57,135 bases of DNA, from positions 1 to 57,135 of the forward strand of contig JAUYET010000017.1 in the NCBI GenBank assembly GCA_030691265.1, in the 5' to 3' direction. The notes under the pieces were generated by a model. The model was given only the letters and a program-made list of their open reading frames with translations, did no database searches and was not told the DNA's origin. A program made the position numbers and the translations under genes. Below are positions 1 through 57,135 of the stretch, piece after piece. Numbering within the stretch: the first letter of the stretch is position 1; each line of letters begins with the position of its first letter. The stretch comes from Pseudomonadota bacterium. Its GTDB lineage: Bacteria > Pseudomonadota > Gammaproteobacteria > Burkholderiales > Thiobacillaceae.

Positions 1-1011
1 CGCTTCTTCCTCCACCACGGCGACATGACAGACTCTTCCTCGCTGATCCGCATCATCCAGCAAATCCAGCCCGACGAAATCTACAATCTCGCCGCCCAGT
101 CCCACGTCGCCGTCAGTTTCGAAGAACCCGAATACACCGCCAACTCCGACGCCTTGGGTTCGCTGCGCATCCTCGAAGCCATCCGCATCCTCGGCCTCGA
201 CAAGAAAACCCGCTTCTACCAGGCCAGCACCAGCGAACTGTTCGGCCTGGTCCAGGAAATCCCGCAGAAAGAAACCACCCCGTTCTACCCGCGCAGCCCT
301 TACGCCTGCGCCAAGCTCTACGCCTACTGGATCACCGTCAACTACCGCGAGGCGTATGGCATGTACGCCTGCAACGGCATCCTGTTCAACCACGAAAGCC
401 CGATCCGCGGCGAGACCTTCGTCACCCGCAAGATCACCCGCGCGCTGGCCCGCATCAAACTCAACCTGCAAGACTGTCTGTATCTGGGCAACATGGACGC
501 CAAACGCGACTGGGGCCACGCCAAGGACTACATCGAAATGCAGTGGCTGATGCTGCAACAGGAAAAGCCGGAAGACTTCGTCATCGCCACCGGCGTGCAG
601 TACAGCGTGCGCGACTTCGTCAACGCCGCCGCCAAAGAACTCGGCATGAGCATCCGCTGGGAAGGTACTGGCGTCGACGAAAAAGGCTATCTCCCCTCGC
701 CCGCAAGCGGGAGAGGGGCCGGGGCAGCCAGAGACTTGGCTGACGATGTTGGGCAGCCTAGTCGGTTGGCTGGTAGTCCTATCAGAGAGGGAGAGAAGTG
801 CATCGTCGCCGTCGATTCCCGCTACTTCCGCCCGACCGAAGTCGAAACCCTGCTCGGCGACCCCGCCAAGGCCAAGGCCAAACTTGGCTGGACGCCCAAG
901 ATCACCTTCGACGAGTTGGTGTCCGAAATGGTGCGCGAAGACCTCAAGGCTGCCGAACGCGACGAACTGGTCAAGAAACACGGCTACAAGGCGATGGATT
1001 ACCACGAGTAA
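1..1011 (+). CDS. gmd: GDP-mannose 4,6-dehydratase, 5'-truncated by window edge
   Basis: Converts GDP-D-mannose to GDP-4-keto-6-deoxy-D-mannose, the first step to GDP-L-fucose and other deoxyhexoses for surface polysaccharide. The frame is open from base 1, so the N-terminal Rossmann GxxGxxG lies outside the window. Visible family features are the YNLAAQSHV segment, the catalytic STSELFG, the active-site YACAK (YxxxK), [16 protein letters not shown] and the C-terminal [13 protein letters not shown]. Between GVDEKGY and [11 protein letters not shown] the protein carries about 36 foreign residues, encoded by repeat E1 (about 691-798) read in frame; ordinary family members have only a few residues there. 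The dehydratase core on both sides is intact, so the enzyme may tolerate the insert. fcl follows 0.6 kb downstream. Confidence 0.93.
691..798 (+). repeat. E-family GC-rich repeat in frame within gmd (E1)
   Basis: Starts with a palindrome (CTCCCCTCGCCCGCAAGCGG, then GAGAGGGGC). It continues with about 65 bp (GGCAGCCAGAGACTTGGC ... TATCAGAGAGGG) that is nearly identical to the segment preceding the DUF559 domain in cobT (about 34470-34553). It contains no nuclease. It is translated in the same frame as the cobT copy (both read GAARDLA and SRLAGS). Confidence 0.85.
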
Positions 1012-1015
1012 TTCC

Positions 1016-1321
1016 GTGCCCAAGCTTTACGAATATTTCGGCCTGATCGTTATGTTCTATGCCAATGAACATGACCCGGTTCACGTCCACGGAAAATCCC
1101 AGGGACGTGAATCGCGTGCGGAAATTGTCGTCATCAACGGCAAAGTCGATGAAATTCGCTACACCCCAGTCTTGGGGCGCAGCCCATTGGACAACAATGA
1201 AAGGCGATTTTTCGAAGAAATCGTCAGCGCACGTGCCGACGAAATTGTGTCCAAATGGATTGATTTCTTCGTGTTACATAAACCCATCAAGCCAGAGCGC
1301 ATCACAAGGAGGCTGAAATGA
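1016..1321 (+). CDS. DUF4160 family protein
   Basis: 101 residues from a GTG start (PKLYEYFGLIVMFYANEH...); an upstream extension of the frame only shadows gmd. The family signature is the N-terminal YxFGLIVxFYxNEHxPxHVH segment. DUF4160 proteins usually pair with DUF2442, as here, where the stop overlaps the next ATG (ATGA). The pair is widely suspected to be a toxin-antitoxin-like module, but I know of no established activity. It sits between gmd and fcl, two genes that are usually adjacent, and is visibly richer in A/T than its neighbours, which suggests later insertion. Confidence 0.8.
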   Translation: MPKLYEYFGLIVMFYANEHDPVHVHGKSQGRESRAEIVVINGKVDEIRYTPVLGRSPLDNNERRFFEEIVSARADEIVSKWIDFFVLHKPIKPERITRRLK

Positions 1322-1599
1322 GTTCAAAGGTGATCAATATCGTCTCTGCAACGCAAATCGGAAAATATCAACTACGACTGTGTTTCGATGACGGTACAAC
1401 TCAAGACGTTGATTTCGGCTCTTTTCTAAGTCGGTCACAACACCCGGAAATCAGAGCCTATCTAGATGACGCACGTTTCAATGCATACCGTCTGGAACAC
1501 GGGGAGCTGATCTGGGGCGACTACGACCTGTGCTTTCCCATCATCGATCTCTATAACAACCAGATTGAAAAAGCCGCATCAATGCGAGCTGTAGCGTAA
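1318..1599 (+). CDS. DUF2442 family protein
   Basis: 93 residues with an AAGGAGG ribosome-binding site 5-6 bases before the ATG. It overlaps the DUF4160 stop codon by four bases, so the two are translationally coupled. DUF2442 members are small proteins often found as the partner of DUF4160 and proposed to be antitoxin- or DNA-binding-like. The [11 protein letters not shown] and [17 protein letters not shown] segments are typical. Base composition is less GC-rich than gmd or fcl. Its function is not known. Confidence 0.8.
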
Positions 1600-1619
1600 T
1601 CAACCCGCCCGAAACCAGC

Positions 1620-2600
1620 ATGACCCCCACCGCCAAAATCTACATCGCCGGCCACCGTGGCCTGGTCGGCTCCGCCCTCGTCCGCAACCTGCAAGCCAAG
1701 GGCCACAGCCACTTCCTCACCCGGACTCACGCCGAACTCGACCTCACCGACCAGGCTGCTGTCGAAGCCTTCTTCGCCCAGGAAAAGCCCGACTACGTCT
1801 TCCTCGCCGCCGCCAAAGTCGGCGGCATTCACGCCAACAACGAATACCCCGCCGAATTCATCCGCGACAACCTCGCCATCCAGACCAACCTGATCCACGC
1901 CGCCTGGAAGAACGACGTCAAGCGCCTGCTATTTCTGGGCTCAAGCTGCATCTACCCCAAGCAGTGCCCGCAGCCGATGAAAGAGGAATACCTCCTCACC
2001 GGCCCGCTGGAAGCCACCAATCGCCCCTACGCCCTGGCCAAGATCGCCGGCGTGGAAATGTGCTGGAGCTACAACCGGCAATACGGCACCCGATACCTCG
2101 CCGTCATGCCCACCAATCTCTACGGCCCCGGCGACAACTACCATCCGGAGAACAGCCACGTCATCCCGGCGCTGATCCGCAAATTTCACGAAGCCAAACA
2201 AAGCAACGCCCCCGCCGTCACGGTCTGGGGCACCGGCACGCCCAAACGCGAATTCCTCTACAGCGAAGACATGGCCGACGCCTGCGTCCACCTGATGAAC
2301 CTGCCGGATGAACTGTTCCAGTCCCTGCTGGGCAGCGACGAAGCCAAGACCGGCATCTTCATGCCACCTCTGGTCAACATCGGCGTCGGCGAAGACCTCA
2401 CCATCAAGGAACTGGCCGAAACCGTGAAAGCCGTAGTCGGCTACAGCGGCGACATCGTTTTCGACGCCAGCAAGCCCGACGGCACCCCGCGCAAGCTGAT
2501 GGACGTCTCCCGCCTGCATGGCATGGGCTGGCGAGCAAAGACAACGTTCGAAGAAGGATTGGTCCGCGCCTATGCCGATTTCATCGCACAGCGCGATTGA
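1620..2600 (+). CDS. fcl: GDP-L-fucose synthase
   Basis: 326 residues, normal family length. An NADPH-dependent 3,5-epimerase/4-reductase of the extended SDR class that turns the Gmd product into GDP-L-fucose. The sequence shows the dinucleotide-binding GHRGLVGSA near residue 11, [11 protein letters not shown], the catalytic GSSCIYP, the YALAK (YxxxK) pair and NLYGPGDN. With gmd it forms a two-enzyme pathway. The DUF4160/DUF2442 pair separates the two genes. Confidence 0.95.
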
Positions 2601-2866
2601 CCGGAATCGAAAATGCGAATCTGGATATCTCGGTGCAAACGGTAATCACGCATAGGTGTTATCGCCGCCGTGCAGGTCGGTTTGGATGCGTCACTTACCG
2701 CCTTGTTGCCCAAAGCGGATGAGTTGACCTTTGAGGGTCTGGAGCAACTGGTTTGGAATTCTTCCCAGACCAGGCAACATTGATTTCAGTCCGAAGGAAT
2801 GACACAAACCTTATTCGTGACACCGCCGATTCATCATCGCCAACGCCCGTCAGCGCAAGCCTGCCT
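2601..2866 (+). other. Gene-free stretch with a possible gene remnant
   Basis: Between fcl and fic. One frame is open from 2646 to 2783 and reads like a protein C-terminus (GVIAAVQVGLDASLTALL...), but it has no start codon and I recognise no family. It may be the end of a degraded gene. No repeat or terminator was recognised. Confidence 0.3.
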
Positions 2867-4024
2867 ATGAACGCCTCCACCCCCTTCCAACCCCGCTTCC
2901 ATTACACCCACGCGATGGCCCGCGACCTGGGCATCATCGAAGCGGCACGGGCGGTGATTGACGTTTTGCCCCTGCCGCCCGACCAGGAACTGCGTCTGCG
3001 CCAGGCGGCACGGCAGCGGGCGACGCGCAATTCCACCCGCATCGAGGGCAATACCCTGAACTCCGAAGAGGTGGGGCGGGCGGTGATGGCGGTGGGCAAG
3101 AGCCAGACCGAGATGCAGCAGGAGGTGCGCAACTACTGGCGCGCGTTGGAGTGGATCGAAGAACAGCTCGAAGGCAATCGCCAGCCGTCGGAGGAATTCA
3201 TCCGCGAGCTGCACGCCATCATCCTGGTGCGCGGCATGGGGCGGCGGGGGACGCGCAGCGATTACCGGGTGGAGGAGTGCCCGGTGGTCGATTCCGCCAC
3301 CCGGCGCATCGACTATGCGCCGCCCATACCCAGGGATGTTCCGGCTTTGATGCGCGGGCTGATCGCCTGGTGGCGCGGACCCGAGGCCGCCGCTCTGCCG
3401 GGGCCGGTGCGCGCCGGGTTGCTGGCGCATCGTTTCGTCAGCATCCATCCCTTCAGCGACGGCAACGGTCGTACTGCGCGCGCTCTGGCCACCACGGAGC
3501 TTTGGCGCAGCGGTTACGACATGCGCGGTTTTCTCTCTCTGGAAGAGCATTACACGGCGGATTTGGGTGCCTATTACGACAACCTGCAAATGGGTTTGCC
3601 GGTGAACTATTACGACGGGCGCCACGACCCGGACCACAGTCAGTGGCTGGGCTATTTTCTGGCGACCATGGCTCAGGCGTCGGAGGCGCTGCGCCGCCAG
3701 GCCATTGCCCTGTATGAACCGGAACGAAAACCCGCGCCACCGTGGGGAAAGTTGCGGCGGGTGCAGCAGCAACTGCTGACTCGTCTCTTGATGCGCGGCA
3801 TCGAGCAAGGCGAAGCGGCCATGACCTTCAGCCCGACGGACATGGTGGAGTGGTATGGCGTATCGGCCACCACGGCGCGGGAATGGCTGGCGCAATGGCG
3901 CGAGGAGATGTTTGTCGTGCCGGTCAAAGCCGAGGCGCAACGCATCCGTGCGTACTCCCTATCGGAATACTGGTTGGGGTTGCTGAAAAACGTGCTGATT
4001 AACGCAAGCGTTAGCGCAAGCTGA
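2867..4024 (+). CDS. Fic family protein, class II (probable AMPylator)
   Basis: About 385 residues from the ATG at 2867, the first Met giving a normal N-terminus (MNASTPFQPRFHYTH). The Fic core motif HPFSDGNGRTAR (HPFxxGNGRxxR) is intact, so it should transfer AMP or a related nucleotide to a target hydroxyl. An N-terminal S-x-x-x-E-G inhibitory helix motif (STRIEGN) about 130 residues before the core makes it a class II, self-inhibited Fic. The C-terminal third resembles a winged-helix region, common in this subgroup. The target cannot be read from sequence. It stands alone, with no antitoxin gene beside it. Confidence 0.88.
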   Translation: MNASTPFQPRFHYTHAMARDLGIIEAARAVIDVLPLPPDQELRLRQAARQRATRNSTRIEGNTLNSEEVGRAVMAVGKSQTEMQQEVRNYWRALEWIEEQLEGNRQPSEEFIRELHAIILVRGMGRRGTRSDYRVEECPVVDSATRRIDYAPPIPRDVPALMRGLIAWWRGPEAAALPGPVRAGLLAHRFVSIHPFSDGNGRTARALATTELWRSGYDMRGFLSLEEHYTADLGAYYDNLQMGLPVNYYDGRHDPDHSQWLGYFLATMAQASEALRRQAIALYEPERKPAPPWGKLRRVQQQLLTRLLMRGIEQGEAAMTFSPTDMVEWYGVSATTAREWLAQWREEMFVVPVKAEAQRIRAYSLSEYWLGLLKNVLINASVSAS

Positions 4025-4131
4025 TTAGCGTTTGTGTGGGTGTTTTTCTTTACAAGAACGCTATAGGTAGTTTTTAGACAAAGAAATAGCGCAACCAGGA
4101 GCCCTGCGTTAACGCCGATAACGCCCTGGCC

Positions 4132-5121
4132 TCACCCCTTCTCCTCCCCATACTTCTTCAATTTCCGCCACAGCGAAACCCGGTCGATACCCAGCATCTG
4201 GGCGGCCAAAGTCTGATTGCCGCCGGCTTCTGCCAGCACCCAGAGGATGTAGTCGCGTTCGTATTCTTCCAGCGGAATCACGCGGCCGTCGCGGCGGCGG
4301 AAGGCGCGGATGGTGAGGTCGCGCAGGTCGTCGGGCAGGTGGGCGGCTTCCAAAGTGTCGCCCTGGCAGATGGCGACGCCGCGTTCGATGATGTTTTCCA
4401 GTTCGCGCACGTTGCCGGGGAAGTCGTAGGCTTTGAGCAGGGCCAGCGCCTCGTCCGAGACGGTGCGTACCGATTTGCCCATTTCCGGCGCGGCGCGGTC
4501 GAGGAAGTGCTGGGTGAGGAGGGGAATGTCCCCGCGCCGTTCGGCCAGCGGCGGGATGTGCAGGTTGACGACGTTGAGCCGGTAATAGAGATCCTGCCGA
4601 AAGCGGCCTTCCGCGACCCAGTCCTTCATGTTGCGGTTGCTGGCGGCGATGAAGCGGACGTCCACTTTTACCGGTTTGGTGCCGCCCACTGGCAGCGCTT
4701 CTTTTTCCTGGACGGCGCGTAACAGTTTGACCTGCATGACCAGCGACATTTCCGTGACTTCGTCGAGAAACAGCGTGCCGCCGTCGGCGGCGACCAGTAG
4801 GCCGGTCTTGCCGATGGCGCCGGTGAAGGCGCCTTTTTCATGGCCGAACAGTTCGTTGGCCAGCAATTCCTCGTTGAAAGCGCCGCAGTTCACCGCCAGG
4901 AAGGGCGCAACGCCACGGCCGTCGGCGCGGCCGCTATGGTCGTGCAGGTAGCGCGCAAAAAGCTCTTTGCCGGTGCCGGATTCGCCGGTGACCAGGATAT
5001 TGCAGCCAGTGGGGGCGACCTGGCGCGCCATATCGAGCAGTTTCTGCATGCCGCTGTCGCGGGTGATGACGCGCGGGTGGATTTGCTTGCTGTGCCGGGA
5101 TTGCATTAGCGGGGAGGTCAT
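4132..5121 (-). CDS. Sigma-54 interaction domain transcriptional activator (no receiver domain)
   Basis: About 329 residues starting at MTSPLM; an upstream ATG at 5148 would add nine residues. An AAA+ enhancer-binding protein that drives open-complex formation by sigma-54 RNA polymerase. Visible are Walker A GESGTGKE, the sigma-54 contact loop GAFTGA, Walker B GGTLFLDE, the R-finger region and a C-terminal Fis-type helix-turn-helix (NQTLAAQMLGIDRVSLWRKL). It has only about 30 residues before the AAA+ domain, so no receiver or GAF sensor: its activity must be set by partner, expression or ligand. It is divergent from the UspA-like/sulP genes, where a -24/-12 promoter and a candidate binding palindrome are found, so it probably controls inorganic-carbon uptake (inference). 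Confidence 0.92.
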   Translation of the reverse strand: MTSPLMQSRHSKQIHPRVITRDSGMQKLLDMARQVAPTGCNILVTGESGTGKELFARYLHDHSGRADGRGVAPFLAVNCGAFNEELLANELFGHEKGAFTGAIGKTGLLVAADGGTLFLDEVTEMSLVMQVKLLRAVQEKEALPVGGTKPVKVDVRFIAASNRNMKDWVAEGRFRQDLYYRLNVVNLHIPPLAERRGDIPLLTQHFLDRAAPEMGKSVRTVSDEALALLKAYDFPGNVRELENIIERGVAICQGDTLEAAHLPDDLRDLTIRAFRRRDGRVIPLEEYERDYILWVLAEAGGNQTLAAQMLGIDRVSLWRKLKKYGEEKG

Positions 5122-5129
5122 AACCGAAG

Positions 5130-5147
5130 TGTAACAGCGGTGTTGCA
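5130..5147. promoter_or_regulatory. Candidate upstream activator site (inverted repeat)
   Basis: TGTAACA-GCGG-TGTTGCA, a 7-bp inverted repeat with one mismatch. It lies about 75-90 bp upstream of the -24/-12 promoter, the usual place for an enhancer-binding protein site, next to the gene for such a protein. Assignment is by position and symmetry only. Confidence 0.4.
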
Positions 5148-5220
5148 AAGTGAAACGTCTATGGCGGGATATGGGCTTTCGCGAAGCGGTTATTTCAATC
5201 TGTCAGCGGGATTTCCATGG

Positions 5221-5237
5221 TTGGCATGTTTGTTGCT
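5221..5237 (+). promoter_or_regulatory. Sigma-54 (-24/-12) promoter
   Basis: TTGGCATGTTTGTTGCT matches the sigma-54 consensus TGGCAY-R-N4-TTGCW, with GG and GC at the required spacing. Predicted transcription start is near 5248. It reads toward the UspA-like gene and sulP, and the divergent neighbour encodes a sigma-54 activator. Confidence 0.75.
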
Positions 5238-5293
5238 GATGTCCACGCCTGCTAATGCCTACGCCGATTTTATTTTCCAATGTCGCCCGCTCA

Positions 5294-5668
5294 ATGAAAC
5301 GCCGCATCGTCGTCGCCCTGCGACCGGTTTCGCCGGTGGAGCGCTTGCTGAAGGTAGGCGCTGCGCTGTGCCGGCGCATGGAGGCCGAGCTGGAAGTGCT
5401 GGCCGATCCGATGCGGCCGGACTGGGGCGACATCGAGTCGCGTCTGGCCGCGCTGGAAAAGGATGGCGTCGCTTGCCGGCTGACCCCGGCGCCCGGACTG
5501 GATGCCCGCCATATCGTCGAACACGCGCGGCAGCACGAGTGCGTGACCTCCGTGGTGGTCGGCCGTCCCGCCGCCTGGGCCGGCGATGGCCATGTCGATC
5601 CCTGGAGCAAGCTGGAATGCCCGCTGGTTGCGGCCTCCGATCACCCCGATTTACCTGAAGAAAAATAA
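5294..5668 (+). CDS. UspA-like small protein
   Basis: 124 residues from the ATG at 5294 (MKRRIVVALRP); an in-frame ATG at 5255 would add 13 residues and lies very close to the predicted transcription start. The N-terminal beta strand, the alternating pattern, and the C-terminal SVVVGRP resemble a universal stress protein fold, although the nucleotide-binding G-x2-G-x9-G(S/T) loop is not clear. It is the first gene after the sigma-54 promoter and precedes sulP, so a regulatory partner of the transporter is plausible. Family assignment is moderate. Confidence 0.5.
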   Translation: MKRRIVVALRPVSPVERLLKVGAALCRRMEAELEVLADPMRPDWGDIESRLAALEKDGVACRLTPAPGLDARHIVEHARQHECVTSVVVGRPAAWAGDGHVDPWSKLECPLVAASDHPDLPEEK

Positions 5669-5828
5669 GGGTCTGTGCATGAATAACTCGAACATTCTGG
5701 CAGCACTGGCGGGCGCGCTGCCGCGTTGCCGGTCGCTTGCAGGGAATGACCATGCGGCGCGCCCGGCGCCTTGCATCGCATCCCGCCAGCACACCCATAA
5801 TTGTCCAACTTATTCATGAACAGACCCT
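5668..5828. repeat. 19-bp inverted repeat flanking the sulP leader
   Basis: AGGGTCTGTGCATGAATAA at 5668-5686 is repeated in inverted form at 5810-5828 (TTATTCATGAACAGACCCT), 18 of 19 bases matching, with 123 bp between. The right arm covers the first candidate sulP start codon (5816). A 46-codon frame (5678-5818) lies between but is not recognisable. The arms could form a long leader stem or be the ends of a small insertion. Confidence 0.6.
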
Positions 5829-7957
5829 CAGCCATGCACAAATTCGCTCGTTTCCTCCCTTTCCTGCGCTGGTTCCCGATGGGCGGCGATGCCGTCAAGG
5901 CGGACTTCATGGCCGGCCTCACCGTCGCGCTGGTGCTGATTCCGCAGTCGATGGCCTACGCGCAGTTGGCGGGTTTGCCGGCCTATTACGGTTTGTATGC
6001 GGCTTTCTTGCCGGTGGCGGTGGCGGCGTTGTGGGGTTCGTCCAACCAGCTCGGCACCGGCCCGGTGGCGGTGGTTTCGCTGTTGACCGCTTCCAGCCTG
6101 GCGACTTTGGCTGCGCCCGGTTCCGAGGCTTTCGTCGCACTGGCCATCATGCTGGCGTTGCTGGTGGGCATCATTCAGTTGCTGCTCGGGACGTTCAAGC
6201 TGGGTGTCATCGTCAACTTCCTGTCGCATCCGGTCATCGTCGGCTTCACCAACGCGGCGGCGATCATCATCGCGCTGTCGCAGGTGTCCAAGCTGTTCGG
6301 CGTGCCGATGGGGCGCAGCGAGCATTTCATCAACGACATCGTCGGCGTGTTCCAGCAGATCGGCGATACCCATATGCCCACCCTGGCGATGGGCGTGGCG
6401 GCCATCGTCCTGATGTGGGCGGTGAAGAGGTTCAAGCCGAAGCTGCCCGGCGTGCTGATCGCGGTGGTGTTGACGACGGTCATTTCCTACGCCATCGGTT
6501 TCGAAAAAAAGGCGACGCTGCCCACCGATGAAGTGGCCGACCCGCAGATCGTGACGATGATTCTCGAATACGAAGCCGCCGAAAAAGAGCTGACCACGCT
6601 CAACGAAAACGCCTTGGCCAACGATGCGGAAGCCAAGAAACTGGAGCAGCGGAAGCCGCGCAACGAGCCCTTCATCCTGGCGCTGCGTTACCAGGCCGAC
6701 CTGCTGCATTCCCAGGCCAAAGTGCTGGAAGAGGGCAACGGCAAGCGACTGAAGGAGCTGCGCAAACTCCGCTTCGAGCGCGAGGTGAAGGCGGACGGCA
6801 AGCCGGGCGCCCTGCACCGCAAGGATGCGGCGCCGGCCGGCGTGAATACCGACGGCGAGACCTGGAAGATCGCCAAGATCGCCAAGGGCGAAGTCAAGCT
6901 GGCCGGCGGCGGCGAGGTGGTGGGCACGATCCCGGAAGGACTGCCCAGCATCGCCATGCCCAATCTGGATATGAGCAAGCTGGCTTCGTTGCTGTCGGCC
7001 GCGCTGGTGATCTCCCTGGTCGGCTTCATGGAGGCGATTTCCATCGCCAAGGCCATCGCCGCCAAGACCAAGCAGCGCCTCGATCCTAACCAGGAACTGA
7101 TCGGCCAGGGCCTGGCCAACATCGTCGGCTCCTTTTCCCAGTCGTTCCCGGTCTCCGGCTCGTTCTCGCGCTCGGCGGTGAACCAGAATTCCGGCGCCAA
7201 GACCGGCATGGCCTCGGTGTACACGGCCGCGCTGGTGCTGCTCACCCTGCTGTTCCTGACCCCGCTGCTGTATCACCTGCCGCAGGCGGTGTTGGCGGCG
7301 ATCATCATCATGGCGGTGATCGGCCTGGTGAACTTCGAGGCGGTGAAACACGCCTGGCACGCCAACAAGCATGACGGCGCGGCCTCCATCGTGACCTTCA
7401 TCGCCACCATGGCCTTCGCCCCGCACCTGGACAACGGCATCATGGTCGGCGCCGGGCTGGCGTTGATCCTGTTCCTGATGCGCACGATGAAGCCGCGCGT
7501 GGCCCAGTTGGGCCGCTTCAAGGACGGCACGCTGCGCGACATCAGCGTCAACCCGGGGATTCCCACCAGCGAACACGTGGTGGCGATGCGCTTCGACGGC
7601 CAGCTCTACTTCGCCAACGTGTCGTATTTCGAGGACACCATCCTGTCGGCGTTGGCCGACCATCCCAAGGCGACCTACTTCCTGGTGGTGGGCGATGGCA
7701 TCAACCAGCTCGATGCTTCCGGCGAGGAGGTTATCCATCACCTGGTCACTCGCCTCAAGGACGCGGGCGTCACCCTGGTGTTCTCCGGCCTGAAGAAGCA
7801 GGTGCTGGACGTGATGCGCGCCACCGGCCTGTTCGATCTGATCACCCAGGCCAACATCTTCGCCACCGAGGATCAGGCGCTGGCTGCGGTCTATGAGCGG
7901 CTGGGCGATGCGGCCGGGGACGATATGTTCTGTCTGACCAAGCCGGTCGCGGCGTGA
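5816..7957 (+). CDS. SulP family anion permease with STAS domain
   Basis: About 713 residues from ATG 5816; ATG 5834 is an alternative start. SulP permeases carry sulfate, bicarbonate and similar anions. The N-terminal membrane domain (DFMAGLTVALVLIPQSMAYA) is typical, as are SGSFSRSAVN in the second half and the cytoplasmic STAS domain at the C-terminus (from about residue 585, VVGDGINQLDASGEE). Unusual is a charged, hydrophilic, partly coiled-coil-like insert of about 125 residues (roughly 239-364) between membrane segments, rich in Glu and Lys. The neighbouring DAB genes and carbonic anhydrase point to bicarbonate as substrate (inference). Confidence 0.9.
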   Translation: MNRPSAMHKFARFLPFLRWFPMGGDAVKADFMAGLTVALVLIPQSMAYAQLAGLPAYYGLYAAFLPVAVAALWGSSNQLGTGPVAVVSLLTASSLATLAAPGSEAFVALAIMLALLVGIIQLLLGTFKLGVIVNFLSHPVIVGFTNAAAIIIALSQVSKLFGVPMGRSEHFINDIVGVFQQIGDTHMPTLAMGVAAIVLMWAVKRFKPKLPGVLIAVVLTTVISYAIGFEKKATLPTDEVADPQIVTMILEYEAAEKELTTLNENALANDAEAKKLEQRKPRNEPFILALRYQADLLHSQAKVLEEGNGKRLKELRKLRFEREVKADGKPGALHRKDAAPAGVNTDGETWKIAKIAKGEVKLAGGGEVVGTIPEGLPSIAMPNLDMSKLASLLSAALVISLVGFMEAISIAKAIAAKTKQRLDPNQELIGQGLANIVGSFSQSFPVSGSFSRSAVNQNSGAKTGMASVYTAALVLLTLLFLTPLLYHLPQAVLAAIIIMAVIGLVNFEAVKHAWHANKHDGAASIVTFIATMAFAPHLDNGIMVGAGLALILFLMRTMKPRVAQLGRFKDGTLRDISVNPGIPTSEHVVAMRFDGQLYFANVSYFEDTILSALADHPKATYFLVVGDGINQLDASGEEVIHHLVTRLKDAGVTLVFSGLKKQVLDVMRATGLFDLITQANIFATEDQALAAVYERLGDAAGDDMFCLTKPVAA

Positions 7958-7971
7958 CGGAACAGAGTTTC

Positions 7972-8016
7972 GTAGGGTGCGCCGTGCGCACCGATGGTGC
8001 GCACGGCGCACCCTAC
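7972..8016. repeat. GTAGG repeat, B type, between sulP and the NuoM-like gene
   Basis: 45-bp inverted pair. It starts GTAGG-GTGCGC-CGT-GCGCAC and ends as its reverse complement in CCTAC. It lies 20 bp before the next gene's GTG start, inside the probable operon. Confidence 0.9.
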
Positions 8017-8035
8017 AACACCTAAAAATCCGCCC

Positions 8036-9502
8036 GTGCTGCGCACCCTACTCCTGCTCCCCTTCCTCGGCGCCCTGCTGATCACCTTCCTGCCCGGTCG
8101 CAACGGGCTATTGATCCGCCGCACGGCGCTGGCAGTTGCCGCCGTCACCCTGGGCTGGGCGCTGTGGCTGGCCTCCGCCTTCGACCCTGCGATCGCCAGC
8201 GTGCAACTGCTCGAAAGCCATGTCTGGAACCCGCGTCTGGGCAGCGCCTTCAGCCTCGGGGTCGATGGCATCTCGCTGCCCCTGGTCTGGCTGGCGACCT
8301 TGCTGGTGTTTATCGCCGTCCTCGCCTCGGGCGCGATCCGCGACAAGCCCAAGGGCTATTACCTGCTGATCCTGCTGCTGGAAGCGGCCATGCTGGGCGT
8401 GTTCATGGCGCGCGACTGGTCGCTGTTCTACGTGTTCTGGGAACTCACCCTGCTGCCGCTGTTCTTCCTGATCGACCGCTACGGCGGCAAGAACCGCAGC
8501 CGCGCGGCGCTCAATTTCGTGCTCTACACCATGGGCGGCTCGGTGTTCATGCTGATCGCCCTGCTGATGCTGTACGACGCCGCGCCCGGCCATTCCTTCG
8601 ACATGGGCGTGATCCGCGAAGGCGCCCGCCTGTTGCCGGAAGCCACGCAGGTCGGCCTGTTCCTCGGTCTGTTGATCGGCTTCGGCGTCAAGATGCCGAT
8701 CTTCCCGCTGCATGGCTGGCTGCCGCTGGCCCACGTCGAGGCGCCCAGCCCGGTGTCCATCCTGCTCTCCGGCATCCTGCTCAAGATGGGTTCCTACGGC
8801 CTGATTCGCGCCATCTGGACGCTGCCTGCCGCGGCCGAGGCGCTGCAAGGGCTGCTGATGACGCTGGCGCTGATCAGTCTGGTCTATGGCGGCGTGCTGG
8901 CCTGGAAGCAGAGCGACCTGAAGGCGATGGTGGCCTATTCCTCGGTCTCGCACATGGGCGTGGTGTTGTTGGGGTTGGCAGCCCTCAACACCGCCGGCTT
9001 CACCGGCGCGGTGATGCAGATGGTGGCGCACGGCCTGGTCGCCGGCGCGTTGTTCCTGCTCATCGGCCTGCTTTATGAACGCACGCATACCCGCGAGCTG
9101 GCCGACTACGCCTCCCTGGTCAAGGTCATGCCGCGCTTCGCCTTCTTCACCGTGCTGGCCTTCATCGCCGCCGTCGGCATGCCCGGCACCGCCGGCTTTG
9201 CCGCCGAACTGCACGTCCTGGTCGGCGGTTTCGAGCGCTGGGGCGCCTGGATGGCGCTGCTTTCGCTCACCGTGGTGATCAGCGCCGCCTATGCCGTGCG
9301 CGTCGTGGGGCGCCTGTTCACCGGGCCGCTCAGTGCCCAACACTCGGTGCGCATGCAACATCTGCCCGACCTCAGCCGCGGCGAACTCACCGCCGCCGCG
9401 GTACTTACCGCCGGCAGCTTGATCATCGGTTTCTATCCCGCGCCCATGCTGGATCTGATCGCCGCCACCGTCGGTCGCTACGCGGGGGCTTTCGCATCAT
9501 GA
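8036..9502 (+). CDS. NuoM-like proton antiporter-type subunit 1 of a DAB inorganic-carbon transporter
   Basis: About 488 residues from a GTG at 8036; an ATG at 7994 lies inside repeat B1 and adds repeat-derived residues. A polytopic Mrp/complex-I-type antiporter subunit with about 14 membrane helices. The two residues needed for proton pumping in NuoM are present: Glu in FYVFWELTLLPLFF and Lys in GVKMPIFPLHGWLP. The gene stop overlaps the dabA start (ATGA). No other complex I genes are nearby, so this is not a nuo operon. In DAB systems an NuoL-like DabB energises DabA; here an extra NuoM-like protein precedes DabA and probably belongs to the same complex. Confidence 0.88.
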   Translation: MLRTLLLLPFLGALLITFLPGRNGLLIRRTALAVAAVTLGWALWLASAFDPAIASVQLLESHVWNPRLGSAFSLGVDGISLPLVWLATLLVFIAVLASGAIRDKPKGYYLLILLLEAAMLGVFMARDWSLFYVFWELTLLPLFFLIDRYGGKNRSRAALNFVLYTMGGSVFMLIALLMLYDAAPGHSFDMGVIREGARLLPEATQVGLFLGLLIGFGVKMPIFPLHGWLPLAHVEAPSPVSILLSGILLKMGSYGLIRAIWTLPAAAEALQGLLMTLALISLVYGGVLAWKQSDLKAMVAYSSVSHMGVVLLGLAALNTAGFTGAVMQMVAHGLVAGALFLLIGLLYERTHTRELADYASLVKVMPRFAFFTVLAFIAAVGMPGTAGFAAELHVLVGGFERWGAWMALLSLTVVISAAYAVRVVGRLFTGPLSAQHSVRMQHLPDLSRGELTAAAVLTAGSLIIGFYPAPMLDLIAATVGRYAGAFAS

Positions 9503-12500
9503 GCACGCCATCCCGGCACGCCTGGCTAGACGAGCTGATCCATCACCTGGAACACATCCTGCCGGCGCAAGCGCCGATCAAGGATTTCGTGCACCACAAC
9601 ACCTTGCACGGCTTCCAGCACCTGCCGTTCCGCGAAGCCCTGGCGGCGGCGGAAGCGGCCACCGGCAACCACGGCTATCAGTCGCCGGAAGTCTTCCGCG
9701 CCTATTTCGCGCAGGGCCGCATCGATCTCTCCGATCTCGATGCCGCCCTCGACGAAACGCCGGAACTGCGCGCCGATGAATCCTTGCCCGGCGGGATCGT
9801 CCGCCGTGACGTGCTGCTCGCGGGGCTGCGCTGCGACCTCGAACCGCTGCCGAGCGCCGGCCTGACCTGGCGCATCGAGGAGCTGGATGCGCTCACCCGC
9901 TTCCAGCACGACGCGCCGACGGCGGCGAGAAGCCGGCTGCTGGCCGGGCAGGGCAGCGAGGCGGCGGCGCTGACGCTGTTGTGGGACGCCTGCGGCGAGG
10001 TGTTGCGCCAGGGTGAAGCCGCACCGGCTGCGCCCATGGCCACGCATCAGACCGACGAAGCCGCCGCACTCTGGGTCCGCCACCAGATCAAGCATGCAGC
10101 CGAACGCGAACTTGCCGATCTGTTGCAGCAATTCGGTCACGGCCTCAGTCTGCGCGGCCTGCTGTTGCGCCTGACCGGGCGCGATCTGATGGACGGCCTG
10201 CGCCCCTACCTGGTCCGCCATCTCGCGGCGCATCTGGATCAGGGCATGGCGGCCTGGCACAACCCGGCGCGCGCCAACGGCTTCTATGCCGCCTGGCTGG
10301 ACAGCGCGCGCCGCGACCCGTATTTCGAATTCAACGAACTGCCCGGCTGGGATCAGGTGCTGGAGCGTCTGCCGGACACCGCCAGCGACTGCATCATCCA
10401 GGAACTGCACGTCCTCGGCCTGCCCGACGAATGCCGCGCCGACTACCTGGAGGCGCTCGCCAAGGAACTGCCGGGCTGGTCTGGCATGTTCCTGTGGCGT
10501 CAACTGCATCCCGGCTACGAAGATGAGGGCGCGCGACTGAGCACCCCGGTCGGCATGCTCGATTACCTGGCCGTGCGCCTGGTTCTGGAACGCATCTACG
10601 CGCAACGGCTCGCCAGCGCCCACTTCAAGACCGAGGCCAGTCTGCACGGCCTGCGCGGTTACCTGCACCACCATCCCGCAGAACTGCTGGTGCGCCTGGC
10701 CCTGTACGCGGGCGAGTCTGGCAACTGCTTGCCGGAATGGTTGCAAGGCCAGGGGCATCGTCTGGTGCGCGAGTCGACCAACCACGTCGGCGAGGAAGAC
10801 GATGCCGCCTGGCTGCCGGTGGCGCGGCTGATCGTGGCGGAAGGCGGTAGGGTGGATAAGCGCAGCGCATCCACCTTCGTCACGCCCGATGGGGTGGATG
10901 CGCTGCGCTTATCCACCCTACGCTTCACCCAACAACGCTGGCCGCTGTTTCTCCTTTGCCAGCATCTTGGTCTCAATGCCGAAGCGCTCGCGCAAACCGG
11001 CGCCCGCGGCCTGCTCGATTGCCTCGCCGACCTCACGCCGCAAGTCATGGGCTGGGTCTGGCTGCAAGCCTACGAGCGCCACTACCGCCAGCAGATTCTC
11101 GCCGCACTCGCCGCCAATGCCGGACGCGGCGCCTGGAAGACGCGCGCGACGCGCCCGGTCGCGCAACTGGTGTTCTGCATCGACGATCGCGAGGAGGGCC
11201 TGCGCCGGCATCTGGAGGAAATCGCGCCGCGCGTGGAAACCCTGGGCGCGGCGGCGCACTTCAACGTGCCGCATGCCTGGCGCGGCCTCGACGACGACCA
11301 TGCCGTGGCGCTGTGCCCGGTGGTGCCGACGGTGGTGGTGCCGGCGCATGAAGTGCGGGAACGCCCCGTGGACGCGGCCGTCCATGCCCGCCACGTGGAA
11401 CGCCAGGGTCTGCGCCTGCGCTGGAAGGCGCGCCTGCACCAGGGCACCCGCCTGGGGCTGGTCGCCCCCGCCTTGATGAGCGTGGCCGCCGCACCGCTGG
11501 CCCTGGGCGTGCTCGCCGGCAAGACTTTCGCACCCGCCGCCCTCGGCCGCTTCGTGCAGCGCCTGCGCACCGGTTTCGACGGCCCGGTGGCCACGAAAAT
11601 CGACATCACCGCGCCCAACGACAGCCCGGCCGCCACGCCCGCTTCAGCCTCGGAGGCGCGTCGCCTCGGCTTCACCGACCTGGAACAGGCCGACCGCGTG
11701 CAGGCCCTGCTGCGCAATACCGGCCTCACCTACGGCTTCGCGCCGCTGGTGGCGATCGTGGGCCACGGCTCGCACAGCCAGAACAATCCGCATGGCTCGG
11801 CCTACAGTTGCGGCGCCTGCGCCGGCCGCAACTCCGGGCCGAACGCGCGCCTGGTCGCGGCGATGGCCAATCGTCCCGAGGTGCGTGTCCTGCTGCGCGA
11901 GCGCGGCATCGACATCCCCGACGACGCCTGGTTCATCGGCTCGGAACACGACACCTGCGACGACATCGTCACCTGGTACGAGGAGAAAAGCGGCGAGGTG
12001 CTGATGCCGGATGCGTTGCGTCCGGCGCTCGCCCAACTCAAGGCGAACGTGGAAGAAGCCTGCCGTCTGCACGCCCAGGAACGCTGCCGCCGCTTCATGT
12101 CCGCGCCGTTGAGCCTGAGTCCCGAGGCCGCCTGGAATCACGTCAGCGGACGCGCCAACGACTGGTCGCAGGCGCGTCCGGAACTCGGCCACGCCACCAA
12201 CGCCGCCGCCTTCTTCGGCCGCCGCTCGATCTCGCGCGGGGCGTTCTTCGACCGGCGCGCTTTCCTGATTTCCTACGACCCCAGCCAGGATCCCGACGGC
12301 GAGGTGCTGGAGCGGCATCTGATCATCAACGGCGCGGTCGGCGCCGGCATCAGCCTGGAGTACTACTTCTCCAGCGCCAACAACGAGCGTTACGGCTGCG
12401 GCACCAAGGTCATGCACAACGTCGCCGGCCTGCTCGGCGTGATGGAAGGCGCGTCCTCCGATCTGCGCACCGGCCTGCCGCGGCAGATGATCGAGGTGCA

Positions 12501-12801
12501 CGAGGCGATGCGCATCCTGGTGGTGGCGGAACACAAACTCGACGTGCTCACCGCCATCTACCAGCGCCAGCCCGCCGTGCAGGAAATCGTGGCCAATGCC
12601 TGGGTGCAACTGGTCGCCATCGACCCCGATACCGCCGAGATCCACCGCTTCGTGGTGGGCGCCGGCTGGGTGAAATGGCAACCGACGTGGCAACCTGAAG
12701 GCCCGGCTCTGGCCAGCGTGCAACGCTCGCTGGACTGGTTCCAGGGCCAGCGCGAGCCGCTGCCGCCGGCCCTGATCGAACGCGGCGTGGAGGCGGCATG
12801 A
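9499..12801 (+). CDS. dabA: DabA (DUF2309) inorganic carbon transporter subunit
   Basis: 1100 residues, a long member of the family. DabA is a cytoplasmic/peripheral, carbonic-anhydrase-like zinc protein that with DabB performs energy-coupled, vectorial CO2 hydration to accumulate bicarbonate. The zinc and catalytic residues known for DabA are visible: Cys560 and Asp562 in CIDDRE, His756 in GHGSHS and Cys771 in SCGAC. The His-Cys spacing of 15 equals that of Halothiobacillus DabA2. About 25 residues (GRVDKRSAST...) around residue 450 are encoded by an in-frame palindromic repeat (C1). The start overlaps the upstream NuoM-like gene and the stop overlaps dabB, so translation is coupled. Confidence 0.95.
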   Translation: MSTPSRHAWLDELIHHLEHILPAQAPIKDFVHHNTLHGFQHLPFREALAAAEAATGNHGYQSPEVFRAYFAQGRIDLSDLDAALDETPELRADESLPGGIVRRDVLLAGLRCDLEPLPSAGLTWRIEELDALTRFQHDAPTAARSRLLAGQGSEAAALTLLWDACGEVLRQGEAAPAAPMATHQTDEAAALWVRHQIKHAAERELADLLQQFGHGLSLRGLLLRLTGRDLMDGLRPYLVRHLAAHLDQGMAAWHNPARANGFYAAWLDSARRDPYFEFNELPGWDQVLERLPDTASDCIIQELHVLGLPDECRADYLEALAKELPGWSGMFLWRQLHPGYEDEGARLSTPVGMLDYLAVRLVLERIYAQRLASAHFKTEASLHGLRGYLHHHPAELLVRLALYAGESGNCLPEWLQGQGHRLVRESTNHVGEEDDAAWLPVARLIVAEGGRVDKRSASTFVTPDGVDALRLSTLRFTQQRWPLFLLCQHLGLNAEALAQTGARGLLDCLADLTPQVMGWVWLQAYERHYRQQILAALAANAGRGAWKTRATRPVAQLVFCIDDREEGLRRHLEEIAPRVETLGAAAHFNVPHAWRGLDDDHAVALCPVVPTVVVPAHEVRERPVDAAVHARHVERQGLRLRWKARLHQGTRLGLVAPALMSVAAAPLALGVLAGKTFAPAALGRFVQRLRTGFDGPVATKIDITAPNDSPAATPASASEARRLGFTDLEQADRVQALLRNTGLTYGFAPLVAIVGHGSHSQNNPHGSAYSCGACAGRNSGPNARLVAAMANRPEVRVLLRERGIDIPDDAWFIGSEHDTCDDIVTWYEEKSGEVLMPDALRPALAQLKANVEEACRLHAQERCRRFMSAPLSLSPEAAWNHVSGRANDWSQARPELGHATNAAAFFGRRSISRGAFFDRRAFLISYDPSQDPDGEVLERHLIINGAVGAGISLEYYFSSANNERYGCGTKVMHNVAGLLGVMEGASSDLRTGLPRQMIEVHEAMRILVVAEHKLDVLTAIYQRQPAVQEIVANAWVQLVAIDPDTAEIHRFVVGAGWVKWQPTWQPEGPALASVQRSLDWFQGQREPLPPALIERGVEAA
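10847..10921. repeat. GTAGG repeat, C type, in frame within dabA
   Basis: 75 bp (25 codons) from GTAGGGTGGAT to ATCCACCCTAC, an inverted pair of hairpins. It matches the intergenic copy at 47577. It is read through without a stop, because the TAG in the GTAGG head is out of frame. Confidence 0.9.
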
Positions 12802-14330
12802 TGCCCTTCGAACTCATCGCACTGGTTCCCCTGCTGCCGTTTCTGGCCGCGCTGCTTATTGCCCTGCTGCACCTGGCCGGTCCGGCGCGCGGCGAGGCGG
12901 GCGAAAGGCTCACCGCGCGCATCACCCTGCTCGCCAGCAGCCTGAGCTTCCTCACGCTGCTCGGCCTGGACGCGGCCGCCCTGCAAGCCGGCCTGCCCGG
13001 CCAGGTACATGTGGCCGACTGGTTCGCCAGCGGCGCGCTCAAGCTGCCGCTGTCCTTCACCCTGGATGCCTTGTCGCTGGGCTTCGCCACCCTGGTGGCT
13101 TTCATCGCCCTGGTGACGCTCAAGTTCTCGGTCAACTACATGCACCGCGAGGCGGGCTTCCACCGCTTCTTCATCGGCATGAACCTGTTCGCAGCCGGTA
13201 TGGCGCTGATCGTGCTGGCCGGCAACGCGGCGCTGGCTTTCGTCGGCTGGGAACTGGCCGGGCTGAGTTCCTGGATGCTGATCGGCTATGCCTACGAGCG
13301 CGACACGGCCACCGCCAACGCGCAGCGCGCCTTCCTCACCAACCGGGTGGGCGACGCCGGTTTCCTGCTCGGCATCGCCCTGGCCTTCCTCTGGCTGGGC
13401 AGCCTGGACTGGGCGGATATGAGCGTCGGCGCGGAACGTCTGCCGACGCTCTACGTCGGCCTGATGGCGCTCGGCTTCGTCACCGCCGCGCTGGCGAAAT
13501 CGGCGCAGGTGCCGTTCTCGCCCTGGATCGCGCGCGCCCTGGAAGGCCCGACGCCGTCCTCGGCGATCTTCTACGGCGCGGTGATGGTGCATGCCGGCGT
13601 CTATCTGCTGATTCGCCTGCAACCCATCCTTGTGCATGCTCCCGGCGTGATGGCGCTGATTGCCCTGCTCGGCCTGCTCACGGCGCTGTACGGCTGGATC
13701 GTCGGCTACGTGCAGACCGACGTGAAATCCGGCCTGCTGTTCGCCACCCTCACCCAGGTCGGCCTGATGTTCCTGGCATGCGGCCTCGGCCTGTTCGAGG
13801 TCGCCGCCTGGCACATGGCCCTGCACGCCACCTGGCGCGCCTGGCAGTTCCTCGCCGCGCCGTCCTACATGCATCTGTTGCACCAGGCGGCCCCCGCGGC
13901 GCCGGCCTGGCTCACCCGCTTCCCGCGTCTGTACACCGCCGCTCTGCAACGCTTCTGGCTGGAGACGCTGGCCGACCGTCTGCTGACTCGCCCCACCCAG
14001 GCGTTGGCGCGCGACATGCGCGCCATCAATGACAACGTGGTGAGTCGGCTGGTCGGCATGCCGGAAGCGCAGCGCGCCGCTGCGCTGCTCGACGTGCGCG
14101 AAAACAATGAAGCGGTGGTAAAGGGGCGCGGCCTCGCCGGCGGACTGCTGATGTGGGTGGCCGAGCACCTGGGCCAGTTCGAGCAGCGTCTGGTGCTGCA
14201 AGGTGGCGGCGGCAGTCTGGGCGCCGGTCTGCGTCGTCTGGGCGACTGGTTGCAATGGGTGGAAAGCCTGCTCGAGCAGCCGCGCTATCTGCTGCTGATG
14301 GTGATGGCGACCCTGGTGGTGATTTTGTGA
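12798..14330 (+). CDS. dabB: DabB-like (NuoL-like) inorganic carbon transporter membrane subunit
   Basis: 510 residues. The proton-translocating partner of DabA, homologous to NuoL/MrpA but lacking the long NuoL C-terminal piston helix. Conserved features are the membrane Glu in FVGWELAGLSSWMLIGY, the Lys in AKSAQVPFSPWIARAL, and GPTPSSAIFYGAVMVHAG. The C-terminal part (about residues 360-510) has long amphipathic segments seen in DabB-like proteins. Where NuoL has HAFFKALLFL, this protein has HATWRAWQFL. It starts within the dabA stop (ATGATG). Repeat A1 separates it from the next subunit gene. Confidence 0.9.
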   Translation: MMPFELIALVPLLPFLAALLIALLHLAGPARGEAGERLTARITLLASSLSFLTLLGLDAAALQAGLPGQVHVADWFASGALKLPLSFTLDALSLGFATLVAFIALVTLKFSVNYMHREAGFHRFFIGMNLFAAGMALIVLAGNAALAFVGWELAGLSSWMLIGYAYERDTATANAQRAFLTNRVGDAGFLLGIALAFLWLGSLDWADMSVGAERLPTLYVGLMALGFVTAALAKSAQVPFSPWIARALEGPTPSSAIFYGAVMVHAGVYLLIRLQPILVHAPGVMALIALLGLLTALYGWIVGYVQTDVKSGLLFATLTQVGLMFLACGLGLFEVAAWHMALHATWRAWQFLAAPSYMHLLHQAAPAAPAWLTRFPRLYTAALQRFWLETLADRLLTRPTQALARDMRAINDNVVSRLVGMPEAQRAAALLDVRENNEAVVKGRGLAGGLLMWVAEHLGQFEQRLVLQGGGGSLGAGLRRLGDWLQWVESLLEQPRYLLLMVMATLVVIL

Positions 14331-14353
14331 AGCTGTCAGCCAACGCAGCCAAT

Positions 14354-14426
14354 GTAGGTTGGGCAAAGCGCAGCGTGCCCAACATCGCGCTGGTTTGTTG
14401 GGCACGCTGCGCTTTGCCCAACCTAC
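14354..14426. repeat. GTAGG repeat, A type, between dabB and the second NuoM-like gene
   Basis: 73-bp inverted pair: GTAGG-TTGGGCA-(10 nt)-TGCCCAA, then the reverse complement ending CCTAC. It lies 20 bp before the next start codon. Confidence 0.92.
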
Positions 14427-14445
14427 GAACTGCAAACTGTTTTTT

Positions 14446-15951
14446 ATGACTGAACTGTTCTGGAACCAACATGCGGCCTGGCCGCTGCTCGCCACGCTGC
14501 AACTGCTGCCGCTGGCCGCTGCGGCGCTGCTGCTCAAGCTGGGTGAATCCGCTACGGCGGCCTGGCTGGGGCGGCTCATCGCCGGCATCGAGCTGCTGCT
14601 GGCCATCGTCTTGTATCGTCAGTTCGACGCCAAGAATGCCGCCTTTCAATTCGCCGAACGCCTCGACCTGCTGGGGCCGCTGTCCTATCACGCCGGCGCC
14701 GACGGCGTGACCGTCCTGTTCGTGCTGCTGGGCGCCTTCATCGTCTTCCTGATCACCCTCTACAGCCTGGTGCGCGGGCTGGCCGAGGAGACGCGCCTGA
14801 TCGCCGTAGTGCTGGCGGTGGCGGGCGTGATGATGTCCCTGCTCACCACCTTCAACCTGCTCTGGTTCGTGCTCGCCTCCGGTGTCGAACTGGCGCTGGT
14901 GGGCTATCTGGTCGGGCACTGGTCCACCTCGCCGGAGAAAGACATGGCGATGGCGCGCTTCTATCAGTTTCAGGGCGTCGGCCTGGTCATGCTGCTGGCC
15001 GGCGTGCTGATCCTCGGCTGGACTCACCACGACCTCACCGGCGGCGCCTGGAGTTTCGATCTGCTCGAACTGGCCGGCCGGCCGGTGCCGGCCGGGCTGG
15101 GCGCGGTGGCCTTCTTTCTGCTGTTCTACGGCCTCGGCGTGCGCACGCCGATCTTCCCGCTGCACGGCTGGCTGCCCACGGTGGCGCGGCACGGCAACGT
15201 CGCCATCGCCCCGGCCCTGCTGCTGGGCGTGAAAGTGGGCATCTACGGCATGGTGCGCTTCGTGTTGCCGCTGCTGCCGGCGGCGGTGGAGGCGTGGGCG
15301 CCCTACGTGGTCGGCTTCGCCGCCGCCGGGGTGTTCTATGCCGCCCTGCTCGCCTTCCAGCAGACCAATCTGCGCAGTCTGATGGCCTTCGCCGTGGTCA
15401 GCCATACCTCGCTGGTGGTCATCGGCCTGTTCGCCCTCGACCCCATCGCCCTGCAAGGGGCGCTCCTGATGGCGGTGAATTTCGGTCTGGCCGCCACCGC
15501 CATGATGTTGATGACCGGTTTCGTCTACCGGCGCACGCGCAGCACCCGCCTGGAAAAACTCGGCGGCCTGTTCGACCGTATTCCGATGATCGGCCTGACC
15601 TATTTCGTCGCCGGCCTGGCCATCGTCGGCATGCCCGGCACGCCCGGCTTCGACGCCGCCCATCTGGTGCTGGAAGCCGCCATCCACCGCTTCGGCGCGC
15701 TGCCCACGGTGGGCGCGGCGCTCGGCAACGTGGTGGCGGCCGGTTTCCTGCTCTGGTCCTTCCAGCGCGCCTTCCTGGCGCCCGCGCCGGCCGGACGCGG
15801 CGGCAGCGTGGAACGCGCCAATACGATGGAATGGTTCATCGCCGGCATCCTGGTGGTGGTGATGCTCAGCGCCGGCTTCCACATGACGCCCTGGCTGGAT
15901 CTGGTGGAGGCGCCGATGAAGGCGCTGGCGGGGAGGTTCGGCCATGTTTGA
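14446..15951 (+). CDS. NuoM-like subunit 2, with altered proton-channel residues
   Basis: 501 residues from ATG 14446; an upstream in-frame ATG at 14359 only translates repeat A1. An NuoM/MrpD-type membrane protein. The second-channel motif reads GVRTPIFPLHGWLP, so the usual Lys is Arg. The NuoM FWE motif around the fifth membrane helix is replaced by FVLASGVELALVG, with the Glu displaced. The protein may therefore have lost or changed proton pumping and serve a structural or gating role. Its end overlaps the next gene by 8 bp. Confidence 0.85.
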   Translation: MTELFWNQHAAWPLLATLQLLPLAAAALLLKLGESATAAWLGRLIAGIELLLAIVLYRQFDAKNAAFQFAERLDLLGPLSYHAGADGVTVLFVLLGAFIVFLITLYSLVRGLAEETRLIAVVLAVAGVMMSLLTTFNLLWFVLASGVELALVGYLVGHWSTSPEKDMAMARFYQFQGVGLVMLLAGVLILGWTHHDLTGGAWSFDLLELAGRPVPAGLGAVAFFLLFYGLGVRTPIFPLHGWLPTVARHGNVAIAPALLLGVKVGIYGMVRFVLPLLPAAVEAWAPYVVGFAAAGVFYAALLAFQQTNLRSLMAFAVVSHTSLVVIGLFALDPIALQGALLMAVNFGLAATAMMLMTGFVYRRTRSTRLEKLGGLFDRIPMIGLTYFVAGLAIVGMPGTPGFDAAHLVLEAAIHRFGALPTVGAALGNVVAAGFLLWSFQRAFLAPAPAGRGGSVERANTMEWFIAGILVVVMLSAGFHMTPWLDLVEAPMKALAGRFGHV

Positions 15952-17437
15952 TTCGCTCACCCTGCTGCTGCTCGTCTATCCGCTCGGCGCGTTGCTGATC
16001 TGGCTGGCGCCGCGGCCTGATTCGGCGCGCGTTGTCGCCCTGGCGGCCAACGCCGTCGGCCTGACGCTGGCCGCGCTGGTGCTCGCCGGCTTCGACCCGA
16101 CGCAATCCGGCTTCCAGATGGTTGAACGCGCAGCCTGGATTCCTAGCCTCAACATCGACTATGCGGTCGGCGTGGACGGCATTTCCGTGCTGTTCCTGCC
16201 CGCCACCGCGCTGCTCTTCCTGGGCGTAAACCTGGCCTCCTGGAATAGCGCGCAACATGGCAAAGACAAGCTGCCGCGCCTCTATCACAGCCTGCTGTTG
16301 TTGCAGGCCGGGGCGACCCTGGGGGTGTTCTGCGCGGTGGACACCATGCTGTTCTTCCTGTTCTGGGAACTCTCCCTGGTGCCGTTCTACTTCCTGGTCA
16401 GTCTCTGGGGCGTCGGGCCGCATCGTGTCTATGCCGCCACCAAGTACACCCTGATCATGTTCGCCGGCGGCGTGCCGCTGCTGTTCGGCTTCCTGGTGCT
16501 GGCCTTCAACCATGCCGCGTTCAGCGGCTCCGGACTGCCCGGCGGCCTCAGTTTCGACCTGGCGACCCTGCTCAACACGCCGCTGCCCGATCATCTGGAA
16601 TGGGCCGTGTTCCTGCTGCTGTTCCTCGGTTTCGCGGTGAAGACGCCGGTATTTCCTCTGCACACCTGGCTGCCGCTGCTGGCGATGGAAGGGCCGGTGG
16701 CGGTGGCGTCGCTGTTGGTCGGCCTCAAGCTGGGCGCTTACGGACTGATCCGCTTCGCCGTGCCGCTGGCGCCGGATGCCGCGCAGGACCTGCACTGGCT
16801 GCTCGCCGGCCTGGGTACGTTCGGCCTGCTCTACGGTGCGGTGGCGGCGCTGGCGCAAACCAATCTGCGCGCGATGCTGGCCTATGCCAGCTTGTCCCAC
16901 GTCGGCCTGGTCCTGCTCGGCATCGCCTCGTTCAACCTGCAAGGCGTGCAGGGCGCGGTGCTGCAACTGGTCAACTTCACCGTGGTCTCCGGCGGCCTGT
17001 TCCTGATCGCCGGTTTCGTGCAGCACCGCCTGGGTTCCACCGACGTGCTCTCCCTCGGCGGCGCGGCGCGGACCATGCCGCTGCTGGCCAGCTTCTTCCT
17101 GTTCTTCGGCCTGGCCGGCATGGGCGTGCCCGGCACCAGCGGCTTCCCGGCGGAACTGCTGATCCTGGTCTCCGCCATCCAGACCCACACCGGCGCGGGC
17201 CTCGCCGCCCTGTTCGCCATGGTGGTGGGCGCCGGCTACTTCCTCAACATCTATCGCCGCGCCTTCCTCGGCCCGGTGGTGAATCAGGGCGTGGCAACCG
17301 CCGCCGACCTGCGCCCGCGCGAACTCGCTTTACTGCTGGTCTTCGCCGTCCTGATCCTGGTAGCGGGCCTCTACCCGGCGCCGCTGCTGGAAGTCATCCG
17401 CCCGGCGGCGGAGGCGTGGGCGGTAAGGTTATCGTAG
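15944..17437 (+). CDS. NuoM-like proton antiporter-type subunit 3
   Basis: 497 residues. Canonical NuoM residues are intact: Glu in LFFLFWELSLVPFYF and Lys in GFAVKTPVFPLHTWLP. It overlaps the preceding subunit gene by 8 bp. It is the last gene of the DAB operon, which thus encodes one DabA, one NuoL-like and three NuoM-like proteins. The stop codon (TAG, 17435-17437) is formed by the GTAGG head of the following repeat, so the native C-terminus may have been trimmed. Confidence 0.87.
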   Translation: MFDSLTLLLLVYPLGALLIWLAPRPDSARVVALAANAVGLTLAALVLAGFDPTQSGFQMVERAAWIPSLNIDYAVGVDGISVLFLPATALLFLGVNLASWNSAQHGKDKLPRLYHSLLLLQAGATLGVFCAVDTMLFFLFWELSLVPFYFLVSLWGVGPHRVYAATKYTLIMFAGGVPLLFGFLVLAFNHAAFSGSGLPGGLSFDLATLLNTPLPDHLEWAVFLLLFLGFAVKTPVFPLHTWLPLLAMEGPVAVASLLVGLKLGAYGLIRFAVPLAPDAAQDLHWLLAGLGTFGLLYGAVAALAQTNLRAMLAYASLSHVGLVLLGIASFNLQGVQGAVLQLVNFTVVSGGLFLIAGFVQHRLGSTDVLSLGGAARTMPLLASFFLFFGLAGMGVPGTSGFPAELLILVSAIQTHTGAGLAALFAMVVGAGYFLNIYRRAFLGPVVNQGVATAADLRPRELALLLVFAVLILVAGLYPAPLLEVIRPAAEAWAVRLS

Positions 17438-17564
17438 GTTGGGCAGCGGAGTCGTTGCCGCTTTAGCGGCTTACGAATCAGGCGTGCCCCTTGCGGGTGC
17501 AAAGCGCAGCGTGCCCAACATCGGAGCGCGGAATGTTGGGCACGCTTCGCTTTGCCCAACCTAC
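17434..17564. repeat. A-type GTAGG repeat containing a nested, inverted F element
   Basis: The outer arms are a normal A repeat. After GTAGGTTGGGCA a 56-bp F element in reverse orientation is inserted (17446-17501, ending TTGCGGGTGCA), after which the A sequence resumes with AAGCGCAGCG. It lies between the convergent last DAB gene and the carbonic anhydrase gene and could act as a bidirectional terminator or mRNA 3' stabiliser. Confidence 0.88.
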
Positions 17565-17566
17565 AA

Positions 17567-18616
17567 CTACAACTTCTCTAGCCGGCGCGAGCCCCAGTCC
17601 AGCACGGCGGTGCGCACGTGCATCTTCTTCGCCAGTTCGGGGTACTGGCGTTCGATCTCCTCGGCGGCGAATTTCGACAGGAAGCGTGACTTGAGCTGGG
17701 CCCGCGCCCGATCGACGCCGATTTCCTCGTAGGGCGCCGAGGCCAGTAACAAAAAACCATCATCCGGGATGCGCCCGGCCTGCATGTTCGATTCGATGAT
17801 GCCGGCCGCCTTGCGGATCGGGTCGGCCAGGTCCGGGCTGTAGGGGCCGATGATCAGGGCCAGATTAGGCATGTGCAGGAAGTCGAAGCCGCGCCCGACG
17901 CAGATGATCCATTCCCGATGTTCGATGTTGAGTTCGCGCGAGGTCTGGCGCAGTTCGGCGATGTGTTCAAGGTTGCCGAGCAGCAGCGGCAGCAGGTCGG
18001 CGCGCACCTGGTTCGGCATGTCCGGGAACAGCGCGGCCAGGCGTTGCGCCAGGTGAGGCACCTCTGCCGGGGGGAGTTCCGCCAGGTTGAGGGTGTCGCC
18101 ATCGGTGCCATGCAGGATGAGGGCGTCCTCGTCGGTCTCGAAGCCGCACACCAGGGGATAGACGGTTTCATGGCCCAAGCCGAAGGTGTATTCCACCTGG
18201 GCGCGGATTTCCAGGGTATGGGCGTGCGCGGCCTCGGTGTCGTAGTTGAAGCCGGCGCAGCCGCGACGCGGGTCGCCCTTGGAATAGTGATAGGTGATCA
18301 CCACCAGCACTCGGCGTCCGGCGCGCACCACCTGCAGCACGTTATGCGCGAGCACCTCGCCGAGATGCGGCCAGCCCAGGTTGAACATGCCGCCGAGGTT
18401 GCGGAAAGGCTGGATGATGCCCTTGGGGGTCTTGGTGGCGATCGGGATGTTGATGCGCCCGTCCATGCACTTGAGCACCAGGATGGCGGTGGGGTGCTCG
18501 GCCAGATAACGCTCGCGGGCGAGCCAGGCCTCCGGGCTGCTGAACGTTTCAGCGTGTTCGGCGAGTTCGAAAAGCCAGTCGATGCGGCTGGCGATGGGTT
18601 GGCTGTGGATGTCCAT
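17567..18616 (-). CDS. Stand-alone carbonic anhydrase of the beta/CsoSCA type
   Basis: 349 residues. The catalytic signature is Cys50-x-Asp52-x-Arg54 (KCMDGRINIP) with a second zinc pair His110 and Cys120 (YHYSKGDPRRGC). The His-x9-Cys spacing is far wider than the His-x2-Cys of ordinary beta enzymes. It is close to the carboxysome shell enzyme CsoSCA. It has no signal peptide and no shell-binding N-terminal domain, so it is probably cytoplasmic or bound to another partner. It is convergent with the DAB operon. It would interconvert bicarbonate and CO2; in a cell with DABs, a free cytoplasmic enzyme would leak CO2, so localisation or regulation matters. CsoSCA-like assignment is from motif spacing. 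Confidence 0.72.
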   Translation of the reverse strand: MDIHSQPIASRIDWLFELAEHAETFSSPEAWLARERYLAEHPTAILVLKCMDGRINIPIATKTPKGIIQPFRNLGGMFNLGWPHLGEVLAHNVLQVVRAGRRVLVVITYHYSKGDPRRGCAGFNYDTEAAHAHTLEIRAQVEYTFGLGHETVYPLVCGFETDEDALILHGTDGDTLNLAELPPAEVPHLAQRLAALFPDMPNQVRADLLPLLLGNLEHIAELRQTSRELNIEHREWIICVGRGFDFLHMPNLALIIGPYSPDLADPIRKAAGIIESNMQAGRIPDDGFLLLASAPYEEIGVDRARAQLKSRFLSKFAAEEIERQYPELAKKMHVRTAVLDWGSRRLEKL

Positions 18617-18856
18617 GTGCTACGGCCCCTGCGGTTGTCGATAGGGGTGACGATGCCGAAGGCGGGGGGTGTGGTCAAGCATCGGATTTTTCGCGCTGCG
18701 GTGTGCTTCATCTTCCGAAACTGGAAGGTTGACAAGAACGCTCGGCCAATCGCAGACTTGCCCCCCACGTTTGGATCAAGTCTAAACAAACCCGCATCCC
18801 CGGCGCGGGTTTCCTGCCGGGGCTTCAAGCTTCACCCACGAGACAAGGAGTACCCC

Positions 18857-19276
18857 ATGCAACTCAAAGGCTCAAAAACCGAAGACAACCTGAAGGCCGC
18901 TTTCGCCGGCGAATCGCAAGCCAATCGCCGTTATCTCTACTTCGCGGCCAAGGCTGACGTGGAAGGCTACAACGACGTCGCCGCCGTGTTCCGCTCCACC
19001 GCCGAAGGCGAAACCGGCCATGCGCACGGCCATCTGGAGTACCTGGAAGTCAGCGGCGACCCGGCTACCGGCCTGCCCATCGGCCCCACCGACGCCAACC
19101 TGAAAGCCGCCATCGCCGGCGAAACCCACGAGTACACCGACATGTACCCGGGCATGGCGAAAGCCGCGCGCGAAGAAGGTTTCGAGGAAATCGCCGACTG
19201 GTTCGAGACCCTGGCCAAGGCCGAGCGCTCGCACGCCAATCGTTTCCAGAAGGCGCTGGATACGCTGGGCCAGTAG
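18857..19276 (+). CDS. Rubrerythrin-type diiron protein (no rubredoxin domain)
   Basis: 139 residues from ATG 18857 with AAGGAG seven bases upstream; a longer open frame extending upstream is a shadow of the carbonic anhydrase gene. It is a four-helix ferritin-like fold with diiron ligands in [29 protein letters not shown] and [11 protein letters not shown]. It lacks the C-terminal rubredoxin domain of classical rubrerythrin and is the short, sulerythrin-like form. It reduces peroxide, receiving electrons from a partner. The next gene, an Fe-S oxidoreductase, is a likely electron source, and the rubrerythrin / Fe-S protein / DUF3501 order recurs in proteobacteria. Confidence 0.92.
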
Positions 19277-19349
19277 GAGGCTCCGCTTGCGGGCCGAGTG
19301 GTTATGCGTCCCGCAAGTGGCTTCTTTCACGTCGATACCGGAGCCACCC

Positions 19350-20687
19350 ATGGCCATACGCGAAGGCAGCCTCGAAGCCCCCACGCGCCACCCGCTGGAT
19401 TGGCGCAACCCGGATTTCGTCAACGAGGCCTCGCTGTTCAAGGAAATGGAGCGGGTGTTCGACATCTGCCACGGTTGCCGCCGCTGCGTCAGTCTGTGCC
19501 AATCGTTTCCGAGCCTGTTCGATCTGGTCGACGAGTCTTCCACGCAGGAAGTCGATGGCGTCGCCAAGGCCGATTACTGGAAGGTGGTCAATCACTGTTA
19601 TCTGTGCGACCTGTGCTACATGACCAAGTGTCCCTACGTGCCGCCGCACGCGTGGAACCTGGATTTCCCGCACCTGATGCTGCGCGCCAAGGTGTTCAAG
19701 TTCAAACACGGCGGGGGTACACAAACTCGCAAATTGCGCGACCGCATCCTGACCAGCACCGACACCGTCGGCAGCCTGGCCGGCATCCCGGTGGTGGCGC
19801 AGGTGGTCAACGCGGTCAACAAGATCAAGCCGGTGCGGAAAGCGATGCAAGCCGTCGCCGAAATCCATGCCGACGCCTGGCTGCCGGAATTCCACAGCAA
19901 GCCTTTGCGTAAACGAATCGAACGGCAATCCGGCGTCGAAGCCGTCCCGGCCGGCCGCACCCAAGGCAAGGTCGCGCTGTTCGCCACCTGCTATATGAAT
20001 CGCAACGAACCCGGCATCGGCGAAGACTTCGCCGCCGTCTACGAACACAACGGCATTCCGGTCACGCTGGCCGAGAAAGAGCGCTGCTGCGGCATGCCCA
20101 AGCTGGAACTGGGCGACCTCGACGCGGTGATCGCCAACAAGGAAGTCAACATCCCGCAACTCGCCAAACTGGTCGATGACGGCTGGGATCTCACCGCGCT
20201 GATGCCGTCCTGCGTGCTGATGTTCAAACAGGAATTGCCGCTGATGTTCCCGGACGACCCGGATGTGCTGAAGGTGAAAAACGCCTTCTTCGACCCGTTC
20301 GAATACCTGATGCTGCGGCACAAGGAAGGCCGGCTGAAAACCGATTTCAAGACCGGCCTCGGCAAGGTGGCGTATCACGCCGCCTGCCACCAGCGCGTGC
20401 AGAACATCGGCCAGAAAACGCGCGAGGTGCTGGCGCTGGTGCCGAATACCGAGATCGACGTCATCGAACGCTGTTCCGGCCACGACGGCACTTATGCGGT
20501 GAAGGCGGAGTCGCATGCGTTCGCGATGAAGATCGTCAAACCGGTGGTCGGACGCGTGCAGCAGGCCCAGGCCGACCACTACGGCAGCGACTGCGCGATG
20601 GCCGGACATCACATCGAAAACGCCATGCAAGACGGCCGAGCGCCGGAACATCCGATGACCTTGCTGCGCAAAGCCTACGGAATCTGA
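19350..20687 (+). CDS. GlpC/HdrD-like Fe-S oxidoreductase
   Basis: 445 residues from ATG 19350. Two ferredoxin-type 4Fe-4S motifs are present: CHGCRRCVSLC and CYLCDLCYMTKCP. The C-terminal half has cysteine-rich CCG-like regions (CCGMPKLELG and ACHQRVQ...CSGHDG) of the heterodisulfide reductase family. It has no membrane helix. It probably passes electrons to the upstream rubrerythrin for peroxide reduction (inference from conserved gene order). DUF3501 follows after repeat A3. Confidence 0.88.
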   Translation: MAIREGSLEAPTRHPLDWRNPDFVNEASLFKEMERVFDICHGCRRCVSLCQSFPSLFDLVDESSTQEVDGVAKADYWKVVNHCYLCDLCYMTKCPYVPPHAWNLDFPHLMLRAKVFKFKHGGGTQTRKLRDRILTSTDTVGSLAGIPVVAQVVNAVNKIKPVRKAMQAVAEIHADAWLPEFHSKPLRKRIERQSGVEAVPAGRTQGKVALFATCYMNRNEPGIGEDFAAVYEHNGIPVTLAEKERCCGMPKLELGDLDAVIANKEVNIPQLAKLVDDGWDLTALMPSCVLMFKQELPLMFPDDPDVLKVKNAFFDPFEYLMLRHKEGRLKTDFKTGLGKVAYHAACHQRVQNIGQKTREVLALVPNTEIDVIERCSGHDGTYAVKAESHAFAMKIVKPVVGRVQQAQADHYGSDCAMAGHHIENAMQDGRAPEHPMTLLRKAYGI

Positions 20688-20699
20688 CGCACCGGGTTC

Positions 20700-20775
20700 G
20701 TAGGTTGGGCAAAGCGCAGCGTGCCCAACATCCGAGCGTAGGAATGTTGGGCACGCTGCGCTTTGCCCAACCTAC
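20700..20775. repeat. GTAGG repeat, A type
   Basis: 76-bp inverted pair, same sequence type as 14354-14426. It lies between the Fe-S oxidoreductase and DUF3501 genes, inside the probable operon. Confidence 0.92.
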
Positions 20776-20807
20776 AAGGATTGCCGACCTACAAAAAAGG
20801 AAGCGAA

Positions 20808-21389
20808 ATGGCCAAGCTCACCCGCGACGACCTCTACAGCCTGGAAAAGTACGCCGAAGTGCGCGCCGACTTCCGCACCCAGGTCATCAATCACAAGAAG
20901 AACCGCCGCCTGGCTTTGGACGCGCACATCGCGCTCTATTTCGAGGATGCGTTGACGGTGCAATATCAGATTCAGGAAATGCTGCGCATCGAACGCATCT
21001 TCGAAGCCGCCGGCATTCAGGAAGAACTGGATGTCTACAACCCGCTGATCCCGGACGGCCGCAACTGGAAGGCCACCTTCATGGTCGAGTACGCCGACGA
21101 AGCCGAGCGCCGGCCAGCCCTGGCGCGTTTGATCGGCATCGAGGACGCCGTCTGGATGCAGGTGGCAGGCTTTGATCGTATCTACGCCATCGCCAACGAA
21201 GACCTCGACCGCAGCGCGGCGGACAAAACCGCCTCGGTCCACTTCATGCGCTTCGAGCTGACGCCCGCGATGCAGGCCGCCGCGAAAAACGGCGCTCGGC
21301 TGATGGCTGGCGTCGAGCATCCGGCCTGCCAGGCCAGCCGGGAAATCCCCGACAATGTGCGTGCCGCGCTCGTCGGCGATCTGACTTGA
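20808..21389 (+). CDS. DUF3501 family protein
   Basis: 193 residues from ATG 20808 with AAAGGAAG upstream. The family signature RxxVIxHKKNRRLALDAHIALYFE is present near the N-terminus. The biochemical function is unknown. In many proteobacteria it follows rubrerythrin and the GlpC-like Fe-S protein, as here, so a role in peroxide or iron stress is inferred. No membrane segment or signal peptide. Confidence 0.88.
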   Translation: MAKLTRDDLYSLEKYAEVRADFRTQVINHKKNRRLALDAHIALYFEDALTVQYQIQEMLRIERIFEAAGIQEELDVYNPLIPDGRNWKATFMVEYADEAERRPALARLIGIEDAVWMQVAGFDRIYAIANEDLDRSAADKTASVHFMRFELTPAMQAAAKNGARLMAGVEHPACQASREIPDNVRAALVGDLT

Positions 21390-21397
21390 GTAAGCTT

Positions 21398-21427
21398 GTC
21401 GGAAGGCGCTGCGCTTTTCCGACCTAC
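21398..21427. repeat. Partial GTAGG-type repeat (D-like half)
   Basis: GTCGGAAGGCGCTGCGCTTT continuing to TCCGACCTAC is a single hairpin ending in the CCTAC tail. It is followed by a short direct duplication of GATCCGACCTAC. Confidence 0.7.
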
Positions 21428-21471
21428 GATCCGACCTACGATCCGACCCGAACCCTCACCAGGAGAACACC

Positions 21472-21750
21472 ATGTCCTACCAGGAATCCAGCCTCAGCCC
21501 CGCCGTCATGGATATGCACCGCGCCCTCAAATCGCTGATGGAAGAACTCGAAGCGGTGGATTTCTACAACCAGCGCGCCGATGCCTGCCACGATCCCGAG
21601 CTGAAAACCATCCTCGCCCACAACGGCAACGAAGAAAAAGAACATGCCAGCATGCTGCTGGAATGGATACGCCGGCACGACCCGAAGTTCGACCACGAAC
21701 TCAAGGACAACCTGTTCAAGGACGGCCCGATCAGCGGCCAGCACAAGTAA
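21472..21750 (+). CDS. EncFtn-type miniferritin (encapsulated-ferritin family)
   Basis: 92 residues with AGGAGA before the ATG. Its length and pattern (MHRALKSLMEELEAVDFYNQRADAC, then EEKEHASMLLEWIRR) match the encapsulated ferritin family, whose two-helix subunits dimerise to build a diiron ferroxidase centre; Glu in EELEAVD and the E-x2-H of KEHA are the likely ligands. No encapsulin shell gene is in the window, and the C-terminus ends shortly after LFKDGPISGQHK without a recognisable shell-targeting peptide, so it may act unencapsulated. Its place after the rubrerythrin group fits iron oxidation or peroxide handling. Confidence 0.82.
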   Translation: MSYQESSLSPAVMDMHRALKSLMEELEAVDFYNQRADACHDPELKTILAHNGNEEKEHASMLLEWIRRHDPKFDHELKDNLFKDGPISGQHK

Positions 21751-21806
21751 GGGGCGTCCGGGCGTTATCATGCGGCGCCCATAGAAAACCGCTAATCGAG
21801 ACCGCC

Positions 21807-22340
21807 ATGCGCCGTATCTTCGCCCTCATCACCGTATTGTTCGCAGTCCCTGTCATGGCCGCTTCCATCTATGACGCCAACTCCAAATGGGGCGAGTTCG
21901 AATACGATTTCGAAGCAAACACCAAAGCCTGGCAGGAAATACAGACGCAATTGCCGGCCGCGGCCAAGCCGGAGAACCTGATCGAGGTGAAGCTCGACGC
22001 CACCACCCGCAACCAACTGCTGATCGACGCCGCATCGTTATCCGTCGGCGACGACGGCGTCGTGCGCTACAGCGCCATCATCCGCAGCCCATTCGGTGCG
22101 GAAACCATCAGCTTCGAAGGCCTGCGTTGCGCGACCGGCGAGCGCAAGTTGTATGCCTTCGGACGTGGCAATGGCAACTGGTCGCGCAACCGTTACGCCA
22201 AATGGGAGCCGATCCAGGCCCGCCAGGCCGGTGGCTATCATCGCGAACTGTTCTTCCACTACCTGTGCACCGTCGGCACGCGCAGCGATACGCCGACGCT
22301 GATCCGCCTGCTCAAATCCGGCGGAATTTACGAACGCTGA
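21807..22340 (+). CDS. CNP1-like exported protein
   Basis: 177 residues. It has a signal peptide (MRRIFALITVLFAVPVMA) followed by WGEFEYDFEAN, LPAAAKPENLIEVK and GLRCATGERKLYAFGR, which resemble the CNP1-like family of betaproteobacteria (a name taken from a neisserial cryptic protein). Function is unknown; it is probably periplasmic or outer-membrane associated. It precedes the cobalamin riboswitch but is on a separate transcript (inference). Confidence 0.78.
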   Translation: MRRIFALITVLFAVPVMAASIYDANSKWGEFEYDFEANTKAWQEIQTQLPAAAKPENLIEVKLDATTRNQLLIDAASLSVGDDGVVRYSAIIRSPFGAETISFEGLRCATGERKLYAFGRGNGNWSRNRYAKWEPIQARQAGGYHRELFFHYLCTVGTRSDTPTLIRLLKSGGIYER

Positions 22341-22373
22341 TCGCGTCGTTATCAATTAAACTCCCGCCCGCTT

Positions 22374-22543
22374 TTGGTGCTCCTTACGGAGTGAAACGGG
22401 AAACAGGTGAGGGCGCTTTTTACATAAAGCCCCAATGCCTGTGCTGCCCCCGCAACGGTAAGCGCTTAACGGTTTTTCACCCAGCCACTGTCCGCCAGGA
22501 TGGGAAGGCGGAAAATCTCATGCGCGAGCCCGGAGACCGGCCC
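22374..22543 (+). ncRNA. Cobalamin riboswitch
   Basis: Conserved blocks appear in the expected order: GGTGCTCC...GAGTGAAACGGGAAACAGG, GTGCTGCCCCCGCAACGGTA, CAGCCACTG, and the B12-box equivalent GCGCGAGCCCGGAGACCGGCC. It precedes btuB by about 155 bp, so it should repress btuB and downstream genes when adenosylcobalamin is abundant. Confidence 0.9.
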
Positions 22544-22699
22544 GAAGCAAGGTACGCGGGCCGCGGCGGGCGGTACTTTCCTCATCTCCTTCGGGAGAGC
22601 GGGGTGTGGGAACACAGCTTCCTCCACTCCCAGCCTTTTTCGGCCCGCGTTTTATGTTTTCCCTGCGGGGACGCCGGGAACGAAAAAGGAAGTCTCATC

Positions 22700-24595
22700 A
22701 TGCAACGCAATACCCTGGCCGCACTCATTGCCGGCTTGTTCTCTCTGCCTGTTCAGGCGCAAGACGTTTCCACACTCATTCCCCTCCTCGACGAAATCGT
22801 GGTTACCGCGACGCGGCTGCCGCTTGCCGCGAGCGAAGTGCTTGCAGCGACCACGGTCATTAGCCGCGAAGTTATCCGGCGCAGCCAGGCCAACGACCTG
22901 ATTACGCTGCTCGATCATCAAGCCGGCATCCACGTTTCGCGCACCGGCGGCGAAGGCAAGAGCACCGCCATTTTCGTGCGCGGCGCCGCCTCCAAGCATG
23001 TACTGGTGCTGGTCGACGGCGTGCGCGCCGCCTCGGCGACCACTGGCGAATACGACTGGAATGCTCTCTCGCCGGAGCAGATCGAACGCATCGAGATCGT
23101 GCGCGGCCCGCTTTCCAGCCTGTACGGTTCGGATGCCATCGGCGGCGTGGTGCAGATATTCACCCGCCGCGCGACCGGCCCCGGCGCCAAGCTCACGCTG
23201 GGCAGTCGCAACACGCGCGCCCTTGATGTCAGTTTCGGCGGCGGCGATGCCTGGCGCTACAGCCTGGAAGCCGGCCGCGAAAGCACGGATGGTCTGCCCA
23301 CCTTTTCCACCGACACCACCGCCTACGGATTCAACCGCAATCATCTGGCAATTGGCGTCAATGGCAGCCTGACACCCGACCTGGTGTTGGCCGCACGCCT
23401 TGCCCAGTCCTGGGGACGCAACGAACTGGATGCCAGCACCGGCGACAACGATTACAAGAACCGCACCGCCAGCCTCAAGCTCGACCATCAGGTCAGCACG
23501 CAATGGCGGCAAAGCCTGACCCTGGGCAACAGCCTGGACAGCTACACCTCCTACAGCCCGTTCATCCCCGCACGCATCGAGACCAACCGCGACAGCCTGT
23601 CCTGGCAGCACGACCTCACATTCAAGGCGGGACAACTCAGCCTCGGTGTTGACCACTGGAACGACCACGCCAGCAAGGACAACAGCGGTCTGCTCGACGA
23701 GCGCATCGAAAATACCGGACTGTTCGCGCAATATCGCTTTGCCGCCCTGAGCGGCGATGCACAACTCGGCCTGCGTCGCGACCAGCACGATGCTTTCGGC
23801 GGCCATAACACCTGGAATCTGCGCTGGGGCCGCGAACTGGCACCCGGCCTGCGTTTCACGGCCGGACACGGCACCGCCTACAAGGCGCCGACCGTCAACG
23901 ATCTGTACTGGCCGAACAGCAGCGACGGCCCTTACACCTACAGCATCGGCGCCACCACCTACAGCGATACCTACGTCACGCGCGGCAATTCCGGTCTCAA
24001 ACCGGAGACCTCGCGCAGCAGCGAACTGGGCTTGAGTTATCGCCAGACGAGCTGGGATGCGGCGGTCAACTTGTACGAAACGCGGGTGCGCGACTTGATC
24101 GAATGGCAGGCGACCATCACCCCCGGCGGCGCTGGGCCGGGCATCACCACCACCTACGACTATCAGCCGCAAAACGTCAATTCGGCGCGCATACGCGGCC
24201 TCGAACTCAGCGGCCATGCGCGCTGGCTGAATTGGGACTGGCAGGCCGCGCTGACCCGTTTGCTGGCGATCAATCTCGGCACCGGCCTGCAACTCGACCG
24301 CCGGCCGGAAAACAGCCTCACGCTGAACGTGGCGCGCAGCTTTGGCAGCCACGGCGTGCGTATCGAGGGCAGCGCCTATTCGCAACGCCTGGACGTGAAC
24401 GGAACCAAACAACTGGCTGGTTACAGCCTGGTCAACGCCGCCTACGAATACGCGCTGGACAAGGACACCCGGCTGGGGCTGCGCATCGACAACCTGTTCG
24501 ACCGCGACTACGCCCTGGCGCGCACCAGTACGCGCTTCTACGAGGTTCCCGGTCGAGGTGTGTTCGTGACCTTGCGCTACCAGCCCGGAAAATGA
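22700..24595 (+). CDS. btuB: TonB-dependent vitamin B12 receptor
   Basis: 631 residues from ATG 22700; the long open frame upstream reads through the riboswitch and is not coding. It has a signal peptide ending in VQAQ, a TonB box DEIVVTATR, a plug domain (TAIFVRGAASKHVLVLVDGVR, IEIVRGPLSSLYGSDAIGG) and a 22-strand barrel whose last strand ends in aromatic VFVTLRYQPGK. It transports corrinoids across the outer membrane. The cobalamin riboswitch upstream and B12 ABC-transporter genes downstream fix the substrate. Confidence 0.94.
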   Translation: MQRNTLAALIAGLFSLPVQAQDVSTLIPLLDEIVVTATRLPLAASEVLAATTVISREVIRRSQANDLITLLDHQAGIHVSRTGGEGKSTAIFVRGAASKHVLVLVDGVRAASATTGEYDWNALSPEQIERIEIVRGPLSSLYGSDAIGGVVQIFTRRATGPGAKLTLGSRNTRALDVSFGGGDAWRYSLEAGRESTDGLPTFSTDTTAYGFNRNHLAIGVNGSLTPDLVLAARLAQSWGRNELDASTGDNDYKNRTASLKLDHQVSTQWRQSLTLGNSLDSYTSYSPFIPARIETNRDSLSWQHDLTFKAGQLSLGVDHWNDHASKDNSGLLDERIENTGLFAQYRFAALSGDAQLGLRRDQHDAFGGHNTWNLRWGRELAPGLRFTAGHGTAYKAPTVNDLYWPNSSDGPYTYSIGATTYSDTYVTRGNSGLKPETSRSSELGLSYRQTSWDAAVNLYETRVRDLIEWQATITPGGAGPGITTTYDYQPQNVNSARIRGLELSGHARWLNWDWQAALTRLLAINLGTGLQLDRRPENSLTLNVARSFGSHGVRIEGSAYSQRLDVNGTKQLAGYSLVNAAYEYALDKDTRLGLRIDNLFDRDYALARTSTRFYEVPGRGVFVTLRYQPGK

Positions 24596-24599
24596 AGCG

Positions 24600-25280
24600 A
24601 TGACCGATAAATCTGAACGCCACACCACCCGCATGGCGAAAAAGAAGGCAGTGATCGACGCGGCCATCGCCGGCGCGGACAAGGAAAAAGGCCTGCTGCT
24701 GGTGCTTACCGGCAACGGCAAGGGCAAGTCCTCTTCCGCCTTCGGCATGGTCGCGCGTGCGCTCGGCCACGGCATGAAGGTGGGCGTTGCGCAGTTCATC
24801 AAGGGGCGCTCCGCCACCGGCGCCGGGCCGTCCCAAGCCGGTGGCTGCACCCCCTCGGGGGGCAGCGAACGTAGTGAGCGTGGGGGTTGTCCACTCACCG
24901 GCGAGGAAGCCTTCCTCGGCCAACAACCCGGCGTCGAATGGCATGTGCTGGGCGAGGGCTTCACCTGGGATACGCAGAACCTGGAGCGCGACATCGCCAC
25001 CGCGAAACAGGGCTGGGAGGTGGCGCGGCGGCTGCTGGCCGACCCTGCGATTCAGCTCGTGGTGCTGGATGAGCTGACTTACCTGCTCAATTACGGCTGG
25101 CTCGATGTGGACGCCGTGCTGGCCGACCTCGCCGCGCGGCCGCCGATGCAACACGTCGTCGTCACCGGCCGCGCCGCGTCGCAGGCATTGATTGATGCAG
25201 CCGACACGGTGAGCGAGATCGCCGACGTCAAACATGCTTATCGCGCCGGCGTGAAGGCGCAGGCGGGGGTGGATTTGTGA
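24600..25280 (+). CDS. cobO: ATP:corrinoid adenosyltransferase (CobO/BtuR type)
   Basis: 226 residues, starting four bases after btuB. It adenosylates cob(I)yrinate diamide/cobinamide. The ATP-binding loop GNGKGKSSSAFG is near residue 38 and GFTWDTQNLERD is conserved. About 27 residues (residues 75-101, rich in Gly and Ser) between SATG and EEAFLGQQPG are absent in the family and come from repeat G1 (24823-24903). The insert lies in the loop that in E. coli BtuR is only a few residues long, so activity is probably retained. Confidence 0.92.
   Translation: MTDKSERHTTRMAKKKAVIDAAIAGADKEKGLLLVLTGNGKGKSSSAFGMVARALGHGMKVGVAQFIKGRSATGAGPSQAGGCTPSGGSERSERGGCPLTGEEAFLGQQPGVEWHVLGEGFTWDTQNLERDIATAKQGWEVARRLLADPAIQLVVLDELTYLLNYGWLDVDAVLADLAARPPMQHVVVTGRAASQALIDAADTVSEIADVKHAYRAGVKAQAGVDL
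24823..24903 (+). repeat. G element in frame within cobO (G1)
   Basis: 81 bp (27 codons) including one copy of an 8-bp direct repeat, CACCGGCG, present at 24815-24822 and 24896-24903. That is the pattern expected of a target-site duplication. The core is a hairpin: CACCCCCTCGGGGGGCAGCG, then AACGTAGTGAGCGTGGGGGTT. A second copy with the same net length is in the aminotransferase gene. Confidence 0.85.
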
Positions 25281-25300
25281 GCTGCGCCAGAGCCGTAGCC

Positions 25301-25377
25301 GTAGGTTGGGCAAAGCGCAGCGTGCCCAACAGCATCGGCGGCAATGTTGGGCACGCCTGCGGCTTTGCCCAACCTAC
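25301..25377. repeat. GTAGG repeat, A type, directly upstream of btuC
   Basis: 77-bp inverted pair ending only nine bases before the btuC ATG, which therefore has no native Shine-Dalgarno region. Confidence 0.92.
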
Positions 25378-25386
25378 GTTGCTTTG

Positions 25387-26379
25387 ATGAATCGTCGCCG
25401 CGCGCTTCTCGTCCTCGCCCTGCTGGCTATCGCGGCGGCGGCGAGCCTGCTGTTGTCGCTCGCGGTCGGCAGCGTCGCGCTGTCACCGGGTGCGGTGTGG
25501 GCGGCGCTGTGCGGGGAAGGTGATGGCATGGCCGTCGAAGTGGTGCGCAGCCTCAGGTTGCCGCGCGCGCTGTCCGCCTTCGCCTGCGGCGGCCTGCTCG
25601 CCCTGGCCGGCGCGTTGATGCAGGTCTTGCTGCGCAATCCGCTTGCCGATCCCTATGTGCTGGGCATTTCCGGCGGCGCGGCCGTCGGCGCGCTGGCGGC
25701 CATGTTGTTGGGGATGAGCGCCAACCTCGGCCTGGAAGCCGCCGCCTTTGTCGGCGCCCTGGCCGCCATGTGGCTGGTGTTCGGTCTGGCGCGCGGCGAC
25801 GGTAGTTGGACGCAGACCCGGCTGTTGCTCACCGGCGTCATCGTCGCCGCCGGCTGCGGCGCGGCGGTGGCGCTGATGCTTTCGCTGGCGCCCGAGCAGC
25901 AGTTGCGCGGCATGCTGTTCTGGCTGATGGGTGACGCATCCCAGGCCGGCGAACCCATGCCCGTGCTGCTTATTCTGGCGGCGGGGTTGCTGGTTGCGAT
26001 GTTCTTCGCGCGCGAACTCAACCTGCTGACGCGCGGCCCGCTGCTCGCCGCCACGCTGGGTGCGAATGTCGCGCGGCTGCGTCTGGTCCTGTATTTCCTC
26101 GCCTCGTTGCTTACCGCCGCTGCGGTGACGAGTGTGGGCAGCATCGGCTTCGTCGGCCTGGTGGTGCCGCATCTGGTGCGGCTCGCGCTGGGCAACGATC
26201 AGCGCCTGCTGCTGCCGGCGGCCACCCTGGCCGGCGCGGCGCTGCTCACCCTGGCCGACACGCTGGCGCGTACCGTCATCGCGCCGCAGCAATTGCCGGT
26301 CGGCGTGCTTACCGCGCTGCTCGGCGTGCCGGTGTTTTTGTTTCTCCTGGCACGCGCACCGAAGGTGGAGCCGGCATGA
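25387..26379 (+). CDS. btuC: Vitamin B12 ABC transporter permease
   Basis: 330 residues from ATG 25387; the longer open frame only adds repeat A4. An FecCD-type permease with about ten helices (SLRLPRALSAFACGGLLALAG, LADPYVLGISGGAAVGA, TSVGSIGFVGLVVPHLVRL). It carries corrinoid delivered by BtuF across the inner membrane, powered by the btuD ATPase. No ribosome-binding site is evident because repeat A4 ends nine bases upstream, so translation may depend on coupling or on a repeat-derived leader. Confidence 0.9.
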   Translation: MNRRRALLVLALLAIAAAASLLLSLAVGSVALSPGAVWAALCGEGDGMAVEVVRSLRLPRALSAFACGGLLALAGALMQVLLRNPLADPYVLGISGGAAVGALAAMLLGMSANLGLEAAAFVGALAAMWLVFGLARGDGSWTQTRLLLTGVIVAAGCGAAVALMLSLAPEQQLRGMLFWLMGDASQAGEPMPVLLILAAGLLVAMFFARELNLLTRGPLLAATLGANVARLRLVLYFLASLLTAAAVTSVGSIGFVGLVVPHLVRLALGNDQRLLLPAATLAGAALLTLADTLARTVIAPQQLPVGVLTALLGVPVFLFLLARAPKVEPA

Positions 26380-26462
26380 ACGCTGGCATCAACGCTAGCA
26401 TCAACGCTAGCATCAACGCTGGCAAATGGGCCAAACGTAGGGTGCGCCGTGCGCACCATTAA
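26376..26462 (+). repeat. Four-copy 12-bp tandem repeat in a short abortive frame
   Basis: An ATG overlapping the btuC stop (ATGA) opens a 28-codon frame built of AACGCTRGCATC repeated four times (26379-26426). It reads MNAGINASINASINAG and then ends inside repeat B2. It may be the original btuD start, displaced by repeat growth. Copy number may vary by slippage. Confidence 0.7.
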
Positions 26463-26492
26463 GCGTCAATCGGTGCGCACGGCGCACCCTAC
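26437..26492. repeat. GTAGG repeat, B type, between btuC and btuD
   Basis: 56-bp inverted pair of GTAGG-GTGCGC-CGT-GCGCAC hairpins with a 14-bp spacer. It contains the stop codon of the short frame that starts at 26376. Confidence 0.9.
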
Positions 26493-26510
26493 GGAATCCG
26501 GGGAAGTGGG

Positions 26511-27365
26511 ATGAGCATCCCTTTGCACCCGCAAGAGGCGCGCCGGATCCGTAAGGCGTCAGAGCCGCCAACGGCTCCGCTGCTCGCAACCCGCGATCTC
26601 GCCGTGTCCATCGGCGGAAAACAGGTCGTGCGCGGGCTGAACCTGGCGCTCGCACCGGGACAACGCCTTGCCATCCTGGGCCGCAACGGCGTCGGCAAGA
26701 CCACTTTGCTGCATACCCTGGCCGGCTTGCGCGCGCCGGATGCGGGGGAGGTCACGATCGAAGGCCAGACCTACGCCGCCCTCGGCCCGCGCGGCGCGGC
26801 GCGGCTACGCGGGCTATTGCCGCAACACCAGGGCGATGCCTTTGCCGCCAGCGTGCTGGAAACCGTGTTGATTGGCCGCCACCCGCATCTGTCGCGCTGG
26901 GACTGGGAAGGCGAGGCGGATGAAGCCCTGGCGCGCGAGGCATTGGCGGCGGTAGGCCTGCAAGACCTGGCGGCGCGTTCGATCCACACCCTGTCCGGCG
27001 GCGAACGTCAGCGCGTCGCCCTGGCTACCTTGCTGGTGCAGCAGCCGCACGTGTATCTGCTGGACGAACCGCTGGCGCATCTCGACCTCAACCACCAGAT
27101 CGCCGTGCTGGAATTGATCGGCTGCCGCGTCCGCGCGGAGGTTGTTACAAACCCCGCCGCGCTGGTCATGGTGCTGCACGACGTCAACCTGGCGGCGCGC
27201 TTCAGCGACCAGGCGCTGCTGCTGCATGGTGATGGCGAGCATGAACTCGGCCGTAGTGCAGCGGTGCTCGATGCGGCCCGCCTTTCCCGTCTTTACGGCC
27301 ATCCTTTACGCGTGCTGATGGACGGCGAGCGGCGCTGGTTCGTGCCGGAGGTGAACGGTGCGTAG
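26511..27365 (+). CDS. btuD: Vitamin B12 ABC transporter ATPase
   Basis: 284 residues. ABC ATPase with Walker A GRNGVGKTT, signature LSGGERQRVALA, Walker B VYLLDEPLAHLD and switch His in VLHDVNLA. Residues 5-24 (LHPQEARRIRKAS...) are translated repeat F1 and are not part of the family; the native protein probably continues from MSIP straight to LLATRDLAVS. Start ATG 26511 lies 18 bp after repeat B2 with GGGGAAG upstream. The partner of BtuC and BtuF. Confidence 0.9.
   Translation: MSIPLHPQEARRIRKASEPPTAPLLATRDLAVSIGGKQVVRGLNLALAPGQRLAILGRNGVGKTTLLHTLAGLRAPDAGEVTIEGQTYAALGPRGAARLRGLLPQHQGDAFAASVLETVLIGRHPHLSRWDWEGEADEALAREALAAVGLQDLAARSIHTLSGGERQRVALATLLVQQPHVYLLDEPLAHLDLNHQIAVLELIGCRVRAEVVTNPAALVMVLHDVNLAARFSDQALLLHGDGEHELGRSAAVLDAARLSRLYGHPLRVLMDGERRWFVPEVNGA
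26523..26582 (+). repeat. F element in frame near the btuD start (F1)
   Basis: 60 bp between and including flanking T/CTG triplets (net 57 bp, 19 codons), reading LHPQEARRIRKASEPPTAPL. Contains a CCC-GCAA-GRGG loop and a GGCGTC/GCCGCC stem. Confidence 0.85.
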
Positions 27366-27373
27366 AGTGCAAT

Positions 27374-27506
27374 GTAGGGCGGAATACCCGCAAGGGGCAG
27401 GCCGTATCCGTAAAGCCGCTAAAGCGGCAACGGCTACGCTCAAGCGAAGCGCCTTCCGCCAACGCTCGGTGCATACGGCGGAAGGCGCTTCGCTTTTCCG
27501 CCCTAC
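27374..27506. repeat. D-type GTAGG repeat containing a nested F element
   Basis: The outer D repeat (GTAGG-GCGGAA ... TTCCGC-CCTAC) is interrupted after GCGGAA by a 57-bp F element (about 27385-27441, TACCCGCAAGGGGCA ...), after which AAGCGAAGCGCC resumes. It lies between convergent btuD and btuF. Confidence 0.88.
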
Positions 27507-27507
27507 C

Positions 27508-28392
27508 TTACCGTCGTCCGCGCGCCGTTTCCAGATGTCGGCAAAGCTGTTCGGCGCCGTCGAGCAGGCGCGGCGTGGGGCGCTGCATGAGGTCGGCGGA
27601 AACATGGAACAGATTGCCGCGCGCGACCGCTTTCATTTGCTTCCAGGCGCGCCAATCGTCCAGGCCAACCGGTGTGTCGCGGCCCATGCCGCTGGCGACG
27701 ATGGCTTCCGGGTCGGCCGCAATCACCGCTTCCACGCTGACGTTGGGCGCCTTGGCGGCGAGTCCGGCGAAAATGTTCTCGCCGCCGCACAGGCGGATCA
27801 CATTGCTGATGATCTGGTCGCCGCCCACGCTCAGCAGGGGCTGGTGCCAGGCCTGGTAGAAAACCCTCACCGGCGGGCGTGTCGAGTACTGTTTGCGCAG
27901 TGTCGCCAGACGTTGCCGGAAGTCCGCCGCCGCCCGCTGGGCCGCCGCCTCGCTACCCGCCAGGCGGCCGAGTTTCTCGATATTCGCGGGAATGTCTTCC
28001 AGCCGGTCGGGCTGCGTCTGGTACACCGACAAACCCAATGCATGCAGCCGTTTCACCAGCCCGTCGGCATTGCCGCTCTGCCAGACAAGCACCAGATCCG
28101 GCTTGCGCGCGACGATGCTTTCCAGATCGGGATTCGAATAACCGCCCACCCTGGGCACCCGCTTCGCCGCTTCCGGATAGTCGCTGTACTCCACGGCGCC
28201 GACCAGATGCCCGCCCGCCCCGGCGGCAAACAAGATTTCCGTGGCGTGCGGAGCCAGACTGACGATGCGCCGAGCCGGCGCCGGCAGACGCAGCGTCGCG
28301 CCGGTGTCGTCCTTGACCACAATTTCGGCGTGTGCGGCGCCTCCGATGTAAAACAGCAGCAGGGCAAGGGAGGCGGTATGCAGGAAGGTCAT
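27508..28392 (-). CDS. btuF: Periplasmic cobalamin-binding protein
   Basis: 294 residues with a signal peptide (LALLLFYIGGAAHA). Type III substrate-binding fold: RRIVSLAPHATEILFAAGAGGHLVGAVEYSDYP is characteristic of BtuF, as are PDLVLVWQSGN and AWHQPLLSVGG. It captures corrinoid in the periplasm and hands it to BtuC and BtuD. It is transcribed convergently to btuD; its stop codon lies two bases beyond repeat D1. Its own promoter should be in 28393-28500, where no riboswitch is evident. Confidence 0.92.
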   Translation of the reverse strand: MTFLHTASLALLLFYIGGAAHAEIVVKDDTGATLRLPAPARRIVSLAPHATEILFAAGAGGHLVGAVEYSDYPEAAKRVPRVGGYSNPDLESIVARKPDLVLVWQSGNADGLVKRLHALGLSVYQTQPDRLEDIPANIEKLGRLAGSEAAAQRAAADFRQRLATLRKQYSTRPPVRVFYQAWHQPLLSVGGDQIISNVIRLCGGENIFAGLAAKAPNVSVEAVIAADPEAIVASGMGRDTPVGLDDWRAWKQMKAVARGNLFHVSADLMQRPTPRLLDGAEQLCRHLETARGRR

Positions 28393-28500
28393 GAAGGATT
28401 CGTCGTAAAAGTGTCTGGTAAAGGGCGCACGGGATTTTATCTGCTTAGCAAGCTGCCTCAGCTAAGCGCCGCCCGCCAAAAAGGCAGTTTGAGTGTGGAG

Positions 28501-28565
28501 GCGGCAAAGGATTGCCGCCCTACAGCAATGCAACTTTATCCGTAGGTCGGCAATCCTTTGCCGAC
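28501..28565. repeat. GTAGG repeat, K type, upstream of btuF and the bluB group
   Basis: Inverted pair with GCGGCAAAGGATTGCCGC-CCTAC at 28501-28523 and GTAGG-TCGGCAATCCTTTGCCGA at 28542-28565. Same head and tail as the other families with a different stem. Confidence 0.82.
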
Positions 28566-28619
28566 TATCCTTCTCGCGGCGGGTGTTCGCCGCCCGATTT
28601 CCATGCAGGAGTGTTGACC

Positions 28620-28766
28620 ATGTTGATCGCCGTCGTTGCCACCGTTGCCGCCCTGGGCTTTGCCCTGGGTTTAGCCTTACCCCTCTACCAGCGCACGCGT
28701 CGCCGTGCCCGTGTTCTGGCCGACCCGGACGGCCCACGCACGCTGATGCCGGGCTTCGACGCCTGA
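28620..28766 (+). CDS. Small single-pass membrane protein, unknown
   Basis: 48 residues with CAGGAG nine bases before the ATG. An N-terminal hydrophobic helix (MLIAVVATVAALGFALGLAL) is followed by a basic cytoplasmic tail (QRTRRRARVL). It ends two bases before the bluB ATG, so it is probably co-expressed with cobalamin genes. I do not recognise the family; it does not look like CbtB. Confidence 0.55.
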   Translation: MLIAVVATVAALGFALGLALPLYQRTRRRARVLADPDGPRTLMPGFDA

Positions 28767-28768
28767 TC

Positions 28769-29440
28769 ATGTCTGCCGCCACTTACAGCCAGCCTGAAAT
28801 CGACGCCCTCTGGCGCACCCTGCGCGAGCGGCGCGACATGCGCCATTTCCTGCCCGATCCGCTCCCGGACGGACTGCTGGAACGGCTGGTGGAGGCGGCG
28901 CATCTGGCGCCTTCGGTCGGGTTCATGCAACCCTGGCGCTTCATCCGCATCACCGAGCCGACCCTGCGCGCACAAATCCATACCCAGGTGGAGGCGGAAC
29001 GCCGCGCCACGGCGGCGGCGCTGCCGTCGCGCAACGACGAATTCCTGCAAGTGAAGATCGAGGGCATTCGGGACTGCGCCGAAGTGCTGGTCGCCGCGCT
29101 CATGCCGCAGCGGGAAAAACATCTGATCGGTCGCCGCACCCTGCCGGAAATGGACATCGCCTCGGTAGGTTGCGCCATCCAGAACATGTGGCTGGCCGCC
29201 CGCGCCGAAGGCATCGGCCTGGGCTGGGTCTCGTTCTTCGAGCCGGATGCGCTCGCCGCCTTGCTCGGCTTGCCGCCGGGCGCGCGGCCGCTCGCCATCC
29301 TGTGCATCGGCCAGGTGGAGGCGTTCTATCCGCGCCCGATGTTCGCAGACGCCGGCTGGGGCAGACGTTTGCCGCTGGCGGAGGTGCTGTTCGAGAACCG
29401 CTGGCCGGAAGGCGCCGGCGGCACGCCGACGGCGTATTGA
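28769..29440 (+). CDS. bluB: 5,6-dimethylbenzimidazole synthase
   Basis: 223 residues from ATG 28769; the upstream part of the longer frame is not coding. A nitroreductase-fold enzyme that cleaves reduced FMN with oxygen to give dimethylbenzimidazole, the lower ligand of B12. Conserved [27 protein letters not shown] and [13 protein letters not shown] support the assignment. Its stop overlaps the cbiB start (TGATG). Aerobic lower-ligand synthesis fits with cobT downstream. Confidence 0.93.
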
Positions 29441-30423
29441 TGACGATCTTTCTGCTCATGCTTGCCGCCGTCGCGCTCGACTGGCTATTGGGCGAGCCGC
29501 GCCGCTGGCATCCGCTGGCGGGTTTCGGCCGGCTGGCGGCGTGGCTGGAACGGCGCTTCTACGCACCTGATCGCTGGCGTGGCGCGCTCGCCGTGGCTGT
29601 GCTGTTGTTGCCCATGACCTGGCTGGCGGTGACGTTGGCCGAGCTGCCGGGCACGTTCGGCGCGGCGTTTTCTATGGCTTTTTCTATCTGGGCGTTGTAC
29701 TTCGCGCTCGGCCACAAGAGCCTGCACGACCATGTCCGCCCGATAGCCGCCGCGCTGCGCCGGGGCGATGAAGCGGCGGCGCGGGCGGCCACCGCGCGCA
29801 TCGTCAGCCGCGATGCCGAAAGCCTGGAGATCGCGCCCTCCGCCGTTGAGTCCACGCTGGAAAACGGCAGCGATGGCGTCTTCGGCGCGCTGTTCTGGTT
29901 TCTCGCCGCGGGTGCGCCGGGGGCGATCCTGTACCGCCTCGCCAATACGCTGGATGCCACCTGGGGCTACAAAACGCCGCGTTATCTGGAATTCGGCTGG
30001 GCGGCGGCGAATCTGGACGACATGCTGAATATCGTCCCGGCGCGGCTGACGGCGTTGACCTACGCGCTGCTTGGTTTTACCCGGCAAGCGCTGGCCTGCT
30101 GGCGCGAACAGGCCCCGGCCTGGGACAGCCCCAATGCCGGCCCGGTGATGGCGGCCGGGGCCGGCGCGCTGGGCGTCCGCCTGGGCGGCCCGGCGCGCTA
30201 TCAGGGCGAATGGCATGAGCGTCCGCCGCTGGGCCAGGGCGAGCCGCCCGAAGCGGCCGACATCGAGCGCGCGCTGGCGCTGGTGCGGCATGGCGTGTGG
30301 CTTTGGCTGGGCGTGATCGGCGTCGGCGCGGGCTGCCTCTGGTGGCTGGGGATAGATACGGCAGCGCACGCGCCGGACTGGACCGGCCTGCTGAATTTCA
30401 TCCGGGAGAACCTCCTTGCTTGA
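29440..30423 (+). CDS. cbiB: Adenosylcobinamide-phosphate synthase
   Basis: 327 residues. An integral membrane enzyme (also called CobD) that attaches aminopropanol or its phosphate to adenosylcobyric acid. Typical motifs are [64 protein letters not shown] and PARLTAL. Five or so hydrophobic stretches are present. It overlaps both bluB (one base) and the following aminotransferase gene (8 bp), so the block is translated as an operon. Confidence 0.94.
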
Positions 30424-31606
30424 ACACGGCGGCAAGCTGCGCCGCGCGGCAGTCGAATACGGCATACCGCTCGCCGAATGGCTGGACTTGTCCACCGGCA
30501 TCAACCCGAACGGCTGGCCGGTTCCGACTTTGCCGCCGGAAGTCTGGCAGCGCCTGCCGGAAGACGACGACGGCCTGATCGAAGCGGCCTGCGCGTGCTA
30601 CGGCGCCCGCCACGCGCTCGCCGTGGCGGGGTCGCAAGCCGCCATCCAGGCTTTGCCCCGGCTGTTTCGGCAACTTCACGGGCCGTGCCGGGTCGGCATC
30701 GTTTCGCCGGGCTATGCCGAACATGCCCAGGCTTGGAAGCGGGCAGGGCACACGGTGGTCGAGTTCCGTCATTCCCGAGTAGGCGGGGATGACGGCGGGG
30801 CGTTGGACGTCCTCGTCCTGATCCACCCCAACAACCCGACCGGCCAGACCTATGCACCGGAAACCCTGCTGGCCTGGCATGCGCAACTTGCGCAACGCGG
30901 CGGCTGGTGTGGACAGCCCCCACGCTCACCTTCGTTCGCTGCACCCGCAAGGGGTACGCCGGATTCGTACGCGCTGAAGCGCTACGACTCCGCTGCCCCC
31001 CGAGGGGGCGCACAGCCAGCCTTGGGGCGGCCCGGCGGCTGGCTGGTGGTGGACGAAGCCTTCATGGATGCGACGCCGGCCTTCAGTCTGGCCGCGCAGG
31101 CGCATCTGCCCGGCCTGATCGTGCTGCGCTCGCTGGGCAAGTTCTTCGGCCTGGCCGGCGCGCGTGTCGGTTTCGTGCTGGCCGAAGCCGCGCTGCTTGA
31201 ACGTCTGCGCGATCTGCTCGGGCCGTGGACGCTGAACGGTCCCGCCCGCCATATCGCCACGCTGGCCTTGCGCGATACCGCCTGGCAGGCCGCCGCCCGG
31301 CCGCAGTTGATCGCGGCCGGCGCACGTCTGGCCGATCTGCTGACTCGCCACGGCCTGCCGCCAAGCGGCGGCTGCGCCCTGTTTCAACGGGTGGAAACGC
31401 CGCGCGCCGACGAGATTCACGCCGCTCTGGCGCGGCAAGGCATTCTTACCCGGCTGTTCGAGACGCTGCACCCGCAAGGGGCACGCCGGTTCCGTAAGGC
31501 GGCAGAGCCGCCAACGGCTCCGCTGCCAGCCCTGCGTTTCGGCTTGCCCGGCGCCGATGCCGAATGGACCCGGCTCGATGCCGCGCTGGAGCGTGTTTCG
31601 CGATGA
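30416..31606 (+). CDS. cobC: Threonine-phosphate decarboxylase-like PLP enzyme of cobalamin synthesis
   Basis: 396 residues from a TTG start inside the end of cbiB. A fold-type I aminotransferase relative (CobC/CobD) that makes the aminopropanol phosphate linker. Recognisable are [29 protein letters not shown] and the PLP-lysine motif [15 protein letters not shown]. The gene carries four foreign repeats, all in frame: a 26-bp hairpin at 30768, element G2 with a nested F (30908-31042), and F2 near the 3' end. Removing them gives a normal length near 325-335 residues. PLP-binding and substrate motifs are intact, so it may still work. Confidence 0.9.
30768..30793. repeat. Short palindrome in the cobC aminotransferase gene
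   Basis: GTCATTCCCG-AGTAGG-CGGGGATGAC, a 10-bp stem with one mismatch. It is translated as HSRVGGDD and resembles a palindrome common in many proteobacterial genomes. Confidence 0.7.
30908..31042 (+). repeat. G element with nested F element, in frame (G2)
   Basis: 135 bp (45 codons) bounded by a 10-bp direct repeat, CGGCGGCTGG, at 30898-30907 and 31033-31042. Inside the G hairpin (CCCACGCTCACC...GTTCGCTG / CCCCCCGAGGGGG) an F copy of 54 net bp is inserted (30939-30995, CTG at both ends). Subtracting F leaves 81 bp, the same as G1. Confidence 0.87.
31466..31525 (+). repeat. F element in frame at the 3' end of the cobC aminotransferase gene (F2)
   Basis: 60 bp from CTG to CTG, net 57 bp, reading [20 protein letters not shown]. 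Removing it restores a natural C-terminus, [15 protein letters not shown]. Confidence 0.9.
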
Positions 31607-33204
31607 CTTGCCGCGTCCTCATGGTCCAGGGCTGCACCTCCGATGCCGGAAAAAGCGCGCTGGTCACGGCGCTGTGCCGCTGGTTGAAACGGCGCGGCGT
31701 GCGGGTCGCCCCGTTCAAGCCGCAGAACATGGCGCTGAACAGCGCGGTGACAGCGGATGTCGGCAACGGCAGCGGCGAGATCGGGCGGGCGCAGGCGGTG
31801 CAGGCGCAGGCTTGCGGACTGGCGCCGCACAGCGACATGAACCCGGTGCTGTTGAAGCCCAATTCCGACACCGGCTGCCAGGTCATCATCCAGGGCCGCG
31901 CGCTGACCAATATGGAGGCGCAGGCCTATCACGACTACAAGCAGGTGGCGCAGGCGGCGGTACTGGATTCGTTCGCGCGCCTGTCGAGCCAGTACGAGGC
32001 CATCGTCGTCGAGGGCGCCGGCAGCCCGGCAGAGATCAATCTGCGCGCCGGCGACATCGCCAACATGGGCTTCGCCGAAGCCGTCGATTGCCCGGTGATC
32101 CTGATCGCCGACATCGACCGCGGCGGCGTCTTCGCGCACATCGTCGGCACGCTGGCGTTGTTGTCGGAATCGGAACGGGCGCGCGTCAAAGGCTTCGTCA
32201 TCAACCGTTTTCGCGGCGACATCGCCCTGCTGCAATCCGGGCTGGACTGGCTGGAAAGGGAAACCGGCAAGCCGGTGCTGGGCGTGCTGCCGTATCTGCA
32301 CGGGCGGCATCTGGAGGCAGAGGACTCTCTCCCTCCCCCCTCGGGGGAGGGCCGGGGAGAGGGAGCGGCGGTGGATAGATCGACGCGGGTTCCCTCTCCC
32401 CCGGCCCCTCCCCCGAGGGGGGAGGGGGGGATTCGCGTCATCGTCCCGGTGCTGCCGCGCATTTCCAACCACACCGATTTCGATGCGCTGCGTCTGCATC
32501 CGAACGTGGATTTCCGCTTCATCGGCCTGGACCAGGGTGTTGACACCCCGCCGCCGCCGGCCGATCTGATCATCCTGCCCGGTTCCAAATCGGTGCGCGC
32601 CGATCTGGCCTTTCTGCACGAGCGCGGCTGGCCGGCGCATCTGCAACGGCATCTCCGCTTCGGCGGCAAGCTGCTGGGCATTTGCGGCGGTTTTCAGATG
32701 CTGGGGCGGGCGCTGCACGATCCGCTCGGCCTCGAAGGCGCGCCCGGTTCCAGCGCCGGCCTCGGCTGGCTGGACATGGAAACCACGCTGGCGGCGGACA
32801 AGCAGTTGCGCAATGTGAGCGGGCATCTGGTGCTGGGTAATGCGCCTGTGGCCGGCTACGAGATCCATGCCGGCGTCAGTGCAGGTTTGGCGCTGGGTCA
32901 GCCATTGCTTGTAGGGTGCGCCGTGCGCACCGGTGATGGTGCGCACGGCGCACCCTACGTCGATGGCGCCCTCTCGGACGATGGCCAGGTTGCCGGCACT
33001 TATCTGCATGGCCTGTTCGATACGCCCGCCGCCGCCGATGCGGTGCTGGCCTGGGCGGGCCTGGTTGAAGGCAAAGCGCCCGACATCCATGCGTTGCGCG
33101 ATGCCGCCATCGAGCGTCTGGCCGATGCGGTGGAAGCGCATCTGGACCTGCCCCGCCTGCTCGTGCTGTTGGAAAACCCGCTGGAGTCCGCATGTCACAC
33201 CTGA
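31603..33204 (+). CDS. cobQ: Cobyric acid synthase
   Basis: 533 residues; the family is about 485. It amidates four side chains of adenosylcobyrinate diamide using glutamine. The N-terminal P-loop-like region [34 protein letters not shown] and the amidotransferase [12 protein letters not shown] (nucleophile Cys) are intact. Two repeats add the extra length in frame: E2 (about residues 242-276) and B3 (16 residues, [16 protein letters not shown]). The start overlaps the upstream stop (ATGA) and the end overlaps cobU by 13 bp. Confidence 0.94.
32326..32430. repeat. E-family repeat in frame within cobQ (E2)
   Basis: Two inverted arms, CTCCCCCCTCGGGGGAGGG to GGGGAGAGGGAG on the left and the reverse complement on the right, with about 25 bp between. 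It has the same arms as the DUF559-bearing copy in cobT but no nuclease, so it looks like a non-autonomous form. Confidence 0.85.
32911..32958. repeat. GTAGG repeat, B type, in frame within cobQ
   Basis: 48 bp (16 codons) from GTAGG to CCTAC with the GTGCGC-CGT-GCGCAC hairpin in both orientations. Confidence 0.92.
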
Positions 33205-33722
33205 TCCTCGGCGGCGCTCGTTCCGGCAAGAGCCGTCATGCGCAGAATCTGGCCGCCGCCAGCGGCCTGACGGTGACGGTGATCGCCACCGGCCAGGCGC
33301 GCGACGCCGAAATGGCGGCGCGTATCGCGCGGCATCGGGCGGAACGGCCGCCGCACTGGCAAACGCTCGAAGAACCGCTGCATCTGGCCGTTGTGCTGCA
33401 ACAGGCTGCCGGGCCGGGCCGCTGCGTGCTGGTCGATTGCCTGACGCTGTGGCTGATGAATCTGCTGGAAGCCGGCGAGGCGGTGTTTGCGCAAGAACGC
33501 GCCGCTTTGCTGCAAGTCTTGCCGACGCTGGCCGGCGACATCCTGTTCGTCTCCAACGAAGTCGGCCTCGGCGTGATTCCGCTGGGCGAACTCAGCCGCC
33601 GCTTCGTCGATGAGGCCGGCTGGCTGAATCAGGACATCGCCCGCATGGCGGATTCCGTCACCTTCATCGCCGCCGGCTTGCCGTTGGCGCTCAAAACCAC
33701 AGCATCGAAAGCAGCCTTATGA
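33192..33722 (+). CDS. cobU: Adenosylcobinamide kinase / adenosylcobinamide-phosphate guanylyltransferase
   Basis: 176 residues, normal length. It phosphorylates adenosylcobinamide and transfers GMP to give adenosylcobinamide-GDP. P-loop [11 protein letters not shown] at residue 7, [32 protein letters not shown] and [27 protein letters not shown] are diagnostic. Overlaps cobQ and shares ATGA with cobT. No repeat is inserted. Confidence 0.95.
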
Positions 33723-35326
33723 CTTCCTGGTGGCAACAACCCGTCAAACCACTCGATGAAACCGCCCGCGCGGCCGCTAGCCAGCGCCAGGACACGCTGA
33801 CCAAACCGCCGGGCAGCCTGGGCCGGCTGGAAGAAATCGCGATCCATCTTGCCGCCCTGCAAGGCCGCGAGAAACCACAGATCGCGCAGCCGGCGATTAC
33901 CGTGTTCGCCGGCGATCACGGCGTCGTCGCGGAAGGCGTGGCGGCGTTTCCGCAGGCCGTCACGCAGCAGATGCTGGCCAATTTCGTCGCCGGCGGCGCG
34001 GCCATTTCGGTGCTGGCAAAAGCGCAGGGCGCGCGTCTGGAAGTGGTCGATGTCGGCACGCTGGCGGCTGCATCCATTGCCGGCGTGGTGAATGGCAAAG
34101 TCGGTTTCGGCACCGCGAACCTCGCCTGCGAGCCCGCCATGACTGAAGAGCAGTTCATGCACAGTCTCGATCAGGGCCGGCTCGCCGTGCAGCGCGCGCT
34201 GGCGGCCGGCGCGGATATTTTCATCGGCGGCGAGATGGGCATCGGCAATACCACGGCGGCGGCGGCGGTGAGTTGCGCGCTGCTGGGCCTGACCGGCGCG
34301 CAGATGGCCGGCCCCGGCACCGGCCTGGATGCGGCCGGGGTGAGTCACAAGGCGACGGTGATCGACCGGGCGTTGGCGCTGCACGGTTTCCTCCCCTCCC
34401 CCGCAAGCGGGGGAGGGGCCGGGGGAGAGGGAGCGCGTGGGAACGAAGTGACCTCAGCGTCCGCAAGCGGGGGAGGGGCCGGGGCAGCCAGAGACTTGGC
34501 CGCTGTAGTTGGGCGGCTTAGTCGGTTGGCTGGTAGTTCTATCAGAGAGGGGCAGTTCCCCGCTCAGGCCAAGCCCTTGCCCAGAGAAATCCTGTCGCAT
34601 GCCCGAGAGTTGCGCAAAAACCAGACCGACGCCGAACAGTTGCTCTGGGAAGTGTTGCGCGCCAAGCGCTTTATGGATTTGAAATTCCGTCGTCAGCATG
34701 CCGTCGCCCCTTACATCCTGGATTTTTATTGCGATGCGCTGAAGCTGGTGATCGAGCTCGATGGCGGACAACACGCCGAACGGCAGGGATACGACCAGGC
34801 CCGAACGGCATTTCTGGAAGGCAAAGGAATGATCGTGCTGCGCTTCTGGAATAACCAGGTGTTGGCGGAAACCGAGGCGGTGTTGGAGGCGATTTATGCG
34901 CTGGTACTGCAACGGCGACCCTCTCCCTCTCCCCCAGCCCCTCCCCCGCTTGCGGGGGAGGGGAGTATTGCCGCCCTGCGTTGTCTCGGCGGTTTCGAAA
35001 TCGTCGCGCTGGCTGGCGCCTACATCGCTTGCGCCCAGGCCGGGCTGCCGGTGTTGGTGGATGGCTTCATCACCAGCGCGGCGGCGTTGGCGGCGTGTCG
35101 GCTGAATCCCGGCACGCGCGCTTGGCTGTTGTTCGCGCACGCTTCCGCCGAACCCGGCCATGCCCGCTTGCTGGCCGCGCTGGATGCCCGGCCGCTGTTG
35201 CAACTCGATATGCGTCTGGGCGAGGGCAGCGGTGCGGCGACCGCGTTGCCGCTGTTGCGGCTGGCGTGCGCGTTGCATGCCGGCATGGCGACCTTCGCCG
35301 AAGCCGGGGTGAGTCGTGGAGATTGA
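33719..35326 (+). CDS. cobT: Nicotinate-nucleotide-dimethylbenzimidazole phosphoribosyltransferase interrupted by an in-frame DUF559 nuclease
   Basis: 535 residues; normal CobT is about 340-350. It activates dimethylbenzimidazole as alpha-ribazole phosphate. The N-terminal two thirds ([62 protein letters not shown]) and the C-terminal third ([31 protein letters not shown], and catalytic Glu in [10 protein letters not shown]) are intact. Between ALALHG and LRCLGGFEI lie about 195 extra residues: repeat-encoded Gly/Pro-rich linkers around a complete DUF559 domain (about residues 285-400). No stop or frameshift interrupts the frame. The product would be a CobT-nuclease fusion unless cleaved. There are no intein splice motifs. 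Confidence 0.93.
34391..34965 (+). mobile_element. E-family element carrying a DUF559 endonuclease, inserted in cobT (E3)
   Basis: About 575 bp. Terminal inverted repeats of about 43-45 bp (34391-34433 and 34921-34965; CTCCCCTCCCCCGCAAGCGG ... and its reverse complement) enclose an internal E segment shared with gmd, then a DUF559 domain. DUF559 belongs to the PD-(D/E)XK nuclease superfamily related to Vsr. Its likely catalytic residues are present: Asp335 (ILDFYC), Glu346 and Asp348 (VIELDGGQH) in cobT numbering. There is no ATG at the usual domain start; TTG near 34576 is the only candidate for separate translation. The same frame as cobT is used. Confidence 0.82.
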
Positions 35327-35930
35327 GGGCGCCACCCTGGTCACCGTGTTGCGCCATGGCGCGGTGGCGGGACGGCCGCATGTCTATCGCGGGAATTCCG
35401 ACGCGGGCATGACGCCACTCGGGGTTCAGCAGGTTCGCGAAGCGGCCGGGCGTGTCGCCACGCCGCCGTTCGACCGCGTCGCCAGTTCGCCCTATCGCCG
35501 TTGTCTCGATTTCGCGCGCGCTTACGCCGATGAACTCGGCGCGCCGCTGGAGGTGATCGAGTCGTTGCGCGAGATGGCGTTTGGCGCCTGGGAAGGCATG
35601 ACGCCGGCGGAGGCGGCAGCAATGGACCCGGAAATGCACGCGCTGTTTCGCGCTTCGGCCGGCAGCGTCGCACCGCCCGGCGGCGAGACGCTGATGCAGT
35701 TGCAAACCCGGGTCGGCGCCGGCTGGGATGCCTGGTTGCATAACAGCCCGGGTGGGCATCGTTTGCTGGTGACGCATGCCGGTGTCATGCGCGTGTTGTT
35801 GATGCAGTTACTCGGCATGCCGCATACGCATGCTTATCGCATCGCGTTGCCGGAAGCGGCTTGTTTCCGTGTTTCGATTCTGGCCGGCGAAGCGCCGGTT
35901 TTGCTGAGCTTGAATGCATGCGCGGCCTGA
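35316..35930 (+). CDS. cobC: Histidine phosphatase family protein, probable alpha-ribazole phosphatase
   Basis: 204 residues from GTG 35316, overlapping the cobT stop. Catalytic LRHGAV at the N-terminus, [25 protein letters not shown] and the second histidine in [13 protein letters not shown] are typical of the phosphoglycerate-mutase-like fold. By position between cobT and cobS it should dephosphorylate alpha-ribazole phosphate or adenosylcobalamin phosphate. It shares its symbol by convention with, but is unrelated to, the PLP enzyme at 30416-31606. Confidence 0.88.
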
Positions 35931-36688
35931 TCCTCGCCATCCAGTTTCTGACCCGTTTGCCGACGCCGCAAGTGGGCGAATTTCGGGCCGACGATCTGGC
36001 GCGGGCGGCGCTCTGGTTTCCGTTCGCGGGCCTGCTGGTCGGCGCGGTGGTCGCGGCGGCGCTGGCCCTGGGCGCGCGTGTCGATCCCTGGCTGGGCGCA
36101 TTGCTGGGCCTGCTGGCCTGGGTCTGGGTCACCGGCGCATTGCATCTGGATGGCCTGTGCGATCTCGCCGATGCGCTCGGTGCGGCGCATGGCGATAAAA
36201 ACCGTCTGCTCAGCGTGCTGGCGGACCCGCATGTCGGCGCGTTTGGCGTCGTCGCGCTGGTGCTGCAACTGCTGGCAAAACTGGTGTTGCTGATGTTGCT
36301 GGCGCGCATTGAGTTATTTTTGGCCGTGCTGTTGATCCCAGCGTGGGCACGCTTGGGCACGCTGGTCTGGGCGCGGTTGCCGTCGATCAAACCGGGCCTG
36401 GGCGAGCGATTTTCCTGGCGCTGCACCCGCAATGGGCACGCCGGTTCCGTAAGGCGGCAGAGCCGCCAACGGCTCCGCTGTCCGACCTGGGCGATTGCAT
36501 TGTGGGGTGCGGTGTTGTTGCCGGCGTGCGTGCTGTATCCCGCCTTGCTGGCCGCGCCGCTGCTGATTCTGGCCTGGCGCGCCTACTTGCTGTCGCGCCT
36601 GGGCGGCATGAGCGGCGATGCGCTCGGGGCCGGGGTGGAATGGCTGGAAAGCGGGCTGTTGCTGGCTTTGCTGCTTGGCGCTCGATGA
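35918..36688 (+). CDS. cobS: Adenosylcobinamide-GDP ribazoletransferase (cobalamin synthase)
   Basis: 256 residues from ATG 35918. A polytopic membrane enzyme that joins adenosylcobinamide-GDP to alpha-ribazole. Characteristic features are FLTRLPTP, ARAALWFPFAGLLVGA, the metal-binding GALHLDGLCDLADALG, and the C-terminal GGMSGDALGA. About 19 residues ([19 protein letters not shown], near residue 170) come from in-frame element F3, read in a different frame from F1 and F2. It is the last gene of the cobalamin cluster. Confidence 0.94.
   Translation: MRGLILAIQFLTRLPTPQVGEFRADDLARAALWFPFAGLLVGAVVAAALALGARVDPWLGALLGLLAWVWVTGALHLDGLCDLADALGAAHGDKNRLLSVLADPHVGAFGVVALVLQLLAKLVLLMLLARIELFLAVLLIPAWARLGTLVWARLPSIKPGLGERFSWRCTRNGHAGSVRRQSRQRLRCPTWAIALWGAVLLPACVLYPALLAAPLLILAWRAYLLSRLGGMSGDALGAGVEWLESGLLLALLLGAR
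36421..36480 (+). repeat. F element in frame within cobS (F3)
   Basis: 60 bp from CTG to CTG (net 57), 96 percent or more identical to F2. It is read in a different frame, so two of the element's three forward frames are stop-free. Confidence 0.9.
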
Positions 36689-36836
36689 TGCGGTTCGTTC
36701 CTCACCGCATCCTACAAAACCACGCATTTCGTAGGATGTGGTGAGCTTGCGAACCGCATCGACTGCAAAGCCACGCAGTTTCGTAGGATGTGGTTACCGA
36801 AGGGTAGGGGCTTCATCAGAGGCACGAACCGCATCG
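36687..36836. repeat. Cluster of three GTAGG repeats, I type
   Basis: One inverted unit (GATGCGGTTCGTTCC...CCTAC, 36687-36715) followed by two direct units starting GTAGGATGTGG at 36731 and 36783 and ending in AACCGCATC. It fills the gap between convergent cobS and the diguanylate cyclase gene. Confidence 0.85.
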
Positions 36837-36843
36837 ACCTGTC

Positions 36844-38058
36844 TCAGCCGCTCGCCAGTTTGCGCGCGCGTTTCACCTCGTACATCTTGGTGTCCGCCGC
36901 GTTGAGCAGGTCATCCAGTTTGCAGCCGTCGCGCGGGTAGAGGGCGTAGCCGATGCTGCAAGCCAGCGCAAAGGAATCGTTGTCGTAATAGACCGGCTGG
37001 GAAATCTCGTGCTCGACCTTCTGGCAGAGCTCCGCGCAGGAACCCGTCGTTTCGATGCCGACGAACAGCAGGGCGAATTCGTCGCCGCCCAGACGCGCCG
37101 AGGTGTCGGATTTGCGCGCGACCTGGTGCAGCCGTCTGGCCACGGCCAGTAGCAGCGCATCGCCGGCGGCATGGCCGTGCGTGTCGTTGATCTGCTTGAA
37201 ATCGTCCAGATCGATGTACAGCACCAGCAGGGAAAACTGTTCTTCGCTGGCATGCTGGATGGCTTCTTCCAGGCGGCGATAGAACAGCGCCCGGTTGGCC
37301 AGGCCGGTGAGCGGGTCGTGCATGGCCTGGTGTTCCAGCAGCGTGCCGGCCCGTTCCAGTTCGCTGACCTGTGCGTAGATGATGCGGGCGTGGCGCTTCA
37401 ACAGGCGCTGGGTGATGACGGCAATGGCGACGGCGAGCAGGATCAACACGCTGCCCAGCCACAGATGCAGGCCGATCGCCCGATCGGTCGCCTGTTGCGC
37501 TTGCAGCAGCGCGGCGCGGATCAGATCGCGTTCATGCCGACGTAGAGATTCGATGACCTCGGTGTATTGCAGATTGAGCGGCCGCAAATGAGCTGCCAAC
37601 CGGGCGCGTGCAGCGTCCATTTCTCCGCGCGCAGCCAGATCGCTGATTTCCTCTTGCAGCAGAATGATCTGCGCCACCAGTTGGTCTTGCTGCATCAGGT
37701 TGGCGCGTTCGAAGGCGTCGAGCGGCAGCGCCTTCAATTTGTTGCGCGCGTCGCCGACGTGGTAGCCCCATTTGATGTAGAGCTGGAAATTTTCGTCGCG
37801 CGCGAAAGCGTCTTCCGCCAGCACCTGATAGACCAGCGAGTTGTGGCGGTTGTAGGAGGCTTCCTGCAAGTCGGTGGCGAGCTGAATCTTGCGGTTGCGC
37901 ACATCGACGATATCGCTCATGCGCGCCTTCAGTTCCTTGATCTGCCAGACCGCATGCCCGGCCAGACCCGCCATCAGCACGATGAGCAGCGCAAAACCCA
38001 GTACCAGGTAGCGTGACATGGTGCGGGAGAGTTGTTCGCGTTGTGGCGAAGCGGGCAT
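36844..38058 (-). CDS. Membrane-bound diguanylate cyclase (GGDEF)
   Basis: About 404 residues from the ATG at 38058 ([25 protein letters not shown]); 38127 and 38019 are alternative starts. Two membrane helices (about residues 15-37 and 200-220) bracket a helical periplasmic sensor region of the four-helix-bundle type ([18 protein letters not shown]). The C-terminal GGDEF domain has the intact active site [11 protein letters not shown], so it should make cyclic di-GMP; no RxxD inhibitory site is obvious before it. No EAL domain. Signal unknown. Confidence 0.9.
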
Positions 38059-38226
38059 GTTGAACGGCGGCTGCGAGGGCGAAAGGCCACTAACGTCCGG
38101 GCCGGGAAAAACTTGAGAGCAGGCCATGGGCGTTGCGAACGGCTCGTTCGCGCTTCGTTCGTGGCTCACTTTCCGCCGTGTCGATGCTCTTACAATGCTT
38201 CGCCGCCACTTCATCTTGCCGCCGCC

Positions 38227-39021
38227 ATGTCTGTCACCATCGCCGATTTTCGCGCTCCGCCCGACTTCTACGCCGTCATTCCCGCCCGTTACGCTTCCAC
38301 CCGCCTGCCCGGCAAACCGCTGGCCGACATTCACGGCAAACCGATGGTGGTGCGCGTCGCCGAACGCGCGGCGGCCAGCGGCGCGACAGGGGTTTACGTC
38401 GCGACCGACCATGAGGGCGTCGCCAGCGCCGTGACTGAACAGGGCTACCCGGTGGTGATGACTTCGCCCGATTGCGCCTCCGGCAGCGACCGGCTGGCGG
38501 AAGTGGCCGGCAAGCTGGGTTGGGCCGACGATGTCGTGGTGGTCAACGTGCAGGGCGACGAACCGCTGATCGAGCCGGATTTGATTCGCGCCACCGCGCA
38601 AGCCCTGTTCGACCATCCCGCCGCCAGCATGGCCACGGTCAGCCACCGCATCCACGACGCGGCGGAAGCGTTCAATCCGAATGTGGTGAAAGTGGTCACC
38701 GACAAGGACGGCTACGCGCTGTATTTCTCGCGCGCGCCGATTCCCTGGGCGCGCGACGCGTGGGCCGCTGCTGCGCCGCCTGCCGCGCTACCGGAAGGAC
38801 TTCCCATCCAGCGCCACATCGGCCTCTACGCTTACCGGGTCGGCTTCCTCAAGGCTTATCCCGGCTTGAGCCGGCCGGGCATCGAAATCCACGAATCGCT
38901 GGAACAGTTGCGCGCGCTCTGGCACGGCTATCGCATCATCGTGATCGAATCCGCCCAGCCCATCGCGCCGGGGGTGGATACGCCGGAAGACCTGGAGAAA
39001 GTGCGCGCGCTGCTGGCTTGA
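38227..39021 (+). CDS. kdsB: 3-deoxy-manno-octulosonate cytidylyltransferase
   Basis: 264 residues from ATG 38227; the 65 upstream residues of the open frame are shadow. It activates KDO as CMP-KDO for lipopolysaccharide inner core. [19 protein letters not shown] at the N-terminus, [47 protein letters not shown] and [12 protein letters not shown] are diagnostic. It stands apart from other LPS genes in the window. Confidence 0.95.
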
Positions 39022-39106
39022 TTTGTAGGGCGGAAAAGCGATAGCGCCTTCCGCCAGAAGGTGGGACGCGCATTCGGCGGAAGGCGCTATCGCTTTTCCG
39101 CCCTAC
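39022..39106. repeat. GTAGG repeat, D type
   Basis: 85-bp inverted pair, GTAGG-GCGGAA-(13 nt)-TTCCGC and its reverse complement ending in CCTAC. The uninterrupted form of 27374-27506. It lies between convergent kdsB and the YggT-like gene. Confidence 0.92.
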
Positions 39107-39114
39107 TTTTCCAA

Positions 39115-39414
39115 TCAGCAGGCCAGGCCGTGCAGGCCGCACAGATAGCGCTTGGCCAGCGCCAGCATGATCCACAGCCAGAACAGCAGGAAGAAGGTCA
39201 GCAGCGGGATATGCGCGTCGAGGATGAAACGCGGGGTGATGCGGCGCACCGCCCTGACCGCCGGTCCGCTGACCGTTTCCAGTATCTTGTAGAACAGGTT
39301 GTCATGCCGATGCTTGCCGGCCAGTAGCGCCAGCACGCCGCGGCCCAGGAGCGCGAAGCCGGCCACTTCAACCAGCACGCGCGCGAGAGAGACCAGAAGA
39401 ACATCGAATTGCAT
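39115..39414 (-). CDS. Small integral membrane protein, YggT-like
   Basis: 99 residues starting MQFDVLLVSLARVLVEVAG. Two hydrophobic stretches (residues 5-30 and 68-90) flank a basic segment with YKILETVSGPAVRAVRRITPRF, which resembles YggT (YKIxxPxxxxxRRxxP). Function unknown; YggT relatives are linked to membrane homeostasis. It is divergent from the TPR gene, 95 bp apart. Confidence 0.5.
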   Translation of the reverse strand: MQFDVLLVSLARVLVEVAGFALLGRGVLALLAGKHRHDNLFYKILETVSGPAVRAVRRITPRFILDAHIPLLTFFLLFWLWIMLALAKRYLCGLHGLAC

Positions 39415-39508
39415 GGCGTCGTCTATCGAAGGGAAACGCACGGATTCTATCTTGCCGCTCCGCCATGCCGCCGCGACAATCCAGCCCGCCCTGTTCGCGA
39501 AAGCCGCC

Positions 39509-40093
39509 ATGAATTTCGACCAAATCCGTTTCACCCTGCGCGCCGTGATCTTCGACTGGCTGCGTCAACCTGAACGGGCTCTGGACGCCTATGCCGAAGT
39601 CTTCCGCGCCAACCCGAAGGATGTCCGCGCTGCTCGCAGCATCGCCTGGATACACGCCGACAAGCAGCGCTGGCCGGCAGCGGCGGAGTGGTTCGACAAG
39701 GCGCTGGCGCTGGAACCCGAACACGCCGATACCTGGTTCAACCTGGCCTACGTGCATGAGCAGAGCGGCGACCGGGACGCCGCGAAGCACGCCTTCCGCC
39801 GCGCCAGCGAACTCAACCCGAAACACGACCGCGCCTGGTATGGACTCGGTATGGCCCATGCCCATCAGGGCGAGCACGCCGCCGCGGCCGAGGCCTTGCA
39901 GCACGCCGCCGAACTGCAACCGATGAACGGCATCGCCTGGTACGCCTTGGGCATGGCGCATTACCACAACCACCAACCCGAGCAGGTTGAAGCCGTCATC
40001 CGCCACCTCGCCCTGCACGAACCGCAAACCGCCAAACGCCTGATTCGGGATGCCGAGCGGGCCGATCTGGTGCATCTGGTGGAGACCCTGTAA
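39509..40093 (+). CDS. Tetratricopeptide repeat protein
   Basis: 194 residues from ATG 39509. At least four TPR units are visible (PERALDAYAEVFRANPKD; WPAAAEWFDKALALEPEH; DAAKHAFRRASELNPKH; AAAAEALQHAAELQPMN). No signal peptide and no catalytic domain. A cytoplasmic scaffold of unknown partner. Confidence 0.85.
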   Translation: MNFDQIRFTLRAVIFDWLRQPERALDAYAEVFRANPKDVRAARSIAWIHADKQRWPAAAEWFDKALALEPEHADTWFNLAYVHEQSGDRDAAKHAFRRASELNPKHDRAWYGLGMAHAHQGEHAAAAEALQHAAELQPMNGIAWYALGMAHYHNHQPEQVEAVIRHLALHEPQTAKRLIRDAERADLVHLVETL

Positions 40094-40114
40094 GCCGCGT
40101 TATCAGCCCATCGC

Positions 40115-40171
40115 GTAGGGTGCGCCATGCGCACCGATTCCATCTGCGCTGGTGCGCATGGCGCACCCTAC
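40115..40171. repeat. GTAGG repeat, B type
   Basis: 57-bp inverted pair, GTAGG-GTGCGC-CAT-GCGCAC with paired changes (CAT/ATG) in both arms. Downstream of the TPR gene. Confidence 0.92.
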
Positions 40172-40207
40172 CTGGCTGGTGCGTTACCTGGCTGAATGTG
40201 TCGGCAA

Positions 40208-40243
40208 ACAAAAAGGCCCGCATTTTCATGCGGGCCTTTTTGT
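40208..40243. terminator. Bidirectional rho-independent terminator
   Basis: AAAAAGGCCCGCA-TTTTCA-TGCGGGCCTTTTT, a perfect GC stem flanked by A and T tracts. It serves the convergent TPR gene and the symporter gene. Confidence 0.93.
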
Positions 40244-40282
40244 TTGTCCCACCCCTTGCGGGGCGGGCGGTGATGCGGCTTA

Positions 40283-42466
40283 TCAGGCCGCCTTGGTGTC
40301 GGCGCCCACGGTCAGGCTGGGGTAGCGCACGTGGTCGACCAGTTCCTGCACTTCCTTGCTCGGCGCGGGGGAAATGAGGGAGCCGATGATCACGCCCAGG
40401 AAGCCGGCGGGCAGGCCGAAGATGCCGGCGGAGATGGGCTTGATGCCGAACCATTCGTTGGCGGCTACGCCGCCGAAGAAGTCGTAGGTGATGTACATGT
40501 AGTACATGCACACCGCCAGGCCCGCCAACATGCCGAGCACCGCGCCCAGGTGGTTGGCCCGCTTCCAGAACACGCCGAGAACCAGCGCCGGGAAGAAGGC
40601 CGAGGCCGCCAGCGAGAAGGCTGCGCCGACCAGGAACAGGATGTCGCCCGGTTTCAGCGAGGCCACGTAGGCGGCCAGGATGGCGACCACCAGCAACAGC
40701 GCCTTGGAGACGGACAGGCGACGCACGGTGGAGGCGTTGGGGTCGATCATCTTGTAGTAGACGTCATGCGACAACGCGTTGGCGATGGTCAGCAGCAGAC
40801 CGTCCGCGGTGGACAGCGCCGCCGCCAGACCGCCGGCCGCGACCAGGCCGGAGACCACGTAGGGCAGACCGGCGATTTCCGGCGTCGCCAGCACGATCAG
40901 GTCGCCGCCGATGGTGATTTCGGCAAGCTGGATCAGTCCGTCCTTGTTCATATCGACGATCTTCATCAGCGTCGCATCCACCGCCTGCCAGTTGCTGACC
41001 CAGGCGGGCAGCGCGGCGAACGAGGAACCGACCAGGTCGTGGTAGACCACGTATTTGGCCAGCACGCCCAGGGCGGGCGCGGTGAAGTAGAGCAGGAAGA
41101 TGAAGAACAGCGACCAGAACACCGACTTGCGCGCATCCCGCACCGAGGGGGTGGTGTAGTAGCGCATCAGGATGTGCGGCAGCGAGGCGGTGCCCACCAT
41201 CAGGCACAGCACCAGCGCGATGAAGTTGAGACGTTTGCCGTTGGAGGCTTTCTCGTCCTCGGCGTGGGCCTTGGCGATTTCCTCCGGCGTCGCGGCCGGA
41301 TTTTCCTTCATCAGCTTTTTCTCGGCGCCCTTGCCGGCGAAGGGAACTGCGTGGGCGGCGACCGGGCCGGATTTGGCCTTGGCGCCGTCGGCGGCTTTCT
41401 TCCATTTCGCCTTGAGTGCGGTGGCATCGGCGGGGAATTCTGCGACGTCCTTCTCGGCAGCGGCGATCTTCTTGGCGTCGGGTGCCGGCGCGGCTTTCAG
41501 ATCATTGAGCTTGGTCTGTGCGCCGGCTTTCTGCTCGGCCACGAATGCCGCACCGTTGCCGGCGGCCACCACCTCGTCCAGCGCCTTGATCTTGCCTTCC
41601 CACTCCAGTTGCTTCTCCTTGTGGAGCGCGCGCACGGAGGCTTCGGCCGCGCCCAGCACGGTGGCTGGGTCGTTCAGCTCCTTCTCCTTGGCGCTGACGC
41701 TTTGCAGCGCCTGGCCGTAGGCGATCTGCGGAATCGGGTTGCCGGTCACCTGCACCGACAGCCAGACCACCGGGATCATGTAGGCGATGATCAGGATGAT
41801 GTACTGCGCCACCTGGGTCCAGGTCACCGCGCGCATGCCGCCGAGGAACGAGCACACCAGGATGCCGGCCAGACCGGCATAGACGCCGATCTCGAACTCC
41901 AGGCCGGTGAAGCGGCTGGTGATCAGACCGACGCCGTAGATCTGTGCGATCACGTAGGTGAACGAACAGATGATCGCCGCCAGCACGCCGATGGTGCGCG
42001 GCAGGTTGCCGCCGAAGCGCGCGCCGAGGAAGTCGGGGATGGTGAACTGGCCGAACTTGCGCAGATAGGGCGCCAGGAACAGCGCCACCAGCACATAGCC
42101 GCCGGTCCAGCCCATGACGAAGGCGAGGCCGTCGAAGCCGGACAGATACAGCGTTCCCGCCATACCGATGAACGACGCCGCCGACATCCAGTCGGCGCCG
42201 GTCGCCATGCCGTTGAACAGCGCGGGCACCCTGCGGCCGGCGACGTAATACTCCGACACGTCGGCGGTCTTCGACATGATGCCGATGCCGGCATACAGCA
42301 GGATGGTGGCGGCCAGGAAGATGTAGCCGATGATCTTGGGCGCCAGACCCATCTGCTCCAGGATGGCCAGGGCGATGACGAAGGTGATGAAACCGCCGGT
42401 GTAGAAGGTGTAGTACTTCCTCAGTTGGTTGAAGAAGGCGGTGTTGGCAGATACGGCTGTGCTCAT
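40283..42466 (-). CDS. Sodium:solute symporter, large subunit (VC_2705/ActP-like)
   Basis: About 727 residues from the ATG at 42466, one base after the DUF4212 stop, with AAGGGG upstream. A sodium:solute symporter of the acetate-permease-like group: GYIFLAATILLYAGIGIMSKTADVSEYYVAGRRVPALFNGMATGADWMSAASFIG and VSGLVAAGGLAAALSTADGLLLTIANALSHDVYYK are characteristic of the family. The companion small subunit lies upstream. A hydrophilic Ala/Lys/Glu-rich insert of about 160 residues (about 250-410) separates membrane segments; its sequence suggests long helices. Short-chain organic acids are the likely substrate. Confidence 0.9.
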   Translation of the reverse strand: MSTAVSANTAFFNQLRKYYTFYTGGFITFVIALAILEQMGLAPKIIGYIFLAATILLYAGIGIMSKTADVSEYYVAGRRVPALFNGMATGADWMSAASFIGMAGTLYLSGFDGLAFVMGWTGGYVLVALFLAPYLRKFGQFTIPDFLGARFGGNLPRTIGVLAAIICSFTYVIAQIYGVGLITSRFTGLEFEIGVYAGLAGILVCSFLGGMRAVTWTQVAQYIILIIAYMIPVVWLSVQVTGNPIPQIAYGQALQSVSAKEKELNDPATVLGAAEASVRALHKEKQLEWEGKIKALDEVVAAGNGAAFVAEQKAGAQTKLNDLKAAPAPDAKKIAAAEKDVAEFPADATALKAKWKKAADGAKAKSGPVAAHAVPFAGKGAEKKLMKENPAATPEEIAKAHAEDEKASNGKRLNFIALVLCLMVGTASLPHILMRYYTTPSVRDARKSVFWSLFFIFLLYFTAPALGVLAKYVVYHDLVGSSFAALPAWVSNWQAVDATLMKIVDMNKDGLIQLAEITIGGDLIVLATPEIAGLPYVVSGLVAAGGLAAALSTADGLLLTIANALSHDVYYKMIDPNASTVRRLSVSKALLLVVAILAAYVASLKPGDILFLVGAAFSLAASAFFPALVLGVFWKRANHLGAVLGMLAGLAVCMYYMYITYDFFGGVAANEWFGIKPISAGIFGLPAGFLGVIIGSLISPAPSKEVQELVDHVRYPSLTVGADTKAA

Positions 42467-42467
42467 G

Positions 42468-42731
42468 TCAGTCATCCCCTTCGTGGACGCCATACTCCAG
42501 ATCGAGCTGGTTCATCCGCCGGGCGTAGTACCAGATCACGATCACGTAGATGATCAGGGAGCCCTGCGCGCCCATGTAGAAGGCGAAGGGGAAACCCATG
42601 ATGACGAAGTCGTTGAGTTCGCGGGCGAACCAGATGACCACGAAGGTCGCCACGAACCAGATGCCGAGCAGAACCGCGGTCAACCGCAGGTTCCTGCTCC
42701 AGTACTCACGGTGCTTGTCCGTCAGTTGCAT
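42468..42731 (-). CDS. DUF4212, small subunit of sodium:solute symporter
   Basis: 87 residues starting MQLTDKHREYWSRNLRLT. Two membrane helices (LTAVLLGIWFVATFVVIWFA and GSLIIYVIVIWYYARRM) with the family ending MNQLDLEYGVHEGDD. It is always found upstream of this large-symporter class and is presumed to form a complex with it. Confidence 0.9.
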   Translation of the reverse strand: MQLTDKHREYWSRNLRLTAVLLGIWFVATFVVIWFARELNDFVIMGFPFAFYMGAQGSLIIYVIVIWYYARRMNQLDLEYGVHEGDD

Positions 42732-42957
42732 AGTGCTCCTCCAAATGGAAGTTAAAGTGGGTTGCACTGTCCGGGACGCATGTTCAGACACGCTATCCTG
42801 CCCCGGAACCTCACGCAGATCAGTCACGCCAGGCGGGCGGAGTATAGAACGAAAATTATCGCCTTGAGGTTGCCAAGATCTGGAATAAGTGGTTGATTAG
42901 AAAACACTAATGCACGAAACGCAGCGTGAAGCTGCGATGGTTTTCAGGCCCGGATTT

Positions 42958-43662
42958 TCAGCCGATCCAGTGCATCATGCGCTGGGCCTTTTCCGTCTCG
43001 CGCATGGCTTTGAAATTCTCGATGTGTCTGGCGCTCATGCATTCCCGCAGCGAGAGCATCAGTTCCGCCGTGGACAGTGCATCGGCAAGCGCGCTGTGGC
43101 GGGCGAAATTGCCGATGCCGAAATGCGCCATCCATTGGTCGAGGGAGCGATGCGAGCGTGCCAGCTCGGGACACAGGGCGGGCGACAGATAGGCCAGGTC
43201 GGCCCAGGGGTGGTTGAACTTGAGGCCCAGGAAGGTCTTCAGGGCGCGCTCGATCATGGTCTTGTCGAAATCGACATGGAAGGCGATCAGCGGCGACTTG
43301 CCCAGGTATTCGAGGAAGCTCAGCATGGCCTCGACCGGCGGCACGCCCTCCGCCTGCGCGGTGCCGCCGATGCCGTGGATCAGGATGTTGTCGCGGCCGC
43401 TGATGCGACTCTGTTGCAGGATGATCTCCATGCTGTCGGCCAGGTGGATATCGCCTGCACAGACGGCGACAGCGCCGATGGCGATGAGCCGGTCCCTGGC
43501 CAGATTCAGGCCGCTGGTTTCCACGTCCACCACGACATAGCGGCTGGCTGTGCAAGGCGCGTTGAGGTCGGGCGCGGGCAGTGACTGCCAGGCGGCCAGG
43601 CGCCCGGCCTGCTGCGTGGTCAGTTCCGGTTTGCCGGCGAACAGGCGCGCGAGCCAGTTCAA
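42958..43662 (-). CDS. DnaQ-like 3'-5' exonuclease
   Basis: About 234 residues from a TTG (NWLARLF...) with GAGGAAA just upstream; earlier in-frame ATG codons only translate repeat H1. The DEDDh motifs are present: VVVDVETSGLN, FHVDFDKTMIE and RHSALADAL. In proteobacteria this exonuclease gene is often found with a DUF294 protein and the symporter pair, as here; the link to acetate or symporter function is not understood. Confidence 0.85.
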   Translation of the reverse strand: MNWLARLFAGKPELTTQQAGRLAAWQSLPAPDLNAPCTASRYVVVDVETSGLNLARDRLIAIGAVAVCAGDIHLADSMEIILQQSRISGRDNILIHGIGGTAQAEGVPPVEAMLSFLEYLGKSPLIAFHVDFDKTMIERALKTFLGLKFNHPWADLAYLSPALCPELARSHRSLDQWMAHFGIGNFARHSALADALSTAELMLSLRECMSARHIENFKAMRETEKAQRMMHWIG

Positions 43663-43687
43663 CCTCTTTTCCTCAGTGGGTGTGGTT

Positions 43688-43745
43688 GTAGGTGCGCATT
43701 CATTCGCACCGAAGTGCTTGCTTGTGCGAATGAATTCGCACCTAC
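43688..43745. repeat. GTAGG repeat, H type
   Basis: GTAGG-TGCGCATTCATTCGCA ... TGCGAATGAATTCGCA-CCTAC, an AT-rich stem with the standard head and tail. It lies just upstream of the exonuclease start, between it and the DUF294 gene. Confidence 0.9.
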
Positions 43746-43804
43746 AGATATGGTGCAACCTATTGAATCGTATGGGATTTCATCGCCGACTGCACTTGCA
43801 GGGT

Positions 43805-45694
43805 TCATACCTGGTAATCCAGGGCCAGCCTGGTTTGTAGCTTGCGCGCCTGCCGGTAGGCTTCCTTGAGAATGCGCTGATCCAGGTTGTTGAAACTGTC
43901 CGGATCGACCTTGTTGCTCAGCGGCTCGCCGCGCTCGCACTGCTCATGATGCAGGCGCAGGCGCAGGAGCTGGATGAACAGGAAGGCATCGCACCAGGCT
44001 TCCGTGTCCTGCGAGCTGACGTGCAACGGCTCGTTCATCTCGCGCAGGCGTTGCAGGGTATTGGTCTGCTTGCCGCCGACGGCCAGGCTGAAGATGCGGG
44101 CGGCATCGACGAAGGGGGTGATGCCGTTGAGCTTGAGATCCAGGATATGCCCCTGGCCGGTGAAGAAGTCCCACACCGATCCCGTCGGCGGGCGGTTGCG
44201 CAGGGCATTGGCCGCCATCTGGTGGAGGAAGCGAGGGTTGTTCCGGGCTGCATCGCGCAACCATGCACGCAGGTCGAAGGCCAGGTGGTCGGCGCCGTAC
44301 AGGGGCCGGAAATCGAAGAAGATCGTGGAATTCAGCAGCGCCGTGGGGTCGCCGTGATCGATCCAGTCGGCGAAGGTGTGCTGCCACTCCGGTAGCGACA
44401 AACACCATTTGGGGTTGCCGGCCATGACCTCGCCGCTGCACAACGGGAAACCGCATTCCGCCAGGGCCAGATTGACGCGCCTGGCGAAGGGCAGCAGCAC
44501 GGCGCGCATCGCCTCGGCGTCGTCGCCTGCTTGCGTGGCGAACACGATGCCATTGTCCTGATCGGTATTCAGGGTCTGCTCCAGCCGCCCCTCGGAACCC
44601 AGGGCCAGCCAGCAGAACTCGATGTCTTTGGCCGGGCTGTCGCGCAGTTCCAGTTCGATGATGCGGGCCGTCAGCACGTCGTTGAGGGTGGAGATGATCT
44701 GGGTGAGTTGCTCGGCCGCCACGCCCTGAGCCAGCATGTTGTGGGCCAGTAGACGAATATCCTTGGCCGAGTGCTTGAGCGTATCCAGGTGTTCGGCGTT
44801 GCGGATGGCGCCGCTGATCTGGCGCAGCCCGACCCGTTGCAGCGAAAACAGATCCTTCTCCGAAATCAGGCCCTTGAGCCGGCCTTCTTCCTCGACCAGG
44901 ATATGGCGGAAACCGTGCTTGGCCATGACCAGGGCGGCATCGTGGGCCAGGGCGTGCGGCGGCAGGGTGTGCGGATTCGGGCTCATCACCGTGTTGAAGG
45001 GCGCATCCAGGCTGATCCCGGCCAGGGCGACCCGGTCGAGGACATCGTGCAGCGTGAAGATGCCCACCGGTTTCTTGTTCGCATCCACCGCGATCATGGA
45101 GCCGATGCTCAGCTTGTGCATGCTCTCCAGCACCTCGCGCAGCGGCGTCTCCGGCGCGCAGGACACCGGTTCGCGCCGGATCAGGGAGGCCAGCGGGCTG
45201 GACATGGATTGCTGGTCGCTGCTGGATTTGGCGTACTGGGCCTGGAGGATGTGTTTGGACTGTTCCAGCAGGTTGGCGATGCGACGCGTGCAGAAATCGT
45301 GAAAGGCGTCGCTGCGCTTGAGCAGTTCGTGGAAATCTTCTGCCGCAAGTTCGAAACAGAAGGTGTCGCGTCCCGCCCGGTAGGTGCTGGCGACGCCGCG
45401 CCTGGAAAGCAGGGCGCCGAGCGGGAAGCACTCGCCCTCATGCAGTTCCAGCCAGGTCGTGTCGTCCTGCGCACGCACCACGTCCTGCTCGCCGTGTATC
45501 ACGCCCTGCTTGATGATGTAGAAGGTCTGGGCCGGACCCGATTCAGGCCCGAGGACGGTTTCCCCCTTGCCGTAGTAGGTCAGCTTGAGCCGCTCCGCCA
45601 GCCAGATCAGGTGTTCCCGCGCCATGCTGTCGAAGGGCGCGAAACGGGCGAGATGGTCAACTGTGGCGAGGATGAGGGAGTTGGGCGCGGCCAT
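43805..45694 (-). CDS. cNMP-binding/CBS/DUF294 nucleotidyltransferase-like protein
   Basis: 629 residues. Domain order: cyclic-nucleotide-binding-like (about 15-150, GKGETVLGPES), two CBS domains (about 170-290, MHKLSIGSMIAVDANKKPVGIFTLHDVLDRV), a DUF294 putative nucleotidyltransferase (about 310-450, LALGSEGRLEQTLNTDQDNG with the GSxGRxE and DxD-like motif) and a helical C-terminal domain. A signalling protein with PII-uridylyltransferase-like catalytic core, function unproven. Next to the exonuclease and symporter genes it forms a recurrent neighbourhood. Confidence 0.9.
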   Translation of the reverse strand: MAAPNSLILATVDHLARFAPFDSMAREHLIWLAERLKLTYYGKGETVLGPESGPAQTFYIIKQGVIHGEQDVVRAQDDTTWLELHEGECFPLGALLSRRGVASTYRAGRDTFCFELAAEDFHELLKRSDAFHDFCTRRIANLLEQSKHILQAQYAKSSSDQQSMSSPLASLIRREPVSCAPETPLREVLESMHKLSIGSMIAVDANKKPVGIFTLHDVLDRVALAGISLDAPFNTVMSPNPHTLPPHALAHDAALVMAKHGFRHILVEEEGRLKGLISEKDLFSLQRVGLRQISGAIRNAEHLDTLKHSAKDIRLLAHNMLAQGVAAEQLTQIISTLNDVLTARIIELELRDSPAKDIEFCWLALGSEGRLEQTLNTDQDNGIVFATQAGDDAEAMRAVLLPFARRVNLALAECGFPLCSGEVMAGNPKWCLSLPEWQHTFADWIDHGDPTALLNSTIFFDFRPLYGADHLAFDLRAWLRDAARNNPRFLHQMAANALRNRPPTGSVWDFFTGQGHILDLKLNGITPFVDAARIFSLAVGGKQTNTLQRLREMNEPLHVSSQDTEAWCDAFLFIQLLRLRLHHEQCERGEPLSNKVDPDSFNNLDQRILKEAYRQARKLQTRLALDYQV

Positions 45695-45734
45695 GGCAGT
45701 CGGAAGCGGGGGGCTCGGTTAATCCTGAAAATCG

Positions 45735-45866
45735 CAGTTGAAGCGCTCGTAGGTGCGAATTTATTCGCACAATCAAGGACTTCAGTGCGAATAAATTCGC
45801 ACCTACAGACATCTCGCAATACATTGAATCGTAATGAATTTATCTGTCAATTGGGGTTTTCAGGTT
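45735..45866. repeat. Long H element with GTAGG pair inside
   Basis: The GTAGG/CCTAC pair (45749-45806) is embedded in a longer conserved unit of about 130 bp, starting CAGTTGAAG and ending GTCAATTGGGGTTTTCAGGTT. The copy at 52540-52674 is nearly the same along its whole length. The ends form inverted repeats (CAGTTGA/TCAACTG in the better copy). Confidence 0.82.
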
Positions 45867-47508
45867 AATTCGTCTCGAATGACTGGATGAGTCCGGGCAG
45901 GCGTTCGTTGCCCGGATATTCCGTCTTCAGGCGTTCCAGCGCCGCCCTGGCCGCGGGCATGAAGTCGCCAACGTTCTGCCCCTTCTGCTTGAGTGCAATA
46001 ACCGTGGTCACCACGTTGGCCAGCAGTTGCGCGGTGAGATCGGGCGGCGTGTGTTCGACCAGTTTCATGAACAGCACCAGCGCTTCCTTGGTCTTGCCGG
46101 CGCGCAGCAGGTTCAAGCCGTCCACGATACGGGCCTTGGTTTTTGTGATCGCCTGGACTTCGACTTCCTCCCGCCAGCCGGGTTCGTCCATTCCCGGAAA
46201 CAAACGCTGGCCGTTTGCCAGGGCGGATGACGCAGATTCCGCCGCCTTGTCCCGGTGGCCGGTCACCAGGTAGGCCTCGCTGACAAACAAGGCGTCTTTT
46301 GGACTGTGTTCCAGATTGCCCAGCGAGGCGATGAGGGTGTTCAAGCGCTCCTGTTTCTCCGCCAGGAGCGGGAGACGCCGGCTTTTGATGCTATCCGGCA
46401 TCGTCTCGATCTCGATCTTCTCCTGGGCCAGTTGCATCGCCAGAACATAGGATTTGCTGGCCTGGACGCTCGCCGACTGCTTGATCTGCGGAATCTCGGT
46501 CTCGAAGCGCGCCATGGTCGAGATCGCCTTGTCCATCTGTCCCGATTTCACCAGGCCGCGCACCAAGCGGGCGTGATCGGTGTAATCCTGAACCAGGGCG
46601 AATTTGTTGGCGTCCACCACTTTGCCGCCCCATTGCACGATACGGCTGTCATCGCCGACCTGTTCCGCAAGCTGCGCGGTGGCGCGCATGCGGTTGACGG
46701 TGGGTGAATTGGCGCAGGCGGCCTCCAGCAGTTCCAGCGCCTTTTGCGGTTGATTGGCCTTGATATAGGCCTCGGCCAGAACGTCGGAGGCGTGTACATA
46801 TTTGGGCGACTCGGCGACCAATTGTTCGAGCGTGGCGATCGCCGCATCGGTCTGATGCAACAACACCTGCACGCGCGCGACGCCTAGCGACGACCAGGCG
46901 TAGTTTTCCTGCAAAGACTGGTAGTGCTCCAGCGCCCGCACATAATCGCCCTGCTGCATCAGGGCATCGCCCTTCAGGCGCGCCGTATCGGCATGCGTGC
47001 CCTCGCGCTGGCTATAGGCATCGACCAGCGCGACAACGGCGGCATAGCGGCCGGCGTCGTACTGGTCATAAATCGGCTTCAGCCCCGGCGTCTTCTTGTT
47101 CAGGCGGCGCAGGCCCAACTTGCGCTCAAGCACCGGCAGCAGGCGATCGTGCAGGGTGTCGGCGGTAAAGGGCTTGATCAGATAGGCATCGGGAGAATGC
47201 TCGGCCACCTGGGCGACCGATCCGTAGGCGGTTTCCGCCGTCACCATCACGGCGACCGCGCTGCTGGCGATCAGTTTCTCGTGGCGCACCAGTTCGAGTA
47301 ACTGCTGTCCGTCGGTGGCATCGCCCAGGTAATAGTCGATCAGAAGCAGATCGAACTTTTCGGCGCGCAGCTTGGCAATGGCGACAGCGGCATTCGGCGC
47401 TTCCGTGATCTTGGCGACGCCAATACTGGCAAGCTGGGATTTCATCATCGAGCGCATGGTCGCCATATCGTCGACCACCAGCGCGCACAGGTTGTAATCA
47501 TTGAACAT
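45865..47508 (-). CDS. Response regulator with TPR output region
   Basis: 547 residues. N-terminal receiver domain (1-125) with acidic pair Asp13-Asp14, phospho-acceptor Asp58 (LLLIDYYLG) and conserved Lys in YLIKPF. The rest is a long array of TPR-like helices (about 150-540, e.g. YVRALEHYQSLQENY and PQKALELLEAACANSP). No DNA-binding domain, so output is probably by protein interaction. No kinase adjoins it; the hybrid kinase at 49791 is the nearest. Its stop codon falls at the edge of the long H element. Confidence 0.88.
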   Translation of the reverse strand: MFNDYNLCALVVDDMATMRSMMKSQLASIGVAKITEAPNAAVAIAKLRAEKFDLLLIDYYLGDATDGQQLLELVRHEKLIASSAVAVMVTAETAYGSVAQVAEHSPDAYLIKPFTADTLHDRLLPVLERKLGLRRLNKKTPGLKPIYDQYDAGRYAAVVALVDAYSQREGTHADTARLKGDALMQQGDYVRALEHYQSLQENYAWSSLGVARVQVLLHQTDAAIATLEQLVAESPKYVHASDVLAEAYIKANQPQKALELLEAACANSPTVNRMRATAQLAEQVGDDSRIVQWGGKVVDANKFALVQDYTDHARLVRGLVKSGQMDKAISTMARFETEIPQIKQSASVQASKSYVLAMQLAQEKIEIETMPDSIKSRRLPLLAEKQERLNTLIASLGNLEHSPKDALFVSEAYLVTGHRDKAAESASSALANGQRLFPGMDEPGWREEVEVQAITKTKARIVDGLNLLRAGKTKEALVLFMKLVEHTPPDLTAQLLANVVTTVIALKQKGQNVGDFMPAARAALERLKTEYPGNERLPGLIQSFETN

Positions 47509-47576
47509 GTGTCATTCCAGAACAAAACAAGGGATTTTCGAAGCTCTCAAGAAACGCCATACAACCCGTTGATTCC

Positions 47577-47655
47577 GTAGGGTGGATAAGCGTAGCGCAT
47601 CCACCCTCACCGCCGCCATTGGTGGATGTGCTGTGTTGTGTTTATCCACCCTGCC
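47577..47655. repeat. GTAGG repeat, C type, degenerate right end
   Basis: Starts GTAGG-GTGGATAAGCGTAGCGCATCCAC and returns as GGTGGATGTG...TATCCACCC. The final CCTAC is changed to CCTGCC. Same type as the copy in dabA. Confidence 0.82.
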
Positions 47656-47758
47656 GTGAAGAAGGCATAGACGCCTCCCGCCCGGATTATCGTCGAGAAA
47701 AACGGCGGCGGGCGACGTCGGCAAACCGGTTGGCGACAGCGCCGATGGGCATCGGCGC

Positions 47759-48484
47759 TCAATACCGCTTCTTCGCCAGATCGTTCAGGATGCCGTCGCC
47801 ATAGCCCCATTGGGTATAGAACGGCGGCAGGCGGCCGGTCAGGCTTTCCAGCAGGATCAATTCATCGTCGCTGTGATTGATGACCTTGGCCGCTTCCATG
47901 CGGTCGGGATACACGATGCGGGGCGATTCGTGGTGCGTGGTCTTGATCGTTTCGCGCAAGTGCGGCGTCGCGATCGGTCCGATCTGCGCAGTGCCGTAGC
48001 ACAGGCAGAGGTAGGACTGGCCGGGTTCGCTTTCCAGGTAAATGCCGGTGCCGCGAATGCCGGCCACGGCGGTCGTCGTGGTCAGGCTGCGTTCGCCCTT
48101 TTCGAATACGGACAGCAGTTTGCCGGCGAGCAGTTTGATGGCGGTGGCGCGGCTCGGCGTTTTGTCGTCATTCGCGGTGAGGATCAGATGACTGTTCGCG
48201 CGCACCAGATAGGCATCCGCGCCGAGCACGAAAATCAGCGTCGTCTTCGGGCCGGTGATCACGCTCAGCGGCAGGCTCAATACGTCGCCGACCTTGAGCG
48301 TCTTGCCGTTGAAGGTGGCCTCGCCTTCCAGCCGGTAAATGCCCTGTTTGCGCTGCGGCCCGCTGCCGGCGGCCAGCGCCTGGCGCACCAGACCGGCGAG
48401 GCCGATGCCGCTCAGCGCCCCGGCGGCGAGGAACTTGAGCAGATGGCGGCGCATGTTTTTTACGGCGGGATGTTTTACGGGCAT
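47759..48484 (-). CDS. FecR-domain exported protein
   Basis: About 241 residues from ATG 48484 (MPVKHPAVKNMRRHLLKFL); 48454 is an alternative. A twin-arginine-like or Sec signal (MRRHLLKFLAAGALSGIGLAG) precedes a FecR-like domain: DVLSLPLSVITGPKTTLIFVLGADAYLVRANSHLIL and TTTAVAGIRGTGIYLE are typical of the FecR/PEGA-type periplasmic sensor fold. Lacks a sigma regulator partner. Function unknown. Confidence 0.78.
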   Translation of the reverse strand: MPVKHPAVKNMRRHLLKFLAAGALSGIGLAGLVRQALAAGSGPQRKQGIYRLEGEATFNGKTLKVGDVLSLPLSVITGPKTTLIFVLGADAYLVRANSHLILTANDDKTPSRATAIKLLAGKLLSVFEKGERSLTTTTAVAGIRGTGIYLESEPGQSYLCLCYGTAQIGPIATPHLRETIKTTHHESPRIVYPDRMEAAKVINHSDDELILLESLTGRLPPFYTQWGYGDGILNDLAKKRY

Positions 48485-48587
48485 GGCGGCGGTCTCCGGT
48501 GTCGGTCGCCTCAATCGGGCGTGGGGCCGTAGCGTAGCAGCGTAGCCGGATGCGGCGGAATCATTGCTGCTCTCCAACGCCATTTCA

Positions 48588-48676
48588 TTCAATAACCGGC
48601 CCCAGTGGCGTAGGCTGCCTCACAAGGGCTAAGGAGCGGTCAACTGAGGAATATAGGTTCAATAACCGGCCCCAGT
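48588..48676. repeat. 19-bp direct repeat and a facing inverted repeat
   Basis: TTCAATAACCGGCCCCAGT occurs at 48588-48606 and again at 48658-48676. Around the second copy TCAACTGA (48640-48647) and TCAGTTGA (near 48679) form an 8-bp inverted repeat, matching the ends of the long H element. Perhaps a remnant left by excision of such an element. Confidence 0.6.
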
Positions 48677-48728
48677 TTTCAGTTGAAGTGAGGTAACGTG
48701 AGTCCGATCCAACTCTGAGGAGGCCAAC

Positions 48729-49778
48729 GTGAACTTAGCCATGATTTCCGTCTGTCGATCGCTTTGGCAAGACCGGGTTGCCGGCCTGGCCCTGCTGGTT
48801 GCGCTGGTCGCCATCAACCCCGCACGGGCGGACTTGCCCACGCTGATGGTGAGCTATCCTGGTCCGCGCAACATCTCTTACCTGCCCATCGATCTGATCC
48901 CCGCAATCGGCGCCGACAAGGCGGAGGGCGCCCAGGTCAAGTTCCTGCATGCCGGCGGCGGCGGTGTGGCATTGAGCAACCTGATGAAGCGTAACGCGGA
49001 TTTCGCCGTCGCCGGGCTGCCTGCGGCCATGTCGATGCGCGCCAATGGCGGCGATGTGGTCTGTCTGGCCCCGGTGGATGACGCGCCCCTGTTCATTTTC
49101 ATGGTGCGTTCCAAACTCAAGGGCCAGGTCAAGCGCGTGGCCGATCTGCGTGGCCGGGTGGTGGGCGTGAACACCGGTTCCCTGGCGAGCAAGACCACTT
49201 CGCAGCAACTGGCCGAACTGGTGCTGCGTTCGGATAACGTGCCGCTCGACAAGGTGCATTTTGTTCCGGCGGGACAAAGTTGGGAGGCGCAATCCGCGTT
49301 GATCGACAGCGGCATGGCGGATGCGATCATGGGCGATGAACCCTTTGCTTCAAGGTTGCTCGCACAGGGCAAGGTGTTCTTCCTGACCAATCTCGCCGAT
49401 CCGGCGGCGGCAAAAAACATCCGCGGGGCCGGCTTTCTGCATGCGGCGCTGGTGACCCGCGCCGATCTGTTGCAGCAGGAACCGAAAAAGGCCGAGCAAA
49501 TGGTGCGCATCCTGAAGCGCTCACTGGCATGGATGGCCAGCCATTCTCCGGAAGAAATTGTCGCCAAACTGGATATTCAGGATCCCGAAGAGCGCGCCGC
49601 CCTGGTGGGCAGCCTGAAGAAATATTCCCGTTTGTATAGCCGTGACGGCCGCTTTTCCAGCGCCCAACTGAAGGAAACCGAAACCTTCTTCCAGCAGACT
49701 TCCGAAGGCAATCCGGTCGCTCAGGGCTTCGTTCTCGAAAGCATGATCGTGGACCGTTGGGCGGGGAGGGTGAAATAA
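48729..49778 (+). CDS. NMT1/THI5-like periplasmic substrate-binding protein
   Basis: 349 residues from a GTG with GAGGAGG eight bases upstream. Signal peptide (VAGLALLVALVAINPARA). Type II substrate-binding fold of the SsuA/NMT1/THI5 group: GPRNISYLPIDLIPAIG, VKFLHAGGGGVALSNLMKRNADFAVAG and LRGRVVGVNTGSLASKTTSQQLAE. There are no permease or ATPase genes, and the next gene, 12 bp on, is a hybrid histidine kinase, so it may act as the kinase's periplasmic sensor rather than in uptake (inference). Confidence 0.85.
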   Translation: MNLAMISVCRSLWQDRVAGLALLVALVAINPARADLPTLMVSYPGPRNISYLPIDLIPAIGADKAEGAQVKFLHAGGGGVALSNLMKRNADFAVAGLPAAMSMRANGGDVVCLAPVDDAPLFIFMVRSKLKGQVKRVADLRGRVVGVNTGSLASKTTSQQLAELVLRSDNVPLDKVHFVPAGQSWEAQSALIDSGMADAIMGDEPFASRLLAQGKVFFLTNLADPAAAKNIRGAGFLHAALVTRADLLQQEPKKAEQMVRILKRSLAWMASHSPEEIVAKLDIQDPEERAALVGSLKKYSRLYSRDGRFSSAQLKETETFFQQTSEGNPVAQGFVLESMIVDRWAGRVK

Positions 49779-49790
49779 GTGAGGTCGAAT

Positions 49791-52442
49791 ATGTCCCGCG
49801 CCACCCTGCGGCAGCAAATCATCCGGCGCCTGGCGCTGGCGCTGGCGGCAGCCTTCATCGTGGTGGCGGGGGTCGGCTATACGGTTTACCAGTTGGCGCT
49901 CAAGCAGGCTGCCGTATACCAGATCGACAGCGCTTCAGCGTTTTTCCAGGAGCGCCTGGCCGATCTTGACGGAACCTGGAGACTCGAGGCCTTGCGGTTG
50001 AAGTTGCGCCTCGAATTCGCCCGTCTGCTGGAAGACCCGGAGAAACGGGAAGCGGCGGTGCGCGGCTATTTCGCCATGCAGGGAGAGGAACAGGTGTTCA
50101 GCCGTGTTTTGATCCTGGACGCAAACGGAAAACACCTGTTTTCGTCGAGCGGTGAGGGCGGCTGGCAAGCCCTCCTGCCGCGTGACTCCCGTGTCGTCAA
50201 ATCCTGGCTGTATGAGCCGGCGCATAAACACCTGTACCGCTGGTATCAGCAGCCCATCTGGCTAGGCAAGGAAGGCTCGGGCCAACTGTTCTTGCTGGTG
50301 CGGATAGACAACGGCCTGCTCTATGCCAGCACGGCTCACAACACCCAGCTTTTCGCGCTGTGGGGGACGCAGCCAGTGGCCAGCTCTCTCGGCGCGAAGG
50401 GGCTGGATGATCGCCGCATCCGGTCCGGCGATATTGGCTGGAGCCAGGGTAGCGTCTATCTGGAGCAGCGGGTGCTGAAATGGGGGGCGGAAGCGCACAG
50501 CCCCTCTCTGCTGGTGCGGCAGCAGATCGTCTCCCCCTTCCCGCCTTATGGCCCGTGGCTGGCCATCTCAACCCTCATGGCCGGCATCGTGGCGGTGGTG
50601 TGGCGCGCGCTGGGTATCTGGCTGTCGCGCATGACCATGCGGATTGCCTCGATGGGCGCCGCAGCGCGGGAATTCACCCGGACGCATGAATTGACGCCGC
50701 AACTGGATGAACGGATTAACGTCGCGGCGGGGGGCGTGGTCGACGAAATCCATGATGTGGCCACCGCCTTGTTGACCCTGGCGAAGGAGGTGGAGAGCCG
50801 CGAGCAGGTGCTGGAAAGCCGGATCGAGGCGCGCACAGCGGAGGTGCATGCGGCCAAGAGACGCTCCGACGAGCTCAACCATATGCTGCACACCGTGCTG
50901 GATACGATACCGGTACGCATTTTCTGGAAGGACAAGAGCCTGACCTATCTCGGCTGCAACCAGCTTTTTGCCCAGGATGCCGGCAAAGCCTCTCCGCGCG
51001 AGGTGGTGGGGGCGACCGATTACGCTATGAGCTGGAGCAAATCGGCCGACCTGTACCGCACTGACGATGCGCTGGTGATGGACACCGGCCGCCCCAAGCT
51101 GAATTCCGAGGAGCCGCTGCACCATCCCGACGGTACGACCACCTGGTCGCGCACCTCCAGGGTGCCGCTGCGCGATGCGGCGGGAGACGTGGTCGGCGTG
51201 CTGGGCACCTATGAGGATATAACCGAGGAAAAACAAATCGCGGAAGCGCTGGTTGCCGCCCGCGATGCCGCCGAGTCCGCCAGCCGCGCAAAAAGCGAAT
51301 TCCTGGCGAGCATGAGCCACGAGTTGAGGACGCCGTTGAACGCCATCCTCGGGTTCTCCCAGCTCTTCGGCATGGATCCGGATTTGGCGGAGGATGCCAA
51401 GGAACAGGCCCGCGAGATCGAGCGGGCCGGCCAGCACCTGTTGTCGCTGGTTAACGACCTGATCGATCTGGCCCGCATCGAGGCGGGCAAGCTGGAAGTC
51501 TCGCCGGTGCCGGTGCCGGTGGGGTCGGTCCTGGCGGACTGCCTGGCGCTGATGGCGCCCATTGCGCGCAAGCAGGGCATCGAGCTAACCGACGAAAACA
51601 GCGCAGACCTGGAAATGACGGTGCGGGTCGATTACACCCGCCTGTGTCAGATAGTGATCAATCTGCTGTCCAACGCCATCAAGTACAACCGGCCGCAAGG
51701 ATCGGTGCGCCTCTCCTGCCGGATGCAGGAAGGCAAGGTGCGCATCAACATTGCAGACACCGGGCCGGGCATTCCGGCGGACAAGCAGGCGCGCATCTTC
51801 AACGCCTTCGACCGGCTGGGCAGGGAGGCCGGCACGGTGGAGGGCGCCGGCATCGGCCTGGTCCTTACCCGGCGCATCGTCGAGGCGATGGGCGGCGACA
51901 TCGGCTTCGAGAGCATCGAAGGGCAAGGCAGCGCCTTCTGGGTGGAGTTTCCGGCCTGCGTGCCGACAGAGCTTGCCGAACGGGAGGCCGCCGCCCCCGT
52001 CAGCGCCGAGGAAACGATAGTCCGGCAACCCAGCCGCCCCGTGGTGCTCTACGTCGAGGACAACCCGACGAACCTGCGGCTGATGCAGCAGATATTCGCT
52101 GTCCGGGAAAACCTGGAATTGCGCGCAGCCCATACCGCCGAACTCGGCATCGAACTGGCCCGCGCCGAGCCGCCCGCATTGATCCTGATGGATATCAACC
52201 TGCCCGGGATGGATGGATTCGCCGCCCTGGATGTGCTCAAGGCCGATCCTGGAACGGCCCATATCCCGGTGATCGCCATTTCGGCCCATGCCATGAAGGG
52301 GGATGCGGAGCGCGGCCAGGCCGCGGGCTTCGTCGCCTATTTCACCAAGCCCATCGATATTCCCGCCTTGATTGCCGCGCTGGATAAGTTGCTTTTGCAG
52401 GAAGCCGGTTTGGTGGAAACGTCAGCCCGCGGATCGACCTGA
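49791..52442 (+). CDS. Hybrid sensor histidine kinase with PAS and receiver domains
   Basis: About 883 residues from ATG 49791 with GAGG upstream. Two membrane helices (about 14-35 and 260-285) flank a periplasmic sensor region. Then a HAMP-like linker, PAS domain (about 365-480), HisKA with phospho-His510 (SHELRTPLNAI), HATPase (NLLSNAIKYN, DTGPGIP, GAGIGLVL) and a C-terminal receiver with Asp801 (LMDINLPGMDG) and Lys in TKPIDIP. The receiver would phosphorelay to another domain or self-regulate. Likely operon with the upstream binding protein. Confidence 0.93.
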   Translation: MSRATLRQQIIRRLALALAAAFIVVAGVGYTVYQLALKQAAVYQIDSASAFFQERLADLDGTWRLEALRLKLRLEFARLLEDPEKREAAVRGYFAMQGEEQVFSRVLILDANGKHLFSSSGEGGWQALLPRDSRVVKSWLYEPAHKHLYRWYQQPIWLGKEGSGQLFLLVRIDNGLLYASTAHNTQLFALWGTQPVASSLGAKGLDDRRIRSGDIGWSQGSVYLEQRVLKWGAEAHSPSLLVRQQIVSPFPPYGPWLAISTLMAGIVAVVWRALGIWLSRMTMRIASMGAAAREFTRTHELTPQLDERINVAAGGVVDEIHDVATALLTLAKEVESREQVLESRIEARTAEVHAAKRRSDELNHMLHTVLDTIPVRIFWKDKSLTYLGCNQLFAQDAGKASPREVVGATDYAMSWSKSADLYRTDDALVMDTGRPKLNSEEPLHHPDGTTTWSRTSRVPLRDAAGDVVGVLGTYEDITEEKQIAEALVAARDAAESASRAKSEFLASMSHELRTPLNAILGFSQLFGMDPDLAEDAKEQAREIERAGQHLLSLVNDLIDLARIEAGKLEVSPVPVPVGSVLADCLALMAPIARKQGIELTDENSADLEMTVRVDYTRLCQIVINLLSNAIKYNRPQGSVRLSCRMQEGKVRINIADTGPGIPADKQARIFNAFDRLGREAGTVEGAGIGLVLTRRIVEAMGGDIGFESIEGQGSAFWVEFPACVPTELAEREAAAPVSAEETIVRQPSRPVVLYVEDNPTNLRLMQQIFAVRENLELRAAHTAELGIELARAEPPALILMDINLPGMDGFAALDVLKADPGTAHIPVIAISAHAMKGDAERGQAAGFVAYFTKPIDIPALIAALDKLLLQEAGLVETSARGST

Positions 52443-52502
52443 GCCGGACAACGCTGCTGCGGCCACGGTTTCAAGATTTATCCTGAGAAACCTCGGGTGC
52501 GA

Positions 52503-52533
52503 TGTTGGGCACGCTTCGCTTTGCCCAACCTAC
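52503..52533. repeat. Half GTAGG repeat, A type
   Basis: Only the right arm (TGTTGGGCACGCTTCGCTTT...CCCAACCTAC) is present; the left half is missing. Confidence 0.85.
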
Positions 52534-52539
52534 GGCGCT

Positions 52540-52674
52540 CAGTTGAAGTGCTCGTAGGTGCGAATTTATTCGCACGATCAACGACTTCGGTGCGAATGAA
52601 TGCGCACCTACAGACATCTTGCAATACATTGAATCGTAATGAATCTACCCGTCAACTGAGGTTCTCAGGTTGAT
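52540..52674. repeat. Long H element, second copy
   Basis: Starts CAGTTGAAGTGCTCGTAGGTG and runs through the GTAGG/CCTAC pair (52554-52611), then the shared tail GACATCTTGCAATACATTG to GTCAACTGAGGTTCTCAGGT. Terminal inverted repeat CAGTTGA/TCAACTG. Confidence 0.83.
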
Positions 52675-52755
52675 ACGGATTTCGATCAATTCCTTCACAT
52701 AACGGCTGTTCGAGAATAGATTTCGATGCCACTGAACAAATTTCGATAAACCCCC

Positions 52756-53106
52756 ATGGCCTCCATCGGTTATGCCCGCCTCGTTACCCAGCTTGGCCTT
52801 TCCGTCCGCCCATTGCGACGACCGGCCGAGGTGAGCCGGGCGGTGAATCGGCGGGTGGCGGCGGAAGACAGGGTGTTGTTCCCGGCCGGCGTCGCCATCG
52901 AGGACACGCCGCTCGGGCATCTGGAATTCGCCTTGCGGCACGAGGGGGTGAATCTGGAGGTGATCGAGGCGGCATTCGCGCATATCTCGCCTGCCAGCCT
53001 GGTCGAGCGCCTGCATGCCACGCCGGTGGGCCGCTATGTCGATCTGTTTCCTGCCGACGAATACGTCACCGCCAGCGCAACCGACAAACCCGGTCCGGAA
53101 ATATGA
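52756..53106 (+). pseudogene. N-terminal remnant of a second Fic-type protein
   Basis: 116 residues (MASIGYARLVTQLGLSVRPLRRP...LGHLEFALRHEGVNLEVIEAAFAHISPASLVERLHATPVGRY). This matches the pattern of the N-terminal domain found before Fic domains in some proteobacterial proteins, as I recall it. The chain stops about 20 residues later, and the Fic core motif HPFxxGNGR is absent from the following sequence. Probably a truncated remnant; a stand-alone small protein cannot be excluded. Confidence 0.5.
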
Positions 53107-53166
53107 AGGTGCCGTAAACCTGATATAGGTTCAGCTATCATGAATAACTTCATGAAGGGGGATGCC

Positions 53167-53346
53167 ATGCAAGACAAACTTACAAAAGTTCCTGGCCAGG
53201 AATATCAAGATTGGTTCAATGCTCAAGTCCGTCTGGGTCTTGAAGATATTGAAGCTGGCAGGGTGGTTGCCCATGAGCAAGTTTGTAAAGACATGCAAAC
53301 GCTGTTGGAAACCATCAAGAAGGAACATGCCCCCAAAGCGCCGTAG
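53167..53346 (+). CDS. Small antitoxin-like protein, orphan
   Basis: 59 residues from ATG 53167, five bases after AAGGGGG; an ATG at 53140 would add nine. The pattern QDWFNAQVRLGLEDIEAGRVVAHEQVCKDMQTLLE resembles ParD/stability-type antitoxins whose genes precede a ParE/RelE toxin, but no toxin follows. Its stop codon TAG is created by the GTAGG head of repeat A6, so the original C-terminus and the toxin gene may have been lost at this junction. Confidence 0.5.
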   Translation: MQDKLTKVPGQEYQDWFNAQVRLGLEDIEAGRVVAHEQVCKDMQTLLETIKKEHAPKAP

Positions 53347-53415
53347 GTTGGGCAAAGCGAAGCGTGCCCAACAGCGCGCCGGTTCGTTGGGCACGCTTCG
53401 CTTTGCCCAACCTAC
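53343..53415. repeat. GTAGG repeat, A type, forming the stop of the antitoxin-like gene
   Basis: 73-bp inverted pair, same type as at 14354. TAG of the head is in frame with the preceding gene. Confidence 0.92.
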
Positions 53416-53615
53416 GGCTGAAGCCATCTTGATAGTTCGTGTGCTGCATCAATCCTGCGACTACTTCAATGAATGATGCCCTTCTGTAATCCAGGCTACC
53501 GACGACGTAATGGTGAGGCTGGATAGTGAGTTGGATCTGCCGCGCAAGGATTTGTCCGCGACCAAGCCCGGACGCTGTAGGCGAGCCGTAGATTCACCCT
53601 TACTGGAGACATGGC

Positions 53616-55049
53616 ATGACTTCCCTCATCTTCCGCTTCGCCCCCACGCGGCTGTTTGCTTGCCTCTGCCTGCTGTCCATCGCCGCAGGCGCGCAGGCGC
53701 TGGAAGGCAACGGTTACGGCGCCGATGCGGACGAGGCGCAGCGGCGGGCGGCGGCGGATCTGGCGGCGGCGATTCAGGTGCGGATCAATTCGGTGGTCGA
53801 ATCCTGCACCCAGGTGGCCAACAGACGGGCCGAGGATTGCGGCTCGCGGGTGTTGAACCGCACCGCGACCGACTTGCCGTTGCTGGGTCTGCGCTATCGC
53901 GAATTGCCCGGCGGTTACGAGCCGGCGGGGGCGAAGGCGCTGTTGGAGCAGGAAACCTCGGCGGCCTTGTACCGCGACAAACTTTCCGCGCTGAACAAGG
54001 AATTCGCCGCCGGCAGCCAGATTCTTGCCGGAACCAAGGATCGCAAGGCGCGCCATGCGCTGCTGGAGCGCCAGATCGGCACTTTGCGCGCCATCGCAGA
54101 CCACCGCCTGGTGGCTATTCCGCTGGGGATACCCGTCGAGGAACTCCCCGCCAGCGAGTCGGCGTTGGCGAGCGAGCGCGAGGCGTTGGAAGAAACGGTG
54201 GATTCGATCGCCTTCGCCGCCCGTGTGTTGCTCAAGGGTCTGAATGGCCGCTTGCAGGAGGCCGAGCCGTTGACGGCGAGCAGCAGCCGCGAAGCCACGC
54301 CGTTGGGCGTCGCCCTGGCCGATGCCTTGCGCGCCGAGATGTCTGGTCGTAGCGGACCTCGGCTACGCCTGGCCGGCGAGTATCGATTGCTCGACAACGG
54401 CGATGTCGATGTCGTGCTGGAGCTGCGCAATGAGGTCAGCCGGGAGTTTGTCGGGGTGCGCAGCGTGCGCCTGGCCCGCGCCGGCTACGCCGGTTATCGC
54501 GCGGAACCGCTGGCGCCGGATTTCGAGAAGCTGCTGCGCCAGGGCGAGGCGGTGTCGGGTGACTTGCGCGCTGATCTGGTCACCACGGTCGGCGCGCGCC
54601 AGCTCAAATTCAAGGCCGGCGAAAGTCTCAAACTGGCCGCCCGCCTGAACCGCGCCGGCTATTTTTATGTCGTCGGCCACATCGTGCGCAAGGACGGCCA
54701 GTTTTCCTATCTGCTGCCGTTGCAGGATGGCGCCGAGAAGGACGTCAGCGAAGCGCGTTTCATCCGGTACGTGCCGGCGGATCAGGCCAACCATTACATC
54801 GAACTGGGCGAGTTTTCCATCGAGCCGCCGTTCGGCACCGAACACCTGCAAATCATCGCCAGCACGCAGCCGCCGAAAGACATGCTGCCGGCCAGCCGCT
54901 TCGACCCGGTAAGCGGCTATTACGTCATCCAGGGCAGCAGCGGCGACGCGAAAAAGGGACTTGCGCTGACGCGCGGACTGAAGCCGAAGCCCGATGCGAA
55001 GGCGATGGTGGCGGAAGGCACGCTGACCTTTACCACCAGCGAGCGTTAG
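53616..55049 (+). CDS. Exported DUF4384 protein
   Basis: 477 residues. Signal peptide (LFACLCLLSIAAGAQA). The N-terminal part (DADEAQRRAAADLAAAIQVRI) resembles the LPP20-like fold of outer-membrane lipoproteins. The C-terminal DUF4384 domain is recognisable (FKAGESLKLAARLNRAGYFYVVGHI...SYLLPLQDGAEKD...FIRYVPADQANHYIELGEFSIEPPFGTEHLQIIAS). DUF4384 proteins commonly sit beside or within caspase-like proteins. The next gene is such a protein, so the two probably work together in the periplasm. Confidence 0.82.
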   Translation: MTSLIFRFAPTRLFACLCLLSIAAGAQALEGNGYGADADEAQRRAAADLAAAIQVRINSVVESCTQVANRRAEDCGSRVLNRTATDLPLLGLRYRELPGGYEPAGAKALLEQETSAALYRDKLSALNKEFAAGSQILAGTKDRKARHALLERQIGTLRAIADHRLVAIPLGIPVEELPASESALASEREALEETVDSIAFAARVLLKGLNGRLQEAEPLTASSSREATPLGVALADALRAEMSGRSGPRLRLAGEYRLLDNGDVDVVLELRNEVSREFVGVRSVRLARAGYAGYRAEPLAPDFEKLLRQGEAVSGDLRADLVTTVGARQLKFKAGESLKLAARLNRAGYFYVVGHIVRKDGQFSYLLPLQDGAEKDVSEARFIRYVPADQANHYIELGEFSIEPPFGTEHLQIIASTQPPKDMLPASRFDPVSGYYVIQGSSGDAKKGLALTRGLKPKPDAKAMVAEGTLTFTTSER

Positions 55050-55073
55050 CCCAAGCCCAAGCCCAAGCCCGAC
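55049..55073. repeat. Hexamer tandem repeat
   Basis: About four units of GCCCAA immediately after the DUF4384 stop codon. Confidence 0.7.
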
Positions 55074-55143
55074 TAAACTTCCGCGCGATAACCCCGGCGA
55101 CGGGGAAAACATGAACTGTGAACACATAGGGAAGACATCCGCC

Positions 55144-57036
55144 ATGCGCCTCATTAACGTGAAACAACCACCCGGACGTGTAGGAGCGCCGCTTGCGGCG
55201 CGAAGCGCGCAAGCGCAAGGCACAAACCTTCGCCCAGGCCACGCGTTGCGGTTTGCGCTTGCGCGCTTCGGCCCGCAAGCGGACCTCCTACGCAATCGAG
55301 TTTCCTGGTTCAGGGTGGCGTCAGTCGCCATGAGCATCAGCCTGCTATTCGCGTTCACCCTGGCGCTGCCGGCCCACGCCGCGCGCGGGCTGCAACCGGT
55401 GAACGACGCCGCGCGACATGCCCTGGTCATCGGCAACAACAGCTACCAGGGCGTCAAACCGCTGGAAAAAGCGGCCAACGACGCCCGCGCCATGGGCCGC
55501 GCCCTGGACAAGATCGGCTACAAAACCACCGTGCTGGTCGATGCCAACCAACGCCAGATGAACGCCGCCGTCAACCGCTTCGTCGATAACATCGCCGGCG
55601 GCGGCGAGGGCGTGCTGTTCTTCGCCGGGCATGGCGTGCAGATCAACAACCAGAACTACCTGTTGCCGATCGACATCGAAGACCCGAAGAACGAAGCCGA
55701 CGTCGCCGACCAGGCGGTCAACCTGCAACTCCTGCAAGACAAGATCGCCCAGGTTCGCGCCCAGTTCGCGCTGCTGGTGGTCGATGCCTGTCGCGACAAT
55801 CCGCTGCCGAGAAAAGCCGGCCGCAGCGTCGGCGGTACGCGTGGTCTGGCCCAGGCCAGCTCGGCGGAAGGCCAGATGGTCATCTTCTCCGCCGGCGCCA
55901 ATCAGCAGGCGCTGGACAAACTGAACCCGCAAGACCGCGACCCCAACGGCGTGTTCACCCGCGAATTCCTGCCCTGGCTGAACAAACCCGGCGTCAGCGT
56001 GCGTCAGGCGGTGCAGGAAGTGCGCCGCGCGGTGTACGCCAAAGCCAAGAGCGTCAACCACGACCAGTTCCCGGCGGTGTACGACCAGGTGCTGGGCGAT
56101 TTTTACTTTGTGCCGGGTGCGGCGCAGGCGGACGCGCCGATTGCCGCCTCCGCCCGTCCCTATAAGCCACCGGTTCAGACTGCCCCTGCCATCGACCCGG
56201 CCGAAGCGGCCTACTGGGCGGAAGTCGGTAAATCCGCCGACCCGGACGATTACGCCGCCTACCTGCGCGCCTACCCCAGCGGCCTGCACGTCGCCGACGC
56301 CAACGAATACCTCGAACGCGACAAACAGGCCAAGGCTGCCCGCGCCAGACTACAAGAAGACCAGGCCTGGAACACCGCGCAGTCAGGCAATAGCCGGGTC
56401 AGTTACGGCGGCTATCTCAAGGCGTACCCCAACGGCCGCTATGCCCCGCTGGCGCAACTCAAGTTCGACAAGCTCAAACCGGCGGTGCTGGAACCTGAGA
56501 TGGTCGCCATTCCCGGGCGCAACTACGAAATCGGCAAATACGAAGTCACGCAGGCCGAATGGCAAACCGTGATGGGTAACAACCCATCCCGCTTCAAGGG
56601 CTGTGACACCTGCCCGGTGGAGCAGGTGAGCTGGAACGACGTGCAGGACTATCTGAAGAAGCTCAACGAACTGACCGGCAAGCAGTACCGCTTGCCGACC
56701 GAAGCAGAATGGAAAGCCGCCTGCGATGGCGGCCAGGAACAGGAATACTGCGGCAGTGGCAATGTCGATGCGGTGGCCTGGTATGACGGTAACTCGGGTA
56801 ACAAGACCCACCCGGCCGGGCAGAAGCAGGCGAATGGCTATGGCCTGTACGACATGAGCGGCAACGTGTGGGAATGGATGCAGGATTGTTATGACGGCGA
56901 CTGCTCGCGGCGCGTCAATCGTGGCGGCAGTTGGTTCCTCACCGCCGACTTCGCGCGCGCGGCGTACCGCTTCAGGTTCGAGCCGGCGTACCGCGACGAC
57001 CTCCTCGGCTTTCGTCCTGCCAGAACGCTACCGTGA
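55144..57036 (+). CDS. Exported caspase-like (peptidase C14) protein with C-terminal FGE-sulfatase domain
   Basis: About 630 residues from ATG 55144 (MRLINVKQPP, GGGAAG upstream); ATG 55111 is an alternative. Domain order: an N-terminal segment with a signal peptide (SISLLFAFTLALPAHA), displaced by repeat J; a caspase fold (about 90-330) with catalytic His163 (FFAGHGV) and Cys216 (VVDACRDNP); a linker with repeats YWAEVGKSADPDDYAAYLRAYP; and an FGE-sulfatase/C-type-lectin-like domain (about 450-630, IPGRNYEIGKYEVTQAEWQTVMG, YRLPTEAEWKAAC, YDMSGNVWEWMQD). The last 35 residues look like a variable region of a diversity-generating retroelement. It could be a surface or periplasmic sensor of foreign ligands coupled to a protease. 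Confidence 0.9.
   Translation: MRLINVKQPPGRVGAPLAARSAQAQGTNLRPGHALRFALARFGPQADLLRNRVSWFRVASVAMSISLLFAFTLALPAHAARGLQPVNDAARHALVIGNNSYQGVKPLEKAANDARAMGRALDKIGYKTTVLVDANQRQMNAAVNRFVDNIAGGGEGVLFFAGHGVQINNQNYLLPIDIEDPKNEADVADQAVNLQLLQDKIAQVRAQFALLVVDACRDNPLPRKAGRSVGGTRGLAQASSAEGQMVIFSAGANQQALDKLNPQDRDPNGVFTREFLPWLNKPGVSVRQAVQEVRRAVYAKAKSVNHDQFPAVYDQVLGDFYFVPGAAQADAPIAASARPYKPPVQTAPAIDPAEAAYWAEVGKSADPDDYAAYLRAYPSGLHVADANEYLERDKQAKAARARLQEDQAWNTAQSGNSRVSYGGYLKAYPNGRYAPLAQLKFDKLKPAVLEPEMVAIPGRNYEIGKYEVTQAEWQTVMGNNPSRFKGCDTCPVEQVSWNDVQDYLKKLNELTGKQYRLPTEAEWKAACDGGQEQEYCGSGNVDAVAWYDGNSGNKTHPAGQKQANGYGLYDMSGNVWEWMQDCYDGDCSRRVNRGGSWFLTADFARAAYRFRFEPAYRDDLLGFRPARTLP
55180..55291. repeat. GTAGG repeat, J type, inside the caspase gene
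   Basis: 112 bp from GTAGG-AGCGCCGCTTGCGGCG to the inverse ending in CCTCCTAC, read in frame. It separates MRLINVKQPP from the hydrophobic core of the signal peptide. Confidence 0.87.
56935..57006 (+). other. Candidate variable region of a diversity-generating retroelement
   Basis: Following GGSW the codons run TTC CTC ACC GCC GAC TTC ... TAC CGC TTC AGG TTC GAG ... TAC CGC GAC GAC CTC, then GFRPARTLP at the end. Eleven positions usually Asn in DGR templates (AAC codons) are here F, L, D or Y, all with codon form NNC, i.e. what mutating the two adenines of AAC gives. Framework residues (RGGSW, AR.AYR, GFRPAR) match known DGR targets of this fold. The template and reverse transcriptase are not in the window. 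Confidence 0.6.
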
Positions 57037-57045
57037 AGCGGTAGC
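57027..57045. other. Hairpin immediately downstream of the variable region
   Basis: GCTACCG-TGAAG-CGGTAGC, a 7-bp perfect stem with a 5-nt loop that contains the caspase stop codon. Hairpin or cruciform structures at this place, just 3' of the variable region, are a known requirement in several DGRs. It could also be a simple terminator. Confidence 0.6.
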
Positions 57046-57088
57046 TTGCCCCTTGAATCTTTACCCCTTTACCCCTGAACAAGCCCGC

Positions 57089-57135
57089 GTAGGATGCGGT
57101 GAGCCCGCGTAGGATGGGTTGAGCTTGCGAAACCC
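57089..57135. repeat. GTAGG repeats, I type, at the right edge
   Basis: Two direct units, GTAGGATGCGGTGAGC and GTAGGATGGGTTGAGC, cut by the window end. Same type as the cluster at 36687. Confidence 0.8.

Follow-up and report, generated by a model that had tools for sequence, protein, structure and literature searches.

The window, the whole 57,135-nt stretch of DNA analysed here, carries a cobT gene that contains, in one reading frame, a DUF559 nuclease domain between two inverted repeat arms. Two further in-frame insertions bring the number in the window to three: one in cobQ and one in a GDP-mannose-dehydratase-like ORF, the latter named by eye. The features are:

33719..35326, plus strand: CobT-DUF559-CobT fusion ORF, 535 aa, ATG start, one uninterrupted frame
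34391..34965, no strand: whole element, outer arm edge to outer arm edge (inverted-repeat search)
34391..34438, plus strand: left arm, a hairpin followed by an inward-pointing G-rich tail (triplex-motif form)
34453..34487, plus strand: partial second copy of the left arm (repeat families D1 and D2)
34479..34551, plus strand: 73-nt piece in common with window positions 719-791
34592..34903, plus strand: DUF559 (PF04480) nuclease domain (Pfam), with D, E and D codons at 34721, 34754 and 34760
34918..34965, minus strand: right arm, an inverted copy of the left arm
32323..32434, no strand: inverted arm pair lacking the nuclease, in frame in cobQ (cobyric acid synthase), flanked by the CbiA and GATase_3 domains
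686..800, no strand: partial element with a single hairpin and the 73-nt piece, in frame in the GDP-mannose-dehydratase-like ORF

In the fusion ORF, Pfam detected CobT (PF02277, E 1.8e-123) in two stretches, profile positions 1-211 and 214-329 of 329, lying either side of the insert. Solved CobT chains align up to fusion residue 222 and resume at residue 413 (two alignments inspected). DUF559 (E 6.3e-40) occupies residues 292-395 and spans positions 4-107 of the 109-position profile, and its D-x10-E-x-D residues map to the three codons given above. The fusion protein aligned with PDB 3hrl at E 1.2e-35. No family besides CobT and DUF559 was found in the fusion (Pfam, E 0.001), and no HUH (Y1) transposase. 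The arms are 48 nt long, 94% complementary and 479 nt apart, and the locus has an inverted-arm score of 81 (threshold elsewhere: 40). The original prediction of a complete DUF559 domain with its catalytic residues, enclosed by inverted arms and open in the cobT frame with both halves of CobT kept, was thus borne out in each of these parts.

The element is composite, since it holds an extra arm and the 73-nt piece common to positions 719-791. No close empty allele of the cobT insertion was found among the relatives compared, and the element ends are therefore taken only as the arm edges. A second CobT was not found in the window's genome, an assembly of 117 contigs rated 58% complete. The arm pair in cobQ folds as a single strand with a z of -6.8, and its spacer closely resembles one in a related genome (G007:C11:357720-357767).

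Inverted arms at DUF559 loci

We searched 101 genomes, the window's own and 100 relatives at one genome per species, with the PF04480 profile. DUF559 was matched in 52 of them, and all 60 matches above 75 bits were taken into arm scoring. Scores of at least 40 were obtained at 35 of the 60 loci and in 10 of 6289 random windows drawn from the same loci with the same geometry; 42 loci reached at least 32, and clear arms were absent from the other 18 (score <32). The set was then widened by 26 high-scoring loci from across the phylum, by 20 stretches chosen for long frames (one of these, L204, has no DUF559 match) and by the best 80 named loci, chosen by similarity to the window among the matches listed, giving 182 distinct DUF559 loci. 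A hairpin with a mirror tail stood on at least one side of 130 of these and on both sides of 64, counts for which there is no random-window control. By taxon label the carriers belong to Proteobacteria (including a Rickettsiales genome), Chloroflexi, Nitrospira, Methylomirabilota and Binatia, and many are metagenome bins. The association of DUF559 with these arms is very secure, and its absence had been named beforehand as what would overturn the prediction. The suggested mobile family has further members with inverted arms, but it is taxonomically widespread and not small.

The arm unit consists of a hairpin with a C-rich and a G-rich strand, about 2 nt, and a G-rich tail that mirrors the 3' strand of the stem. 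Over 354 units the tail matched the stem as a mirror at a mean of 6.18 of 9 positions, compared with 5.69 when stem-tail pairs were permuted between loci (sd 0.034, max 5.79). Read as a direct repeat the mean was 5.84 of 9, many stems being nearly symmetric; a match of at least 8/9 was reached by 154 units as mirror and by 89 as direct repeat. The window arms score 8/9 in both readings, so that this locus alone cannot tell a mirror from a direct repeat. At five loci (L142, L195, L199, L201 and L207; by eye) a second hairpin lies between stem and tail: the tail is retained and the connecting loop is itself a hairpin.

Many elements are flanked by ct at the left and ag at the right, and the true ends may thus lie a few bases beyond the hairpins. 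No clear target-site duplication was seen at the 64 two-armed elements, whose ends are approximate; direct repeats of 4 nt occurred at 9 of them (4.5 when permuted, max 14) and of 6 nt at one (0.2 when permuted).

This anatomy is that of the intrastrand triplex motif (TM, earlier PIT; Holder et al. 2015, PMC4666352), although the triplex itself is a prediction: single-strand folding of the arms yields the hairpin only. We made the assignment from the described structure and from the string GGGAGAGGG, which occurs 22 times in the available text of PMC4666352, and not from consensus letters. TM/PIT repeats are apparently the boxC-type repeats. According to the same source, the G/C-rich motif is found in more than 260 genomes and in 23 copies in E. 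coli K-12, where the copies are always intergenic and mobility-providing activities were never found around them. The likeness to our arms extends from the hairpin with its third strand and the G/C-rich composition to the occurrence of inverted pairs and the many copies and genomes. In contrast to the E. coli copies, the arms described here are linked to a nuclease and often lie inside ORFs. Words beginning with nuclease or DUF are absent from the available text of that paper. One correction to the original prediction is that the arms match a published repeat form; the nuclease link is absent from what we have of its description.

Arm classes were set by patterns of our own and compared with the nuclease over the 130 armed loci. 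Between nearest DUF559 relatives of less than 85% identity the arm class was alike in a fraction of 0.777, versus 0.284 after permutation (max 0.40), and the Mantel correlation between DUF559 and arm class was 0.393 (permuted max 0.132). In all seven genomes with at least two classed loci, the DUF559 paralogues differed in arm class.

The number of motifs likewise follows the nuclease. A strict motif pattern gave 1862 matches in the 101 genomes, compared with 239 for the reversed pattern. Genomes with full-length DUF559 (41) had a median of 25 motifs, and the 60 lacking it a median of 0 (p 4e-11); within the window's family the medians were 39 and 2.5 (p 8e-9). There are exceptions on both sides: five genomes hold at least 20 motifs without full-length DUF559 (G007, G022, G059, G074 and G083, with partial DUF559 matches in G059 and G083), and five have fewer than 5 motifs despite DUF559.

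Inverted tail pairs 345-375 nt apart, a spacing picked from the DUF559 elements themselves, gave 20 matches versus none for the reversed pattern. Nineteen are distinct, in 12 of the 101 genomes; judged from coordinates by eye, a DUF559 match lies within 12 of these pairs and other DNA within seven. At 445-475 nt there were five matches, three of them around DUF559 (by eye), and seven with the reversed pattern. Short inverted tail pairs, 15-45 nt apart, occurred in 40 of the 101 genomes (192 matches versus 76 reversed). On contig 1 of G098, 10 inverted tail pairs of near-constant span (58-65 nt) lie among 35 motif matches, an arrangement that is REPIN-like.

Taken with the association, these results point to DUF559 as the cognate nuclease of these repeats, in the way that RAYT is of REP, with a mobilising role likely. 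They also suggest that the cobT insert belongs to a large mobile, or formerly mobile, family of DUF559 genes bounded by repeats of triplex form. We put the probability of each of these two readings at roughly two in three.

The strongest competitor, which we nevertheless consider unlikely, has the repeats spreading by replication slippage, recombination or some other enzyme, with DUF559 as passive cargo. Co-variation would equally arise from arms merely travelling with the gene, the authors of the triplex-motif study proposed replication-linked instability for these motifs (PMC4666352, available text), and the motif-bearing genomes without full-length DUF559 fit cargo, as do the seven tail pairs at DUF559 spacing that enclose other DNA. 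Cargo is less easily reconciled with DUF559 in 12 of the 19 intervals at that spacing and in three of five at the longer one, with a motif number that tracks DUF559, with an arm class that follows the nuclease subfamily, paralogues within a single genome included, or with the purifying selection found in nearly all pairs tested (below).

DUF559 inside host genes

Long frames were found at 32 of the 60 DUF559 loci; in 20 cases DUF559 sits in frame within another gene or is fused to it, and the other 12 have no recognised host. The hosts are CobT, YgiQ (6), RecG (4, at two sites), TrpC (2), HsdR, AsnB, MmeI-type and Eco57I-type methylases, TatD, DnaG and BioA. Ten of these calls were made by Pfam, three (YgiQ) by domain search and seven by eye from the same host sequences. 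Among the best 80 named loci, drawn from the matches listed, a clear host domain was present in 22 of the 25 frames scanned. Here the hosts, named after their Pfam families, are MmeI (2), an HrpA-like helicase with DUF3418 (3), Mfd, HsdS (4), PriA, EarP, MetG, ValS, another class I tRNA synthetase (Val/Ile/Leu type, L131), MetH (2), a Mur-ligase-type protein, HsdM, two other DNA methylases and DUF1156; the host domain of L116 is weak, and L132 and L180 have none. Of 37 frames scanned with Pfam, 16 have host domains on both sides of DUF559, four more imply this by split matches, and three (L132, L180 and L195) lack a host domain.

Two isolates, Stagnimonas aquatica (L173) and Luteimonas mephitis (L174), are among the carriers, as is L107, which matches Mariprofundus erugo (L128). 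In two genomes each rated 100% complete (G014 and G032), the interrupted ygiQ is the sole ygiQ match. The Rickettsiales genome AM-377-L16 has two embedded DUF559 domains, in Mfd (L125) and in the class I tRNA synthetase of L131.

The same loops hold different contents in different species. Beside the LHGF motif of CobT, members of the window's genus have nothing recognisable (e.g. G002), a remnant (G022), one arm (G016), an inverted pair (G006 and G019), two tandem pairs (G012) or, in the window, DUF559; the arms of G016, G006 and G019 belong to another class than the window's. This comparison covers 18 of 25 CobT loci, four of the 18 being missed by the loop pattern. The YgiQ loop that follows HPDPYA is unoccupied in G030, carries arms of one class or the other in G010, G012, G021 and G002, and elsewhere holds DUF559; the pattern missed 18 of 30 loci. 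At the second RecG site, DUF559 is present in L039 and repeat-derived residues in L040 (by eye).

Short arm pairs, too, lie within genes. In 20 stretches of G012 and G014, 15 of 24 pairs sit at least 100 codons inside an ORF; this gives no support to a preference for coding DNA, as 0.75 of 921 random positions do so. Ten such frames were scanned, of which five have host domains around the pair, one a single domain and four none; the hosts are Mfd, aconitase, hydantoinase, MetH and an ABC transporter. MetH is used repeatedly, with two short arm pairs in L312 (from G012) and DUF559 in L173 and L177.

Embedded and short-frame loci differ in the presence of a nearby ATG. Within 25 codons upstream of the domain, an ATG was found at 6 of the 44 embedded loci, as against 67 of the 92 with short frames, and within 40 codons at 13 and 71, respectively; ATG alone was counted, with GTG and TTG left out. 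This comparison sets aside 46 of the 182 loci, whose frames are long but whose hosts are unconfirmed, and the missing nearby stop of embedded loci is partly built into their definition. The open frames, and the usual lack of an ATG of their own, support the predicted delivery of the nuclease as a CobT fusion, although GTG and TTG codons that might initiate translation are present, including in the window (5, 22 and 32 codons upstream of the domain).

On a tree of 136 DUF559 domains (105 columns), the embedded state requires 12 changes, compared with 37 when shuffled. One branch (support 92, not starred) contains 33 of the 44 embedded domains, in many host genes, together with 11 short-frame rows; the starred branches by themselves force just two changes between embedded and short-frame states.

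Of 182 DUF559 domains, all but L025, L028 and L061 (179) retain the D, E and D residues, as do 42 of the 44 embedded ones. For embedded copies that share a host site, dN/dS was 0.036-0.10 in five pairs; three of these pairs have members in common, and dS is near 1. Over all 15 pairs, one value was near 1 (L047/L057), one was saturated and the others were at most 0.26. The embedded copies tested evolve under purifying selection.

Such selection would also be expected of a domain that is useful to its host enzyme, for example in defence or repair, and that was fixed by organismal selection. Copies at the YgiQ site in several genomes fit this account, as does an apparent bias to hosts that act on DNA (RecG, Mfd, PriA, the HrpA-like helicase, HsdR/M/S, MmeI, DnaG and TatD). 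We find domestication improbable, less likely still than cargo, as CobT, YgiQ, TrpC, AsnB, BioA, MetH, MetG, ValS and EarP have no common function and the CobT and YgiQ loops of related species hold nuclease-free repeats or nothing.

As an observation in its own right, many hosts of DUF559 act on DNA (helicases, primase, restriction-modification), an apparent bias (L014, L021, L024, L029, L036, L107, L113, L115, L117, L120, L125, L126, L127, L133, L139, L145, L150, L154, L164, L166 and L194). Intragenic REPs show a similar bias to DNA-acting genes in the available part of PMC3733652.

That GC-rich runs, misassembly or chance open frames only mimic one element is highly improbable: the window's genome is incomplete and fragmented, C/G-rich sequence is open in many frames and the 12 long frames and three scanned frames without a host might suggest it, but the null windows, the permutations, the reversed-pattern control (1862 versus 239), the 16 frames with host domains on both sides and the isolates among the carriers speak against it. 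An assembly error as a one-off source of the cobT insertion, raised with the original prediction as a possible undoing, is unlikely because different repeat elements occupy this CobT loop in genus members and because the two complete genomes and the two isolates carry like insertions elsewhere.

The proposed cognate nuclease among known systems

The reading of DUF559 as the cognate nuclease of these repeats follows the argument made for RAYT and REP, which in the available part of PMC2817692 rests on repeats flanking the gene, on co-variation and on a repeat number that tracks the gene. In each of these respects the window locus and most DUF559 loci resemble the RAYT/REP/REPIN system, with inverted palindromic repeats flanking a gene with which they co-vary and whose presence their number follows; both systems also have short gene-free inverted pairs and no near-identical gene copies at other sites. 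Arm enrichment, co-variation and motif number thus give substance to the RAYT analogy of the original prediction; binding, cutting and movement, as well as production of the fusion protein, are inferred. The differences are also clear. RAYT (TnpA-REP) is an HUH tyrosine transposase and DUF559 a PD-(D/E)XK nuclease; DUF559 arms, unlike REPs, carry a mirror tail of triplex type; and RAYT genes are said in the available text always to be flanked, whereas arms are absent at some DUF559 genes. REPs are extragenic, while one DUF559 lineage lies in frame inside genes, although intragenic REPs are known too (PMC3733652, available part). The intragenic GTAG/CGTC REPs treated there and the Rickettsia palindromic elements resemble our elements in placing palindromic repeats in many unrelated genes, but their inserts carry no nuclease in the part of PMC3733652 available.

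Inteins and Vsr-like homing endonucleases (EDxHD, I-Bth0305I) also place a nuclease in frame within conserved, often essential genes. The DUF559 insert shares this position with them and differs in having no splicing domain and in being bounded by inverted repeats. An intein in cobT was ruled out, no Hint splicing domain being present in the window fusion (Pfam, E 0.001), and none was found in 37 other scanned DUF559 frames (Pfam, E 1e-5). A match to the mobile-intron nuclease PDB 3r3p (E 0.058) was non-significant: evident chance matches listed with it stood at 0.077.

The relation of DUF559 to Vsr is based on the detection of Vsr by YcjD at 1e-5 (PMC1189080, available part). According to the available text of PMC12907096, a methylase mutant of Caulobacter needs the DUF559 protein VsrA to mount its SOS response, and a part in mismatch repair is proposed for VsrA, a reminder that other DUF559 roles exist. 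A Legionella segment that occurs repeatedly and carries both a transposase and a DUF559 gene is reported as a hotspot of mutation and recombination (PMC12308824, available part). No literature link between DUF559 and triplex repeats was recognised among the top matches of our search, which were mostly open-access, and prior notice elsewhere is possible.

In our proposal, each nuclease most likely recognises the hairpin-and-tail fold of its own arm class and would nick or cut there. Repair from another copy could then spread the element with its nuclease or the short arm pairs that lack one, in a homing-like manner and often to sites already holding such repeats. No near-identical DUF559 copies at different sites were found in our species-level set (one genome per species), so that movement would be slow or was not caught. 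One lineage would mostly do without start and stop codons of its own and persist inside conserved genes, the embedded nuclease being translated within the host protein and joined to it by Pro/Ser/Gly-rich linkers that the arms encode. Such a lineage may be kept in place because a host gene survives only those insertions that are in frame and fall in permissive loops.

In E. coli K-12, a copy of triplex form lies 166 nt downstream of ycjD, a DUF559 gene, with the second loop TTA, as in type A of PMC4666352 (available text). A degraded copy is found at the 3' end of ycjD itself (by eye). By our own arithmetic, the chance that one of the 23 K-12 copies lies so near a given gene is about 0.4%. A fabI-ycjD-sapF query was at least 80% present in 3333 of 5426 genomes. 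The presence of ycjD next to fabI differs between E. coli genomes (L213 and L317). In strain R11, a TetR-family regulator and RND efflux genes, presumably eef, follow fabI in place of ycjD, so that the R11 locus is not a simple empty allele. No precise empty ycjD site was found, R11 being the one strain without ycjD that was inspected.

In its widest form, which we regard as evenly balanced between true and false, the proposal makes DUF559 the missing mobiliser of TM/PIT/boxC-type repeats throughout bacteria, E. coli included. One start-less and stop-less lineage would then pass from gene to gene in the frame of its hosts, and CobT, MetH and valyl-tRNA synthetase would be working fusions with an active nuclease. 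The gene ycjD and its neighbouring motifs make the idea testable in E. coli K-12.

A repeat-framed nuclease inside unrelated genes suggests that a kind of mobile DNA has been overlooked. If this is true, a common bacterial repeat whose spread was reported as unexplained would have its cognate enzyme, and DUF559, a domain of unknown function, would gain a role. Persistence inside essential genes with neither splicing nor a start codon would be a new way of life for selfish DNA, and its insertions would supply new protein linkers and domain fusions.
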